A stretch of 64,000 nt of DNA, taken from positions 33,710,929-33,774,928 of the forward strand of contig OY743190.1 in NCBI GenBank assembly GCA_963555705.1, written 5' to 3'. A program made the position numbers and the translations under genes. Positions within the stretch are counted from its first letter, which is position 1, and every line of letters starts with the position of its first letter. The notes below the pieces were generated by a model. That model saw only the letters and a program-made list of their open reading frames with translations, did not search any database and was not told the DNA's origin. Positions 1-64,000 of this stretch are shown here, one piece after another. The stretch comes from Ligustrum vulgare. Lineage: Eukaryota; Streptophyta; Magnoliopsida; Lamiales; Oleaceae.

Positions 1-569
1 CTCCATTAGTGCCTTATTGTTCAATACTCATATATTGCTAATTACTTGGGGCTATCCAATTCCCATCATTGAGATTGTGTTATCAACATTTTATTCCATA
101 TATCACTTGCTCCATACATTGGAAAATTGTTGATCATTCATTCCTTGCTACATTTGAGTTGTTGGGGGCATTCATATATCCACACTATATCCATTCAAGG
201 TCATTCAAAGATTGAGTACAAAGTGTTTGATCAATTGCCTCATTGAAAATTTACACTCTTGTGCTTATTTGCTCTACATATATGCCTTGTCTAATACTTG
301 TGGTTATTCAATCTCATTGTTGAAATTGTCATCCTAGCATCTTATCCCACATAAATATTGTTCCTTTTGAGTATAGAAAGCACATAAATTCTACTTGCTA
401 TTTGTGTCTACTTGTTCTAAATTCTTTCTTCCTTGTTGGTGATTTCTTTAACTCCACAAGAATTATACTTTGTGGTTTAGTTAATTACCTTCCTTGGAGA
501 ACTTGAGAAATGAGATTTTGAGTGGAAAAAGGCAAGAGTGGTGAACTCAATAGAGGGTAAAAGCCAAAT
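1..569 (+). other. Untranslated leader of gypsy remnant A
   Basis: T-rich, ORF-poor sequence ends in an A/G-rich stretch (about 500-565) just before the gag-like frame. This fits the region between primer-binding site and gag of a plant gypsy element. No LTR end or primer site is identifiable, and I see no other gene here. Confidence 0.45.
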
Positions 570-1751
570 TTGAGTGAAACACGAGAGAAATATTTTCTTG
601 TGAGAACACTTTCACACCTGCACACCATGTCCATTTTCAATTCTCAAACTCAAGAATTGAAGTACTTGTTGGAAAATATTTCAACCACCATGGCTAGACA
701 AATGGAGAAAAGTGGGGGTGAGTTGGAAAATTTAGGAACAAGAGGGGAGAGTACATCAAATAGGGGAGGTGAAGAAATGATGTGTAGTACAAGAAGGGTG
801 AGGGATAAATTTGGGAACATTGTGTATAGGGATGGAAGTAGAAAACAAAATGGGAGTTTGAATGGGAAAATTAGAAGGGATGGCTGGGATAATGAAAAGG
901 AGAGAGAACAAAATGGGAGCATGCACAGGAAAAGAGGAGAATGGGTAGATAGGAGTGGAGATGGAATTGATGATAATATTGATATAATAAAAATGAAGAG
1001 TCCATCATTCCATAGGAGGGATGATAATGAATGGGAAGTTGAAGAAGAATGGAGAATGGGTAGAGGAAGAAGAGAGTGGGTAGATAGGAATGGAGATGGG
1101 TTGGATGATAGGGGGAATGGAGTTGATGAAAATATTGATAGTGTGCAAATGAAGACTTCATCATTCCATAGGAGGGAAGGTAGTGAAAGTAGAGAAGTAG
1201 TGGAGGAGATAAATGTTAGGCCACCACAATCTATGGCCCATACTAATGAGGTGGAGGAACATGGGAAGGATAATTTCTACACTAGGTGCCTAGTGAGTGA
1301 TAAACCATGTAGTCTCATGCTAAATGGGGAGATTGGCACTAATTTGGTGAGTGCTAGTTGGGTGGAGAAATTGGGGTTACCGGTTAAGAAGCATCATAAT
1401 CCCTATGCATTGCAAAGGTTGGGTGATGATGGGGGAGTGAGAGTGAGTGAACAAGTTCTTCTTGCCTTCAACATTGGATCCTATTGTGACCAAGTGATAT
1501 GTGATGTAGTTCCCATGCACACTACACACATAATTTTGGGACGACCTTGGCAAAGTGATAGGAGTGTGACACATGACAAGAGGAAGAACCGGTGTAGCTT
1601 CCAAATGGATGGAAAAATGGTTGTAATCCTATCTTTGAGCCCGGAAGAAGTATGCAAAGACCACATGAAGCTCAAGAAGGAATTTGAGGAAGAAAATGAG
1701 AAAAAGAAAGAAAAAGAAAATGAAGAAGAAGAAGAAAGAAAACAAAAATAA
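570..1751 (+). pseudogene. Gag-protease remnant with dead retropepsin domain
   Basis: This open frame of 393 codons starts with a basic, glutamate-rich gag-like half and continues into a retropepsin-like domain at about residues 235-350, ending in an acidic/lysine-rich tail. The flap-side hallmark ILGRPWQ is present at about residue 316. The catalytic loop, normally DGGS or D-S/T-G in plant gypsy proteases, reads NGEIGTN (about residues 251-257), so the catalytic aspartate is replaced by asparagine and the protease should be inactive. The gag half holds an internal duplication (about residues 120-148 and 166-205) with the repeated WVDR-(S/N)-GDG-(I/L)-DD motif. I assign it to Ty3/gypsy by family knowledge of the protease; the first half is too diverged for a confident domain call. 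Confidence 0.7.
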
Positions 1752-1753
1752 GA

Positions 1754-2412
1754 GCATGAGAGTTGGGGCCACGTCCTTAGAAAAAGGAGAGGCGATGAGG
1801 GTTGGAGCCACGACTCTAGAAAAAGGAGAGGTAAGAGAAGAACCAAGAGTTGGGGTTCCTACCTCAGAAAAAGGTGAGGAAGTGATGAGTGCCATCAAGA
1901 AAATTGAGAGAAAAGATCACCCCAAAATGTTCTTTACTCTTGAGTATTCTAACACTTCCCTCCCTAGTTTGGTTATTTCTTTGTTGCAGGAAATTGTGAG
2001 GCCAACTTATCAAAGCAACAAAGAACTCCAAAAGCATTTCTTATGGAAGAAATTCTTGGAAACATTTTCCTACAACGACAAGTACAACCGAGGTAAACAA
2101 AATGAAATAATCAACGTCGCATCAAGGAGGTATGCTCCTAACAATTCCTTAAATGCAAGGTTATTGTGTTTTGAATACATTATAGGGTTGTATGATCTTG
2201 ATATAGATTTGATAAGTGTGTTGTTGACTTGTGAAAATGTAACATGTGGTAGGGATCATTGTCATGATGAGTGCTTAATTTGTAAATGCAACTTTTTGCA
2301 TGTGCCCAATTGCATAAGTACCAAATCCTTGTGTGAAAATGTTGCATATAGTACATTTCATGGGCATGTTGAATCCTTATTTTGTGAAAATATGCTTGAC
2401 GTGCATATTTGA
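1754..2412 (+). pseudogene. RNase H C-terminal remnant of gypsy pol (RT deleted)
   Basis: The frame opens with three copies of an (M)RVGATxxEKGE-type repeat and then, at about 2030-2220, carries the end of a retroviral-type RNase H. The string read as ASRRYAPNNSLNARLLCFEYI corresponds to the usual DALSRRYALLSxLDAKLLGFE region that joins RNase H to integrase in plant gypsy elements. The DALS motif itself has decayed to VAS. The entire reverse transcriptase that should precede it is absent, so this is a deletion derivative. The cysteine-rich end (about 2220-2400) is unassigned. Confidence 0.6.
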
Positions 2413-2643
2413 TCTCTAAAAAAATTGCTAGCTAGGAGAGTCCATGGGAGAAATTTATTGAGATGTCTTGGTGATAATAGGACTTCACTTCTAACATTTC
2501 TTGATGCCCCCTCATTTTATTTTAAACATGTTAAGGGCATGCATGTTAATAATCCAAATTTGTTAAACATTTATGAATCATGTTGTGAGCGATATCTTAA
2601 TGAATTCTATGGGCATGATAATTATTTGTTTTAGAAAATTGTA

Positions 2644-3804
2644 TTGTTTCTTTTTAAACGTGCCATGTGCAAATTGCTAATGGGAGAGACACATGATAGT
2701 TGTTTGATGGGGCGATTTAAAATCAACAGGGTCTTAGGGGTATTATGTGATCAATTTTATTGGTCTAATTTGAAGATTGGAGTTGAACATGTTTGCATTT
2801 GTTGTAAATACCTAACTTGCAAAATGGCTAAACTTGAGTTTAAGTTTTTGCCCCAAGAATTCCATACATATTTGTCCATCATGAGTAAACCTTGGGTTAC
2901 TTATTATATGAATTTTATAGTAGGTTTATTTGGAACAAAGAAAGAAAATGATGCTATTATTGTGATTGTTGGTAGGAGTATTAAAATGTCACATTTGATT
3001 GCATACCATGAAATCAACAAGGTCATTAATATAGCTAATCTTTTCTTTCGGGAAGTCGTGCATTTGCACGAAGTTGGTGCTAATTTTGTGGTTGTTAAAT
3101 TTGCTTGCAATTTAATTGCTCATCATATTAGCAAGTTTTCTCCACTTAAAATTTCTTGTGACTTTAACCTATTAACTCTGTTGAACTTTATACATATGTT
3201 TATTGAAGAAAGAATTAGTTTAGGTGGCCAAGAGAATGCACCTTTGGTTAAGCCCCTTTGCAGGAGGCTCGAGCTTCCATTTGAGGGAATTGGTATACAA
3301 TGTATTTCCAATGCCAACCATGGTAGGAAGCATATTCCATTTGACCCTGGCGGCAGGATGTATTCTCATTCGTGGAAGGAGCGACCCCCCGATCAAATAA
3401 AATCCAAATTGCTACTTTGCAATGTTGGCACATCTCAAGCTTTTGGAAATGCCTACAAATTGATTTTGCAAGGTGAGTATGAAATTTCAGTTACATTTAT
3501 TGTATCTGAATTTTCTATTTTTATTATAGGTGTCAATTCGTGGTCGAATCTCTTTCGAGATGGAGGAGATGATGAGAATCGTGAAGGTCCAACTTCATCG
3601 CATGAACCTGTGATCCATAATGTTGCAAGATCAAAGTTCAAGGAGTCTTACGACAGGGAACTCAAGCAAGATTCGAGGTCGAATCCTTTTCAAGAGAGAG
3701 GGGATGATGAGAATCGAGAAAGTCAAACCTCGATGCGCAAGCATGTGGGACCCATGACGAGATCCGATGTCAAGGAGGTTCAAGATTCGAGGCTAAACAA
3801 GTAA
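2644..3804 (+). pseudogene. Integrase remnant and polyprotein C-terminus of gypsy A
   Basis: The first 170 codons match the course of a plant gypsy integrase: a degenerate HHCC zinc-binding region (ETHDSCLMGRF, then CICCKYLTCKMAK), the PWVTYYMNFIVGL stretch where a core catalytic Asp is expected (usually WxDxSMDFVxGLP), and a ANLFFREVVHLHEV segment. The first catalytic Asp of the core is no longer recognisable and the rest of the core is lost. After an unrelated middle section the frame ends with two SRSNPFQERGDDENRE-like units and GPMTRSDVK, the typical C-terminal tail of such polyproteins (GPMTRxxxK). The unit at about 3540-3720 is duplicated. Non-functional. Confidence 0.65.
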
Positions 3805-4340
3805 TTAAAGTCAAGAAAAGCAAGCCGAGAATCAAGTTGGAACCAAAAAGAAGAAGAAATTGGACTCAGCTCATTCCGGTCGATCGAAAGTCTGCAGAGA
3901 TTTTTGAAGGCAGCCTCAGTCGCGTTCGGCTGAGGCTTGGTCGACCGAAAGTCCCATTTCAGTCGACCATGTGATCGACCGAAACACCCCGTTTCACAAA
4001 AATGGGGGTTTTGTTGCAATTTTCACAAAAACGGGTTTTTGTTGCAATTTCCGAAATTTGCACATTTTGCCCAATTTTGTACATTATATACTCTTTTCTT
4101 TTCATTTGTAAAGATAACTTGGTTGTTCATATGAAATGCTCTTAAGAGCTTAGTCTTGAAGACTCCTTTTGAGGTAAGGTTAAACCTCCTTGATCTTGTA
4201 TTATTCTTGGAAGTTAATCAACTTTGCTTGAATATTATTATTCTTGTATTTGTTCTTGATTTTCGCCACCTTGGAGTTTGTTTGATTGATACCCATTGGG
4301 CTAGGGTTTGTTAATCCTTGAATTTTGGATTAGATTTAAA
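3805..4340 (+). other. 3' untranslated/LTR-like sequence of gypsy A
   Basis: Non-coding, with three spaced copies of a GGTCGA(T/C)CGAAAG-like motif at about 3878-3985. A TATA-like TACATTATATACTC at about 4080 and the T-rich run to 4340 fit an LTR with a promoter. With no second copy in the window the LTR limits cannot be fixed. Confidence 0.4.
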
Positions 4341-5650
4341 CTTGGGTTAAGGTGTTTATCCTTTATTTTACCACTTTAGCTTTCTTGGGTTTTGTATTAA
4401 ATTGTTATGGGAATTTTCGGTCAATATACCAAAGGGGTTCGCATCATGAGTTCTATCATACAATGCCAAACTCCTCAAAAACTCAAAGATCCTGGTTCTC
4501 CAACCATTGCTTGTATGATAGGGACCACTCGAATTGGTCATGCCTTGCTAGATTTGGGTTCAAGCGTGAATCTTTTGCCCTTTAGTGTGTATACACAGCT
4601 TGGTTTAGGTGACTTAAGCCCACTCCCATGATTTTACAATTAGCAGATAGATCTGTTAAGATGCATAGAGGGATAATTGAGGATGTTTTGGTTCAAGTCG
4701 ATAAATTCTATTATCGAGTTGATTTTGTTGTTATTGATGTTCAAAGTATACCTAAAACTTCCCCCCAAATCCCTGTTATTCTTGGTAGACCATTCCTTGC
4801 AACTTCAAATGCTTTAATAAATTGTAGGAGTGGTATTTTAAAGTTGACTTTTGGCAGTATGTCTTTGGAACTTAACATTTTCAATGCTTATAGGCAACCA
4901 AAAGATTTTGATGAAGTACAGGAAGTTAATATGCTGGAAGAGCTGCCAATTGAGTTAGAAGATCCTGATGAGCAACTTGAGCAGAATCTCGAATTGGACA
5001 GCATTCAAGACTCTTCAAATAGTGTAACAACAACAGTTGTAAGAGCTTGGCAGCCAAACATTGAGCCTCTAAATGTCAGCCAAACACCCATGCAAACATC
5101 AGCAGAGAAGATGCCAATTCTAGAGCTTAAACCTCTTCCACCAGAACTAAAGTATGCATTTTTTGGACCTAATGAATCATACCCTGTGGTAATCTCTTCT
5201 ACTCTTACTTGTGATCAGGAAAATATGTTGTTGAAAGTGTTGAATGATCATAGATCTGCAATAGGTTGGACTATAGCAGATATTAAGGGAATTAGTCATT
5301 CAGTGTGCACTCATAGAATTTTCCTAGAAGAGAATGCTAATCCTTCAAGGGAATCTCAAAGAAGGCTAAATCCTAATATGAAAGAGGTTGTTAAAAATGA
5401 AGTTTTAAAATTACTTGATGCAGGTATCATTTATCATATTGCAGACAGCAAGTGGATAAGTCCTACTCAAGTAGTTCCTAAGAAAACTGGGGTTACTGTT
5501 GTTGAAAATGAACAGGGAGAAATGATAACTAAAAGGGTACCACTAGTTGGAGAATGTACATAGATTATAGAAAATTGAATTCCATGACCAAAAAAGACCA
5601 CTTCCCTTTACCATTTTTAGATCAAGTGCTAGAAAGGGTTGCTGGACATT
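4341..5650 (+). mobile_element. Athila-like Ty3/gypsy fragment
   Basis: A fragment with protease and the start of reverse transcriptase, without LTRs. It ends abruptly inside the RT at about 5645 where copia coding sequence begins. The wording of the protease (ALLDLGSSVNLLPFSVYTQLGLG) and the linker (WTIADIKGIS, then CTHRIFLEE) is that of the Athila lineage. Confidence 0.75.
4407..5650 (+). pseudogene. Athila-like protease and RT N-terminus (frameshifted)
   Basis: Three frames make up one broken polyprotein. Frame 1 (4407-4631) has the retropepsin active site DLGSS, intact. Frame 2 (4628-5563) continues with LQLADRSVKMHRGIIEDVLVQVDKF, the ILGRPFLAT flap-side motif and the linker to RT. Frame 3 (5554-5650) has YIDYRKLNSMTKKDHFPLPFLDQVLERVAGH, the conserved beginning of the gypsy RT. 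The shifts lie near 4620 (just after LSP) and near 5550 (in the expected GWRM-YIDYRKLN). The RT breaks off before its catalytic motifs. Assignment rests on recognised family motifs. Confidence 0.75.
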
Positions 5651-8390
5651 TTCCTCTAGTTTGTAATTCTACTACTTTTGATATTCTTGCTTGGCATAAG
5701 AAATTGGGACATCCCAATTCTCATGTGTTACAATAATTGTTGAATTCTGGTTTCCTTGGTAATAAAAGTTCGACTTCGTTTTCATCTAATTCTCTTGAAT
5801 GTGCTTCATGTAAACTTGCTAAGAGTAAAGTATTACCGTTTACTTCTCATGGTTCACATGCTTTGCATCCTTTTGATATTGTTCATAGTGATGTATGGGG
5901 TCTTGCACCTGTTATTTCGCATGCTCATTATAAATACTTTGTTACCTTTATCGATGACCATAGTAGATTCACTTGGGTTTACTTTCTCTGTGCAAAAAGT
6001 GAAGTGTTTACAGTTTTTTAGACTTTTCTTGCTCTCATTAACACTCAATTCTCGTCCTCCATTAAGATCTTACGCTCTGATTCAGGTGGCGAATATATGT
6101 CTACTGCATTCCAATCCTTTTTACAAACCAAAGGAATTATCTCACAACAATCATGTCCCTCTACCCCACAACAAAATGGGGTTGCTGAACGAAAAAATCG
6201 TCATCTTCTTGACATGGTTAGAACTCTTTTAATTGAGTCTTCCGTTCCTTCTCGTTTTTGGTGTGAAGCTCTATCTACAGCTGTTCATCTAATAAATAGA
6301 TTTCCAACTCCAGTTCTTGGTTATGTTTCTCCATTTTATAAATTGTTTGGTCATCATCCCACATATTCTCATCTCCGTCCTTTTGGGTGTGTTTGTTTTG
6401 TTCATCTGCCACCTCATGAAAGGACAAAACTCACCCCCACAATCTGTCAAGTGTGCTTTTTTAGGATATGCTGCAACTCAAAAAGGATATATTTGTTATG
6501 ATTCTAATGCACAACGCCTCCGGATCTCTCGTAAAGTTATTTTCTTTGAAAAACAATTTTTCTTTACTTCAGAGCCTACTGCTTTCTCTCCTATGTTTTC
6601 TGTGTTGCCTGACTTTACTGCGGAATCTTCTCGATACAAACCTGGTCTAGTTTACACACGTCGGCATGTTCCTTCTGAGCCTCTTCCTCAGACGTCAGTC
6701 CTGCCAAGCCTTCACAACCCTTCTCCAGAGACATCAGATCCTGTCGCAGGTGGTACTCCTCCCCCGCCCGTTTTGCGCCGTAGTTCTCGTATCACTCGCC
6801 CTCTAGATAGGTTTGTTACTTCTTCCCATAGCTCTTTGTCAGCTACCTTTAACTCTATTTCGATCCCTTCCTCCTATAGACAGGCTATGGAACAAGAGTG
6901 TTGGAAAAATGCAATGAATGCTGAACTTGAGGCACTTGTAGCAAATCAAACACGGGATGTTGTTCCATGCCCCTCAAATGTAAAACCCATTGGCAGTAAA
7001 TGGGTTTACTCGGTCAAACTTCATTCTGATGGTTCTCTTGAGTGCTATAAGGCTCGATTGGTGGCCTTAGGAAATCGTCAGGAATATGGGATTGACTATG
7101 ATGAGACATTTGCTCCCATTGCTAAGATGACCACCGTACATCTCTTATTGTCAATTTCCGCTTCTCAGTCTTGGCCCTTACATCAGATGGATGTAAAAAA
7201 AGCATTCTTACATTGAGATCTGAAAGAAGAAATTTATATGAAGCTTCCCTCTGGTATGCCCCTTCCCTCTGCTGACTCTGTGTGTAAATTAAAACGTTCT
7301 TTATATGGTCTTAAACAGGCTCCTCGAGCATGGTTTTACAAGTTTCGTAGCACCCTCTTGGCATTCTCCTTCATTCAGAGTCAGTATGATGCATCTCTCT
7401 TCTTTCACAAAACTCAGCTGGTATAGTTTTTTTGTTGGTATATGTTGATGATTTTATTATCTCTGGGTCTGATCTCGCCCTTATTCAGAAGCTTCAAGAA
7501 CATCTTCACTCAATTTTTCATATGAAGGATCTTGGTCATCTCACTTACTTTCTTGGTTTGGAGGTTCGGACTACACCTCATGGTATCTTCTTGAATCAAC
7601 ATAAGTATACTCAGGATTTGATTCAGTTGTCCGCCCTATCTGATACTTCTTTTGTTGATACTCCGTTAGAGATGAATGTTAAATATCGCAAGGATGAAGG
7701 GGATATTAGTCCAGATCCTACTTGTATCGAAAGTTGGTAGGAAGTCTTATTTATCTCACTATCACGCGTCCGGACATTTCCTTCGTTGTTCATACTGTCA
7801 GCAAATTTATGGACGCTCCTCGTCATCTTCACATGATAGCTGTCCGCCGCATTATTAGCTACCTCATTGGGACTCCTCATCGCGGGTTGATCTTTCGTAA
7901 GGGGACTCCTCTTCAACTTACTGCTTATAGTGATGCTGACTAGGCTGGTTGTCCCGATTCTCATCGCTCTACCACTGGGTGGTGTATTTTTCTTGGAGAT
8001 GTTCTTATTTCTTGGAAGTGTAAGAAACAAGATAGTGTTTCTAAGTCCTCTACAGAAGCAGAATACCGGACTATGTCTGCTGCATGTTCTGAAATTGTGT
8101 GGTTACGTTGTCTTCTTACTGAACTTAGGTTTCCCCAGTTGAATCCTACGCCTCTCCATGGAGATAACACTAGTGCTATTCAGATTGTTGCCAATCCTGT
8201 GTACCATGAGCGCACCAAACATATTGAGGTGGATTGTCATTACATTAGGGATGCCTATGATTCTAAAGTTATCACTCTTCCCTATGTCTCTACGGATCAA
8301 CAAACTGCTGATATCTTCACCAAATCTCTATCTCGTCTTCATCATAACTTTCTCGTCAGCAAATTGATGCTTGTGGACTCACCAGAATAA
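5650..8390 (+). pseudogene. Copia polyprotein remnant (integrase-RT-RNase H)
   Basis: The remnant reads in order: GAG-pre-integrase (LAWHKKLGHPN), integrase core with catalytic Asp in VHSDVWG, Asp in LRSDSGGEY and Glu in NGVAERKNR, RT with the intact YVDD box (7441-7452), and RNase H (SSTEAEYR near 8049, then ADIFTKSL near 8311). It is broken by in-frame stops at 5734, 6019, 7214 (expected FLHGDLKEE reads FLH-stop-DLKEE), 7424 and 7941 (expected SDADWAG reads SDAD-stop-AG). Frameshifts lie near 6445 and 7725. The number of lesions shows an old insertion. Catalytic residues can still be read across frames. Confidence 0.85.
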
Positions 8391-8402
8391 ATTTGAGGGG
8401 GG

Positions 8403-8544
8403 TATTAGAATATTATTCTTACCATGTATGATTCCATATATCCCTATATTGTATAGATTGATTTATTTCCTTGTATTGTTGTAATTCTATCTATATATAG
8501 AGATCAAACCCAAAGTTTAGGATTATCAAGCAAACTATCTAGCA
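8403..8544 (+). repeat. Partial 3' LTR of the copia element
   Basis: Directly after the purine tract GAGGGGGG comes TATTAGAATATTATTC, the usual start of a copia LTR with TG changed to TA. A TATA-like CTATATATAGAG lies at about 8493-8504. The LTR stops after about 140 bp where LINE coding sequence begins. Confidence 0.6.
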
Positions 8545-11126
8545 CATTGACATAGAGGAGATTACCACAGCCGTTATGGGAATGGGACCAAACAAAGCAC
8601 CGGGAATGGATGGATATCACGCTCTCTTCTTCCAAAAACATTGGGGAATCTTACAAAATGATGTTTCCAGGGCGTCTTTGGTTGTCCTAAAAAATGGAGA
8701 ATCAGTAACGGAAATCAACAAGACTGCAATTGTTCTCACCCCAAAAATAAAAAGTTCGGAACAACTATTAGATTATCGTCCTATCTCATTGTGTAATGTT
8801 CTCTACAAAGTCATTTCGAAGTGTCTAGCAAATCGTCTAAAGGGGATGATACATAAATTGATTTTTGAGAAGCAATCAGCCTTTGTCCCAGGTCGACTTA
8901 TTATAGACAACGCCATTATTGCAGTCAAACTTCTTCACTCTACGGGCTTGCGATGCAATGGTAGGAAGGGGTTCATGGCTTTAAATATTTATGAGCAAGG
9001 CATATGATAGAGTTGAGTGGGATTTTGTTTGGGCTGTGATGAATAGAATGAGATTCTCGAATAAATGGATTGATATTGTCTATGATTTTATAGCTACACC
9101 GGTTTTCACTTTCACTATCAATGGAAGCTATCAAGGCCAAGTGGTGCCGTCAAGAGGACTTCGAAAAGGTTGTCCACTTTCTCCCTATCTATTCATTTTT
9201 TGTGCTATGGCTTTTTTAGCTATGCTTACGACAACAGAAATTTAAGGACGTCTTTGTGATATGCAGTGTAAGAGAAATGGACCTCCTATCGGCCATTTAT
9301 ATTTTTTGGGTGACTCCATCTTATTTACCCAAGCTAAGGAGGATGATGCAAGAACTCTTCTAGAAGGGTACGGAAGAGAGTTCAAGGATAGCGTAGGGGA
9401 CTCTTCTCAGGCAGGGAAATTCTCATTAAATCAGTGATGCAGTCAATCCCAAACTATCAAATGAGCCTCTTAAAATTTCCAAATGCAACCTGTGACGAGT
9501 TGACAAAAGCAACCAGTTAGTTTTGGTGGGGATCAACAGGTGCAAGGAAAAGACTTACTTGGATTTGTTGGGAGAGTTTATGTAAGCTAAAGGTAAGCTA
9601 AGGACATAGCTATCGAGACATGCACCTGTTCAATAAGGCCCTGTTGGCAAAGCAAGTGTGGCGATTGGTGGCTAACCCTAATTCCCTTGTAGCTTTAGTG
9701 TTAAAATCGAAATATTATCCCAACTCTGATATTTTGGGGGCTTTGATGAAGAGTGGATCATCGTACTTATGGAAAATCTTAATGTGGGGTAAGGAGGTCA
9801 TTCAACAAGGAGTGCGTTGGAGATGGCAAGAAGGTTATCTTTTCCGAATCATGGCTTCAAAGGACTTTCTCCTTTAGACCATATTCTGGCCAACCTCACT
9901 CTCCAATCAAGGTGAGTGATCTAATCATACCTATAGGAGGATGGGATGAAGACATTCTATGACAGATTTTTTTGCTGGTGGATATTAAGTCTATCTGATC
10001 AATTCCGTTTGGTCACACGACAATGGATGATCGTCTCATTTGGCACTTTGAAGCGGAGGTGAATATACCATTAGTAGTGGCTACAAAATTTTGCTGACCC
10101 TTAGAAAATCCTATCATGCAAGCACAAACATTTCCAACATAAGTTATTGGAAACAAATCTGGTCCCTCCAGATTCCCTCGAGAATCAGGTCATTTATATG
10201 GTGTCTCTTTCATCATGTTATCCCCTCGATAGAAAATTTACAGGGACATCATGTTGAAAGGGAGGGGAGGTGTCCTACTTGTGGTTGCTGGAAATCAAAT
10301 ATTCATATTTTCAAGGAGTTCTACTTGGTTAAGGATTTCTAGAGAAAGTCGGGATGGTGGTTGATCATCACAAGGATAAAAATGATGGATGTTCGGACTC
10401 GCTACTTCGGATTTTAGCCTCTCATCCAATGGAGAGAGTAGAGAAATTATGTTTGTTGCTTTGGGTGGTTTGGAGGCACCGAAATGATATACTTCATCAC
10501 ATCACTACCATGACTGTTGTTGATATTATTGAGGCCACCATGATTCATCTAGAGAGATATAAAGCAGCTATCCAGGTAGACCAGCATCTAAATCATATAA
10601 GCGGGACTAAGCAGAGACAAAAGAATAGTTGGGAGTTTGATTCAGGAGTAAAAAAACAGAGTGTGCCATTCCTGTGATGCTTGTCCACAATGCTACTGGT
10701 TATGTGGATCTAGGAGGGGTGCTTATAGACGAAGATGGCATTGTTCTAGCGGCGTTCTCCATGTGGGTAGAAGGATCATTCACACTTGAGGATTCGGAGG
10801 CTATGATAATTCACCAAGGATTGGAATTCGAAGTTGAAAGAGATATGGAAATTGAACGGGTGGAAACGGACGCTCTTCAAGTTATACAAGCTCTTAATGA
10901 TGATTTTTCATCTTTCCCTTATGCTTGTATTTTAAATGATATTGTTAGGTTGTGTCGAAATGTGAAGTGTGGCTCTTGTTGCTATATTCCTAGAGATAGA
11001 AATATTGTGGCCCACAACCTTGCATATCACGCATCTAGTGCTGTTGAGTCTAAGTTCTGGTTTGACTGTATTCCTTTTTTATTTCCTCCTTTGTTCGAGA
11101 GGAGGCTTCTTATTAATAAAATTTGA
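8545..11126 (+). pseudogene. LINE ORF2 remnant: RT, zf-RVT, RNase H
   Basis: The RT part (8545-9320) shows NKAPGMDGYHALFFQKHW, IVLTPKI, DYRPISLCNVLYKVISKCLANRL, QSAFVPGRLIIDN, MSKAYDRVEWDF and GLRKGCPLSPYLF, the order of plant L1 elements. A shift near 8990 disrupts the catalytic motif A region, and the expected FADD catalytic box reads FLGD at about 9310, so RT is inactive. DMHLFNKALLAKQVWRL (9618-9670) and the CPTCGCW zinc-binding motif (10275) mark the zf-RVT region. The last frame (10674-11126) is an RVT_3 RNase H with LEDSEAMIIHQGLE and ETDALQVIQALN. It ends at 11126. Confidence 0.85.
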
Positions 11127-11160
11127 GTGTTTGATCAAGAAAAGGAAAAAAGAAAGAATA
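8545..11160 (+). mobile_element. L1-like LINE, 5'-truncated and decayed
   Basis: The element starts inside the reverse transcriptase, as is usual for 5'-truncated LINEs, and continues through a zf-RVT-like region to a plant-type RNase H (RVT_3). An A-rich stretch at 11134-11163 may be the tail. Many lesions; see the pseudogene entry. Confidence 0.85.
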
Positions 11161-12665
11161 AAGAACTCAAATTTATTACCTAAATTTGATGATTAATTCT
11201 TGAATTGAATCTGAATCATGAACTTCCAGTTTTTTGGATTACCGCTTCCAGCTTTTAATTCCCAAACCTTCAAGTCTTCTATAGTATTTTCCAAAGTCAA
11301 GACTACACCAGTGGATGAACACCTTCTTTTAATTAAATCAAGAAGCTAATTATTGACAAGAAACTATATTTCTTTCTCTAAATTGAACTTTATGGAACAA
11401 TTATTGTATTCTTTACGGTGTTCGATCTCTAAGCACTATATAGTCTCTATTTATAGAGATTCGATGGTATCAATCCAATTACAATTAGAATTCCAATTTC
11501 AAACAAGAGTTTTAATTAAAATCAAACTATGAATTTTAATTAAAGTTCAAAATTAATTAGTCTACATTTAATTATTAGTGTAGTCACTGAACTCTATTTA
11601 CAATCACAATTAATGTTATAATCTTCATGACAATTACAATTTAGTACAAAACTTTATTGTAATTATAGTTAATCTCAAAACTTTTATACTAGTTACAATT
11701 AAGTTTCAATACTTTATGGAGCTACCACAGGGACCTGATTACACATATATTATCCAAACTCCAATAATTAGATCATGTCTTCGTTTTTTCACTAAAGACA
11801 AAATGTTGAACTCTCGGAATATATAAGATCACAGACACCAATCAATCTGTAATGCTTTCATCTAACGTTCCGTATATGTATTTTATCCTCATCCAAGATT
11901 TGGTAATTAGGTACGAGTATAAATTATCATTTTGCCCCTCTAATTATTATCACTAGCTTAAGTACCATTTTCTTCAATGATCCTATGAACCAATCAAAGA
12001 TATCAGAATTTAATCATCGCTAAACATTGAGGTTAGATTTTAACAATTCAACTGAAAACACTTAATAGTCACTCTACTCATTTTTTAGGGTGACGATTCC
12101 CGATATGAATTTATGTAGTCTACTTCGCTAATTCTCAAGCTCCCAACTTACCGAGAAATTTGACCAATCAAATTGGTCTCACCTATTGGTTAATCAAAAA
12201 ATCATTAAGTCATGAAATATATCCATAACACTTTCAATGGATTTAGATGATATACACATCAAGTGGAATTTAGTTCTAATCACGGTCATGCTATAGAATT
12301 AAGCTCGACGATTAGCCTGGTCAATACACTCAAAGTGTACTAGTGTCGCATTTAATGATTTATGTGATAAGGACAAAAATCGCAAATCCTAATATTGAAT
12401 CAATCAACACTACAACCTTCCAGTACAAGGTACAAACACTTATACATTGTTTGTGAACAAATTATTTATGATCAAAATATAAGTTGTATCACACTGTACT
12501 TCTCAATGCTAGAACCCAATTTATATTATTAGAAGTGATGATAATGCACTTCAATTCATAATCTCAATAATTAATAAGTAAATTAAATAAATAAAACCAG
12601 AATTTTTGTATCATAAAATGTTAATTTATTACAGAAAATATATTGTATGGGCACACAACCTAACA
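11127..12665 (-). repeat. 3' LTR of minus-strand copia
   Basis: Aligns along its length with 18848-20662. Examples are AATTTGATGATTAATTCTTG (about 11184 and 18970), the ATTACCGCTTCCA block, and the end CCTAACA against CCCAACA. On the minus strand it begins TGTTAGG, directly after the purine tract. Its far end is trimmed and joins the LINE tail. Confidence 0.85.
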
Positions 12666-12797
12666 AATATCCCACTTGCTCTGCAGTATATGTGTTATAT
12701 CATACAACATCATGTCTAGCTAATGCTCTAAAAACCTTAACCGACAAGCTCTTAGTAAATGAGTCTACGAGATTATCCCTAGTAACAATCTTATTGA

Positions 12798-13737
12798 CAG
12801 AGACGGATCTAGCCGGTGTCGAGCTAGCGCGGTCGATCTATTTCAGTTGCTGCATTTTTCTTTTTCTTTTTTAACTTTAAGTCGGAAATTGAGATTTAAG
12901 AATAGTTTTTTGTGAATTTGTGATTTAATTTCGGTATATGTGATTTAATTTCTCGATTTGTGAATGCATTGACGGAGCCACCATCTAAAGATTTTGAATA
13001 GGAATGGCGTAACCAATAGATTGGAGAAGATGAAGGTTGTTGGGCTTTGGCTGTGTAATCTTGGGCCTTTTTTTAATTATTTGGGCCTTTTTAAAGTGAC
13101 TCATATGATCATATCCAAATCATGCCTTAGTCCACTACACATACGGAAATAAACTCAATCCAAAGTCCCGACTCTCGTTATTTGTTTAATGGATTTAGTT
13201 CGTTAATTGTTTAATTGATATTTTTGGTTAATTTGGAGTTTTAATCGTAATTTTCAAATTTGGGAAAATGTGTAAATGTGTATATTAATTTTAAATTTTC
13301 GAGATTTGGGTTTGTGAGCTGTGGTTTATATGATTGTGAATGTGAATTGTGTTATTGAGAAAAGATTTGGATTTCAGTTGAGAAACCATTTGATTTTGAA
13401 CTGGCAAAAAATGAGCTTAAAGTGATTTGTACCATGAAAATCGAGTTTTATATTCAATTTTGTGTCAAACGTCAAAGTAGGAATTGTTTTTCTCAGATGT
13501 GGCATTTTTCACGAAATTCAGATGCAACTATATACAAATACTTATTTACTTAAACATTGTTATTTTCTGTTGGTGCAACTTATCGTTCTTGATCTTCATT
13601 AGCATGTATCTTGTAGTGTATTTTTATATTGATTGATTAATTTTTAATATTATTTAATTAAAAAAAATTCGCAATTGCGGCCGTTGACTGTCGTTGGTCA
13701 ATGGTCAACGACCACTTTAGCTCTAGATCCGTCATTT
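12798..13737. mobile_element. Non-autonomous hAT (Tip100-like) insertion
   Basis: Ends are imperfect inverted repeats: CAGAGACGGATCTAG at the left and CTAGATCCGTC at the right. They are flanked by a near-perfect 8-bp duplication (CTTATTGA at 12790-12797, CTTACTGA at 13738-13745). Removing it restores a continuous copia RNase H tail on the minus strand. No transposase frame inside. Tip100-type hATs start CAGGGGCGGA and make 8-bp duplications; the assignment rests on that. Confidence 0.75.
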
Positions 13738-16700
13738 CTTACTGACACCCACATTTCCTCCATCAACCATCTTTCTTAAGATATGATATTTATGTTTAAC
13801 ATGTTTACTCTTCTGATGACTTTGGTTCTTTAACACTTGCCACAATCTCATTGTTATCCCATTATAGTGTCAGTGGCTGTGCAAATGTAAACACCACCTC
13901 AATGTCCATTAGGATTTTTTAAGTCATACAACAATTTTAGCGGCTCCTCAAGCCATTGGAAATTATTGGTAGGATCAGCAATACATGATTGCTTGATGCT
14001 TCTCCAAAAATGCCACCATTATTAAGTGTAAACACGATCCTGATTTAGACTTGTGATAGTCTTTATCATTCTGGAAGTCTAAACCCTTATAACTCATCAG
14101 AACAAGATTTGGTTATGAGCGTATAATTTTGTGTTCTCAAGAGGTACTAAAGGATATGCTTTATGATCAATCAATGTTCTGATCTTAGGCTTAAATAGAT
14201 ATTAACTCGACCCACCAACACTGTAACAAATGTCCGGTCTATTACATAGCAAGCATGAATGTGACTAACCTAGTGTCGATGCATAAGGTATCATACTAAT
14301 ATGCTCCATCTCTTCAGGAATCTTATGGGACTGATCCTTAAAGAGTTGAATTCCATGTTTGAAAGGTAGATTACCTTCTTGGAATCTTACAAACAAAATC
14401 TGACAAGTCATTTGTCAATATATGAAGCTTGAGATAAAGCTACTAGCTTGTTCTTCAATCTTTTAAGATCTGAATACCTAGAACATGGCTATCTTCAATC
14501 TCTGAGTCCTTCATATGTAACCGTTGGGATAACCACGCTTTCGTAGATGATAATGCTTCTACACATAATTCCTAATGAGTATAATATTATCACATCAAGC
14601 ACCAGGAAAATTATAATATTTCCTTGTATCTTCTTGTAGACACAAGGCTCATCGCAGTTCTAATCAAAACCATATGTCCTAATTGTTTTTGTCGAATCTT
14701 TTATTCTAAGATCTTGGTGTCTACATCAATTCACAAAAGGGTCATTACATCCACATCATCCATTGCCTCTTTATACAAATTTGAATCATCAACTTGGAAC
14801 TAAGATTGTGGCATCATTTGGAACCATAACATTTTCGTTAATGTTGATATCACTATAAAGTAACTCGACTACCTTCTCGTTACCCTCAACGTTTTCTTGA
14901 TCTATGAATTCAAATGATAACTCATCTCTCCCACTTATACCTTGTTGTCTAGGTATTACTGATATCTAATGTTTTTTATCTTGAGGTCGTGTTTCAGGAA
15001 TCCAGAGGGTAGAATTTCTATCACTCGTTTCTTCCAACACGAACTTACTCTTGGACGACATTCATTAATATATCTATAATCCAGGAACGTTCCATTTGTT
15101 CCAACATATACCTTCCTATCTAGAGGACTACAAAAATGATATCCCCTGATACCTTTAGGGTATCCTAGAAACATGCATATCTCTAATCTAGACACTTACT
15201 TTTTTGCATTCCCTTTTAGCACATGAGTTGGACATCCCCAAATTTGGATGTAACGCAAGATGGAGTTACACATATTCCACATTTCTACTGCATCTTGGAA
15301 ATAGACTTAGAAGGAACTAAGTTAAGAATATATCCTGATATCTCGACTGCAAATCCCCAAAATGAGATAGGTAGAGTTACGAAACTTATCATTAACTCAA
15401 CGATGTCTGTTATTATCCTATTTCTTCTTTCTAAAATGTCACTTTGTTTTTGTTTACCAGGTGCACTTAGTTAAGACACAATACTATTTTCTGTCAAGTA
15501 GTCTCTGAATTCTCCCGAGAGATATTCGCCACCTCAATTTGGTTGAGGTGCCTTAATACTCTTACCTAAATATTTCTCGATATAAGTCCAATAAATTTTT
15601 TATTTCTCAAAATTTATTTGAATTTTGAGCCATTTTGAATATAGAGTAATCATTTGTAAAGAAATACTCATAGCCCTTTCTTGCAGGTGTATTCACATGT
15701 CTACATACATCAGAATGAACTAGTTCCAAAACTTCTTTGGCACTATCTCCTTATGTCAAAAATGATATCTTGGTCATATTACCTTCTAAACAAGAATCAC
15801 AACCAGACAATGACTCGATCTTAATAAATTTGAGATGATCATCTCTTAATTAGTTTTTGTATTCTATTAAGATCGATTTGTCCAAGGTACCAGAGATATC
15901 TGCCACCAGTATGGTATGACTTTTGTTTATGGTCTATAGAAGTAACTTTTATTTTATAAATAGGATCACTCAAAAAACCTCATAATATTGAGGGTTCGAC
16001 TCCCCGGGGACGCGCCCAACCTTACCTGTGACAAAACCCTACTATGGATAGCTTTGGCACAGTAAAGGACAATCTGTGTGTTGATCGGGTAGCTTTGACA
16101 CCATCAACATATGGAATAGTTTAAAATGTAAAAACTGTTAATCAAATATTTAGCGCATAGAGAAACTTTATTTATTAAAATGTAAAGCACATTACACCGA
16201 TCTTATAGAATAACCTTATCTTATTAAACCGAAAACAGAAATCAAATTTCTACTTCATTAGCTGTACAAAATAGCAGTTTCTAAAATTCAAACGCCTACT
16301 ACTAATAAAATAAAAACTAAATACTCATTTTCTCTTTTTAAAAATATATTTCTTGTGCCAACAATGATTTTAAACTGATCTTTGTTGAGTTTTCAGTTTT
16401 CCCGAAGCTCCTGCATTGACCTACAAATATTATTAGTGGTTCCAAAATCTACATTTCAGCAATTTGTAGTATTAACCACTTAATAATACTCAATAACAAA
16501 AAAAATACCCCCACTTTTCTTTCTAGTTAATGCATCTCGCTTATCTTTCTCCCAGTGTCATTTTCAACCGCAGTTGGAACACTTGCCTCTTGGCTTTTTA
16601 TCTGCTTTGGCCTTTTATTGTTCTCATGCTTCTTATTATCTTTGTTCATCTTCTTTCCAAACTACTTTTAAGCTTGGAAATAAAGGAGCTATTAAATGAT

Positions 16701-17503
16701 GCATGAGCATAGCCATTGTTATCTTAAGATCACCTTCCAAAATTCAACTCAATTAATATATCTTCATCTTGTGTAAGTAATAGTCCATATTAAATTGTGA
16801 GTAATTTAACAACATGTCAAAATGAGTCTCCTTGATCAGTAGTTGCACCCAAAGTCTCAGCCATGTTTGAAGTTTTCAATCAGAGTCAAACTATAAAACT
16901 TAACGGGCACTCTAGATTCAATGTGAATATTCTATAAGGTATAAATGGCTTTAAAAGATCCTCCCTATTTTGTTGACCAAACATGTCTTAGAGGATTCAT
17001 GGTATGTTATACAAGGTACTCTGACATTTAAGTTTCACTGTAACACGTTTGATATTGAAACCAAAATGTAACAGCAAACTATCATATCTGCAATCACCCC
17101 CTTAGCATATGCATCCCTCTTAGACTTGTCACAAAGTCTCAGTAGGTCCATCAGGTCATCACTTAAGCACAATAATTACGTTTATATGCATAGAGGATAA
17201 ACATCAGATTATGTTTCCAATCCACATAATCTTTTCCAATTAGTTAATTTTATTATAGAGTAATGAAAAAATCGGCCAAGCGATATTTCACATAAAAAAA
17301 AAACCATTAATTGCATATTAAAATTGAGCAGTAGAGAATAATTTATCATATGATGCATGAATACACATATAGATCCATCTAACTGCAATGATGTAATGAC
17401 TATTTGATCATTGTGATCTAACAGGTCCCTCTATAGGAAAATGTCATTGCGTCCACTGATCAAGTTGGAATCCTCCCACTAGACAAATCATATCTGACAT
17501 CAA

Positions 17504-17508
<5 letters not shown>

Positions 17509-17550
<42 letters not shown>
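17509..17550. repeat. (TG)21 microsatellite
   Basis: An uninterrupted run of TG dinucleotides, preceded by ATATA, inside the copia remnant (gag side). Confidence 0.95.
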
Positions 17551-17552
<2 letters not shown>

Positions 17553-18833
17553 TAGTATCATTTTAGTTAGTCACCAAAATCATAAACGAGAGTCTCTACA
17601 GGAGGTTTGTAGATGATCTCAATTTAAGTGTATAACATTTGTCTCTATCTCTAGATAATTAAAGATAATTTTACCAACTATAGGATAATCACAAATTATA
17701 TTCTGTCTAGATGGTCTTACAAAAAAGGAATCCAATCAAGCAACATGAACTACGTTTCCCTCCTATAAGGAGTTTGTTGCATTACCGTTACAAGGAAAGA
17801 GCATTACTTTGTTTATGGATTGAGGAAAGGAGACCATGAGTTTTTATTTAAATAAATACTCTCTCCCAGTCAATGTTTTAATATAATGGATTTAAAATAA
17901 TTACTAGCTGTTCACATTAAGTAAATTAATATACAGTTCAATTATTACAATTTTTACATCTAGAAAAATGTAATCTAAATTAAATTAATCAAGGAAAAAT
18001 TGGTTTTTAATTATAGGCATCATATTCATAGTATTACAAGCGATGTCCTAAATGAATCTATATGTCATGATATCTAGAAGGATAATATTTCAAATTAATA
18101 ATTTAAAACATTCATAAAGCAATAAATTAATAGTTTATTGTGGCCCAAAAAACGACTCAAGATTAAATTAAAATTAATTGGACTCAAGCCCAATATTAAA
18201 TCTAAATCTTCAACCCAAAATTTTCCAAGGATCAAACCTTAGGGATTCAAACAACAGTATGATTTCATCACCATACTTGTAGAATTAATTTTGAAACTGA
18301 CATATCTAAACCCGACCTGATTCAAAAAAAAAAAAAAAAACTCAGATCAAAAGTCACTCACACTTTTGTATCTGCTTGTTTTTCCTACCCTAAGCAGAAT
18401 TCTGCCATGCGGTTAGATTATGCAATGAAAGCACAATTTTGCAGTTCAAGAACTCGCTACGATTTGTTTTTGGTAAGATTTTTGAATGCTTTGTCGTCTT
18501 GACCATCAATCTTCTATCAATATACAAAATCCAACAATTGAAAGAGTTAAAGAATTACATAATCCTATGTCCCGAAGGCTCACAATTTTAAATTTAATTG
18601 TAAAGAAAATAAATAAAAATAATTAAATAAATCAAGATGGTGAAGTCATAATACACATATATTGTTACAACTTGATCTAACAACTTACAACAAGGACTAG
18701 CCACAAATAATTAGATCACATCTCAAAATAATTTCAAACGTTCAATCAATATATAATAAGTTATTCCTAGACATCGCTCAGCTAAAACATGCAATAAAGA
18801 TTCAGAAATACAAGTGCGTGAATGATCTAAATT

Positions 18834-18847
18834 GTTCTGATACAAGT
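18834..18847 (-). other. Degenerate primer-binding site of the minus copia
   Basis: On the minus strand the bases after the right LTR read ACTTGTATCAGAAC, a decayed form of TGGTATCAGAGC, the initiator-Met tRNA primer site of copia elements. This fixes the right repeat as the 5' LTR. Confidence 0.6.
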
Positions 18848-20662
18848 TGTAAGAATATAGAAATAGCAATTACTTGAAATTAAAATTTCTTTAATTTAAG
18901 AAATAAGATCGTTTAGATGTTCGCGTGTATGTTATATCAAGAATAAAAGATTCAAATTTATTACCAGAATTTGATGATTAATTCTTGTATAAGATCTAAA
19001 TCACGAACTTCCGAATGTTTGATTACCGCTTCCAACTTTTAACTCCAAGAACCTTAGGCTCCAAACCTTCCAGTTAATTTTCTATGGTATTCCACAAGGT
19101 CAATACTACGTCAGTGGATGAACACATTCTTTTAATTAAATCAAGAAACTATAATTCTTTCTCTAAATTGAACTCTATGCAACAATTATTGTATTCTTTG
19201 TGGTGTTGAATCTCTAGGCACAATGTAATCTCTAGTTATATAGATGAGATAGTACCAATTCAATTACAATTAAAATTTTAAGTTCAAACAACAGTTTTAG
19301 TTAAAGCCAAAATAGGAGTTTTAATTAAAGTCCAAAGCTAATTAGTCTATATTTGGCCTCTGTTTGATAAAAGTTTTATGTTTATAAACGAAGAATTTGA
19401 TGTTTTTAAGGTAAAATATGTGATTAAAAAGTGATTTGAGAAAATATATGTAGTTAAAACGTAATTTGAAGAATGTATTGTTTATAAACAAGTTCTCAAC
19501 CAGAGGCTTAATTATTTGTGTAGTTCTTAAACTCTATTTGCAATCGCAATTAAGTTTACAATTACATGGAAGTTAAAATCAAGTTCAAAACTTTAATTGT
19601 AATTACAATTAAGCCCAAAACTTTTTATATTAGTTGCAATTAAGTCCAATACTTAGTGGAGCTACCACACGGATCTAATCGGACATATATTATCCAAACT
19701 CCAATAATTAGATCATGTCTAGTCGACTTATACCACCGAATCTAATTCTTAGTCTTTGCCTTTTCTATTCAAGGCAAAAGACTGAATTCTCGAAATATAT
19801 AAAATCACAGAAACCAATCAATATGTAATACTTTCATGTGACCTGTCGTATATGTATATTATCCTCTTTCAAGATTTGATAATTAGGTATGAGCATAAAT
19901 AACTATTTTGCCCCTCTAATTATTTTCACTAGCTTAAGTACAATTTTCTTCAACTTTCACGCGAATCAATCACATATGTTGAAATTTAGCCATTACAAAA
20001 CACTGAGCTATGAATTTAACATTCAACATAAAATACTTAAGTAGTTATTCTACCTATTTTTCAGGGCGACGATTCCTAGCTCGAATTCATCACTATAGCC
20101 ATGTTTTAAGGTCGACGTTTCCCGACATGGATTCATATTCTCTACTTCACTAATTCTAAAGCTTTCAACTCACCGAGATATTTGATCAAACAAATTGATC
20201 TTACTCATTGATGAATCAAAGAACCATTAAAGTCATGAAAAGATATACATGACACCGTCAAAGGATTTAGATGAAATACGTGGCGGTCAAGTGAATTTAA
20301 TTCTCTACACTATCATGCTATAGAATTAAATTACTTGACATGTGGTCCGTTCAATACACTACAAGTATATTAGTGTCTCACTTTTATTAATTCTGCAATA
20401 AGGACAAATAGCAAATTCGAATAGTGAATCGATCGATCAATACTACAACCTTTCCAGTACAAGGTTTCAACTCTTACACAATGATTGTGAACAAATTATT
20501 TATGATCAAAATATAAGTTGTGTCACATTGTACTTCTCAATGCAAGTATCCAACTTATATTATCAAAAGTTATCATAAAGACTTCAATTCATTAATAAAT
20601 ACAATAAATAAATAATTAAACTAGAAATTATGTATCACAAAACGTTATTTTATCACCCAACA
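18848..20662 (-). repeat. 5' LTR of minus-strand copia
   Basis: Starts TGTAAGAATA and ends CCCAACA on the plus strand, so it has TG...CA ends. It is longer than its partner mainly because of a 155-bp MITE (19355-19509) and the intact outer 80 bp. Confidence 0.85.
19355..19509. mobile_element. MITE inserted in one LTR only
   Basis: Terminal inverted repeats GGCCTCTGTTTGA and TCAACCAGAGGCTT, with an internal TTTATAAAC repeated near both ends. The partner LTR at about 11570 lacks it: the bases flanking the insert are adjacent there. It therefore jumped in after the LTR pair formed. Confidence 0.8.
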
Positions 20663-20793
20663 TGAATGTGTACTGCATCTTCATTTCTTGTATAAAGTAG
20701 TGAAGGGCGAGAATATCCTATGATAAAATTACATTAGTGCTGCCACATTTTATTGCCATCTGATTAACCAAAAATAAAATTAGCTTAAATTTA

Positions 20794-21536
20794 TGTTGGG
20801 TTATTGATTTAAATTATGGGGTTTGGATCGTAGTGGAGGTAGCCCACTAGGGGTTCTTGAGATGGCCGAGAAAGAAGGAAGTAAAAGTAAACAAAATTGG
20901 AAGAGGCGTCGCATTTCAAAGAACCAAGCAATAGCCTCTTATAATATAGGGCGATCGTGTGCTAGTCGGTTTGTAAAATATCAATAATTTTAGGTAGACA
21001 TTTTTGTAGACATTTTTAAGTGATATTGTGACATGTCACATATTCATTGGTTAGTAAAAATAACTACCCCACCACTTACTTTTTTACCACCCAATAAATG
21101 TATGACATGTCACAATGTCACTTAAAAATGTCTCCCTAAAATCACTCGTAAAATATAGGCTGAATGTGGAACCTCAAGCGATCACTTGGGTTTTTTTCCA
21201 AGCAATTGCTTGTGGGTCTGGGGTGGACCTTTGGTTTATTTCTTTCTTTATTTTTATTATTCTACTTCAACAAGGAAACATTTTGAGACACGAGTACTCG
21301 GTTTTTGGGTTGTCTTTACCTATAAATATGTGTTTAGAAGCCAACTGTAGAGTGTGGCCATTTTTTTGTGACTAAAAGAGAGAAAATTGTGAGTTGTATC
21401 TTTGTAATTTCTTGTAAACTTTTGTAGGATAAATTAAAGGGTAGAAACTTGTATTGGATAGAAAATCGTTGTTAGCGTTTTCTCTGTGATTCGTGTGATT
21501 GATATTGGCTTGGTGAGTGAGAGAAACTCTACAACA
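20794..21536 (+). mobile_element. Solo LTR with 5-bp TSD
   Basis: Starts TGTTGGGTTA and ends CTACAACA, flanked on both sides by ATTTA (20789-20793, 21537-21541). It holds a TATA box (CCTATAAATA, about 21319-21328) and a T-rich 3' part, as in a copia LTR. No internal domain follows, so it is a solo LTR left by recombination. A MITE (20982-21147) is nested in it. Confidence 0.85.
20982..21147. mobile_element. Foldback MITE nested in solo LTR (family M1, copy 1)
   Basis: Nearly the whole 166 bp folds back: ATTTTAGG(T/G)(A/G)GACATTTT and TTAAGTGATATTGTGACATGTCA on the left are mirrored on the right. It is flanked by a perfect 9-bp duplication GTAAAATAT (20973-20981, 21148-21156), the size expected for Mutator-type elements. 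Confidence 0.85.
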
Positions 21537-21541
21537 ATTTA

Positions 21542-22449
21542 TTATATAATGAAAGATTTTGACAACCCAAAATTCTGCATTATTATTTTATTTTTTTGTT
21601 TGTTTAATATTATTTTTTAAACATCAAAAATTTGTGCGGGTTACAAGGTATGGAATCATCTACTAAAGTTCGTTAAGGTAGGCCGTAATTTTGATTTGGA
21701 GTCACCCTCCAATGTAACTTAAAGGTATTGAACCGGAAGACTTGATTTTTGAATCTTCACTTTGATAAAAATGGCGTTCCTTATTTTCCTCTAAGCTATT
21801 CCAATATCTCCTCATCAAAGATAGAAAAATAAGGGTCATATCTCCGACTCTTATTTATTTGTTCAAATTATAAAAAGTTGTGGTTTAGGTTCTAGGCTTA
21901 GTCGAATTTTGTTAATTGATGTCAAGTTGTATATATCTACTAAGAATTCAAATATGATTTCACAGGGCTTTTATGGTCAAATTGTCCACCCGCAACTTGG
22001 TTGTCGATCCGGGTGGTCATTGGGTGTCAGGATTAAGGGGAGAGACACATGATCCCAGTGATCACCATAAAGTGTACACTGTAGATATTATATAATTTCT
22101 AAATGATTTCATAGATACACTTGGATATCGAAAATTTTATTTTAGTAGTATGAATTTCATTTGTCTCTACCTTTGCTTTTCAGAAAATTCTCATCAACAA
22201 TCTAATCTTCTTTTCTATCCTCTTGATGTAAACGATATCAATTGCATATTTTGGATTAGTTTCATCATATTGTTTTTGTTGAAGGGATAAAAAGGGTATA
22301 GTTTTCAAGTGAAACGATGTATTAAAACGAGTGACACAAAATATTTAAATTATAAAACCATTTTACGAAAATTAGTATTATTTATCAGAAAATCAAGATT
22401 ATGTCATGAACCAAATCATCTTTAGATCATCATCAAATGAGTCAGAATC
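21542..22449. other. Intergenic sequence without a recognised feature
   Basis: AT-rich DNA with no long frame and no end signals of a mobile element that I can define. It lies downstream (3') of the peroxidase gene. Confidence 0.5.
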
Positions 22450-22524
22450 ATGAGTCCAAGAAATTGGAATCAAAATCCTAATTCCCAATTCTTAAATGCT
22501 ACAATTTCAATCCAATTTCTATGC

Positions 22525-23502
22525 TTATTCAACATTGTTGAACATGTCGCATATTTTCCTCACCTCTCCTTTATGTCCAGTCTTCACTCCCAACACACTG
22601 AGCTTCTCCATTACCTTGGAGAAATCGCTGAAGAATAAGTTGTTATCCATGGCATATTTATTCACGATTGCTGCAGTTCTTGGATCCTTCATTAACGCAC
22701 TGTCTGAAGCTAGAATTCCCAATCCCTTCTGTAAATTCTTCATGAAATTGTTGTCGAAACGGCCAGGAGAAACCACGTCCAGAAAGGCGGCTATGTTGAG
22801 ATCGGTGGAGTAATTTGCGCAATAGCGTTTAAGGGCCCCGGCGAGCATGGGGTGCAGAGCGGGATCAGGCTTTTCCCCATAAATCCTGTTGCTGAATTCA
22901 CTGCAATGAGCGAAGCCTATAGTGTGGCCGCCGCCGGTTAATGCCACCATTTCTTGGACGCTGAAGCCCATCGATTTGAAATTTGCAATCATCTGGTTTA
23001 CGGAACTGTTAGCCCTGGAAATGTGGCCTTCAACGTGTGAAGCCTGTGAAACAAGCCCGTCTTTACGTCCTAATCGGACTTTGTAGTGTGGTCCGCCGGT
23101 CATGGTGATGAGGTTGCGTGTGGCCATGGCCAAGATGTCGGAGCAGGAGACGATGCCGGGACACTCGATCTCCACGGCGGTCTTGATCCGGGAAATGACA
23201 TCGTATGCATCACCGGCGAGAGAATGGTTGATGTCGTTATCCCTCTCAGACTTATTGGTGGCAGATGGCCTTATGAGAACAGATGCATCACAGCCATCCA
23301 CAGCACAATCGTGGAAGAAGACGCGGAGGGTGGCGGCAGCGGTGGTCGGAGACTGTGTTTGCTTGGAATGCACTATCTCCTGCACAATGCTATCAAATTT
23401 CGGGCATGTTTTAGCGTAATAATCCAATGAAAGCATGGATTGTGAACGAGGAATTGAAGACAGAGACGTGATGAACAGGAAGAACAACAATCGAAACGCC
23501 AT
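22525..23502 (-). CDS. Class III secretory peroxidase, intronless
   Basis: This 325-residue protein is a plant class III haem peroxidase that uses H2O2 to oxidise phenolic or similar substrates in the cell wall or vacuole. It has a signal peptide (about 1-22). The distal haem helix is LRVFFHDCAVDGCDASV (catalytic Arg and His, about residues 60-76), then GGPHYKVRLGRKDG, the proximal-His segment GGGHTIGFAHC (about 190-200), and the eight cysteines of the four conserved disulfides (TCP, HDC, GCD, ECP, SCS, HCS, YCA, ICD). Length is normal. It resembles the single-exon Arabidopsis peroxidase 31/41/63 group. The proximal segment reads ALTGGGH, one glycine more than the usual ALSGAH or ALSGGH. The start is the only Met before a clean signal peptide. 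A CT/GA microsatellite lies just upstream. Confidence 0.95.
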   Translation of the reverse strand: MAFRLLFFLFITSLSSIPRSQSMLSLDYYAKTCPKFDSIVQEIVHSKQTQSPTTAAATLRVFFHDCAVDGCDASVLIRPSATNKSERDNDINHSLAGDAYDVISRIKTAVEIECPGIVSCSDILAMATRNLITMTGGPHYKVRLGRKDGLVSQASHVEGHISRANSSVNQMIANFKSMGFSVQEMVALTGGGHTIGFAHCSEFSNRIYGEKPDPALHPMLAGALKRYCANYSTDLNIAAFLDVVSPGRFDNNFMKNLQKGLGILASDSALMKDPRTAAIVNKYAMDNNLFFSDFSKVMEKLSVLGVKTGHKGEVRKICDMFNNVE

Positions 23503-23513
23503 GGCTTCTTGAG

Positions 23514-23532
23514 GACAGAGAGAGAGAGAGAA
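23514..23532 (-). repeat. (GA)n/(CT)n tract in the peroxidase 5' leader
   Basis: A GAGAGAGA run starting about 12 bases upstream of the peroxidase start codon (CT-rich on the coding strand). Such CT tracts are common in plant 5' leaders; a role is inference. Confidence 0.7.
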
Positions 23533-23766
23533 CAGATCAGAAAAGACCTGCTATCTCTCGCATGTAGAGGAAAGGAAGAAGAAGATCAAAACCAGCTAAG
23601 AAGTATTACAAGAAAAAGGGCATAGAATTGAGTGTATTGAATTGATTTCTTGTGGTTAAGAGATATCTTAGGGGAACCATCCATGTTTGCTTGCTAAATA
23701 ACCATGCAAACTTAGTAATGTTTTAGAGTAGAGCATTAAATTCGGACACCGGTTGAATTTAACAAT

Positions 23767-23894
23767 AATTATTTTAGGGAGACGTTTTAATTTTAGAACA
23801 TTTTTAAATGATATTGTAATATGACACACTTTTATTGAATGATGAAAAAGTAGCTGCCCAATGAATGTGTTATCACAATGTCATCTAAAATTAT
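23767..23894. mobile_element. MITE of family M1, copy 2, upstream of peroxidase
   Basis: Shares TTTTAGGGAGAC, ATTTTTAAATGATATTGT and CAATGAATGTGTTATCACAATGTCATCTAAAA with the foldback MITE at 20982-21147, in the same order. It is diverged and has lost part of its right arm. It sits about 270 bp upstream of the peroxidase start. Confidence 0.7.
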
Positions 23895-23954
23895 CTATAA
23901 AGAATACCTCCATAGAAATACTCATTTAAGAATGTCCAAAATTTTTATGGCCAC

Positions 23955-24642
23955 TGTTGATCACAAAATTTAGTGGGATCATGGATCAACACGTCTTAAT
24001 TTTTTCCTCTTGAATATGTGGACTTCCTGCACATTAAGACAAACAATCAATATGCAACAGGGGCTAAGGTGGCTCCCGTTTGCACTTTGATACTTAAGTC
24101 AGTATTCATTTCAAACAAATATAATTTGGGTACGAAAAATATAAGTGTGTAAAATAGAGAAAAATGAGTGAGATTTGTATATTAAGTTTTAGTATAAAGT
24201 TTCAAACCCTCTATTTGGAGATACCAGTGATCTATTTATAGTGGAAGCAATTGTCCTGGACGGTAACACGTGTTGTGCTTTACACATCTCAGACTCCTAT
24301 CCGTTAAAGAAGTAAACCAATTAGTTAGCTATAATCATCATTACCTATTATAGGGTTACGACAGCTGTCACGTCCCTAATAAATGGACTGTCGCATCAAG
24401 CCGTAACTTGCAGATGGGTTGCATCTCCCTGACATACTAATTGGTCTCGTCACCGGTCCAAGGGCATGAGCCTCAAACAATACCAGTTCAACATAATTAG
24501 TCTGGTTGCATAAAGCATCGGACAACATGACTCCTTGGTAAACAATAATTTGTCTTTGGCCTGGGGTCCTACAAGTAGCTCACGGACCATATGTGGTCCC
24601 TTACTGATAACGTGTCGAGTTCATTTAGGCATGGTCGTAACA
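23955..24642 (-). mobile_element. Solo LTR (gypsy-type family L1) with 5-bp TSD
   Basis: Starts TGTTGATCAC and ends GTCGTAACA on the plus strand, flanked by GCCAC on both sides (23950-23954, 24643-24647). It aligns with 28452-29117 and shares the motif CTTAAGTCAGT with the Tat LTR at 57925-58510. A TATA box reads on the minus strand (plus CTATTTATAG at about 24231-24240), so transcription would run leftward. There is no internal domain. Confidence 0.85.
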
Positions 24643-24647
24643 GCCAC

Positions 24648-25063
24648 AAAATATTATTATACCATAAAAGAAAGGGTAAATTGGGGATGGACTCCTCATT
24701 CTCTCATGTAGTGAGGTTTTTGATCCTCGACCTTCAAAAATGAGATTTTAAGTCCCTGTTCTCTTTACTGTTTTGAGGTCGTTTTCTGTTTTTATTTTTG
24801 AAAACGCTAAAAACGCATTCTCTTTATCATTTTGGAAAAAAAAAAAAAAATTGTATACAAAACGCCCAAAACCTCGTTTTGGGTGTTTTGTGTGTATTTC
24901 GACAAAAAAATGTCCAAAACGCGAAAAACGCGTTTTGGGATTTTTTATTTTTTTATTTTTTTTTAAAGAATTATCTTAACTTAGAACTAAGCTTAATATA
25001 AAGTTTTTATTTTTTTATTACTTTTTTTAGAATTATCCTAACTTGGAACTAAGCCTAAATAAT

Positions 25064-25120
<57 letters not shown>

Positions 25121-26772
25121 ATCCTAACTTGGAACTAAGTTTAAATAAAGTTTTATTGAATTCAATATCAACATTACAAAAAAAAAAATTAAGTGAGAAT
25201 TCTTGTTATTATATTTCAAAAAATGCACTGATAAATGGACTCTGGTGGTTTTGAAAAAACTTGCATTTTTTGAATTTTAATAGAAGTAGAGCTTTTTCAA
25301 ATCCCGAACCTGACCAAGCTGTGTTAATATAGAGTCTTAATGCTCACATTAGTGTGTTGCATGTAACCATGTTTTCAGTGTATTGTGAAAGGAAATTTGA
25401 GTTTGAATTAGTATTATTCTGCAAGCAAATTAATTAAAAATAGTTTAAGTAGTATTCTGCAAAATTTCAAAGAGAACGTGTTTTCCAGCTTTTTATTTTC
25501 AAAAACAGTTTTCAGAAATGACAAACCAAACGTGTTTTCAGCAAATTTGAAAACAAAAATGAAAACACAAAACATTTTCGAAAATGAAAATACAAATAGA
25601 ACGCCACCTAAGTTTTCAACCTATCTGAACATGTGAAAATAATCAATTTGAGGGTTAAAATTGCCCTCGGCTTACAATTGAATTGGATATAAATGTTGAG
25701 TGATTTAACGATTTTGTCCTTGGACTGTGAGTTAGGTGGAAGTGACGTGATTTTAACATTTTCATTGATCTATCACTAGAGACATAAGGTTCATTAAATT
25801 AAATAGGATGATGAGTACCTCTAATTACACCATATGAATGTGGGGGACCCTAATTGTAATTTAAATTTTGTTCTTGAAGACATGGATTAATTTGTACATT
25901 GTGTTTGTCTCAGGTCCCCATCTAAGATATGATAATATCCTCATTCGTAGAGCATTTTTAATGGAACAATATCTACTATATATATGTGGTAAACACATAA
26001 ACATTACAAAACTTCTTTAATGCAACAATATTCATTGTGCATGCGTGACAAATTATTATTAGTTTCCAAAAAAAGTGAAAGAGTGAGAAATATTTTGATT
26101 GAATAAAAATTATTAAATTAATGCTAAATATTGTCTAACACGTATCTAGTACAATGTGCACAATATCTAGTACAATGTCTAGAACCCAGAATTTAGTTGG
26201 ATATAGTTTGGAACTTGGACCTATCACAAATTGAACTTTATCGAAATTTTGGTGTTGTCATTTGATTTTTATTTATTATAATAAATGGTCGATTTGTCAT
26301 TTGATTATTTGGTGCAAACGGTCATATGATAGGAAGATGGACTTTGCTTCCTAACGGTGTCAAAGAAGGGACGGATCCAGAATGATGCGAGCCAATTTTA
26401 CCGTTCATGCTGGATCCGCTAATTTTTTTTATTTTTTTATTTTTACCTTAAAATTCAGTATCAATTTTTTTTTTTTCTCTCACCGTTATAGTGAGTGCTT
26501 GTGATATATCAAATCCGTTCATACTCACTCCAATTCCTTTGCCCCTGTCAAAGCGTGCGTGTATATGTGAATGGGAAGGTTATCAAGATACATCGTGTCT
26601 ATTTTACATATCAAACTTAGCAATAACTTGCAAAATTGAAGGCTTGAAGCAACATGAGGGGGCTATTTCAGGCGTGAAAGAGAAGTGGTCCATGATCCAG
26701 TTGGAATTCTGGATTGATACGAGCAATACCCACATTTCTTGAAATAAATAAATAAATAAATAATTATAATTA
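24648..26772. other. AT-rich intergenic stretch with poly-T runs
   Basis: Low-complexity DNA: a poly-T run of over 40 bases (about 25067-25114) and repeated short modules (for example AGAATTATCCTAACTTGGAACTAAG at about 25030 and 25115, diverged at 24966). An isolated hAT-end-like sequence GGGACGGATCCAGAATGATG lies at about 26373. No supported gene. Confidence 0.6.
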
Positions 26773-26915
26773 GGCCCTGTTTGTTTCTAAGAAAATTTTC
26801 CAACTTTCTCATCAAATTCATTTTCAACCACATATTTTTATGGAATCCACCACTTTACACACTTTTTAACAACTTTTCAACCACACTCAAATTTTCATAC
26901 ACACTAAACAGGTTC
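26773..26915. mobile_element. Short MITE (GGCCCTGTTTG ends)
   Basis: A 143-bp element with ends GGCCCTGTTTG and AAACAGGTTC as inverted repeats and AT-rich interior. The flanks do not give a convincing duplication (TTA left, TAA right). Confidence 0.6.
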
Positions 26916-27193
26916 TAAACTTAAAACTATTGGACTTCCACAACAAGCATACTATAACTTAACGGATGAATAAAATGCTTGTTTGATCAAACGTTTGAGA
27001 AGTCAAAACCTACTTTTTAAGATTAAGAAATTACTTTTGAACATATTTATTTAATTTATTGAAAGTACTTTATCTGACGAAAAGAACTTTTAAAGAAACT
27101 TAATCGTGATCTTGGCTTCTCGTGAAACTCCTCTCCAAGAAGCAGAAGTAAAGTAGCGCCCAAAAAACATGTGACACTTCAGTTTTATACTAA

Positions 27194-27693
27194 GACTGCG
27201 TTTGATAGCGATGGTGGAATTTAAATGGAAAGAAAATGAATTCCAAGGAATTGAATTCCTGAAAATTGGATGTTTTGTATTTGATTGGTTTAATTTTTTA
27301 GATGAAAAAAATTGGGGAGTTTTTCAACTTTTGTTGTTTGTTGACATTATTTTCCTTGGAAAATAAAACAAAATTTAGCTATGTTAATCAAAAAATATAT
27401 ATTTTGTCGTTGTTAATTGATTTATTTTTTTCCCAAAAACTGAAATTATTATTATCAAGTACAAATATATGAAAAAATAAAAAAATATTTTTTTTATTAA
27501 CATAACTAAATTTTGCTTGCTTTATTTTCCAAAGAAAATAATGTCAATCAAACAACAACAGTTGAAAAATTCTCCACTTTTTCCACCTAAAAAATTAAAC
27601 CAATCAAGCACATTAAACTTCAAATTTCCAGATTTAATTTCCTGAAATTCATTTTTTTTCACTCAAATTTCACCTTGATTATCAAACACAGCC
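27194..27693. mobile_element. 500-bp foldback MITE (Tourist/PIF-Harbinger-like)
   Basis: The whole element is a long hairpin: the left half, from GACTGCGTTTGATAGCGATG through TTGACATTATTTTCCTTGG, is mirrored in the right half down to ATCAAACACAGCC. It is flanked by TAA on both sides (27191-27193, 27694-27696), the 3-bp target duplication of PIF/Harbinger elements. Confidence 0.85.
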
Positions 27694-28182
27694 TAATTGT
27701 TACTCAGAAAAAGGTGCAAAACTAGCGTACAACTAGAGGTGTCAAGACGAACGGGCCAACCAAAACCGTGAAAATAGGCCCGAATAGACTCGGGACCGCG
27801 GGCATACCCTGACCCGTGCTGGCGATTCACGGGTTAAAAAGTTTTGAACCGCGGGTTTCGCGGGTCAAACCTTCGCGGACCGCGATTAACTAACTAACCC
27901 GTGGAAAAAAAATTTATTTTTATTAAATATGGTAGTTTTGAAAATATATCTTCTTCTACAAACTCTAATACAACTTTTAAGTGTTAAAACAAAATTTTAT
28001 TTTTTCTCCCTAATAACTAAGAAACGTAATGTTCTTTGATAATAATAATTAGAAATACATTTAGCATTTAATTGTTATTTATTTATATTTTACTTAAATT
28101 TGCAAATTTAGAAGTAATTTATGTAATATAAAATATACATTTAAATTCTATGTAAAGATTTTATGGTATAAATATGAACTTA

Positions 28183-29335
28183 GAACATCTCCAATGCACT
28201 CTGTGGATTGGGGCTAACGTGACAATAAAATAGACGGACTTCTAAAGAGTGTGGATAAATAGACGGAGAAGTCAAAAATTTACTCTCCAATGGTTCTTTC
28301 TACATTTAAATAATATTGATTGTGTGACTTTTTTTATTTAAATTTAAAATTAATTACTATGCATAAATTAAGCCTTATCTGCATGATTTCTCACTGTATA
28401 AAGAGTTCAAATAAAAATAACTTGTATCATAAAACCTGATTGACCAATGTATGTTGACCACAAAATCTGGTAGGAACTTGGATCAACACGTCTCAGCTCC
28501 TCCCTCTTGAACACATAGACCTCCTGCGCACTAAGACAAACAATCAGCTTGCAAAGGGGGCCGAGGTGGCTACCGTTTGCACTCCGATGCCTAAGTCAGT
28601 GTTCATTTCAAGCAAATATAAATTTGGTGCGGGAAATATAAGTGTGTAAAAGAGAGAAAAGAGAGTGAGAGTAAAATATTGAGTTAGAGTATTGGATTAT
28701 CAACCTCTTTTTGAAGGCAAGTGTGCTCTATTTATAGAATGAGTAATTATCTTAGATTGTGACACGTGTTATGCTTGACACGTGTCTTTACCCCAGCAGT
28801 TGAGGAGTTAAGCTACTTTTTGGGATGTAATCATTGCTACCAGCCGTAGGAGTGGGGTGCCTGTCATATCCTTCATAAAGGCAACGTCTTGTCAAGCCAC
28901 ATTCAAGTGAACATATTTCTGACACTCTCCACTGTCCCAACTCAGATCCGGGGTGTTATTACATGGCACCTCGGCTTACTATAAATCAGTTCGGACAGAT
29001 AGGGTCCACGCGATATTCCATCTCGAAAATCGACCCAAGGAAAAACCCTAAGTTTCGGTCATAGGCTAGGGCCTCTACTGGTGATCCATTGGGCTCATTT
29101 TGGACACGATTTCAACAGTTCTTATTTATAATAATTAAATAATTAAGAAATAAAAGTTAATGTTGAATCAGCATGTCTTACGGAGCGTCTAGATGTAGAT
29201 GCTCCACCTTAGCGACACGTCAACCTAACATCCTAGTCCACATTGTGCAGTGGAGAGGGATTTTTATCATAATCCGTCTATTTGCTAACGTTTCATGTGT
29301 ATTTTTCCAATCTACGGAATGCATTTGAGATGCTC
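28183..29335. mobile_element. Foldback element (GAACATCTCCAATGC ends), middle layer
   Basis: The left arm (28183-28260) with GAACATCTCCAATGC, GATTGG and AATAGACGGA is mirrored on the right (29270-29335, reading GCATTTGAGATGCTC at the end). Both sides are flanked by TTA (28180-28182, 29336-29338), pointing to a PIF/Harbinger-like MITE. It is interrupted by a solo LTR at 28452-29117. Confidence 0.75.
28452..29117 (-). mobile_element. Solo LTR (family L1), inner layer of the nest
   Basis: Starts TGTTGACCAC and ends GATTTCAACA. It aligns with the solo LTR at 23955-24642 over most of its length (for example ATGGATCAACACGTCT/TTGGATCAACACGTCT, and CACGTGTT in the middle). TATA box on the minus strand (plus CTATTTATAG at about 28729-28738). 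The 5-mers at its ends (ATGTA, GTTCT) do not match, so either a recombination product or a decayed TSD. Confidence 0.75.
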
Positions 29336-29617
29336 TTATCATTTTAATCATTTTGTGTTTAGAAATCTGACAAAAAAAATTGCTATAAATATGAAAAAAT
29401 CTATGTTATTATTCATACAGACAAATCAGAATGAACCGTGACCTGCATGGACCAGCGGGAGGGTCTGGATTGTAGTTCGAAATTTGTGGGCTGACCCAAA
29501 ATCGGTCCGAAACCCGCAGCGGGCGAGCTTTTTTTCAAGCGGGCCGTTACCGGGCTTTTATGTTGGCAGGCCGACCCAGCCCGGACCACCCGAATTGACA
29601 CCTCCACATACAACTAG

Positions 29618-30300
29618 CCAGGAGGGTAACCTCTCATCCATTTATTCTGATATAACTAAAACCTCTTATGTACTAGAATGTAACCAGTAAAGAAATATAG
29701 GTAGACTCAACTCGCAAGAACTGTGAACAGAGATGGAGAATTTTTGCAAAAAGAAAAACATTCTTGATTATTAAAGCCAAAGGGGATGTAAGGTTGCTTG
29801 TGATTGACCCCTAATAATAAAAGAGTAGAGCTCAAAAAGGCAATATCAATCATGAAGCACTAATTCTAGATAAGATATTTGCATAGAAACAGAACCCCCA
29901 CTAAAACGTGACACATGATTTTATTCTCAAAATCACTCTATTTTAATTGTCCCTTTTCACAATCATCAATCTCCTTAACATCAATAAAATCCCACTAAAC
30001 TTCTGGTGATATCATCAGTAAATTCTATCCATAAATGATGAAATGGTAGAAGTTTGTTAAAAAAGACGGTGTCTTCCAAGTAAAGCATTCTCTTTTTTAT
30101 CATTCAGGAGATTGTTTTTTAGCACTGATGTCGGCAAACTAAGTTGACTATATAAGGTCTGATTGTTTGATTTGTAAAAAAGGTTGAACCCCAACATTAG
30201 GGTCCTTACCTGCCCTGTCATGTGCCTTGGTAAAGGATGTAAATCGCAGGTTACGCCTCTCATAGTGTAGGGTGAGGGCTTACATTTTAGATGAGGTGGT
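29618..30300. other. Upstream region of the 30417 gene
   Basis: No gene or mobile-element end is recognisable. Presumed promoter and leader of the membrane-protein gene; a pyrimidine-rich stretch CTCTCACTCTCTTTTCCTCTCTTC at about 30337-30361 looks like its 5' leader. Confidence 0.45.
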
Positions 30301-30416
30301 GAAAACCGGAAAGCTCGTTGCACGCGCCAAAGAACTCCTCTCACTCTCTTTTCCTCTCTTCATTGCAATTTTTCTTCAATAATTTGAATTCTCTCAGCTG
30401 CACAAGGTGGACGAAA

Positions 30417-32497
30417 ATGGTTGAGAACCTAAAGTTGGTAAAGGCACAGTTTTCTGTTTATTGTAATTATTTTAACTGGTTAATTGAGGATTCCTCTTCT
30501 TAAAACTCTCTCTATCCCTCTGACATATTGAAATTTTTTCATATTTCAGATGGACATGGTTTATGGGAATATGAGCTCAAATTTTGAAGCAAGGGGTGAT
30601 CAAAATCATCAAGTAAATGAAGGGACAAAATCTGATACCTTTGTGGTGGATATGCAACATTTTTCTCATCATCTCACAGAGGAAGATGTTGATATTGCAA
30701 ATTCAAGAGTTTCCGTAAGTTTCTCAAATCTGAAAATCTGTTTTTTTGGATTCCAGTATCTTTTAACACGGCGTTTTGGTATCAAACTACAGCTTTTTCA
30801 GCCTGAAATATAAAGAAAGGATTTCATTGCACTTTTACAGTTTTACTGGTAATATCTATTCATTAGTGGTAATGCATATGCTTGATCATAACTTAAAGTT
30901 GCAGAGGAACCTTTCAAATAAAGGATCACTCAGAGTTGGGGAAAAGAAAATCAGCCCTATTACAGGCAACGAAAGAGAAGCTAGAAGAGTTGAAACTTCA
31001 CCAACAGGTAACTATTTGCTTTCTTTTTTTTCTTTTATCAAATAAGAAACCATCAAAAAGACCTGTGCCCAATTTTTCTATGTTCACAACCATCTTTCAT
31101 AGACTGTTCGTTACAACCTTGTACCGCATTCCAAATATGTACTTAGACGTCTCTAGTGGTACCAGAGATGTCTAATTAATTCTTATATCATGAGATTAAG
31201 GGCTCAAATTTCTAGGGAAGTGCCCAGTCACCTGGGACAAAAATCTTCTTCAAAGGGGAATAATTTGTTTGTTATGGGGGCACGCCACAAGCTAACAACG
31301 TCGTTTGGTATAATAGATTTTGAAGAAAGATAATTTAAAGATGTTTGTACAAACCCTTTAATCATCTTCAACCATCTTTTTTTTTTTTTTTTTTGAAATA
31401 TCTTCAACCATTTTTTGGTATCAGTTCTTTTGAATAGAAAGGTTATTAATTTGTATTCAATAAAATAATGATGCAGATGTAGGAATCAAGATGCAACTTT
31501 ACATTACTGGATTAAAAAACCTGTTTCCATGTCAACTCTGCTCATGTACATGTACATGCAAACATTATAATGGCACTAACATTTTCTGTCAGATTATTTT
31601 TCCTTTGGGTGCTAAAGCAGCAGCAGCATAAAAAAAGCAAAAGATGAATTTCAACTTTTTGTCAGTATACCCTACAAAAGTATCTTTCCTTTATGTTTCT
31701 ATTCACATATTGCCTACTGGGCTGCACATGTATTTACATTATGGGAAGCTAAAGTAAGAGGAAACTATTGCTTATACTATATATATACAGTTTTGCTACA
31801 TGTACATAGAGGTTGACAAAAAGTTTGACAATAGGAAATCCTGGTATTTCACACATCAGATCAACCCCACATCAAAGGCCAAAAGCTTGCTATATCATTT
31901 TCCATTCATAATTTTTGTAAACCTCTATGTATTACTGTACGAGTAGCATTAATCATATATATTTTGCATTTTTGCTTGGTATTAAAACTGCAGCTGCATT
32001 ACACGGGAGTATAACGCCTGAAAAGCCAGTTGTAGTAATGGTAGGGTCAGCTGATCACTCGATCAACCCCCAAATCCATCATCAAATCACAATCATGAAC
32101 GGAAGCATGAGCAACAAGGCGACAGAAACCAAATTTGGCGGTAAAAAACTTGGCTTCAAGCGTTCTTCTCTATTCTGGACAGTTGATCCCAGGAGGATAC
32201 TATTCTTCTTTGCAACCCTGTAAGTTCATGCATTGGGTTCTAACCAGAACTTTCCAAGATAACAATACCTAGTGAAAATATAAAATTTCAATGGTTTAAT
32301 TGAGAAATCCAATGGATATGAGTCAACATTTTCTTAAAGCAGATGATCCAATATATCTGCTAATACATGAATGAGTTGATCACTGAGTGAGTAGCTATCT
32401 TCTCGTCCGTGGCAGGTCAAGCGTGGGAACTATGCTTCTAATCTATTTCACCTTATCCTTTGGAAAGCTCGATGGGGATGACAACGCTCTCGATTGA
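30417..32497 (+). CDS. Conserved plant protein with C-terminal membrane anchor
   Basis: I read a five-exon gene: 30417-30437, 30550-30714, 30905-31007, 31994-32219 and 32416-32497. All introns are GT-AG and phases agree, giving 198 residues. The product is largely polar (a basic stretch RNLSNKGSLRVGEKK in exon 3). Exon 4 has GSITPEKPVVVMVGSADHS and HHQITIMNGSMS. The end is VDPRRILFFFATLSS followed by VGTMLLIYFTLSFG, a single hydrophobic segment of about 22 residues, then a short acidic tail ending DNALD. From memory, this matches an uncharacterised but conserved plant family sharing the DPRRIL-FFFATLSSxGT-LLIYFTLS signature. The topology suggests a tail-anchored membrane protein with the bulk in the cytosol (inference). 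Function unknown. The long intron 3 (986 bp) has no other gene. Confidence 0.8.
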
Positions 32498-32542
32498 TAA
32501 CATTCATTACACGATCCGCTACGATGAGGGATGAACTTATTA

Positions 32543-32696
32543 GAGCCTGTTTGCTAATGTGAAATTTTTTGATTTTTGTGTGTTTTTGATGGATGTGTGG
32601 TTTAAAAAAGTTTGAAAAGTAAAAAAAATGGACTTGACTAAGAATGGATAGTTGAAATTGAGTTTGAAAACTTGAGGCGAAAAATGGCAGCGGCTC
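32543..32696. mobile_element. MITE (family M2, copy 1) just after the membrane-protein gene
   Basis: Begins GAGCCTGTTTGCTAATGTG and ends GCAGCGGCTC. It shares TTTTTGATGGATGTGTGGTTTAAAAA and GTTTGAAAAGT with the copy at 53124-53300. It starts 46 bp past the stop codon and so probably lies in the 3' UTR. Confidence 0.7.
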
Positions 32697-33091
32697 TAAG
32701 TCTTTAATTATGAATTGCTGGCTTCTTTTTGGCAAGACCAATCAGAAATGTTGCATGAAGAAAAGACGAAAATTGGTAGAGAAGGATAAGAGACTGACCT
32801 CCCATTCTCATGGCTCCAAATCCTGCAAAATTTCATTCTTCGAAGCCAAATTCTCTTATAGCAGCAGAATATTTAAACTGATGACAACAGCAGACAGCAC
32901 AAAGACAGACAAGAATCATCATATTGAGAGAGTGCAAGAGACAACAAGCATGTGATCTATTACCTTTCATGTTTGTCTTCTTTTATCATTGTGCAAGTAT
33001 AAATGAAATGAAATTAAATGATACAATTCTCTGCATGACAATTTCAGCTACAGCCTACAAAAATAGGATAGATAGATAGATATGAACCCAT
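32697..33091. other. 3' flank of membrane-protein gene
   Basis: No supported gene. AATGAAATGAAATTAAATG at about 33002-33020 and nearby AT-rich sequence could contain polyadenylation signals; a short GATA microsatellite lies at 33069-33081. Confidence 0.4.
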
Positions 33092-33099
33092 ATAGTAAG

Positions 33100-33974
33100 C
33101 AGGGACGGAGCTAGGATTTTGAGTGAGTGAGGGCCAAAATTTTTAAATTGAGGGAGGAGGGAGGCCCCCTTCCGGGGGTTCGGGGGCGGAGCCCCCGAAA
33201 TTTTTTTGGATCAATATGATTGAAACTGCGATTTTGAGTACCGAATTGGTTTCTAGAGTTGGAGGTTCAGATGTTTTCTACTTGTGTCATCTCCCTATCA
33301 CCCTATGTATATGAACATGGGAATCACAAACTTAAATTTTAACTTAATTAGAAATTTTTTAATTCCATCCACCTAATCATAAAATTTTGACTTAAATTTC
33401 ATCCAGTAAATCAAAAACTAAAGTGCACTTCTCAATTCTCATCACTGTGACAATTCTAGAACAAAATCTTAAATTAAAAAAAAAAAGTAAAATGCAGAAC
33501 CCTAATAAGCTGCATAAACAAGCACAATTCAAATTTTCAAGTACACAACAAGAGTAACATTTAACAAGACAAGATGCATTATCAATTAGTTAAAAAGCTT
33601 ACTTGGAAAAATTATTTGCACGAGCAGCGCTACGCAGGTAGCCATGGATGGCGGCGACGGAGAAGCAGCGCAAGCAGGGATGGCGGCGCCGACGACGGAG
33701 GCTCGATCGGACACCCGCAGTCGACAAAGGCAGGCACGCACAGGCACAACACAAATTCAGCCTTTAGGATTACGGACGGAAGAAGCGTGGAAGCCAGCTA
33801 GAAACATGAATTGAATTTGATTTTGGTATCGGTCTGAGACTGGTTGGAGCATAATAAGGTCAGGTTTTGGGCTTTTTCAATTTTTTTTTGGCCAAAGCAT
33901 ACTGGACTCATTTTTTTTTCCAAATTCCAGTGGGGGCCTAGGCCCCCACTGGGCCTAAGCAGGCTCCGTCCCTG
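33100..33974. mobile_element. Tip100-like hAT, non-autonomous, with perfect 8-bp TSD
   Basis: Terminal inverted repeats CAGGGACGGAGC and GCTCCGTCCCTG; target duplication ATAGTAAG on both sides (33092-33099, 33975-33982). A GC-rich subterminal palindrome TTCGGGGGC...GCCCCCGAA sits at 33179-33199. At the right end GGGGGCCTAGGCCCCCACTGGGCC forms another hairpin. No transposase frame. It is well preserved, hence fairly recent. Confidence 0.9.
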
Positions 33975-33982
33975 ATAGTAAG

Positions 33983-34593
33983 TCAGTACTAAACTACTAG
34001 CAGAATACACATCTGGGGTTGAGAAAAACATAAAAGAGGAAATTACATAAAATACCCTAGAAATATAATTAATTACATTAATACACTTATACTAATTAAA
34101 CTGTCTAATCACAGTAAAATATACGGTGTAAACGAAGACAGCAAACTGAAGCAAATATTACAAGAACGGATCAAGGGGATCAGCGAGATATCGGCTGAAA
34201 ACCTAGGTGTTGCCAGAGAGGAAAGGCACCTTGTCGACTCCCTTTGAAGTACTTGCTATAATGAACCATCTTCTCTTCGAGAGAGGGGGCTTCTTGCTCT
34301 CCCAGGAGAAGATGCACCGCCGCCAGATGTAGCCAGTAAGCATTTTGAGCCGCCTCTTAGAGCTTGGGGTGCAAACCGCAATCCTGACGCGAAATCTAGT
34401 ACCGAAAAGGAGGAAAAGGAGAAGCCGCCATTATTAGTACTTGGTCCAGGACCCTCATCTTAATGAAGTAAGAATTTCTACTTGGCGGAGCCTTTGCCTA
34501 GTTAAGCTCGTCCCACGCTTCGATCCAAGTCACCATTGCATGTGCAAGCTTGATGAAGTAATCAACCACCTTCCCAAGCTTCGCCTTGACTTG
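33983..34593. other. Unassigned sequence interrupted by a hAT
   Basis: GC content is higher at 34140-34660 than in the flanks. On the minus strand a 46-codon frame (34343 to 34203) begins MLTGYIWRRC and ends KVPFLSGNT; I do not recognise it. The segment continues after the hAT (35229 onward), as the matching 8-bp duplication shows. It may be a decayed gene fragment. Confidence 0.35.
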
Positions 34594-34601
34594 CTTGGCA
34601 A

Positions 34602-35220
34602 CAGTGGCGAATGCAGACTTTTTATAGTACTGGGACACGATTTGTGTTTTTGCTGACGGCCTGTACGAGGATTCGGGGGCAGCGCCCCCGAATATTATTT
34701 TTTTTTTAGGAAGAAGACCGAAAAATTTAAAAAAATACTTGAAATTTTATTACAATTGTTCTATACGCGTTTTCATACTTTGATAACATTCTATAATTAT
34801 ATCATTGTCAATATTAAGTACACATCCTTCTCAATATTTGTTACATCAAATTCAAGAGTGTCACTCTTAACATCCCCAACATTATCCCCGATGTTGAGAC
34901 ATATCTTCAATTTCAACATCATTTTTTTCACCAAGTTCCTCAACCCTTTCATTTCTAACTTCATTTTCATTACTTTGCTTATCAGAAGAAAACCTGGATT
35001 TACGCTTAAAATATTTTTCCAAAACCGATACAAACAAACAAATAAATAATTGTAAACACATATTAACCCTAAAATCTCAAATAATCCAATATAATTTTAG
35101 GGAATCAGGTAATGACTATGTTCAAGAATCAACTTATTTTTTTTATTTTTATTTTTAAAAAAAGTTGAATTTTTACTGGGGGCACATGCCCCAGCGGGCC
35201 CCTATGTGGGTCCGCCCCTG
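34602..35220. mobile_element. Tip100-like hAT, non-autonomous, with perfect 8-bp TSD
   Basis: Left end CAGTGGCGAATGC, right end GTGGGTCCGCCCCTG (reverse CAGGGGCGGACCCAC). The target duplication CTTGGCAA is perfect on both sides (34594-34601, 35221-35228). It also has the subterminal palindrome TTCGGGGGC...GCCCCCGAA at 34673-34693, seen in the hAT at 33100. The inner part is AT-rich with no transposase. Confidence 0.9.
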
Positions 35221-35519
35221 CTTGGCAAGTTCAAGATAACATTTCTGAACAGTGGTGCTGTCTTTTGTAAGGATTACAGATTGGAAAAAGGGATTAACAC
35301 CCTTGTATTCCTTCCATTTCACTTTTCCCAATGTCCTACTATTTCAAAATTGTTTTATTTAAGTCCTACAATGATATTTATAAAAATTTATATAGTAAAT
35401 TTTATTTGGTACTAAATAATTAATTTCAATTCGAATTGGTTTTCTTATTAAATTAAAAGAAATAATAAATATCCAGTACAAAAAGTGACAAATTTGATTA
35501 TGGAATTGCAAAAATAGAA

Positions 35520-37410
35520 AAATTGACCTTCAGGTACAAAAAAAATAACAAATTGTCACATTTTCACTAAAATGTGACAAAATGTCATTTTTTAGCTACA
35601 AGAAAAGATAATTTAAAAAGTAAAGTGGTACAATTATTATAATATTTTGAATAAAATTAATAACTTATGAATTTATTTTAAGGTTTTAATTTATGTTTAA
35701 TTAAAGAAACTAATATACATGTCAATTTTTTTAAAAATAGGTGACATTGTATCATTTTTTTTTTTTTAAAGTGACAAATTTATTAAAAAGGTCATACTGT
35801 CACTTTTTTTTTTAAAGTCGCGGTATGCCACTTTTTCATGTGAAACTGATAAATGTAAGGTGCTTGTTGAGATCAAACATCGGAGAAGTGTCATGTTGTC
35901 ATTTTTTTTTAAAAAAAAAAGTCACAACCTGCCAATTTTTCATATGAAGCTGATGAATGCAAAGTGCTTGTTGAGATCAAGTATTGGAGAAGTGCCATTC
36001 TATCACTTTTTTTTACAAAAAAGTAGCAACCTGCCATTTTTTCATGTGAAGTTGATGAATGCAAGGTGCTTTTTGAGATCAAATATCGAAGAAGTTTTAT
36101 GCTAACACTTTTTTTTAGAAAAAGTCGTAGCCTACCACTTTTTCATGTGAAGCTGATGAATGCAACGTGCTTGTTGAGATCAAACATCCGAGAAGTGTCA
36201 TTATAATACTTTTTTTGAAAAAAGTCGCAACCTGCCACATTTTCATGTGAAGCTGATGAATGCACAATCCGAGAAGTGTCATTCTGTCACTTTTTTATAA
36301 AAAAGTCGCAGCTTGCCAATTTTTCATGTGAAGTTGATGAATGCAATGTGCTTGTTAAGATCAAGCATCGGATAAGTGCCATCCTGACATTTTTTTAAAA
36401 AAAGCCACAAACTGCCACTTTTTCATGTGAAGTTGGTCAATACACATCACCATTGGAGAAGTGTCATTCTATCACTTAAAAAAAAAAAAGTCGCATCTGC
36501 CGCTCTTCCATCTAAAAAGTGACACAATGCCAATTTTTTGAGATAGTGTAATGAATATTGCAAAAATTGAAAACGTGACATTCAAATAGAAAAAAGGAGT
36601 AAAGTGTCACTTTTTAGTTCAAATAAAAAGTGATAAAAAGTGATATTGTGTCACATTTTTTTAAAAAGTGGCATTGCATCACTTTTTTTTAAAAAAAGTG
36701 AGAAAATTATTAAAAAGTTAACAAAATTTTTTAAAAAGTGACCTTTTTAGTAGAATTTTTTTTCGAAAAAAAGTAGTATTTGGTCAATTTTTCTTTAAAA
36801 AAGGGTATTGTATCACATTTTAGTTTAAAAAGTGACATTTAATCATTTTTTCTTTTTAAAAAAAAAAAGTGATAAAATGATAAAAAGTGACATTGTGTAT
36901 TGTGTCACTTTTTTATTAAGAAAATAATAAAAAGTGACATTCAAGTAGCAAAAAGTAACAAAATATTACTTTGTTTTTACTAAAAAGTGACACTGTATCA
37001 CTTTTTAATTAAAAGAGAAGGCGAGTTAAAACAAAAAGTGATAAGGAAAAAAAAAGTGGCATTGTGTAATATATCTATTAATGTTTGTGGACTTATGTAA
37101 TTTATTAGCCAATGATTAATATTGAAAAAAAATATGAAATTGACCTTAAAGTAGAAAAAAGTGACAAATTGTCACTTTTTAGTTAAAAGAAAAAGTGATA
37201 AAAAATGAAATTATTTAAAAGGCACAATTATTCCAATATTTTGAATAAAATTAACAAGTCATGAATTTATTCTAAGGTTTTATTTTATGTTTAATTGAAA
37301 AAGTAACGTATATATCAATTTTTTAAAAATAAGTGACATTATGTCACTTTTTTTAAAAAGTGACAAAATTATTTAAAAAGTGACAAAAACATTAAAAAAG
37401 TGACACCCAA
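35520..37410. repeat. GTGACA/TGTCAC-rich array with flanking direct repeats
   Basis: The stretch is packed with AAAAAGTGACA and its reverse TGTCACTTTTT. Its two ends are diverged direct copies: 35520-35760 and 37130-37370 share ACAATTATT, AATATTTTGAATAAAATTAA, ATGAATTTATT and TTTATGTTTAATT in the same order. The middle contains a 100-bp tandem repeat (35816-36490). There is no coding potential beyond accidental frames. It may be a decayed repetitive element or satellite; its origin is unknown to me. Confidence 0.75.
35816..36490. repeat. About seven tandem copies of a ~100-bp unit
   Basis: Each unit runs GTCGCAACCTGCCACTTTTT, then CATGTGAAGCTGATGAATGC, AGGTGCTTGTTGAGATCAA, CATCGGAGAAGTGTCATT and a T/A-rich linker ending at the next GTCGC. 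Unit starts are at about 35816, 35920, 36023, 36124, 36223, 36304 and 36403. Units 5 and 7 are shortened in the middle. Confidence 0.85.
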
Positions 37411-37449
37411 GATTTACAAAGTATTTTTACTTCCTAAAAATTTCAAAAG

Positions 37450-37939
37450 TGTATTTTTATAAATGATCTAAAAATAAGGATATTTGTGTTAATACCCCCA
37501 ACATAAAAACTGACAATGTCAATTATATAAGCCAGAAAGAAATGTATAATCAAACTTGAATTCGTATTCACTAAGAGCATGATATCAAGATTAATTATAT
37601 TTTTTTTGTCAAGTAAAAGAAGTTACTTTTTTCCAAAGTAAAAACCATAATGAAAACTATACAATCTAGAGAATGAATTAATATATTAAACAAACGGCCA
37701 AGAAAAAAGAAAAAGAGAGAATGAAACTTGCTCTAGAGAACGGGTGGCTATTAACAGGGAAAACCCGATCGACCAAACAATAATCAATTAAACTAGTGGA
37801 AATTATACTCTCCCATGTTTATTAAGTTATAATTTCATAATTCAAATTTTGCCCATATCTTTTAAAAAATCAGGTTTTTTTTTTTAAAAAAACTTTTATT
37901 TAGATAATTTTTATTCATTAAGACGGGCGTATCTATCAC
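37450..37939. other. Left flank of the Mutator-like element
   Basis: AT-rich, no gene recognised. I searched for inverted-repeat partners of the sequence near 47300-47460 here and saw none. Confidence 0.4.
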
Positions 37940-38456
37940 ACGTTCACTTTGAAACCGCCATCTCTGAAGCAACCCTGTAGAAACGCCATCACATCTCCCG
38001 TTAACCTTCCACGCCGCTTGCCGTCTCCCCACGTCGCTCGCCATTATTTTCGACCTCGGTACCAGAAATTTAGACATTGTATACGTTTGATTGTGAAACA
38101 TTTTTTACAGAAAAAAATCTATAAAATGGTTCGATCGAGGACTGTTGATCCGTCGAAGAAGGAGGACGAGCATGGGAATAGAAGAGATAACAGGAAGAGG
38201 CTTATAATGCATGAAGAAACTTCATCAAAAAAACCGAAATCTGCTGTGTCGGGATTGATATTGTCGAAGAAGGTATTTCTATTTTAGTTAGTTAAATGTT
38301 GAAAAAGTCACAATGCGCAATAATGAAGTTGAATGTAATTGATTTTCTATGACATGATTTTGTTCCATCATGGTCACAAAATTTTAGGACGAAATTTGAA
38401 TATTTTTTAATGAGGGTGTTTAGGAATTGATTCTATTTGATTTTGAAATGATTATT

Positions 38457-38773
38457 GTTGTAATTTTGATTTTGTGACCTCCAATTTACCTTCTGTGACT
38501 CGTCACTTTATAAATTTGTGACCAATCATAGTCACAAATTTATGACCAATGTTCATGTTTCTTGCCATTCACAGTCACAAATATTTTACAGTAATCTTTT
38601 GATAAAAATGTGACTAATGTTCATGTTTCTTGCCATTCACAAGATTGTGACCAATATGTCATTTGATTTGAGATAGTTGTGACCTCTGTTGAGTTGTAAT
38701 TTTGATTTTGTGACCTCCAATTTACCTTCTGTGACTCGTCACTTTATAAATTTGTGACCAATCACAGTCACAA
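38457..38773. repeat. 85-bp direct repeat in intron 1 of the Ulp1 gene
   Basis: 38457-38537 and 38693-38773 are almost identical. The shared text includes TTTGTGACCTCCAATTTACC, CTTCTGTGACTCGTCAC and TTTGTGACCAATCA. Both copies are rich in TGTGACC. Confidence 0.9.
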
Positions 38774-40117
38774 TATTTTAAGCATAAGATGTGTGTTTAG
38801 AAACTGATCATGTCTTATTATAGGATTGAGCATTGTTATAGTTTTGATCTTGTGACCTTTCGAAATTTTGGTGTTGTGAGTAATCATTTCATAAAAATGT
38901 GACTAATGTCATGTTTCTTGTCATTCACAAGTTTGTGACCAATCTGTCATTTGATTTGAGATAGTTGTGACCTCTTTTGATTTGAGATAGTTTGTGACCA
39001 ATCTGTCATTTGATTTGTGTATTTATAGACTTTAATATACAATTTATGTTTTAAAATAATGCAGCATTGGAAGTTCGTTATTCCTCCAGACCTTTGGTTT
39101 CCAGGGAAGATTACAACGAATTTCACAAAGGGGGTACTAAAAAATATTGTAACAAAATTCAGTGATGCCCAGCGAGAGATATTCTTGAGGACTTGTTTCT
39201 CGCTCTTCATGCACACTCATGAAATTGTGGTTCAACCACAATTAATACACTATTTTTTATTGAGGCGGGTCAATTATCCCGATGAAGATGAGATGTGGTT
39301 CAACATTTTCGGACGATTTGTTAGGTTTTCATTGTCGGAGTTTTGTTTAGTCATTGGTCTTGGACAAGTCGGTAATGATGATAGAAAGAAATTTGAATCC
39401 ATTCCATCAAAATTGAAGGAAACATATTTCATCAAGTTCAAAGTTGTGACCAACGAAGACGTTCGAGATGTGTTCATTACAGCTCCTGTTATTCCAGATA
39501 TAGATATAGATATCGTTAGACTTGGGATTTTGTACTTCATTATGTCTTTTTTGTTATCGACATCATACAAAAAGGTCATTGACCATTACCTGTTTTGTTC
39601 TTGTTGAAGATTTTGATTTGATGAACAATTTCCCTTGGGCCAAACACTTGTTTAAGAGCACCGTAACTTCTTTGAGGGAAGATTTCGTGAAAATGAATAG
39701 TCATTATAGATTAAAAGGCCTCCTCGTTGCATTTCAAGTGTGGATTTATGAGACTATTCATTGTCTTGATGGAGTTGTGGTTAAAAAGATGTGTAGTAAG
39801 TACCCCCGCATATTGAATTGGAAAGCGGATGAGCAACCCTTAGCTGCTAAATTGGAAGGAACAGAATTATTATCCAATCCTAATGTAAGGATTGATATTC
39901 ACTTTTGTGACTATTTTGTTTCATAATGTCTTATATAATATATGTAGCTTTTGTTCACATTTTTATCATTTAATGTGTATTAGCATATTCAAGTAAACTA
40001 TTTGGATCCTTCTGCTACGGAAATGATGATGCCTTATATGAGTGGGGTGCCATACAACAAACTAGTGCAACCAAGGCTTGCGCATGATACAGGAACAAGT
40101 TCAGAGGGAGTTCTGAA

Positions 40118-40335
40118 GAAAAAATCTCCTGGTCACAAGGACAAATCTTCTGGTCACAAGGACGGGTCTTCTGGTCACAAGTTAAGATCATCAGATCACA
40201 AGACAGGATCATCTGGTCACAAGTCAGAATCACATGCTCACAAGTTAGGATCAGATGGTCACAATCCAGGACCAGATGGTCACAAGTCAGGATCTGGAGG
40301 TCACAATAAATCTTTTTCTGGTCACAAGGCAGACA
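40118..40335 (+). repeat. In-frame GGTCACAAG repeat encoding Gly-His-Lys units
   Basis: Ten units spaced by about 21 bp, each centred on GGTCACAAG or a variant (GATCACAAG, GCTCACAAG, GGTCACAAT). They give SGHK/DHK/AHK/GHN every seven residues. The same heptamer fills the element's non-coding parts. Confidence 0.9.
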
Positions 40336-42839
40336 TTGGACAGCCTAATCCACATGACGATGATGATTTCGTTGATCCTCCATCAAGATTTGTTCCAACA
40401 TCAAGTGCTGAAGATTCTCTAAAGGAAGGGCTCACAACACACCCACCTGAATGTTCTTGCGTCGATGTAAGTTATTGACAACTATTTTATAATTATAATT
40501 TGATTAGAGCATAATACCTATCGAATTTTCCCATGTGGCAGATATGTGACAAACTGAAAAGTGATATGAGTTCCCAGCTATGTGACTTGCAGGCGAAGAA
40601 TGAAATCCTGACATCAGAAGTTGTGTCTTTGAGGGCAAACTTGAGTGCACTAAGGTCACAGAACACTCTCTCAGACGCAATCAAAAGGAGATAAAAGGTG
40701 ATATATTTGAAATCAAATCGAAAATGAGCACGTTCATGGAAGGTGTGAACCAGTTGGTATCAAAAGCAATGGAAGACTTGCAGAAAAAGATGGGTGAATC
40801 ATCTAAACAACATATTCCAATACCATCAGAAGTTGAGAATCCAAAAGGAAAAAGCAAGGTGGAAGATGATAGTGGTGGAACAGATTCCTATTTTGAACAA
40901 TTTCTGCCACCTTCATTTGATCTCGGTGTTGGGTCAACCCAGTCCCAATTACAGGAACACCAGCAAGCTGATGTATTTTGTGACCCGACGTTGCAGAAAA
41001 AAGTTGATGATGTAATTGCAGATGTTTTGGAATCAACAGAACCTGACAATATTGAGGTAAATTTAACAATTTTCATCATATATGTGACCAAATCATACAT
41101 CATTGACCAACTGTATGTGAACCCTTGCTGTCTATGACCTGTTGCAATGTATATGACCCCTTGCTGTCTGTGACCTGTGTTTAATAATAAACATGAGATG
41201 TTTGAATACCTGTCTTAATAATATATGTGACCTGTTTTTAACCCTTGACCAACTGAACTCAATGTCTGTGACCCCTTGCTGTATGTGACCTGTTTCATTA
41301 CTTCTGTGACCTAGCTGAAGAATATATTACGTTCTGTGACCTAGCTGATGAACATATTATGTCCTATGACCTGTGATGTTTATTTCATTGTTGTAGGTAT
41401 CACCACTTGCTACACCAACTACAGGGGAGGAGGAAGATAAATCATCTGAACTGCTCGTGAAAAGGGCTCCTAAACTAACAAGGATTCTTAAATCGCCCTT
41501 CATTGTTGAGGAAGGAAAACAATCAAAGTGTGTTGACAGTGCACCAATTTTTTCGAAGTATAACGTGCATGTGGAAGATGCCGATCTTGTCACATATCAA
41601 AATTAATAGGGGTTTCAAACCCAAAAACAAGTAGTATTCATTGGTCACAAACTATGTGTATTTATTTTTTTATGTGCTGCAAATAGTATATAAGTATTTG
41701 TTGTTTTGTTTATAGGAAAAAGTTCAACGAAGAAGACGACATCATAGATCCTGCTTTTGTATTTGGAACCATCCCTGCAGGTTACAAAACTTGGTGGCAT
41801 CAGTTGAGTGATCCAGAGTTATCATTGTGTAGCACGGTATGATTTCACTTAGAATATCACTGCTGTATTATATAATTGTGACTTTCTAATTGTGTACTTT
41901 CATGTCAACTGTAATAGCACATGGATGTATGTTTTTACTACATACGTCAACTTGCCAGTTTTGGATACAATGTCAAGATCAAAGCCACGACAACAGACTC
42001 TCTATTCCAAGCCAAGATAAAAAATATTTATCCACACTTTCAGAAAGATCCAAACATGAATATGTCTGATTCAAACCTTATAGATTACGTTACTGGACGT
42101 TTGTCATTGAGTAGTCATTGGGCCGATGTTGACCATGTCTTTATTCCGATAATATCTAGTAATCGTGCTCATTGGATTCTGGGGAAACTCGATGTAAAAA
42201 ACTGTGAAATATACATATACAATTCTAGCAGCAAGACTTACAGGGAAAATCTAGTACTTGATGGGATCCAACCATTTTCTCAAATTATCCCACATTTAAT
42301 GAAAGTTGTTGGTATTTGGAAGGGAAGATCTGGTGATTGTCGTGAAGAACAAACAAATTTGAATATAAGAATTGTCAGGAACATTCCGCAACAGCAAAAT
42401 GGGTAAGTTTGTGACTTGATTTGTCAAGTACATACATGTTATTGTGACCTGCATAAGTACTAATATATTATCCTGTGATTATTTTTTCAGCCATGACTGT
42501 GGACTTTTCGTGATTAAATATGCGGAGTACCTACTGCATGATGATCTCGGAAATATGCCGATGAATTTTGATTCTTCTAGAGCTAGACTTGACATAGCTT
42601 CATTGTTGTTTAAACACCGGAAAATTATGCAGGTCACAAAGCGTGGATAACAAAAGGGAGATAACATCTTGGTAGAGTGATAGTTGAAGCTATATGATGT
42701 ATTTTCCAATGAAGAATAGTTTTTGTTTTTTCCAAAAAACTTGTAATGAACATGACCGTGATATACTTTTGACCATATAGTTTAGTTCTTTCAGTTCTGG
42801 GTTTTTTTTTTTTTTTAATTTGAATAATGTGATTGTCGT

Positions 42840-43260
42840 TTGTCACAATTCATCCTATTTGGTCACAGGTAATATGCTGACAGGCCACAATGTAATTGTC
42901 AGAGGTCACAAATTCAACCTATGCTTTATATGTCCCCAGGTCACACATTATATCAGAAACTGGTAATAGGTCACAGTCCCACTGGTTATAGTTCATTGTT
43001 AACAATCCAGGCTAATACAAAGGTTATAGATTATATGGTAACAGGTCACATTTCAGACTTTTACCTGTTTTATATGGTTACAGATTATAACAAATTATGT
43101 ATTGACAGCATGTCACTGATCAGACGTCAATTATTAAAGGTTACAGTTTCACATAGAGTAAGTCACAAATCGTGTAACAGATTTGATAACAGGTCACAAG
43201 ACATAAATGCAAATAATGGAATAACGATGAAAAAAAGAATCCTTAGTAATTTTTGTCCCT
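42840..43260. repeat. GTCACA-rich gap between Ulp1 and transposase genes
   Basis: About ten GGTCACA-like words, all in this orientation, in DNA between the two converging genes. Example neighbours are TTTGGTCACAGG, GAGGTCACAAAT and CAGGTCACATTT. No gene. Confidence 0.8.
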
Positions 43261-43343
43261 GATCATTTCTTCAGTTGCCTATCTTTTATGGTCTTCAGTT
43301 TTGACTGGCTATGGCTTAATGGAACCAAGCTGCTGCACGATCT

Positions 43344-45862
43344 TCAATTGTGACCATGTTCTCCACAGCGTCCACATTTCACAATTTGTTTTCTTTCCAA
43401 ACACGATCTTCTCCTCTTTTTAGTTGGCCTTCCGGAACTCCTTTTTTGCTTTGGAGCCAATACAATCTTGTCGAGTACTTCTTCAGACGTTGTCCACTGG
43501 TTTTCATTTCCCACCGGGAATACAGTTTCTTTGTAAGCATTGATGTAGGCCTCTCGTGTGTAATAGTATGAACAATATTCATATGGATCCATCTTTCGAT
43601 TTGCAAGCACGGCTAGTGTGTGAGGACATGGTAATTGATCTACTTGAAGCATTCTACAAGTACAAGTACGTTGATTTATATCAACCACAAATGACGTGCT
43701 ATCATCACTAACTAAGAAAATGGTTTGATTGGCAGCACATACCTGCAGATAATGATGAGAAGTATTTGGTCACAAAAAAAGCTTACTCATACTTCAGGTC
43801 ACACAGGCAAGGTTTCAGGTCACACAAGTCAAAAAATAACATTCCAAGTAATATAATTTAAATAATTATATATCAGGTCACAGATAAGATTTCAGGTCAC
43901 AGAATAAGATATTAGCTTACAAAATTTAAATGCAATCAAATTCATCAATTCTTTAAATAAGATTTCAGGTCACACAAATATGATTTCACGTCACACAAGT
44001 CACAGAGATAAGATTTCAGGTCACAGAATAAGATATTAGGTCACAGAATTTATATGCAACCAAATTCTTTAAATAAGATTTCAAGTCACACAGGTCACAG
44101 AATAACATTTCAAGTCACAGGATAGGATATTACCCTCATATTCCTCAATTCTATGCTCGTTTCTCTCATCTGCTTCTCATATTTGGTCGTGAGCCTTGTG
44201 AAGGTTCCATGTGCATTATCTCTGTTTTTACAAAACCATGCTTGTATAGTTTTCCTCAATGACTCCAGCAAAGCTACAACAGGGTAGTTTTTGGCTACCT
44301 TTGTGACCGCATTCAATGATTCCACTATATTAGACGTCATTGTTGAGTATCTGTTTGTTGGCATATGGAATCGTGACCACCTCTCAGGTCCAACTTCTTT
44401 CTACGAAGAGAAAACATTAGAATAAGTAATAAGTTACTACAATTGAAATGATATAGCCGTCAAATTTAATTGAGAATTCTACATTACCAAGTACTTGAGT
44501 AATATTTTGACCAGATTTACCAAAATGTTTCTTCAAATTTTGTAGCAAGTGATATGAACAAATTCCATGACATGTTCCCGGATACACAACTTCAATTGCC
44601 TTCCTTATACTGTCATGTCGATCAGAGACAAAACATAGTCCCTTCCTTTCCTTGTAAGCCTTCTTCAAGTTGGCAAGAAACCATGCCCATGATTTGTCAT
44701 TCTCGTTATCTCCAATTCCAAATACGAGTATGAATATGTTATTATTCGCATCTTGTGTACAAGCAGTGAAAAGAGTACCACCATAGTGACCATTTAGGTA
44801 TGTACCATCTACCACGATCACAGGTCTACAATGTTCCCATCCAACGATCGATGCACCTAACGCCATAAAGCAATAAATGAACCTATTGTGACCATCCAAC
44901 TTTATACCTATGATCGAGCCAGGATTTGTATGTTCAAGCATGAAGAAATAATTTGGTAATGTCTTGAAATATTCTGTTGGATCACCCCTAATCATTTTCA
45001 AAGTTTGCTCACGAGATCTCCAAGCCTTTACGTAGTTCAATGAAACTCCATATATATGCAACACGTCGTTACGTATATCATTCGGAGTATATATAGTACG
45101 CGATGAGGAATACTTATACTTGATGCATGATGATACAACAGAAGTTGAGACTTTCCTATGAGATCCTAAGACAATGTTCGATGTACATGTGTGGCCATCA
45201 ACCAACTTTCTAATTTTGAATAACTCTGTTTTCCCCAATCTGGATGATCCGCTTATCCATCTGCACTCATCATGTAAACACTTGACAAGATACTTCTTTT
45301 TGTCCGATCGAACAACCATATACTCAAACATGTTCTGTATTGCAAAAAATGACAAGCTCAATTTTAGAATTTCTTTGTTGTGGAAAACGTTTCCTTCTGA
45401 TACATCTCTCGCATCAGCAATAGATACAATTGAGACCATATCATCAGGAATGTGACCTGTTTCTTCAATTGTTGCCTCACATATTTCTGATGCTATCTTC
45501 TCCAATGAATATAATTCTCTACATGAATTTTCATGCATTGGTACTGGCTCCATATATGGAAAAATATCACTTGCTTGTCCACTGACTGCTAATGTGACAT
45601 CAATGTATATGGGATATTTGGAAGGGTCAGAATCTATACTTTTGAGCTTCAAATAAGACACCACATTTTTATCATTCAGTATTCTGACAGGAGGCAAGTT
45701 GCTACTCAATACGTAATTCATTGAAACTGCGACTTTCAAAGGATTCAACGTGAATTCGGACATCACAATCTGAACGAGCTTCATATAAACACAATTATTT
45801 TCAACCAAAACTAATGACGAGTGCGCTCCATGCACCAAACAAACATGAAAGTGATCCATACC
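43344..45862 (-). pseudogene. MURA-type Mutator transposase with internal gap
   Basis: On the minus strand three coding exons are read: 45862 to about 44494, 44400-44134 and 43742-43344. Exon 1 holds the N-terminal MuDR domain (MVVRSDKKKYLVKCLHDECRW, then GHTCTSN) and the MULE catalytic core: VIVVDGTYLNGHYGG (first Asp), LCFVSDRHDSIRKAI (second Asp) and HGICSYHLLQNLKKHFG. Exon 2 has MTSNIVESLNAV (probably including the catalytic Glu). Exon 3 has the SWIM zinc finger (RTCTCRMLQVDQLPCPHTLAVL) and a partial zinc knuckle CGRCGEHGHN. The segment usually linking core and MTSN motif, some 70 residues, is missing, so this copy may be internally deleted. The first exon starts at a TTTGCAG acceptor; Met at 45859 is a possible start. 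An upstream leader exon near 47200 is likely. Confidence 0.85.
43770..44133. repeat. GTCACA-rich intron 2 of the transposase gene
   Basis: The intron is built of short modules such as GATTTCAGGTCACACAAGTCA and GAATAAGATATTAGGTCACAG, repeated in variants. Spacing is about 20-30 bp. Confidence 0.8.
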
Positions 45863-45889
45863 CTGCAAATATATCACAAATGTTAATAT

Positions 45890-47010
45890 TTTGGTGATTA
45901 AATTTAGCTACAGGTTACAGATTGATATGACAAAAATTTGCTACAGGTCACAGACTAAGTGCGGGGGTCACAGATTTTAATACCAGGTCACTAAACAAAA
46001 CAAGGGGTCACAAGGCTTAGTTACAGGTCACAGATTTTAATGTGTAGGTAACATAGTTAGACTACAGGGTTTAGTTGAAGGCCACAGGGTTTAGTTACAA
46101 GTCACATGGCTTAGTTGCAGGTCACAGGGTTTAAGTGTAGGTCATAGAACAAAGCCACAGGTGACATGGCTTAATTGCAGGTCACAAAGCATCGTTGCAA
46201 GTCATAGGGTTTAAGCCGCCGCCAGTCACAAGGCATAACGACAGGTCACAGGAGTTAATGTGTAGGTCACACAACAAATCCACAGGTCACAAGGCTTTGT
46301 TCCAGGCCACAGGATTTTAAGTGCAGGTCACATGATGCAAACAGAGGTCACAAATATTAAATTAAACAGATCACACGATTCAGATGCATGTCACATAATT
46401 AACTGCGGGTCACAGCAACATCTGTGTTGGTCACAAGATTAAGCCACGGGTCACAAGATATAGTGGAAGGCCACAGGGTTTAGTTGCAAGTCACATGGTT
46501 TAGTTGCAGGTCACAGGGTTTAAGTGTAGGTCACAGAACAAAGCCACAGGTGACATGGCTTAATTGCAGGTCACAAAGCATCGTTGCAAGTCACGGGGTT
46601 TAAGCCGCCGCATGTCACAAGGCTTAACGACAAGTCACGGGAGTTAATGTGTAGGTCACATAATAAATCCACAGGTCACAAGGCTTTGTTCTAGGCCACA
46701 TGATTTTAAGTGCAGGTCATGCAAACAGAGGTCACAAATATTAAATTAAATAGATCACACCATTCAGATGCAGGTCACATAATTAACTGCGTTGGTTACA
46801 GCACAAAGCCACAAGTCAGAAGGCTTAGTTGCAGGTCACAAGGCATAGTTGCAAGTCACAAGGTTTAGTTGCAGGTCACATGGCTTCGTTCCAGGCCACA
46901 TGAGTTAATGTGTAGGTCACAGAACAAAGCCACAGGTCACAACATTTAGTTCCAGGCCACAGGGGTTTAAGTGCAGGTCACATAATGCAAACAGAGGTGA
47001 GAAACATCGA
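45890..47010. repeat. Dense GGTCACA array with a ~400-bp segmental duplication
   Basis: GGTCACAG/GGTCACAA and variants recur about every 20-25 bp with filler words TTTAGTTGCA, TTTAAGTGTA and AAAGCCACA. A block from about 46072 to 46400 is repeated at about 46468-46785 with few changes (GGCCACAGGGTTTAGTT, AGGTGACATGGCTTAATTGC, TTTAAGCCGCCGC occur in both). A third partial copy follows. It lies in the leader intron of the transposase gene. Confidence 0.9.
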
Positions 47011-47500
47011 CGGTGAAAAAGATCGACGCTGGGAAAGGACAATTGCTGTTGTTTTGATGTAGATTATACAAATTGAATTCAATTTAAAACACTTACCCTC
47101 TATTATTGAACAATTAGATGATTCTAGGTGCAAATAGGAAGATGCTGTAGCTTAATTTCAATGATGGCGATTACAAACCTGTGATCGATTTCAGCAATAG
47201 GTATCAGTTCGGATGTCGGTTTGAGTTGAGAGATTCAGCTTCGTCGTTGATGGCAGAGGAAAAGTTATGGGAAGAATCTCCATTTCAGTTACGTATCTTG
47301 ATTTTATGGAGTTTATGTTTGATATGGAATGTATATTAATATATTTTTTTGTTATAAATAGTTTCTATATTGACCCGACTTTTGAAACTTGGGACACGAG
47401 ATTGTCAAAGATGAATTGGTATCTTTAAAATACCTTATACGCGTCTTTTTCCCCATCAGAAATGTGGATGCAATTAGACCAGTTTATAGAGCATCCCAAG
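47011..47500. other. Right flank and leader of the MULE
   Basis: On the minus strand ATCGATCACAGGTTTGTAATC (about 47175-47195) looks like an exon end with a GT donor, a candidate 5' leader exon of the transposase gene. An AT-rich block with GTTATAAATAG (about 47350-47360) follows. No terminal repeat is evident. Confidence 0.4.
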
Positions 47501-48097
47501 TGATAAAGCCCAGTAATTGTTGAATTAAAGCCTCAGCCCAAATCTGTAGAAGTCCTGAAGAGAAGCCCAGCCGGATGAGTACAAAGCCTGTAATCAAATT
47601 GAGGTTGATCCACTTCAATAATGATCTAGCCCAAGTCATTGCAACCGGGTTAAGGCCCAACCAATGAAACAACCTGATTTATCTCAACCATTAGATCTGC
47701 TTGAGTTCACATCTGGACCTTTCACCTTTGAGATAAGGACTGTGTTTTCATCGGGTGGATTTATTCTTCCAGACTCTTCGTGTATCTTCATCTGAAACTC
47801 TCTCATCTCTCTCCTCTCGTATACGATATTCTTTGTTCTTAGTGATTCATCTTTTTCTCTAAATCTTTGTGTATTTTAGAGAAATTCTTATTGGTTTACA
47901 GGTTTTAATCTGTATATTCTTAGTGGTTCATTTGTGTGAGATTTAGAGTTTTTTTAGTTTTCAGATTTATGTTGGTTTGTGTAAAATGCCTTTTTGATTC
48001 TTGTATTTTGTTTTGATTAATAAAGTGTTTTGAAGTTCTTTGTATTTAACTTCATACTTTGTGTCTTTGTGGTGATTCTGGGTCCAAAATCATAACA
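47501..48097 (+). repeat. 5' LTR of truncated copia
   Basis: Starts TGATAAAGCC and ends AATCATAACA just before the primer site. CT-rich TCTCTCATCTCTCTCCTCTCG at about 47798-47818 and a TG-rich 3' part are usual for copia LTRs. Single copy in the window. Confidence 0.75.
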
Positions 48098-48098
48098 A

Positions 48099-48110
48099 TG
48101 GTATCAGAGC
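48099..48110 (+). other. tRNA-iMet primer-binding site
   Basis: TGGTATCAGAGC, the standard primer site of plant copia elements, one base after the LTR end. Confidence 0.9.
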
Positions 48111-49079
48111 CTTAGGATTCGAGTGAATATGCTAATTTACGACTCAGATCTTCTAGATCCAGAGTTCTTGAGGTCAGGTCTGTTGTTTCTTTGGAAGTTC
48201 TTTGTAGTTTCTTAATAAACGTTTTTAGGGTTTTCTAATTTTTTGGTGGTTTTAAATAAATTTTGTATGATTTCTTAAGATTTGAAACTCTGAAGTTAAA
48301 ATGTTTTGATCCTTTTAAAATCTTAGTGAAAAATTTCAGATCTAAAAAATTTTCAAAATTTTCTTACTGAAAATCTTCGTGGTATTTCTACGTGGAAAAC
48401 CTTTACTTTTTACGTAACCCTAATTTTCAAAAGGGGGGTTTCTATTTCTCAGTGTCTGGATCTTTTATCTTTTGAGTCAAGATCAAAACGATCCTAGAAC
48501 TCAGTGTAATCCTTTTGATATACTGAGAATTCTAAAGGTACATGATCTTGGTGGCTGAACTTCGTGCATGCAACTAGAACTTTGTGGAATTGAATCTTCG
48601 TGAAAAATCTGTAGTAACCCTAATCTTGCTAGAAGGTGATATCTTTACTTACTGCATACTTTAAGTATTATTTCTTCTCAAATATATATATATTTCAAAA
48701 TCCCTCCATTTTTGAAGCCTTGTGTTGGACCCCTTTCCTTTGTCCAAGATTTCTTGAAAATTCGGGAATTTGAGGGAGTCTAGAGCTGACCCAAATTAGG
48801 TTAAGGGATATATACTGGAAGAACATTATTTCTTAATGATTCAGATTCTTAGTGATTATTCCTTAGTGTAAATTTTTTCTTTGTGCATTTTGATTACTAT
48901 ACTGCTTAGTGTCTAATCTTGAATCTGTATGACATATAATATCTTTTTTGACTTAGTGAGTTGCCTTTGATTACTTGAAACACTTTGTGAAAAACATCAT
49001 GTGCTCCTCTGCCATACTTATCTGTAGTCTTTGAAGAAATAAGGTTTCTGATTACTAAAATTTTTAGTCATTTCCTACA

Positions 49080-49830
49080 ATGACTAGTATTAAAATTGAT
49101 GTTGAAATCTGGAATGGCAAAGGAGACTTTAGTCTCTAGAGCTTGAAAATGAAAGTCTTATTACTTCAAATGAAATGTGCTAAAGTTATTGATGCATCTT
49201 GGGCTTCTATATTATCTGGGGATAAATGGATGAAACTTCCTAGAGTACTTTATTTCTTCACTTATCTGATGATGTCATTAGACAAGTAGGTGAGACTAAA
49301 ACTGCACAAGAACTCTGAGATAAATTAGAGGAATTTTACCACACTGTTTCATGACCTAATAAGTGTCTTCTTTGGAAGAAATATTTTAGTTTTAAATTTG
49401 ATCCTTTCATAGATGTAGATGAAAACATGAGTAGGTTCAATAAAATTACTCAAAGCTTAGTGAACTGTGATGAGAAATTATTTGATGACCAAAAGATAGT
49501 ATGTCTTTTAAATGCCATTGGTGATAAGTATAAAGACCATAGAAAAGGAACTCCTTTAGGGATAATAAGCCTATGAATAATTTCAACAAAAGTTGGAACA
49601 TTCCTAATAATAACAAGAACTGGAATAATTTGAATAGTAAGCCTGTTGGGGCAAACTATCAAAAGAAAGGCATTTTTAATAGGCCTAAGGACAATAACTA
49701 CAATGATCAAAACAATTCCCTTAAACCTAGAACATGTTATTACTGTGGTAAACCTAGACATCAAGTTAAAAACTGTTTTAAGAAGCAGCATGAAAGGGAG
49801 TTCATGGGAGGAGAATCGTTACTCAAATGT
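49080..49830 (+). pseudogene. Copia gag remnant with CCHC zinc knuckle
   Basis: From ATGACTAGTATTAAA the text IDVEIWNGKGDFSL, then LKMKVLLLQMKCAKVIDA resembles the copia gag (UBN2-type) start, with stops from 49134 onward and several shifts. The last part (49573-49830) is an Asn/Lys-rich stretch with CYYCGKPRHQVKNC, a CX2CX4HX4C knuckle that binds RNA in the capsid. Coding stops at about 49830 with no protease. Confidence 0.75.
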
Positions 49831-50460
49831 CTATTCCTAGTACGCATAGGTATATCCGCATTCGAATTTATCTAAAGGGAAAACCAGTGGGGAAGGCCGC
49901 CATTCCTCAGAATTTGTTGGACGAAACTTGGATACCTGAATAAATAAAAAATAAAAAAAAATTCACAAGTACTTTATACGATCTCTTTCAATATATAAAA
50001 GGGAAAACAACCTTTTGGGTTGTACAATGAGTCCGACCACACCTCGTGTCATATTTTCATATTACTTGTCTACTATATTTTTTTATAAATTGTCCCTCTT
50101 TAAGTTGATAGAAAAATGTCATGCGCTGGCGCCATTTTTTTTTTTTTTTTTTTTATCGTCAACATGATCCAACAACTAAAATCTCACAACAATCACTGTC
50201 ATTGCAAACCAGAATCAAACTCCTCCATCCTACTCAGCATCGCCCAAACCCTAATACATGCCAAAATGAACCATTAACGTTTCCCATCATTAACATCACT
50301 TTAATCTTCCTCTAGAGTTTATTCACAATAATTGATAAATTTAATGTCTTTTAATTTCTCGGCATTTTCATTGATGTCACAAAACTACTTTCATCGTGTA
50401 CTTTTATCGAGTATTTTGTTGTAGAACTTGTTTAGTCTTTTTAGACAAATGAATTATAAG
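49831..50460. other. Unassigned intergenic sequence
   Basis: Contains a T20 run (about 50133-50154). No gene or element end is recognised. Confidence 0.4.
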
Positions 50461-50464
50461 GTTT

Positions 50465-50990
50465 TGAGGTTCCTCGAAAAAGGTTAACCTACTAGGGGGA
50501 GTAGATCGATTTCTTAGTAGCACATCATTTACCTCATGCCTAACTGGTGTGGGATTCGTTCCCAATTTCCAACAATCCCCCATTCAAACGAAATACCATA
50601 TCATTTTCTGGCCATCTTCAAACGATAGTCCATCCATCTCTCTTTGGCTCTTCCCAAGCCAAAAAGGTATACCTGCTCTATTAAGATCCAAATCTTCCAC
50701 TGCATCTGAGTCACTGCCATACCTAGGCACAATCGCCTTAAGAACTAACTATGAATATTCTCGACCATCGCAATCCAATTTGGAGCCCATCAATTTTGTT
50801 CATTTGCAACTGAGATCTCTCTTGTGCATCAACATAGCTAAGTCTGGGTTGGCTCTTATACAAATTGTAGGGAATTGAGGTTTCATCCCAAAATGTTAAC
50901 TTATTAGGTGGAGCAGAGCAATTCATTATAAGCCCATCATTTAACCCAGGTCTAACTGATGTAGAATTTCTGATATGGAATTCCTTCACA
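50465..50990. repeat. Two diverged copies of a ~100-bp module, 400 bp apart
   Basis: 50465-50565 and 50868-50985 share, in order, TTGAGGTT, GTTAAC-TA-TAGG-GGAG-AGA, CATCATTTA-C-CA, and GTCTAACTGATGTAGAATT / GCCTAACTGGTGTGGGATT. They could be LTRs of a very small (TRIM-like) element or parts of a dispersed repeat; I cannot decide. Confidence 0.5.
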
Positions 50991-50999
50991 CTTTCCCAA

Positions 51000-52779
51000 C
51001 ATGAAGGGCAAGGGGTGGGATTAAGAAGATGTCAACGTTAATAAGAACTGTCAAATGATGCAAGACTTTTCAAATTTGTAGTTTAAAAATTGGTTTTTGC
51101 ATGAATAAATAAGCGCTGAATATTTATGATGTTCATACAATGGAAAAGTTACCAAGAAGGAAGCCTTGTATTGTTCTTGCTCTACTCAAATTTTCTGGCT
51201 CCCAAGGCTCGAAGAAAATGTTCTACGTTTTCTCTATTTATGCATACCACGATTTCTTGTCCACCAAGAATTCTAGTTGTACCAAATCTCTATTCCCTAC
51301 AATGTATTAAAGATAATTACAAGTTAATAGAGAAAATGTAAGATAATAAAAGATAATGATGCATTAAAAGAATCTTACCATAGTAAATCACTTACCATAA
51401 ACTTGAACCCTATCACAAACATAAAATCTTATCATAAATAATAAGTGATAAATATGGCAAATTCATAATTTATCTCCAAGTAAAAAATCAATATCATAAA
51501 AATAGGAGATAAATAAAAATTCAAGTCCAAGAAAAATATTCTAATAATTTAAACAAACTCACTAGATTACTAAACCGAAAATATTTAGTAATTGAATTAA
51601 ATTTAATAAATTACTAAACTTTAGTAAAATAGAAAATGCCAACATAGATAACTAAAAATAAGTTATCACAAATAATGAAGAAAAAAACTTGCAATTTACA
51701 AAAATTATATATTGCAACTGGTATAATTATTATTTATCTACATCTATCTACCTATCTATAATTACATTACAATTACTTACAATACAATACATACATACAA
51801 TATCTTAAAAATGTGGATGAGTGAGAATCTTTTGATTTCCCAATTTATCCTCACATCCTTTTCTTTTTCTCAATAATATCCTTAGTTCATTTGTTGAAAC
51901 TTATTTTACATATGTTTTAATTCTTATCTCAAAATAATTAATTTATCCACGTTGACTAAATCAAAATTAGTTATTCAATTAATATTAATTTAGCATCATT
52001 ACTTTTTAATTTTCTTTTAGAATATTGTAAAGTTAAATTTCATTTCCAGTGATAATTTCATTGAACAATTCAAATAGAGTGATTATGCATTTAATGATTT
52101 TTTTTCTATTTTTAATTCAAACAATTATGTTTTAGTTATTGGTAAAAATAGACTTTTTTTCAAAGTAGGGCGAGTGTGAAACTTTTTGTTTTAAACCCAC
52201 TTAAATTCTTATCAAAACCATCAATTAATTTATATAAAAAGAAAAATAATTTTTTTTTAATTATTTCCCAATTAAGAATATAAAATAAATAATTTCAAAA
52301 CTCTTTGAAAAAAAAAAAATTAAACTGAAATTTTAGTTTAAATTTACATAGTCAATGTTTGGTGATGACTAAAATCAGTTTTTTAATATATTTTGGTAGA
52401 AATTTATAAAACGTTGATAAAAAGTTGTGAATCCAATGAAATACGGTTAAAATTAATTGTTGATTTTTACTTAAAAGAAAATATTAGTTTAATTTCTCCC
52501 AAAAAGGAGCATAATGTTTCGAAGAACTAGACGAAAATTTTTAATAAAATATTAATATATTAAGAATAGAAGTCAATTTGTCATTTACAATTTTTCTCTA
52601 ACAATATCAATTACGTCAATCATTTTAAAAAACAGTATTAGTTATTAGTAATTAAAAAACATTACTTCAACATTTATCGTATACATAAGCGTACAAAGCA
52701 CGTGCTTACCACTAATTGTCTTAAAGTGGTCTTCTAGACGACTTTAATGCATAAATTTTAGAAGAATAATGCTATCTAA
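51000..52779. other. AT-rich intergenic sequence
   Basis: No supported gene. Short simple-sequence patches include CATCTATCTACCTATCTAT (about 51741) and ACAATACAATACATACATACA (about 51779). Confidence 0.5.
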
Positions 52780-52937
52780 AATTTTAATCTATTTGCCCAT
52801 CATGGGCAACATAAGAATTATCTACGGTTAATGAAAATTTGTCAAGTGTCTAATGTTTTAAATGTTGGACACTTGGCAATTTTTTATTAACTGTGGGCAA
52901 ATCTTATGTTGTCCACGATGGACGACAGATCAAACTC
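52780..52937. mobile_element. Foldback MITE with 9-11-bp TSD
   Basis: Left arm GCCCATCATGGGCAACATAAG and right arm CTTATGTTGTCCACGATGGAC are inverted copies, and the whole 158 bp folds back. ATGCTATCTAA occurs on both sides (52769-52779, 52938-52948). A 9-11-bp duplication suggests Mutator type. Confidence 0.8.
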
Positions 52938-53123
52938 ATGCTATCTAATATCATTGGTGTTAAAAAACTCGTTTATATACTACACTTTATAGTGTGTTTT
53001 GTAATCTTGTTTATAAGCAAGTTTTTTTCCTTCAAATTTTCTCAAATCTCTTTTTCATCTCACACAATTTTTAATTAACTTTTCATCATATATTTTACAT
53101 CGAAGATATAAATTCTTCTTTTA

Positions 53124-53300
53124 GAGCCCGTTTGGTAATGTGAAAAGTTTTTATTTTTGTAGTTTTTTTATTTTTATTTTTTGATGGATTTGTGGTTTAA
53201 AAATGTTTGAAAAGTTAAAAATTATGGGCTTAACTAAAAATAAATTGTTGATATTAAATTTAAAGTATTGTAGTAAAACTTTTACCTTTACCAAACAATT
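53124..53300. mobile_element. MITE of family M2, copy 2
   Basis: Begins GAGCCCGTTTGGTAATGTG and ends TTTACCAAACAA. Shares TTTTTGATGGAT-TGTGGTTTAAAAA-GTTTGAAAAGT and GGCTTAACTAA(AA) with the element at 32543-32696 (there GGACTTGACTAA). Confidence 0.7.
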
Positions 53301-53989
53301 TCGTATAAACAAAAAATCTCAGTCAAATAGTCATTGTAATCTAAGGGCATCTTTAATGATTCAAGTTCATCAAGACTTTGTTGGCAAAAAAACTGACAAG
53401 GTCTTACTTACGTGGCATAAGGCCCTTCTAAAATATGTCCAACATTTCTTCAACCTTTACAATACATCAGTTGATCTCCACTCAAAAAAATAAAAAAATT
53501 GACAATTCAAAAGCAAAGAGAGGAAGAAGAAGGAAATCAGATTGGAACTTGGAAACCACAATTGACGATGAGTTTTCGCACACAACGTCCCTGCGTGTGA
53601 CGATATTGTCTTGTGATAATAATATTGTTAATTAAGTTATTTATCATTTTTGAGAATTTCTGGATTGTGCATTTCCTATAAGCAAATTGAGAATTTCTTG
53701 TTGTCATTTGGATATTTAAATTTGCTTGCTCGTTTGTATGATAGCTATTGGTGATCTTTTTTTTTTTCCTTTCAAATTTTCAATGGTTCTAGAATTAGTA
53801 TTTGATTACATGTTTGAGGTCTCATTTGTTGACTTGTAACTCCTTTGAATTGTTTTGTCCATTTGTCATTTTTTGTGATGCAGTGTCTTTAATAAGTAAT
53901 TTGTTGTGTTTTGGCTTTCTAAACTATTGTCAAGAAATCGATTTTTGGAAGAGAAAAGATAAAGAATGAACTAGAAAATGAAAGAAACC

Positions 53990-54009
53990 ACTTCTATCCG
54001 GATAGAAGT
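53990..54009. other. Perfect 20-bp palindrome
   Basis: ACTTCTATCCGGATAGAAGT is its own reverse complement. Confidence 0.8.
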
Positions 54010-54065
54010 TGATTCAATGGTGATAGAATCGTGATTGAATGTGATAAAATACTAATAGAAACCAT

Positions 54066-54292
54066 GACTTGATTAATAAAAGATGATAAACCAAGCAAGT
54101 CTCTAACTCATACGCACAACTAGGATAACCACATTTTTCTAAACCCATTGATTAAGCTAAAAATATTTATACAGACTGCCAGTCAGATTCAGTTTTATCT
54201 TGAGTTGGTAACTAATTTTTCTCAAGGTTTGCTGTAAGAGCAATCATGATTTGATTAATAAAAGATGATAAACCAAGCAAATCTCTAACTAA
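54066..54292. repeat. 44-bp direct repeat
   Basis: CTTGATTAATAAAAGATGAT followed by AAACCAAGCAA(G/A)TCTCTAACT occurs at about 54068-54108 and 54250-54290, with one or two changes. A shorter echo (AATCATGA) sits next to both. Confidence 0.8.
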
Positions 54293-54899
54293 ATCATATT
54301 CCGTAATATTAATACCTGATTAAATCATGAAGGAAAGCAATGAGGATATCCAAAATTGGGAAAGCAACGAGATTTTTCAAATTTGCAAGAATTAAATTCA
54401 CTCAAGATACAAGAGTTTATCTTCTGGGATGATTTCTTGCTTTCTTCCCTAACCCCTATTGAAATTTCAGACCCTAGAGTAAAAATAGTGATGTGAATCT
54501 CATACCCAATTATAAGAAAATAAACGTGCCTTACAGGTCTTCGATTTATTACAGGAAAATTTTCTTCCAGCGTTCTGTTATTTTTTTGGCATTTTTTTTT
54601 TTTTTTTTTACATTGGGAAGACAACATTTGCTGAGTTGGCAGGTCATTGGTGAGGTCTGAAATCAGACCTTGATGAAGATCGAGTATCCCTTTTTTTTGT
54701 ACCATATCAGCTCCACCTGATTTATGACTTTTACCATTGGAGTTGATTTTTTAGGTACACTGTAATTTTTGCTTAGTTGTCTGACTTTTACCTTAGACCG
54801 ACTGTATCATTAAAGATGATCTAAAATGATGTTTAACCACGATGATAGTAGATAGCGTTACTCATTTTAGAAGCATCGAATTAGTATATCCTCTCCGTC

Positions 54900-55081
54900 A
54901 ACCACACATTATCCAAAGCCAACGGTCACCTAATACCTCACGTCACGTTGGCGAATTATTCGGCCTTTTGCCGTGAGCTTCCTCTCTTACAAATACCCCC
55001 TTGTATGTCCATTTGCTTCCACACATTGCAATCTCAGAAACGATAATCCTCCACTCAAACTTCTCCTAATCAATCATAAAG
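54900..55081 (+). promoter_or_regulatory. Polyubiquitin promoter and 5' leader
   Basis: Upstream of the leader intron lies CCTCACGTCACGTTGG (about 54937), which contains an ACGT core of the type bound by bZIP factors. CTCTTACAAATACCCC (54984-54999) is a TATA-like box of plant ubiquitin promoters. The leader exon would start some 30 bases later and ends at 55081 (CATAAAG). Assigned by position and motif only. Confidence 0.55.
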
Positions 55082-56567
<1,486 letters not shown>

Positions 56568-56760
56568 AGCTTGTTTCAAGAATTTAGATGTGTCTGTCAC
56601 TTTTAATATCAAGATTTATCAAGATAATGTGTTTGTGAGGAGTTGTTAGTGTGTGAATAAATTGGTGTCTTTCCTTTGGTTGCTTTGTGAATTTGAATAT
56701 CGTCTGGTTTATTTATTTCTAGTAATAATAAAGTTGTTTGGTTTACAACAACTTTTTTGA
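56568..56760 (+). terminator. Polyubiquitin 3' UTR and likely poly(A) region
   Basis: TTTTAATATCAAG, GTGTGAATAAATTGG (about 56652) and AGTAATAATAAAG (about 56720) provide near-upstream polyadenylation signals, with TG-rich sequence between them. Confidence 0.5.
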
Positions 56761-57924
56761 ATTCAAACTCTTTTATATTGATACATGTTCTCATTTTACC
56801 TGGTAAAAAATAGATTTTGGTCCTCATTTGAACTACACTTTGTTCATATCCATGTTTCCATGTTTTGTTCATCTTCAGGCTTTTACAACTGTTCAGAATT
56901 TTTGTCATTCAGATAAGAAATCACAGGCTTCCAAAACTAAGAAAACCTTGAACAAATTAGAAACCGAATTCAGTTCCCGTTTGAATGTCAAGAATTGGTC
57001 TTATAGTCACAAGCATCTATTACTACTGTGGGATCAAAAGTCTTGTTGACATTCTCAAGAAATGGCAAATACAGCAGCACCATGGAGGAGTCAAGTCTTC
57101 CAGACCATTGCTTAGCAACAGATCAAATTCTTCACATTCTGAGTAGTTTTGGCCAAACTCTCAAGACGTCTGATAGATTCTGTTGAAAATATAGTGTAGG
57201 AGAATGAAGAAAACAATAAAGACAAAAGAAAATAGGTTTGTCCTCAAATTATATTTGTTTCACCGGGATTTGAGTTTGCTTTTGAGGATTATAGCAAAAA
57301 TAGGTTTGTAAGATTAATCAAGTCTTTTTACAAGTTCAAACAAAGCAAAAAGTACAAGAACACTAAAATAAGGAATGAAGAAATGGATATTTGATTCAAG
57401 AATGTTGCAAGTGTGTTGAAATGGAGTATTAATTCTTATTTATAGATATCCAATCAACACCCACGAATTGGTGTAAATACTTTATGAAGAGATGAATCTT
57501 TCATAAAAAGGTGCCAATTTCAAATTTGAATAAACCAGAAAAATAGTTAAAAAATTGCATGATGCGATCGCACCGTTACAACTTTTATTAACACATCAAA
57601 ATTTGAATCGCGTGGTTTTCCGGAATGTAGCCACTTTTTTTTTTTAAATTCATTCATCTTTTTTTTATCAATAATCATTTTGAATATATATGTGTATATA
57701 TATATATAACAGATTATTTGATTCAAAATAGTTTTTATGAATCTAGCAAGTTGCTCTTGCTCGTTACATCTTTCAACTTATAGGGAATAACGACAAAATT
57801 CCCTTAAGTTTTAAGATAAAATCAGTTTTTGTTTATCATTCCACGAGTTTCATAATTAAAAAATGTTGAATTTATCAGAAACAGAGTTCAATTCAAACAA
57901 AAACTTTAGATCTAACATACTCCT
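56761..57924. other. Intergenic region with LTR-like fragment
   Basis: No gene. At about 57425-57450 the minus strand reads TATCTATAAATAAGAATTAA, a TATA box like those of copia LTRs, within 57190-57640, which starts TGTTGAAAATATAG. This may be a decayed LTR on the minus strand. A TATA microsatellite (57690-57709) follows. Confidence 0.4.
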
Positions 57925-58510
57925 TGATGATGCAAAAAATTGTACCTCAGATATTCCGAGCTCGAGTAATAGACTGGCACGAACTTGTGCTCCGAATACC
58001 TGCAATAAAGGCGAGGAGGTGTGTCCTCGTCGCCCCTCCGATGCTTAAGTCAGTAAAGAGGAATAAGATTTATGCAAGAGGCTATAAACTGGAAAAATAA
58101 GAATTGTCTACCTGAATTATAACTGAGAGGTGAGTATTTATAGAGATATCTAGACAAGTTATAATTGAACTAAAATACCTTCGCTGCATGAGTCCTGTTG
58201 GGAATCATCCTCCTGATTTTTAGGGGGTTGTGTTATCAGATGTTGGATTGGGATATAACTTCTAGTATTTGTAGAAAATAGTTACTCCACGTCAGATGGA
58301 GGGTCCCAGAACTAGTGCGAGCACAAGCCTCGAACAGGCAGAACCCCGACTACCATTTTCCCCCAGTATGCGATGAATATCCTCGGGGGTCATATAATCC
58401 TCGGGGCATAAAACTTCCCCAGGCCATTTCGAATGTCATGCGGGAGAACTGGTGATGCTCCGGGTTTCCTTATGGTCATGCTCGAGAATAAGCGTAATCG
58501 ATGCTCATCA
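57925..58510 (-). repeat. 3' LTR of the Tat element
   Basis: Plus-strand ends TGATGATGC and GCTCATCA, directly next to a purine tract (minus strand). It shares CTCCGATGCTTAAGTCAGT with the solo LTR at 28452-29117 (CTCCGATGCCTAAGTCAGT). The left start aligns with the starts of the two L1 solo LTRs (TG-TGAT-CAAAAA-TT). The partner LTR is outside. Confidence 0.75.
58133..58143 (-). promoter_or_regulatory. TATA box of the Tat LTR
   Basis: Plus AGTATTTATAG reads CTATAAATACT on the minus strand, the strand of pol, inside the LTR. Confidence 0.6.
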
Positions 58511-58524
58511 CTGGCCCCCGCGCA
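58511..58524 (-). other. Polypurine tract of the Tat element
   Basis: Plus CTGGCCCCCGCGC reads GCGCGGGGGCCAG on the minus strand, adjacent to the LTR start TGATGAGC. It primes plus-strand DNA synthesis in this element class. Confidence 0.65.
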
Positions 58525-58729
58525 TCCTTGCGCGAGGTCGGGGAGTGCAGGATGCGCCAAAAATGATGAATTAAAATGATCGGGTTGCGGTGACAGGTTT
58601 GTCAGATGTCGCTTCGTTCAGAACCGACATGACGTTTGGCAGGACACGTGGCAGCTGGATTGTTGACATGTGTCGTCGTTTACGGCTCAGATCACGCGAC
58701 CTTTGGTATTCGCGCGCCTTTCGCCTCTT

Positions 58730-58735
58730 TATAAA
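58730..58735 (+). promoter_or_regulatory. TATA box of the antisense ORF
   Basis: CTCTTTATAAACAGGG, a clean TATAAA about 145 bases upstream of the ATG at 58875, on the strand opposite to pol and outside the LTR. Confidence 0.6.
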
Positions 58736-58874
58736 CAGGGAAAGCCTTCACTTTCACGCGTTCATATCCTTGAGAGCTTAAGTCAATTGATCGTGCTCGG
58801 GGATAGGTGGTGTGTTTTCTTTCGAGGTAAGGGTTCGATCTTTAGTGTTTATTTCCAGTTTTTGTATATAGGAG

Positions 58875-60682
58875 ATGTCTAGTAGCGATAGCAGCTCCAC
58901 CAGTAGCAGTAGCACGAGCTCCTCGAGCAGCTCGAGTAAGGATCAGAATAGGCCTGAGGACATAGGAAACACTTTAATCCCTATGGTTGACCCAGTAGAT
59001 GTTAGGCCTCGAGCCCTAGGCGAGGATGAAACTCCCCTTACCTACCCTGACCTTAGATGCGTGTATAAAGAGCATAAGATTATTGAGGTTGCGAGAGAGT
59101 ATGGGTTGATGCCTAGGTGCGATGTTAGGGCCCCGACCACCGAGGATAGGGTGGTGAGCGCTCGTGGGGGGGAGTTTTTGGTTTATAGGGATGCTTTGAA
59201 GGCTGGGCTGAGGTGGCCAATGCATCCTTTTTTTATTCAGTTTTTGATCGAGCATTCCATGTGCCCGGGGCAACTAGTGCCGAATGGGTGGAGGATGCTC
59301 GTGTATTTCTTCATTGCTTGTAAATTTCTGTCCATAGTACCCCGATTAGACCTATGTAGGATGGTGCTCGAGCTCAAAAAACTTCCCCATTTTTCGTGTT
59401 TTGCCTACTTATCTAGTCGGGGTAGATTCAGAGCACCTAGGATGCCGAGCTCTCTCCGGGGTTGGAAAGGGAGATTCTTTTATGTCATTCCTCAAGAGCC
59501 CGGGCATCCCTTTTGGTCTGAATGGGTTGTCCCGGACACTGCTAAATTTAACGAGGGACAGGCCTATTTTGAATCCTTAGAACGGGATAGGCAAATGCTC
59601 GAGGGGTTAGAGCCCATAGTCGCAAGCTTGGATGACTTGCTCGGGGATGAAGTCCTCGATCATGCTGGAGTGGTGAATTTCGGGGGTAGGAGCCTGGCTG
59701 CTCTCTTTCTTACATCCTCTTTCTTTTAGACTGCTCGAACTAATAACTTGTTTTACGCAGAAGGAGCTATGACTTTTGACCCGTCGTCACTAAAGAGCTT
59801 TATTCAAGGAAGGGCCGGGGGAGCAGGAGTAAGGCCCCCGACGAAGAAGACGAAGAAGAGGCCGAGACATGTGGCCAGCGGTCCCGGGGAAGGCTCAAAT
59901 ACAATGCTCAGAGATGAGGATGTGCAGAGCGTTCCTCCCCCTTCTCCTCCTCCTCGTGCATCCCCGGTCAATCAGGTCCCTCCTGCTGAGTTCATTGACC
60001 TCGATGACGACCCTATACTGGCCGCTTCTCAGGCGCCTGACGTCGTTTCAAAGTATAGGAACGAGGTTCCCCCAAGTACGGGCATCAAGCACCTCGAAGC
60101 CTATTTTACTAAGGTAATTGATAGTTGAATTCGTGATCTTTATTGCTCGAGCTAACTGTCGATTTTTGCGTGCAGGCCCTAAGTATTGCTCAAGGGCTTG
60201 CACTTAAGGCCATTGACGATGAGGACAAGGTCGAGGGTCTGGGGCGTTCCATCGCACGTCGTGAAATAAGAGTTAGAGAGCTCGAGGACGAGCAGAAGAA
60301 GATGAATCTTGAGCACGAAGCTTTGAAAACAAAGCTCGGGGAAGTAGAGGACGAAGCTGATGAGCTAAGGCTAGAGCTCGAGCGCACTCAAAAAGATTTC
60401 GAGGAGAAATTATCTGCAGCGGAGACTGCTCGTGCCTTAGCAGTTGAAAGCTTTAAGAAATCTGCTGAGTTTTCTCTTATGCAGGGCGAATATACCTCAG
60501 GCTCGTATAACTACGCATTTAAACAGGCCCGAGCCATACTGCGCTTGAAAGGATCTGAGGCTAGGCCCGAGGATCTTAGTTCCGATCCTAGCGTCACAGA
60601 GGGCCTTGTCCTTTCTGAATCCGAGGACGGGGACGAGGATGATTTTGGGGACGAGCCTGATGACACAAATGCCCCGAACTGA
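58875..60682 (+). CDS. Antisense ORF of the Tat element (gypsy-type transposon protein)
   Basis: I read three exons (58875-59685, 59761-60113, 60176-60682) with GT-AG introns and matching phases, giving 556 residues. The protein starts with a Ser-rich stretch (about 2-21). A domain at about 60-200 follows, of the kind annotated in plants as putative gypsy-type transposon protein (PF04195-like): the text HPFFIQFLIEHSMCPGQLVPNGWRMLVYFFIACKF carries its signature. A basic KKTKKRPRH (nuclear-signal-like, at the start of exon 2), a proline-rich part, a long coiled coil (about residues 410-500, ELEDEQKKMNLEHEALK onward) and an acidic tail complete it. Its role is unknown. It is open and spliced cleanly, so it has been kept under selection until recently, or the insertion is young. 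Transcription is opposite to pol. Confidence 0.8.
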
Positions 60683-60809
60683 ATTTTGTATCCCCTCCTT
60701 TTGTACCGAACTGATCATAATTGAAATATTTTGTTTTTTGACCATCTTGTGTATGAACAGTGGTTGTATGAGCTTCATGTTCTAACCCCGATCATTAGGT
60801 TAACGAATT

Positions 60810-61410
60810 GAATCAAGTATTAACCCCGATCAATGGATTAGTAATGAACATCACGCTCTAACCACGATCAATGGATTAGTAATGAACAATGCACAGACTC
60901 CGATCAAAGGAATCATTTTGAACAATGTACAGACCCCGATCATAGGAATCACACTAAACAATGTACAAACCTCGATCAGAAGGAATCATATTGAACAATG
61001 TACAAACCCCGATCATAGGAATCACACTAAACAATGTACAAACCTCGATCAGAAGGAATCATATTGAACAATGTACGAACCCCGATCACAAGGAATCATA
61101 TTGAACAATGTAGAAACCCCGATTAAAAGGGATCATATTGAACAATGTATGAACCCCGATCAAAAGGAGTCATATTGAACAATGTATAAACCCCGATCAT
61201 AAGGAGTCATATTGAACAATGTATAAACCCCGATCATAGGAATCATATTGAACAATGTAGAAACCCCAATTAAAAGGAATCATATTGAACAATGTATGAA
61301 TCCCGATCAAAAGGAGTCATATTGAACAATGTATAAACCCCGATCATAAGGAGTCATATTGAACAATGTATAAACCCCGATCATAAGGAATCATATTGAA
61401 CAATGCACAC
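60810..61410. repeat. Tandem array of a ~37-bp unit in the Tat element
   Basis: About fifteen copies of a unit like CCCCGATCATAAGGAATCAT, ATTGAACAATGTATAAA. The first units are the most diverged. Blocks of two or three units are themselves repeated (for example 60955-61055, and 61095-61250 against 61255-61390), a sign of unequal exchange. Confidence 0.9.
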
Positions 61411-61499
61411 GCCCGAACATGATTCTAAGCCCGATCACTTTGAATCGCAAGTGTTACTGAATGGTTATTGGTGATGCTCGGGGTCGTGTGTTCAAACTC

Positions 61500-61915
61500 A
61501 TGCTCGCGGGCAAGGCATCCTAGTGTTTCCTCGTAGGGAAGGCTTTCGAATGCTCGTCCGTTCGCAAGGCTTTGGGTGCTTCCTCGTGGGGAAGGCTTTC
61601 GAGTGCTTGCTCGTGTGCAAGGCTTTGGGTGCTTCCTCGTGGGGAAGGCTTTGGAGTGCTTGCTCGTGCGCAAGGCTTTGGGTGCTTCCTCGTGGGGAAG
61701 GCTTTGGGTGCTTCCTCGTGGGGAAAGCTTTCGAGTGCTTGCTCGTGCACAAGGCTTTGGGTGCTTCCTCGTGGGGAAGGCCAAAGGTGCTTCCTCGTGG
61801 GGAAGGCTTTCGAGTGCATGCTCGTGGGCAAGACTTTGTGTGCTTGCGCGGGGTAAGACTTTGTGTGCTTGCGCGGGGCAAGACTTTGAGTGCTTCCTCG
61901 TGGGGAAGGCTTTTG
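61500..61915. repeat. GC-rich tandem array of a 26-27-bp unit
   Basis: Two alternating monomers, TGCTTCCTCGTGGGGAAGG-CTTTCGAG and TGCTTGCTCGTGTGCAAGG-CTTTGGG, in about fifteen copies. The unit length close to a multiple of three keeps several frames open on both strands; none looks like a real protein. Confidence 0.9.
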
Positions 61916-62074
61916 AGATGAACATCATAATTGGTGAGAAGTACCTTTTATTCAGAGATGTTACTTAGGGAAATAAAAGTTGGCGCGCAGGCCACAAAAA
62001 TAAAAGTTGGCACGCAGGCCACAAAAATAAAATGAAACAAAGCGAAAGGAATGATCTGCAAGGTCATGATTCTG

Positions 62075-64000
62075 TTACTTGTAGTAGATTTTGAGATTAT
62101 CTGCGTTCCAAGGTCTTGATAGTGGCGTTCCTTTGAGATCGCGAAGACTATACGATCCTCCTTGGGTTTGTCTTATAACTTCATAGGGCCCTTCCCAGGC
62201 TGGGCCGAGCTTCCCTGGTGGATGACCAGCTGCTTTCGCTTTCCTCAACACAAGATCTCCTGCCCTGAACTTTCTTGCTGTGACCTTGCTGTTGAAGTAT
62301 TTGGCCGTCCTATTCTGATATGATGCTATCCTCACGCTTGCATGCTCACGAACCTCCTCGAGCAAGTCAAGATGCTCGCCCACACATTCACCTTCCAGAT
62401 TTGGGAAGAGACGTCTGTAACTGGGCATGCCTACTTCAATGGGGATTGTTGCCTCTATCCCGAAGGCGAGCATGAATGGAGTCTCCCCAGTAGCTGTTCG
62501 GTGTGTGGTCCTGTAAGACCAAAGTATGGCTGGTAGTTCCTCGGGCCAAGATCCTCGAGCATCTCCAATCCTCGTGCGAAGATCTTGGAGTATTATCCTG
62601 TTCGTTACTTCGGCGAGCCCATTACTCTGGGGGTGTGCAACTGAGGTCTGACGATGATCAACATGAAGATTTGCACAGAAATTTTTGAATTGTGCGTTAT
62701 CAAACTGTCTGCCATTGTCCGTTATCAATACTCTCGGTAGGCCAAACCTGCATATGATGGATTTCCAAACGAAAGATCTTAGTTTGGGTTCTGAAATTGT
62801 TGCTAGGGGTTCAGCCTCTACCCACTTAGTGAAATATTCAACTGCTACTGCTATGAACTTCAACTGTCCCCGTGCAATGGGAAAAGGGCCCAGGATATCG
62901 ATCCCCCATTGTTCAAATGGTCCTAGACATGGGATAGGAGTCTGATCTTCGGCTGGTCGGTGTATGATATTTCCGTGCCTCTGACACTTGTCACACTTCT
63001 TAACATAATTTAGAGCATCTGTCCTCATGGTCGGCCAATAGTATCCGTATCTGAGGAGTCTATGGGCTAATGACCTAGCCCCCTGGTGATTCCCACACAT
63101 GCCTTCATGTACTTCTGCAAGAGCTTGAGCAGCTTCAGAAGATTTGAGACATCTGAGATATGGCAAGGTAAAACTCCTTCTGAAAAGTACCCCGTTTATC
63201 ATGCAGTACCTTGCTGCTCTTTGTTTCACGGTCCTGGCCTCCCTCTGGTCAGCGGGGAGACTTTCTTCAGTTAAAAACTTAGTGATGGGGTCCATCCAGG
63301 ATGGCTCATGATCAATGTCCATAATCGCAGGCCTCGGGTCAATACTGGGGTGCGTCACATATTTCATGTGGACCGTTCTTTCCAAATTATCAACACTCAT
63401 AAACACAAGTTTAGATAGTGAATCGGCTTTGATGTTTTCTGATCTTGGTATTTTCAAGATCTCACAGCTTCTGAACTTTCTTTGCAGGTCATGAACACGC
63501 AGGCAGTACATAGTCATCTTCTCCTCTTTCTTCTCGAATGTGCCATCAATTTGTCCCACTACCAGCTGAGAATCACTATATACCTTTACACGATTAAGTT
63601 CAAGGCCCTGAGCAACCTCAAGCCCAATGATGACGGCTTCATACTCTGCTTCGTTGTTTGTTGTTTCAAATTCAAACCTCAAAGCGCACTGTATCTCAAC
63701 TTGACCATCCGGGCTAATGAGAATGACCCCTGCACCCGAGCCCGAGGAGTTGGATGCTCCATCCACAAAAATTTTCCAACAACGCTTGGGTGTGTTCGGG
63801 CTATCTACTGGCCCCCGAGGCCTTGGTGTGAGTTCCTCGATAAAGTCCGCCAAGGCCTGTGCCTTTATCGATGGTCGGGGCTTGAACTCAATATCAAATT
63901 CGCCAAGTTCAATAGCCCATTTTAGCAGTCTCCCTGATACATCGGGCTTCTGAAGTATATGCTTCAAGGGCTGGTTCGTAAGTACCACGATCGTATGTGA
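62075..64000 (-). CDS. Tat-lineage pol, C-terminal part: RNase H, aRNase H, integrase
   Basis: This open frame of over 637 codons runs off the right edge (no start in the window). From its N-side it holds the end of the classical RNase H (LLKWAIELGEFDIEFKPR, then ALADFIEEL), and a second, archaeal-type RNase H with all four acidic residues visible (FVDGASNSSGSGAG, NNEAEYEAV, VYSDSQLVV, IKADSLSK). Then comes the integrase: HHCC zinc site (VHEGMCGNHQGARSLAH, then KKCDKCQ), core Asp in WGIDILGPF, Asp in LITDNGRQF, Glu in NGLAEVTNR. The C-terminal end has GPAWEGPYEVI and stops at 62075. It makes and inserts the element's DNA. No stop or frameshift, and every catalytic residue is present, so the element may still be active if the rest is intact. 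It differs from all other pol remnants in the window. Confidence 0.95.
   Translation of the reverse strand, partial: SHTIVVLTNQPLKHILQKPDVSGRLLKWAIELGEFDIEFKPRPSIKAQALADFIEELTPRPRGPVDSPNTPKRCWKIFVDGASNSSGSGAGVILISPDGQVEIQCALRFEFETTNNEAEYEAVIIGLEVAQGLELNRVKVYSDSQLVVGQIDGTFEKKEEKMTMYCLRVHDLQRKFRSCEILKIPRSENIKADSLSKLVFMSVDNLERTVHMKYVTHPSIDPRPAIMDIDHEPSWMDPITKFLTEESLPADQREARTVKQRAARYCMINGVLFRRSFTLPYLRCLKSSEAAQALAEVHEGMCGNHQGARSLAHRLLRYGYYWPTMRTDALNYVKKCDKCQRHGNIIHRPAEDQTPIPCLGPFEQWGIDILGPFPIARGQLKFIAVAVEYFTKWVEAEPLATISEPKLRSFVWKSIICRFGLPRVLITDNGRQFDNAQFKNFCANLHVDHRQTSVAHPQSNGLAEVTNRIILQDLRTRIGDARGSWPEELPAILWSYRTTHRTATGETPFMLAFGIEATIPIEVGMPSYRRLFPNLEGECVGEHLDLLEEVREHASVRIASYQNRTAKYFNSKVTARKFRAGDLVLRKAKAAGHPPGKLGPAWEGPYEVIRQTQGGSYSLRDLKGTPLSRPWNADNLKIYYK

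What the first reader, a model, noticed from the sequence alone, without database searches (positions are those of the whole stretch)
37940..47300. A Ulp1-carrying Mutator element built around one heptamer, GGTCACA
The word GGTCACA/TGTGACC and near variants recur throughout this element: in the Ulp1 gene introns (38300-39060, 41060-41400), the intergenic gap (42840-43260), the transposase introns (43770-44130) and the leader (45890-47010, about every 20-25 bp). Orientation changes: introns on the left mostly read TGTGACC, the right half reads GGTCACA, so the two halves point towards each other, like a spread-out inverted repeat. MULE transposases bind terminal motifs; a dispersed array could be binding sites, a silencing-evasion signal, or a slippage product. 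I know of no described MULE with such internal arrays. The function is inference; the repeats are seen directly.
Basis: partly seen in the sequence, partly recalled or inferred. Interest (0 to 1): 0.9.

Follow-up and report, generated by a model that had tools for sequence, protein, structure and literature searches.

The report
Transposon studded with likely anti-silencing sites
A Mutator-type jumping gene, in what is likely an olive-family plant, carries one seven-letter word 77 times in its introns, gaps and exons; distant relatives in the same genome keep the word while the noncoding DNA around it no longer aligns, so it is likely the docking code for the element's own protein, predicted to lift the host's silencing from the element.

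Summary
GGTCACA/TGTGACC occurs 77 times in the element (37796-47453) and 4 times in the other 54 kb; shuffles of the element without its leader give at most 6 (51 seen). The element is a 9.66-kb Mutator-like transposon without terminal inverted repeats (a sister copy has a 9-bp target duplication). It encodes a MULE transposase and, convergently, a DUF1985 + Ulp1-protease protein. New here: (1) the heptamer is kept in three lineages of this genome whose DUF1985 is about 50% identical and whose noncoding DNA no longer aligns (21 of 21 family-B loci, the one family-D locus, 26 of 29 other family-A copies), while 11 of 12 other DUF1985 loci have none and one has a single copy; (2) orientation follows transcription, not element halves: sense introns read TGTGACC (53 of 55), sense exons GGTCACA (14 of 16); (3) eight words encode SGHK-type repeats in one exon; (4) gene-less elements carry the array. 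Binding and demethylation are inferred, not shown.

The parts
37796..47453 (.). Whole element (family A), non-TIR Mutator-like, 9658 bp; begins GTGGAAATTA, ends TTTTTCCC
   Evidence: Left end from 3 copies (L009, L010, L012), right end from 2 (L012, L027); L012 has 9-bp TSD TTCCAACAA; ends pair no better than shuffled (score 22, maximum of 200 shuffles 30). The window copy itself shows no TSD.
38126..42650 (+). DUF1985 + Ulp1 (Peptidase_C48) gene, about 8 predicted exons; VANC/KIU-like; reading frame broken in this copy
   Evidence: PF09331 E 1.7e-13, PF02902 E 3.5e-13; sister copies L009 and L010 read open through the DUF1985 exon, L012 breaks later in it
39065..39884 (+). DUF1985 exon
   Evidence: PF09331 in 39065-39574
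38274..39064 (+). Motif array in Ulp1-gene intron 1, sense TGTGACC (10 T, 1 G)
40131..40326 (+). Exonic array, 8 GGTCACA at multiples of 21 bp, encoding SGHK-type peptide repeats between DUF1985 and Ulp1
41057..41396 (+). Motif array in Ulp1-gene intron, sense TGTGACC (7)
42861..43198 (.). Intergenic array between the convergent genes, 6 GGTCACA on +
43344..45868 (-). MULE transposase gene, 3 coding exons (44489-45868, 44131-44400, 43344-43748)
   Evidence: PF10551 E 2.2e-23, PF03108 E 1.5e-9, PF04434 SWIM E 1.1e-8
43768..44099 (-). Motif array in transposase intron, sense TGTGACC (9)
45869..47097 (-). Predicted 5'UTR intron (leader) with the densest array: 26 words, sense TGTGACC, spacings near 20-21 bp and multiples
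   Evidence: splice sites predicted from sequence only

Best explanation
A Mutator-like transposon of the non-TIR kind carries 77 copies of GGTCACA, which are likely the DNA address read by its own DUF1985-Ulp1 protein, predicted to bind the arrays and remove host silencing from the element and its gene-less relatives. Steps: (1) shown: element, two genes, arrays, copies, relatives. (2) Inferred from Arabidopsis VANC21/VANC6: the DUF1985 protein binds the repeated word, and dense arrays rather than single sites mark a target. (3) Inferred: bound protein causes loss of DNA methylation, so the transposase is expressed and acts on autonomous and gene-less copies alike. (4) Inferred: if binding tolerates either strand, orientation is set by the transcript. 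In introns the sense strand carries TGTGACC, which keeps acceptor-like CACAG words out; in exons it carries GGTCACA, which has no stop in any frame, while TGTGACC has TGA in one.
For: DUF1985 and Ulp1 domains in the partner gene. Arrays sit in introns, intergenic gap and leader, as VANC21 ChIP sites do (PMC5735166). The same heptamer is kept by families A, B and D (DUF1985 47.6-52.3% identical): 7-14 words in each of 21 B loci, 13 in the one D locus; 0 in 11 of 12 other DUF1985 loci, 1 in the twelfth. A, B and D form one clade (95/95; order within it unresolved). With the motif masked, A noncoding DNA matches B no better than E 0.009 and D no better than E 0.36, yet arrays persist, partly in different introns (B: between transposase exons 1 and 2; A: between 2 and 3). 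Orientation: introns TGTGACC 53 of 55, exons GGTCACA 14 of 16, Fisher 6e-11; B transposase exons read 4:0 in each of two copies. Leader spacing is phased near 10.2-10.5 bp (0 of 2000 jitters as strong), B in 13 of 2000. Gene-less elements with like ends and 9-bp TSDs carry TGTGACC arrays (L065/L072, 7 words; L073, 3 plus variants).
Against: No binding, methylation or expression data. Among young family-A copies motif positions do not mutate more slowly than the rest: transposase intron 0.0163 v 0.0162 (21 copies), intergenic 0.0286 v 0.0182 (9), Ulp1 intron 41057 0.0294 v 0.0186 (4), exon array 0.0317 v 0.0274 (3), intron 1 0.0053 v 0.0067 (3). Helical phasing is absent in the A introns plus intergenic array (625 of 2000 jitters reach it) and in the gene-less elements (1791 of 2000). 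D shows mixed orientation (6 G, 7 T). Three B words just before the Ulp1 exon run against the intron rule if they are intronic. Only two genes were seen; a VANB was not searched for. Outside families gave no convincing motif of their own.
Confidence: 0.72

Rival explanations
1. The words are binding sites of the element's transposase (subterminal or internal), needed for transposition rather than anti-silencing.
For: The densest array lies 0.5-1.5 kb from the right end, and gene-less elements keep ends plus array; the transposase has MuDR-type and SWIM zinc-finger domains.
Against: The outermost exact words lie 576 and 471 bp inside the two ends (38372 and 46976-46982), and arrays fill internal introns, the intergenic gap and an exon far from both ends. 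Published DUF1985 proteins bind such noncoding arrays.
Confidence: 0.1
2. Host transcription factor or RNA-processing signal: the word recruits a host factor, or acts in the transcript, given that orientation follows transcription.
For: Orientation follows sense strand and exon/intron status.
Against: The word is reversed in exons relative to introns and occurs between genes and in gene-less elements, which fits a DNA site better than one RNA signal. Its presence tracks a DUF1985 clade inside one genome.
Confidence: 0.1
3. Neutral by-product of slippage and tandem duplication, copied by recent amplification.
For: The leader is a tandem array with about 20-bp units and a higher-order unit of about 390 bp, and its length varies between copies (1002-1417 bp in the 6 of 30 that reach the anchor); no constraint visible among young copies.
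Against: Spacers differ between arrays and little beyond the heptamer (mostly A/T before it) is shared; three lineages keep it across unalignable noncoding DNA; orientation rule.
Confidence: 0.06

Closest known systems
VANDAL21 (Hiun) / VANC21, Arabidopsis (PMC5735166, parts 1-3 of 6 read; PMC10398659, part 1 of 6 and passages)
   Same: Mutator-like element; DUF1985 protein with tandem peptide repeats; short motif dense and same-oriented in introns, intergenic and terminal noncoding DNA; tandem repeats that vary between copies; degenerate TIRs
   Different: Motif YAGTATTAY there, GGTCACA here; VANDAL21 has a third gene (VANB), and the paper stresses motif change between related families, whereas this motif is kept across deep divergence; here one array is exonic
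KIU (Kaonashi) Ulp1-carrying VANDALs of eudicots (passages of review PMC13317346; Sasaki et al. 2022, PMC9016345, not held, known only from citation and recall)
   Same: VANC-type gene with Ulp1 domain in a non-TIR MULE; recognises motifs in related elements
   Different: The motifs reported there could not be read, so whether GGTCACA is among them is unchecked
Maize Spm/En TnpA (recalled)
   Same: Transposon protein binding short repeated sites and counteracting methylation
   Different: CACTA superfamily, subterminal sites, no DUF1985

Membership tests
Mutator-like element (MULE) | MULE/MuDR transposase | tested here: met
   PF10551, PF03108, SWIM
Mutator-like element (MULE) | 9-bp target-site duplication | tested here: met
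   Sister copy L012: TTCCAACAA both sides, the one A copy of which both ends were held with flanks; the window copy itself shows none
VANDAL / non-TIR MULE | No or degenerate terminal inverted repeats | tested here: met
   End-to-end score 22, maximum of 200 shuffles 30
VANDAL / VANC anti-silencing system | DUF1985 protein encoded by the element | tested here: met
   PF09331 E 1.7e-13, above cut-off
VANDAL / VANC anti-silencing system | Dense same-orientation short motif in noncoding regions | tested here: met
VANDAL / VANC anti-silencing system | VANC binds the motif | not testable with these tools
   needs DAP-seq or gel shift
VANDAL / VANC anti-silencing system | Motif-bearing copies lose methylation when the protein is expressed | not testable with these tools
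   needs transgenic plants and bisulfite sequencing
VANDAL / VANC anti-silencing system | Three genes VANA, VANB, VANC | tested here: inconclusive
   Only two genes seen; VANB itself was not searched for
KIU (Kaonashi) Ulp1-carrying VANDAL | Ulp1 (C48) domain in the VANC-type gene | tested here: met
   PF02902 E 3.5e-13
VANDAL clade by transposase phylogeny | Transposase groups with VANDAL transposases | not tested
   No Arabidopsis transposase was compared

The most novel reading that the evidence does not exclude
A transposon address code frozen in deep time: three non-TIR MULE lineages, about 50% apart in their DUF1985 protein, all keep one heptamer while the rest of the noncoding DNA turns over and arrays move between introns. 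The code is even written into the reading frame of the protein predicted to read it (SGHK repeats), its strand is dictated by splicing and stop codons, and gene-less elements propagate by displaying it. This is the opposite of the fast motif change reported for Arabidopsis VANDALs.
Probability: 0.5. Interest if true: 0.72.

Novelty: new variant of a known kind. Interest (0 to 1): 0.55.

Why it matters
If the motif is the DUF1985-Ulp1 protein's target, this genome holds a natural series (A, B, D with the word; nearest sampled relatives without it) for asking which residues of a DUF1985 protein read DNA and why one protein-site pair stays fixed while Arabidopsis pairs change fast. It could also offer a new sequence-specific demethylation tool with a 7-bp address, and the orientation rule suggests how a binding site can be fitted into introns and exons without wrecking the transcript.

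Tried and rejected
Inverted-repeat reading of the two halves: rejected, orientation follows transcript strand and exon/intron. Constraint on the motif among young copies: not seen (the window's own L001 and copies covering under 80% of a region were dropped). Own motifs of outside families: in L033 the word CGACCGA does exceed shuffles (score 21.7 v 8.4), but it comes from four palindromic TTTCGGTCGACCGAA-type repeats within about 130 bp upstream of the exon, read here as an unrelated local repeat; CGACAGA in family C is at or a little above the shuffle maximum (L034 12.2 v 12.2; L049 12.3 v 9.5; 40 shuffles) and is not the top word in L038 or L053. Acceptor-like words: a first count after flipping the words in place showed no difference in CACAG (3 v 3); the whole-intron count of YACAG is 4 sense v 43 antisense, but this is partly the motif itself read backwards, so it illustrates the idea rather than tests it. 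Structure prediction of a DUF1985 relative (P0001, 57% identical to the family-A exon) had mean pLDDT 54, so no fold search was run. A genome-wide pattern count of arrays was asked for 12 times and never answered, so arrays outside the families seen here are not excluded. Papers PMC3773815 and PMC9016345 are not held. Searches for GGTCACA/TGTGACC with MULE terms and for Oleaceae with VANDAL terms listed no paper on this motif (listings only, the top 12 of 2332 and top 8 of 12).

Full report
Observation. The heptamer GGTCACA/TGTGACC occurs 77 times in 37796-47453 and 4 times in the rest of the 64-kb window. An unbiased 7-mer scan puts it first in the element (77 seen, 1.6 expected). Each array separately exceeds all 200 shuffles, and the element without its leader has 51 against a shuffle maximum of 6.

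The element. The window's own assembly, G000 (1.385 Gb, 51 contigs, unnamed), gave 40 scored places at 95-100% identity to the transposase exon, the window's own included, out of 648 candidates; DUF1985 gave 150 scored of 2382 candidates. Comparing copies fixes the left end at 37796 (3 copies) and the right end at 47453 (2 copies); copy L012 has the 9-bp target duplication TTCCAACAA, the window copy has none. The ends do not form an inverted repeat better than shuffled sequence. Pfam finds DUF1985 and Ulp1 peptidase exons on the + strand and MULE, MuDR-type and SWIM domains on the - strand. The window's Ulp1 gene is broken; sister copies L009 and L010 read open through the DUF1985 exon, L012 breaks later in it. 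Protein relatives of the family-A DUF1985 exon are 17 hits at 41-59% identity, 9 of them named as olive (Olea europaea) and 8 unnamed, so the host is likely a member of the olive family or near it; this is inference.

Copies. Of 30 loci with flanks, one being the window's own, 27 hold at least 19 words in the 1.5 kb upstream of the transposase; in the other 3 continuous similarity ends at 46009-46067 and they look truncated. Downstream, 26 of 30 hold at least 8; of the other 4, similarity starts only at 44189-44284 in L017, L023 and L025 and at 43986 in L015. Leaders that reach a fixed anchor (6 of 30) vary from 1002 to 1417 bp with 23-36 words. In alignable regions the motif does not mutate more slowly than other sites; in three of five noncoding or exon-array regions its rate is higher. 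These copies are young and seem to decay neutrally, so they carry no evidence of constraint.

Deep retention. Of the 30 best DUF1985 loci, 21 form family B, 47.6-50.8% identical in DUF1985 to the window. All 21 have 7-14 words per 3.4 kb. One of four further loci, picked from the other 120 rows of the hit table before any sequence was seen, is family D (50% to the window, 52% to B) with 13 words. The 12 other loci (9 of the 30, 3 of the 4) have none, except one word in L048; the 8-kb extension of L034 (L067) has none either. These outside loci are few and several lineages are represented once. A maximum-likelihood tree of 19 rows groups A, B and D (95/95, order inside unresolved; the program warns of long branches), with L033/L068 as sister and family C farther off; L043 and L057 were not in the tree. 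Two long B stretches carry the same convergent gene pair (transposase exon 59% identical over 461 residues in B37). With words masked, A noncoding DNA matches B no better than E 0.009, and that hit is A's right terminal 40 bp against what looks like the end of a neighbouring gene-less element; D no better than E 0.36. So the heptamer outlived the DNA around it, and arrays sit in partly different introns.

Orientation. In the window, sense introns read TGTGACC in 53 of 55 cases and sense exons GGTCACA in 14 of 16 (Fisher 6e-11); the intergenic gap reads GGTCACA on + in 6 of 6. Words in a tandem array are not independent events, so the p-value is a guide. In B37 and B56 transposase exons read 4:0 GGTCACA in sense and the rest of the transposase gene 4:0 and 3:0 TGTGACC; Ulp1-gene sequence outside matched exons reads TGTGACC 14:3 and 15:3 (three of the 14 in B37 appear to belong to a neighbouring element). 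D is mixed. The exon/intron contrast suggests transcript constraint: TGTGACC in sense avoids CACAG acceptor-like words in introns, while GGTCACA has no stop codon in any frame. This is inference; the word count offered for it (4 v 43) is partly the motif itself.

Spacing. Leader spacings cluster at 20-21 bp and multiples, phase best at 10.2 bp, and no jitter of 2000 is as strong at 10.5; B reaches it in 13 of 2000; the A introns plus intergenic array do not (625 of 2000), nor do the gene-less elements (1791 of 2000). The exon array is exactly 21 bp, which codons also impose.

Gene-less relatives. Beside B37 lies a 1267-bp element with 9-bp duplication ATTGTTTTT, ends like A's, longest open frame 92 codons and 7 TGTGACC. 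Its array-plus-right-end part recurs widely (40 places scored of 4028 candidates). L073 is another, with 9-bp duplication TAATTGGAG, 3 exact TGTGACC (and one GGTCACA) and many one-letter variants (read from the printed sequence). Unlike A, the 1267-bp one keeps a degenerate inverted repeat.

Meaning. Arabidopsis VANDALs provide the model: VANC21, a DUF1985 protein, occupies introns, intergenic and terminal noncoding DNA of VANDAL21, binds YAGTATTAY in vitro, and causes loss of methylation; VANC6 uses AGTTGTCC/AC (PMC5735166, parts 1-3 of 6). VANC proteins have variable parts with tandem peptide motifs, as the SGHK repeats are here. A 2026 review says Ulp1-bearing VANC genes (KIU) act the same way and are conserved in eudicots (PMC13317346, passages), citing Sasaki et al. 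2022, which is not held. The mechanism is therefore a known kind; the motif, its retention over three lineages, the exon array and the orientation rule are what this case adds. Whether GGTCACA is already listed in Sasaki et al. 2022 could not be checked.

Noticed in passing
window 34000-37400: A second word crowd, AAAAAGT (45) and AAAAGTG (32) in 3.4 kb, with a 102/203-bp tandem repeat at 35826-36432, ends just left of the element; some copies form short hairpins such as AAAAAGTGACAAATTGTCACTTTTT.
   Followed up: no
L072:1-1246 and L065 end: Gene-less 1267-bp element with a degenerate inverted repeat of up to about 190 bp; 4028 first-look candidate places in the genome.
   Followed up: partly
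L034, L049, L032: Family C DUF1985 loci share CGACAGA / TTCTCGACAG words, a weak candidate for another family's own motif.
   Followed up: partly
window 55413-56567: Polyubiquitin gene of five ubiquitin repeats in one open frame.
   Followed up: no
window 60860-61409 and 61501-61913: Two adjacent minisatellites, 37-bp and 26/53-bp units.
   Followed up: no
window 37787-37795 and 47454-47462: The window copy has no target-site duplication although both ends are present, so it may be a recombinant or old copy.
   Followed up: partly
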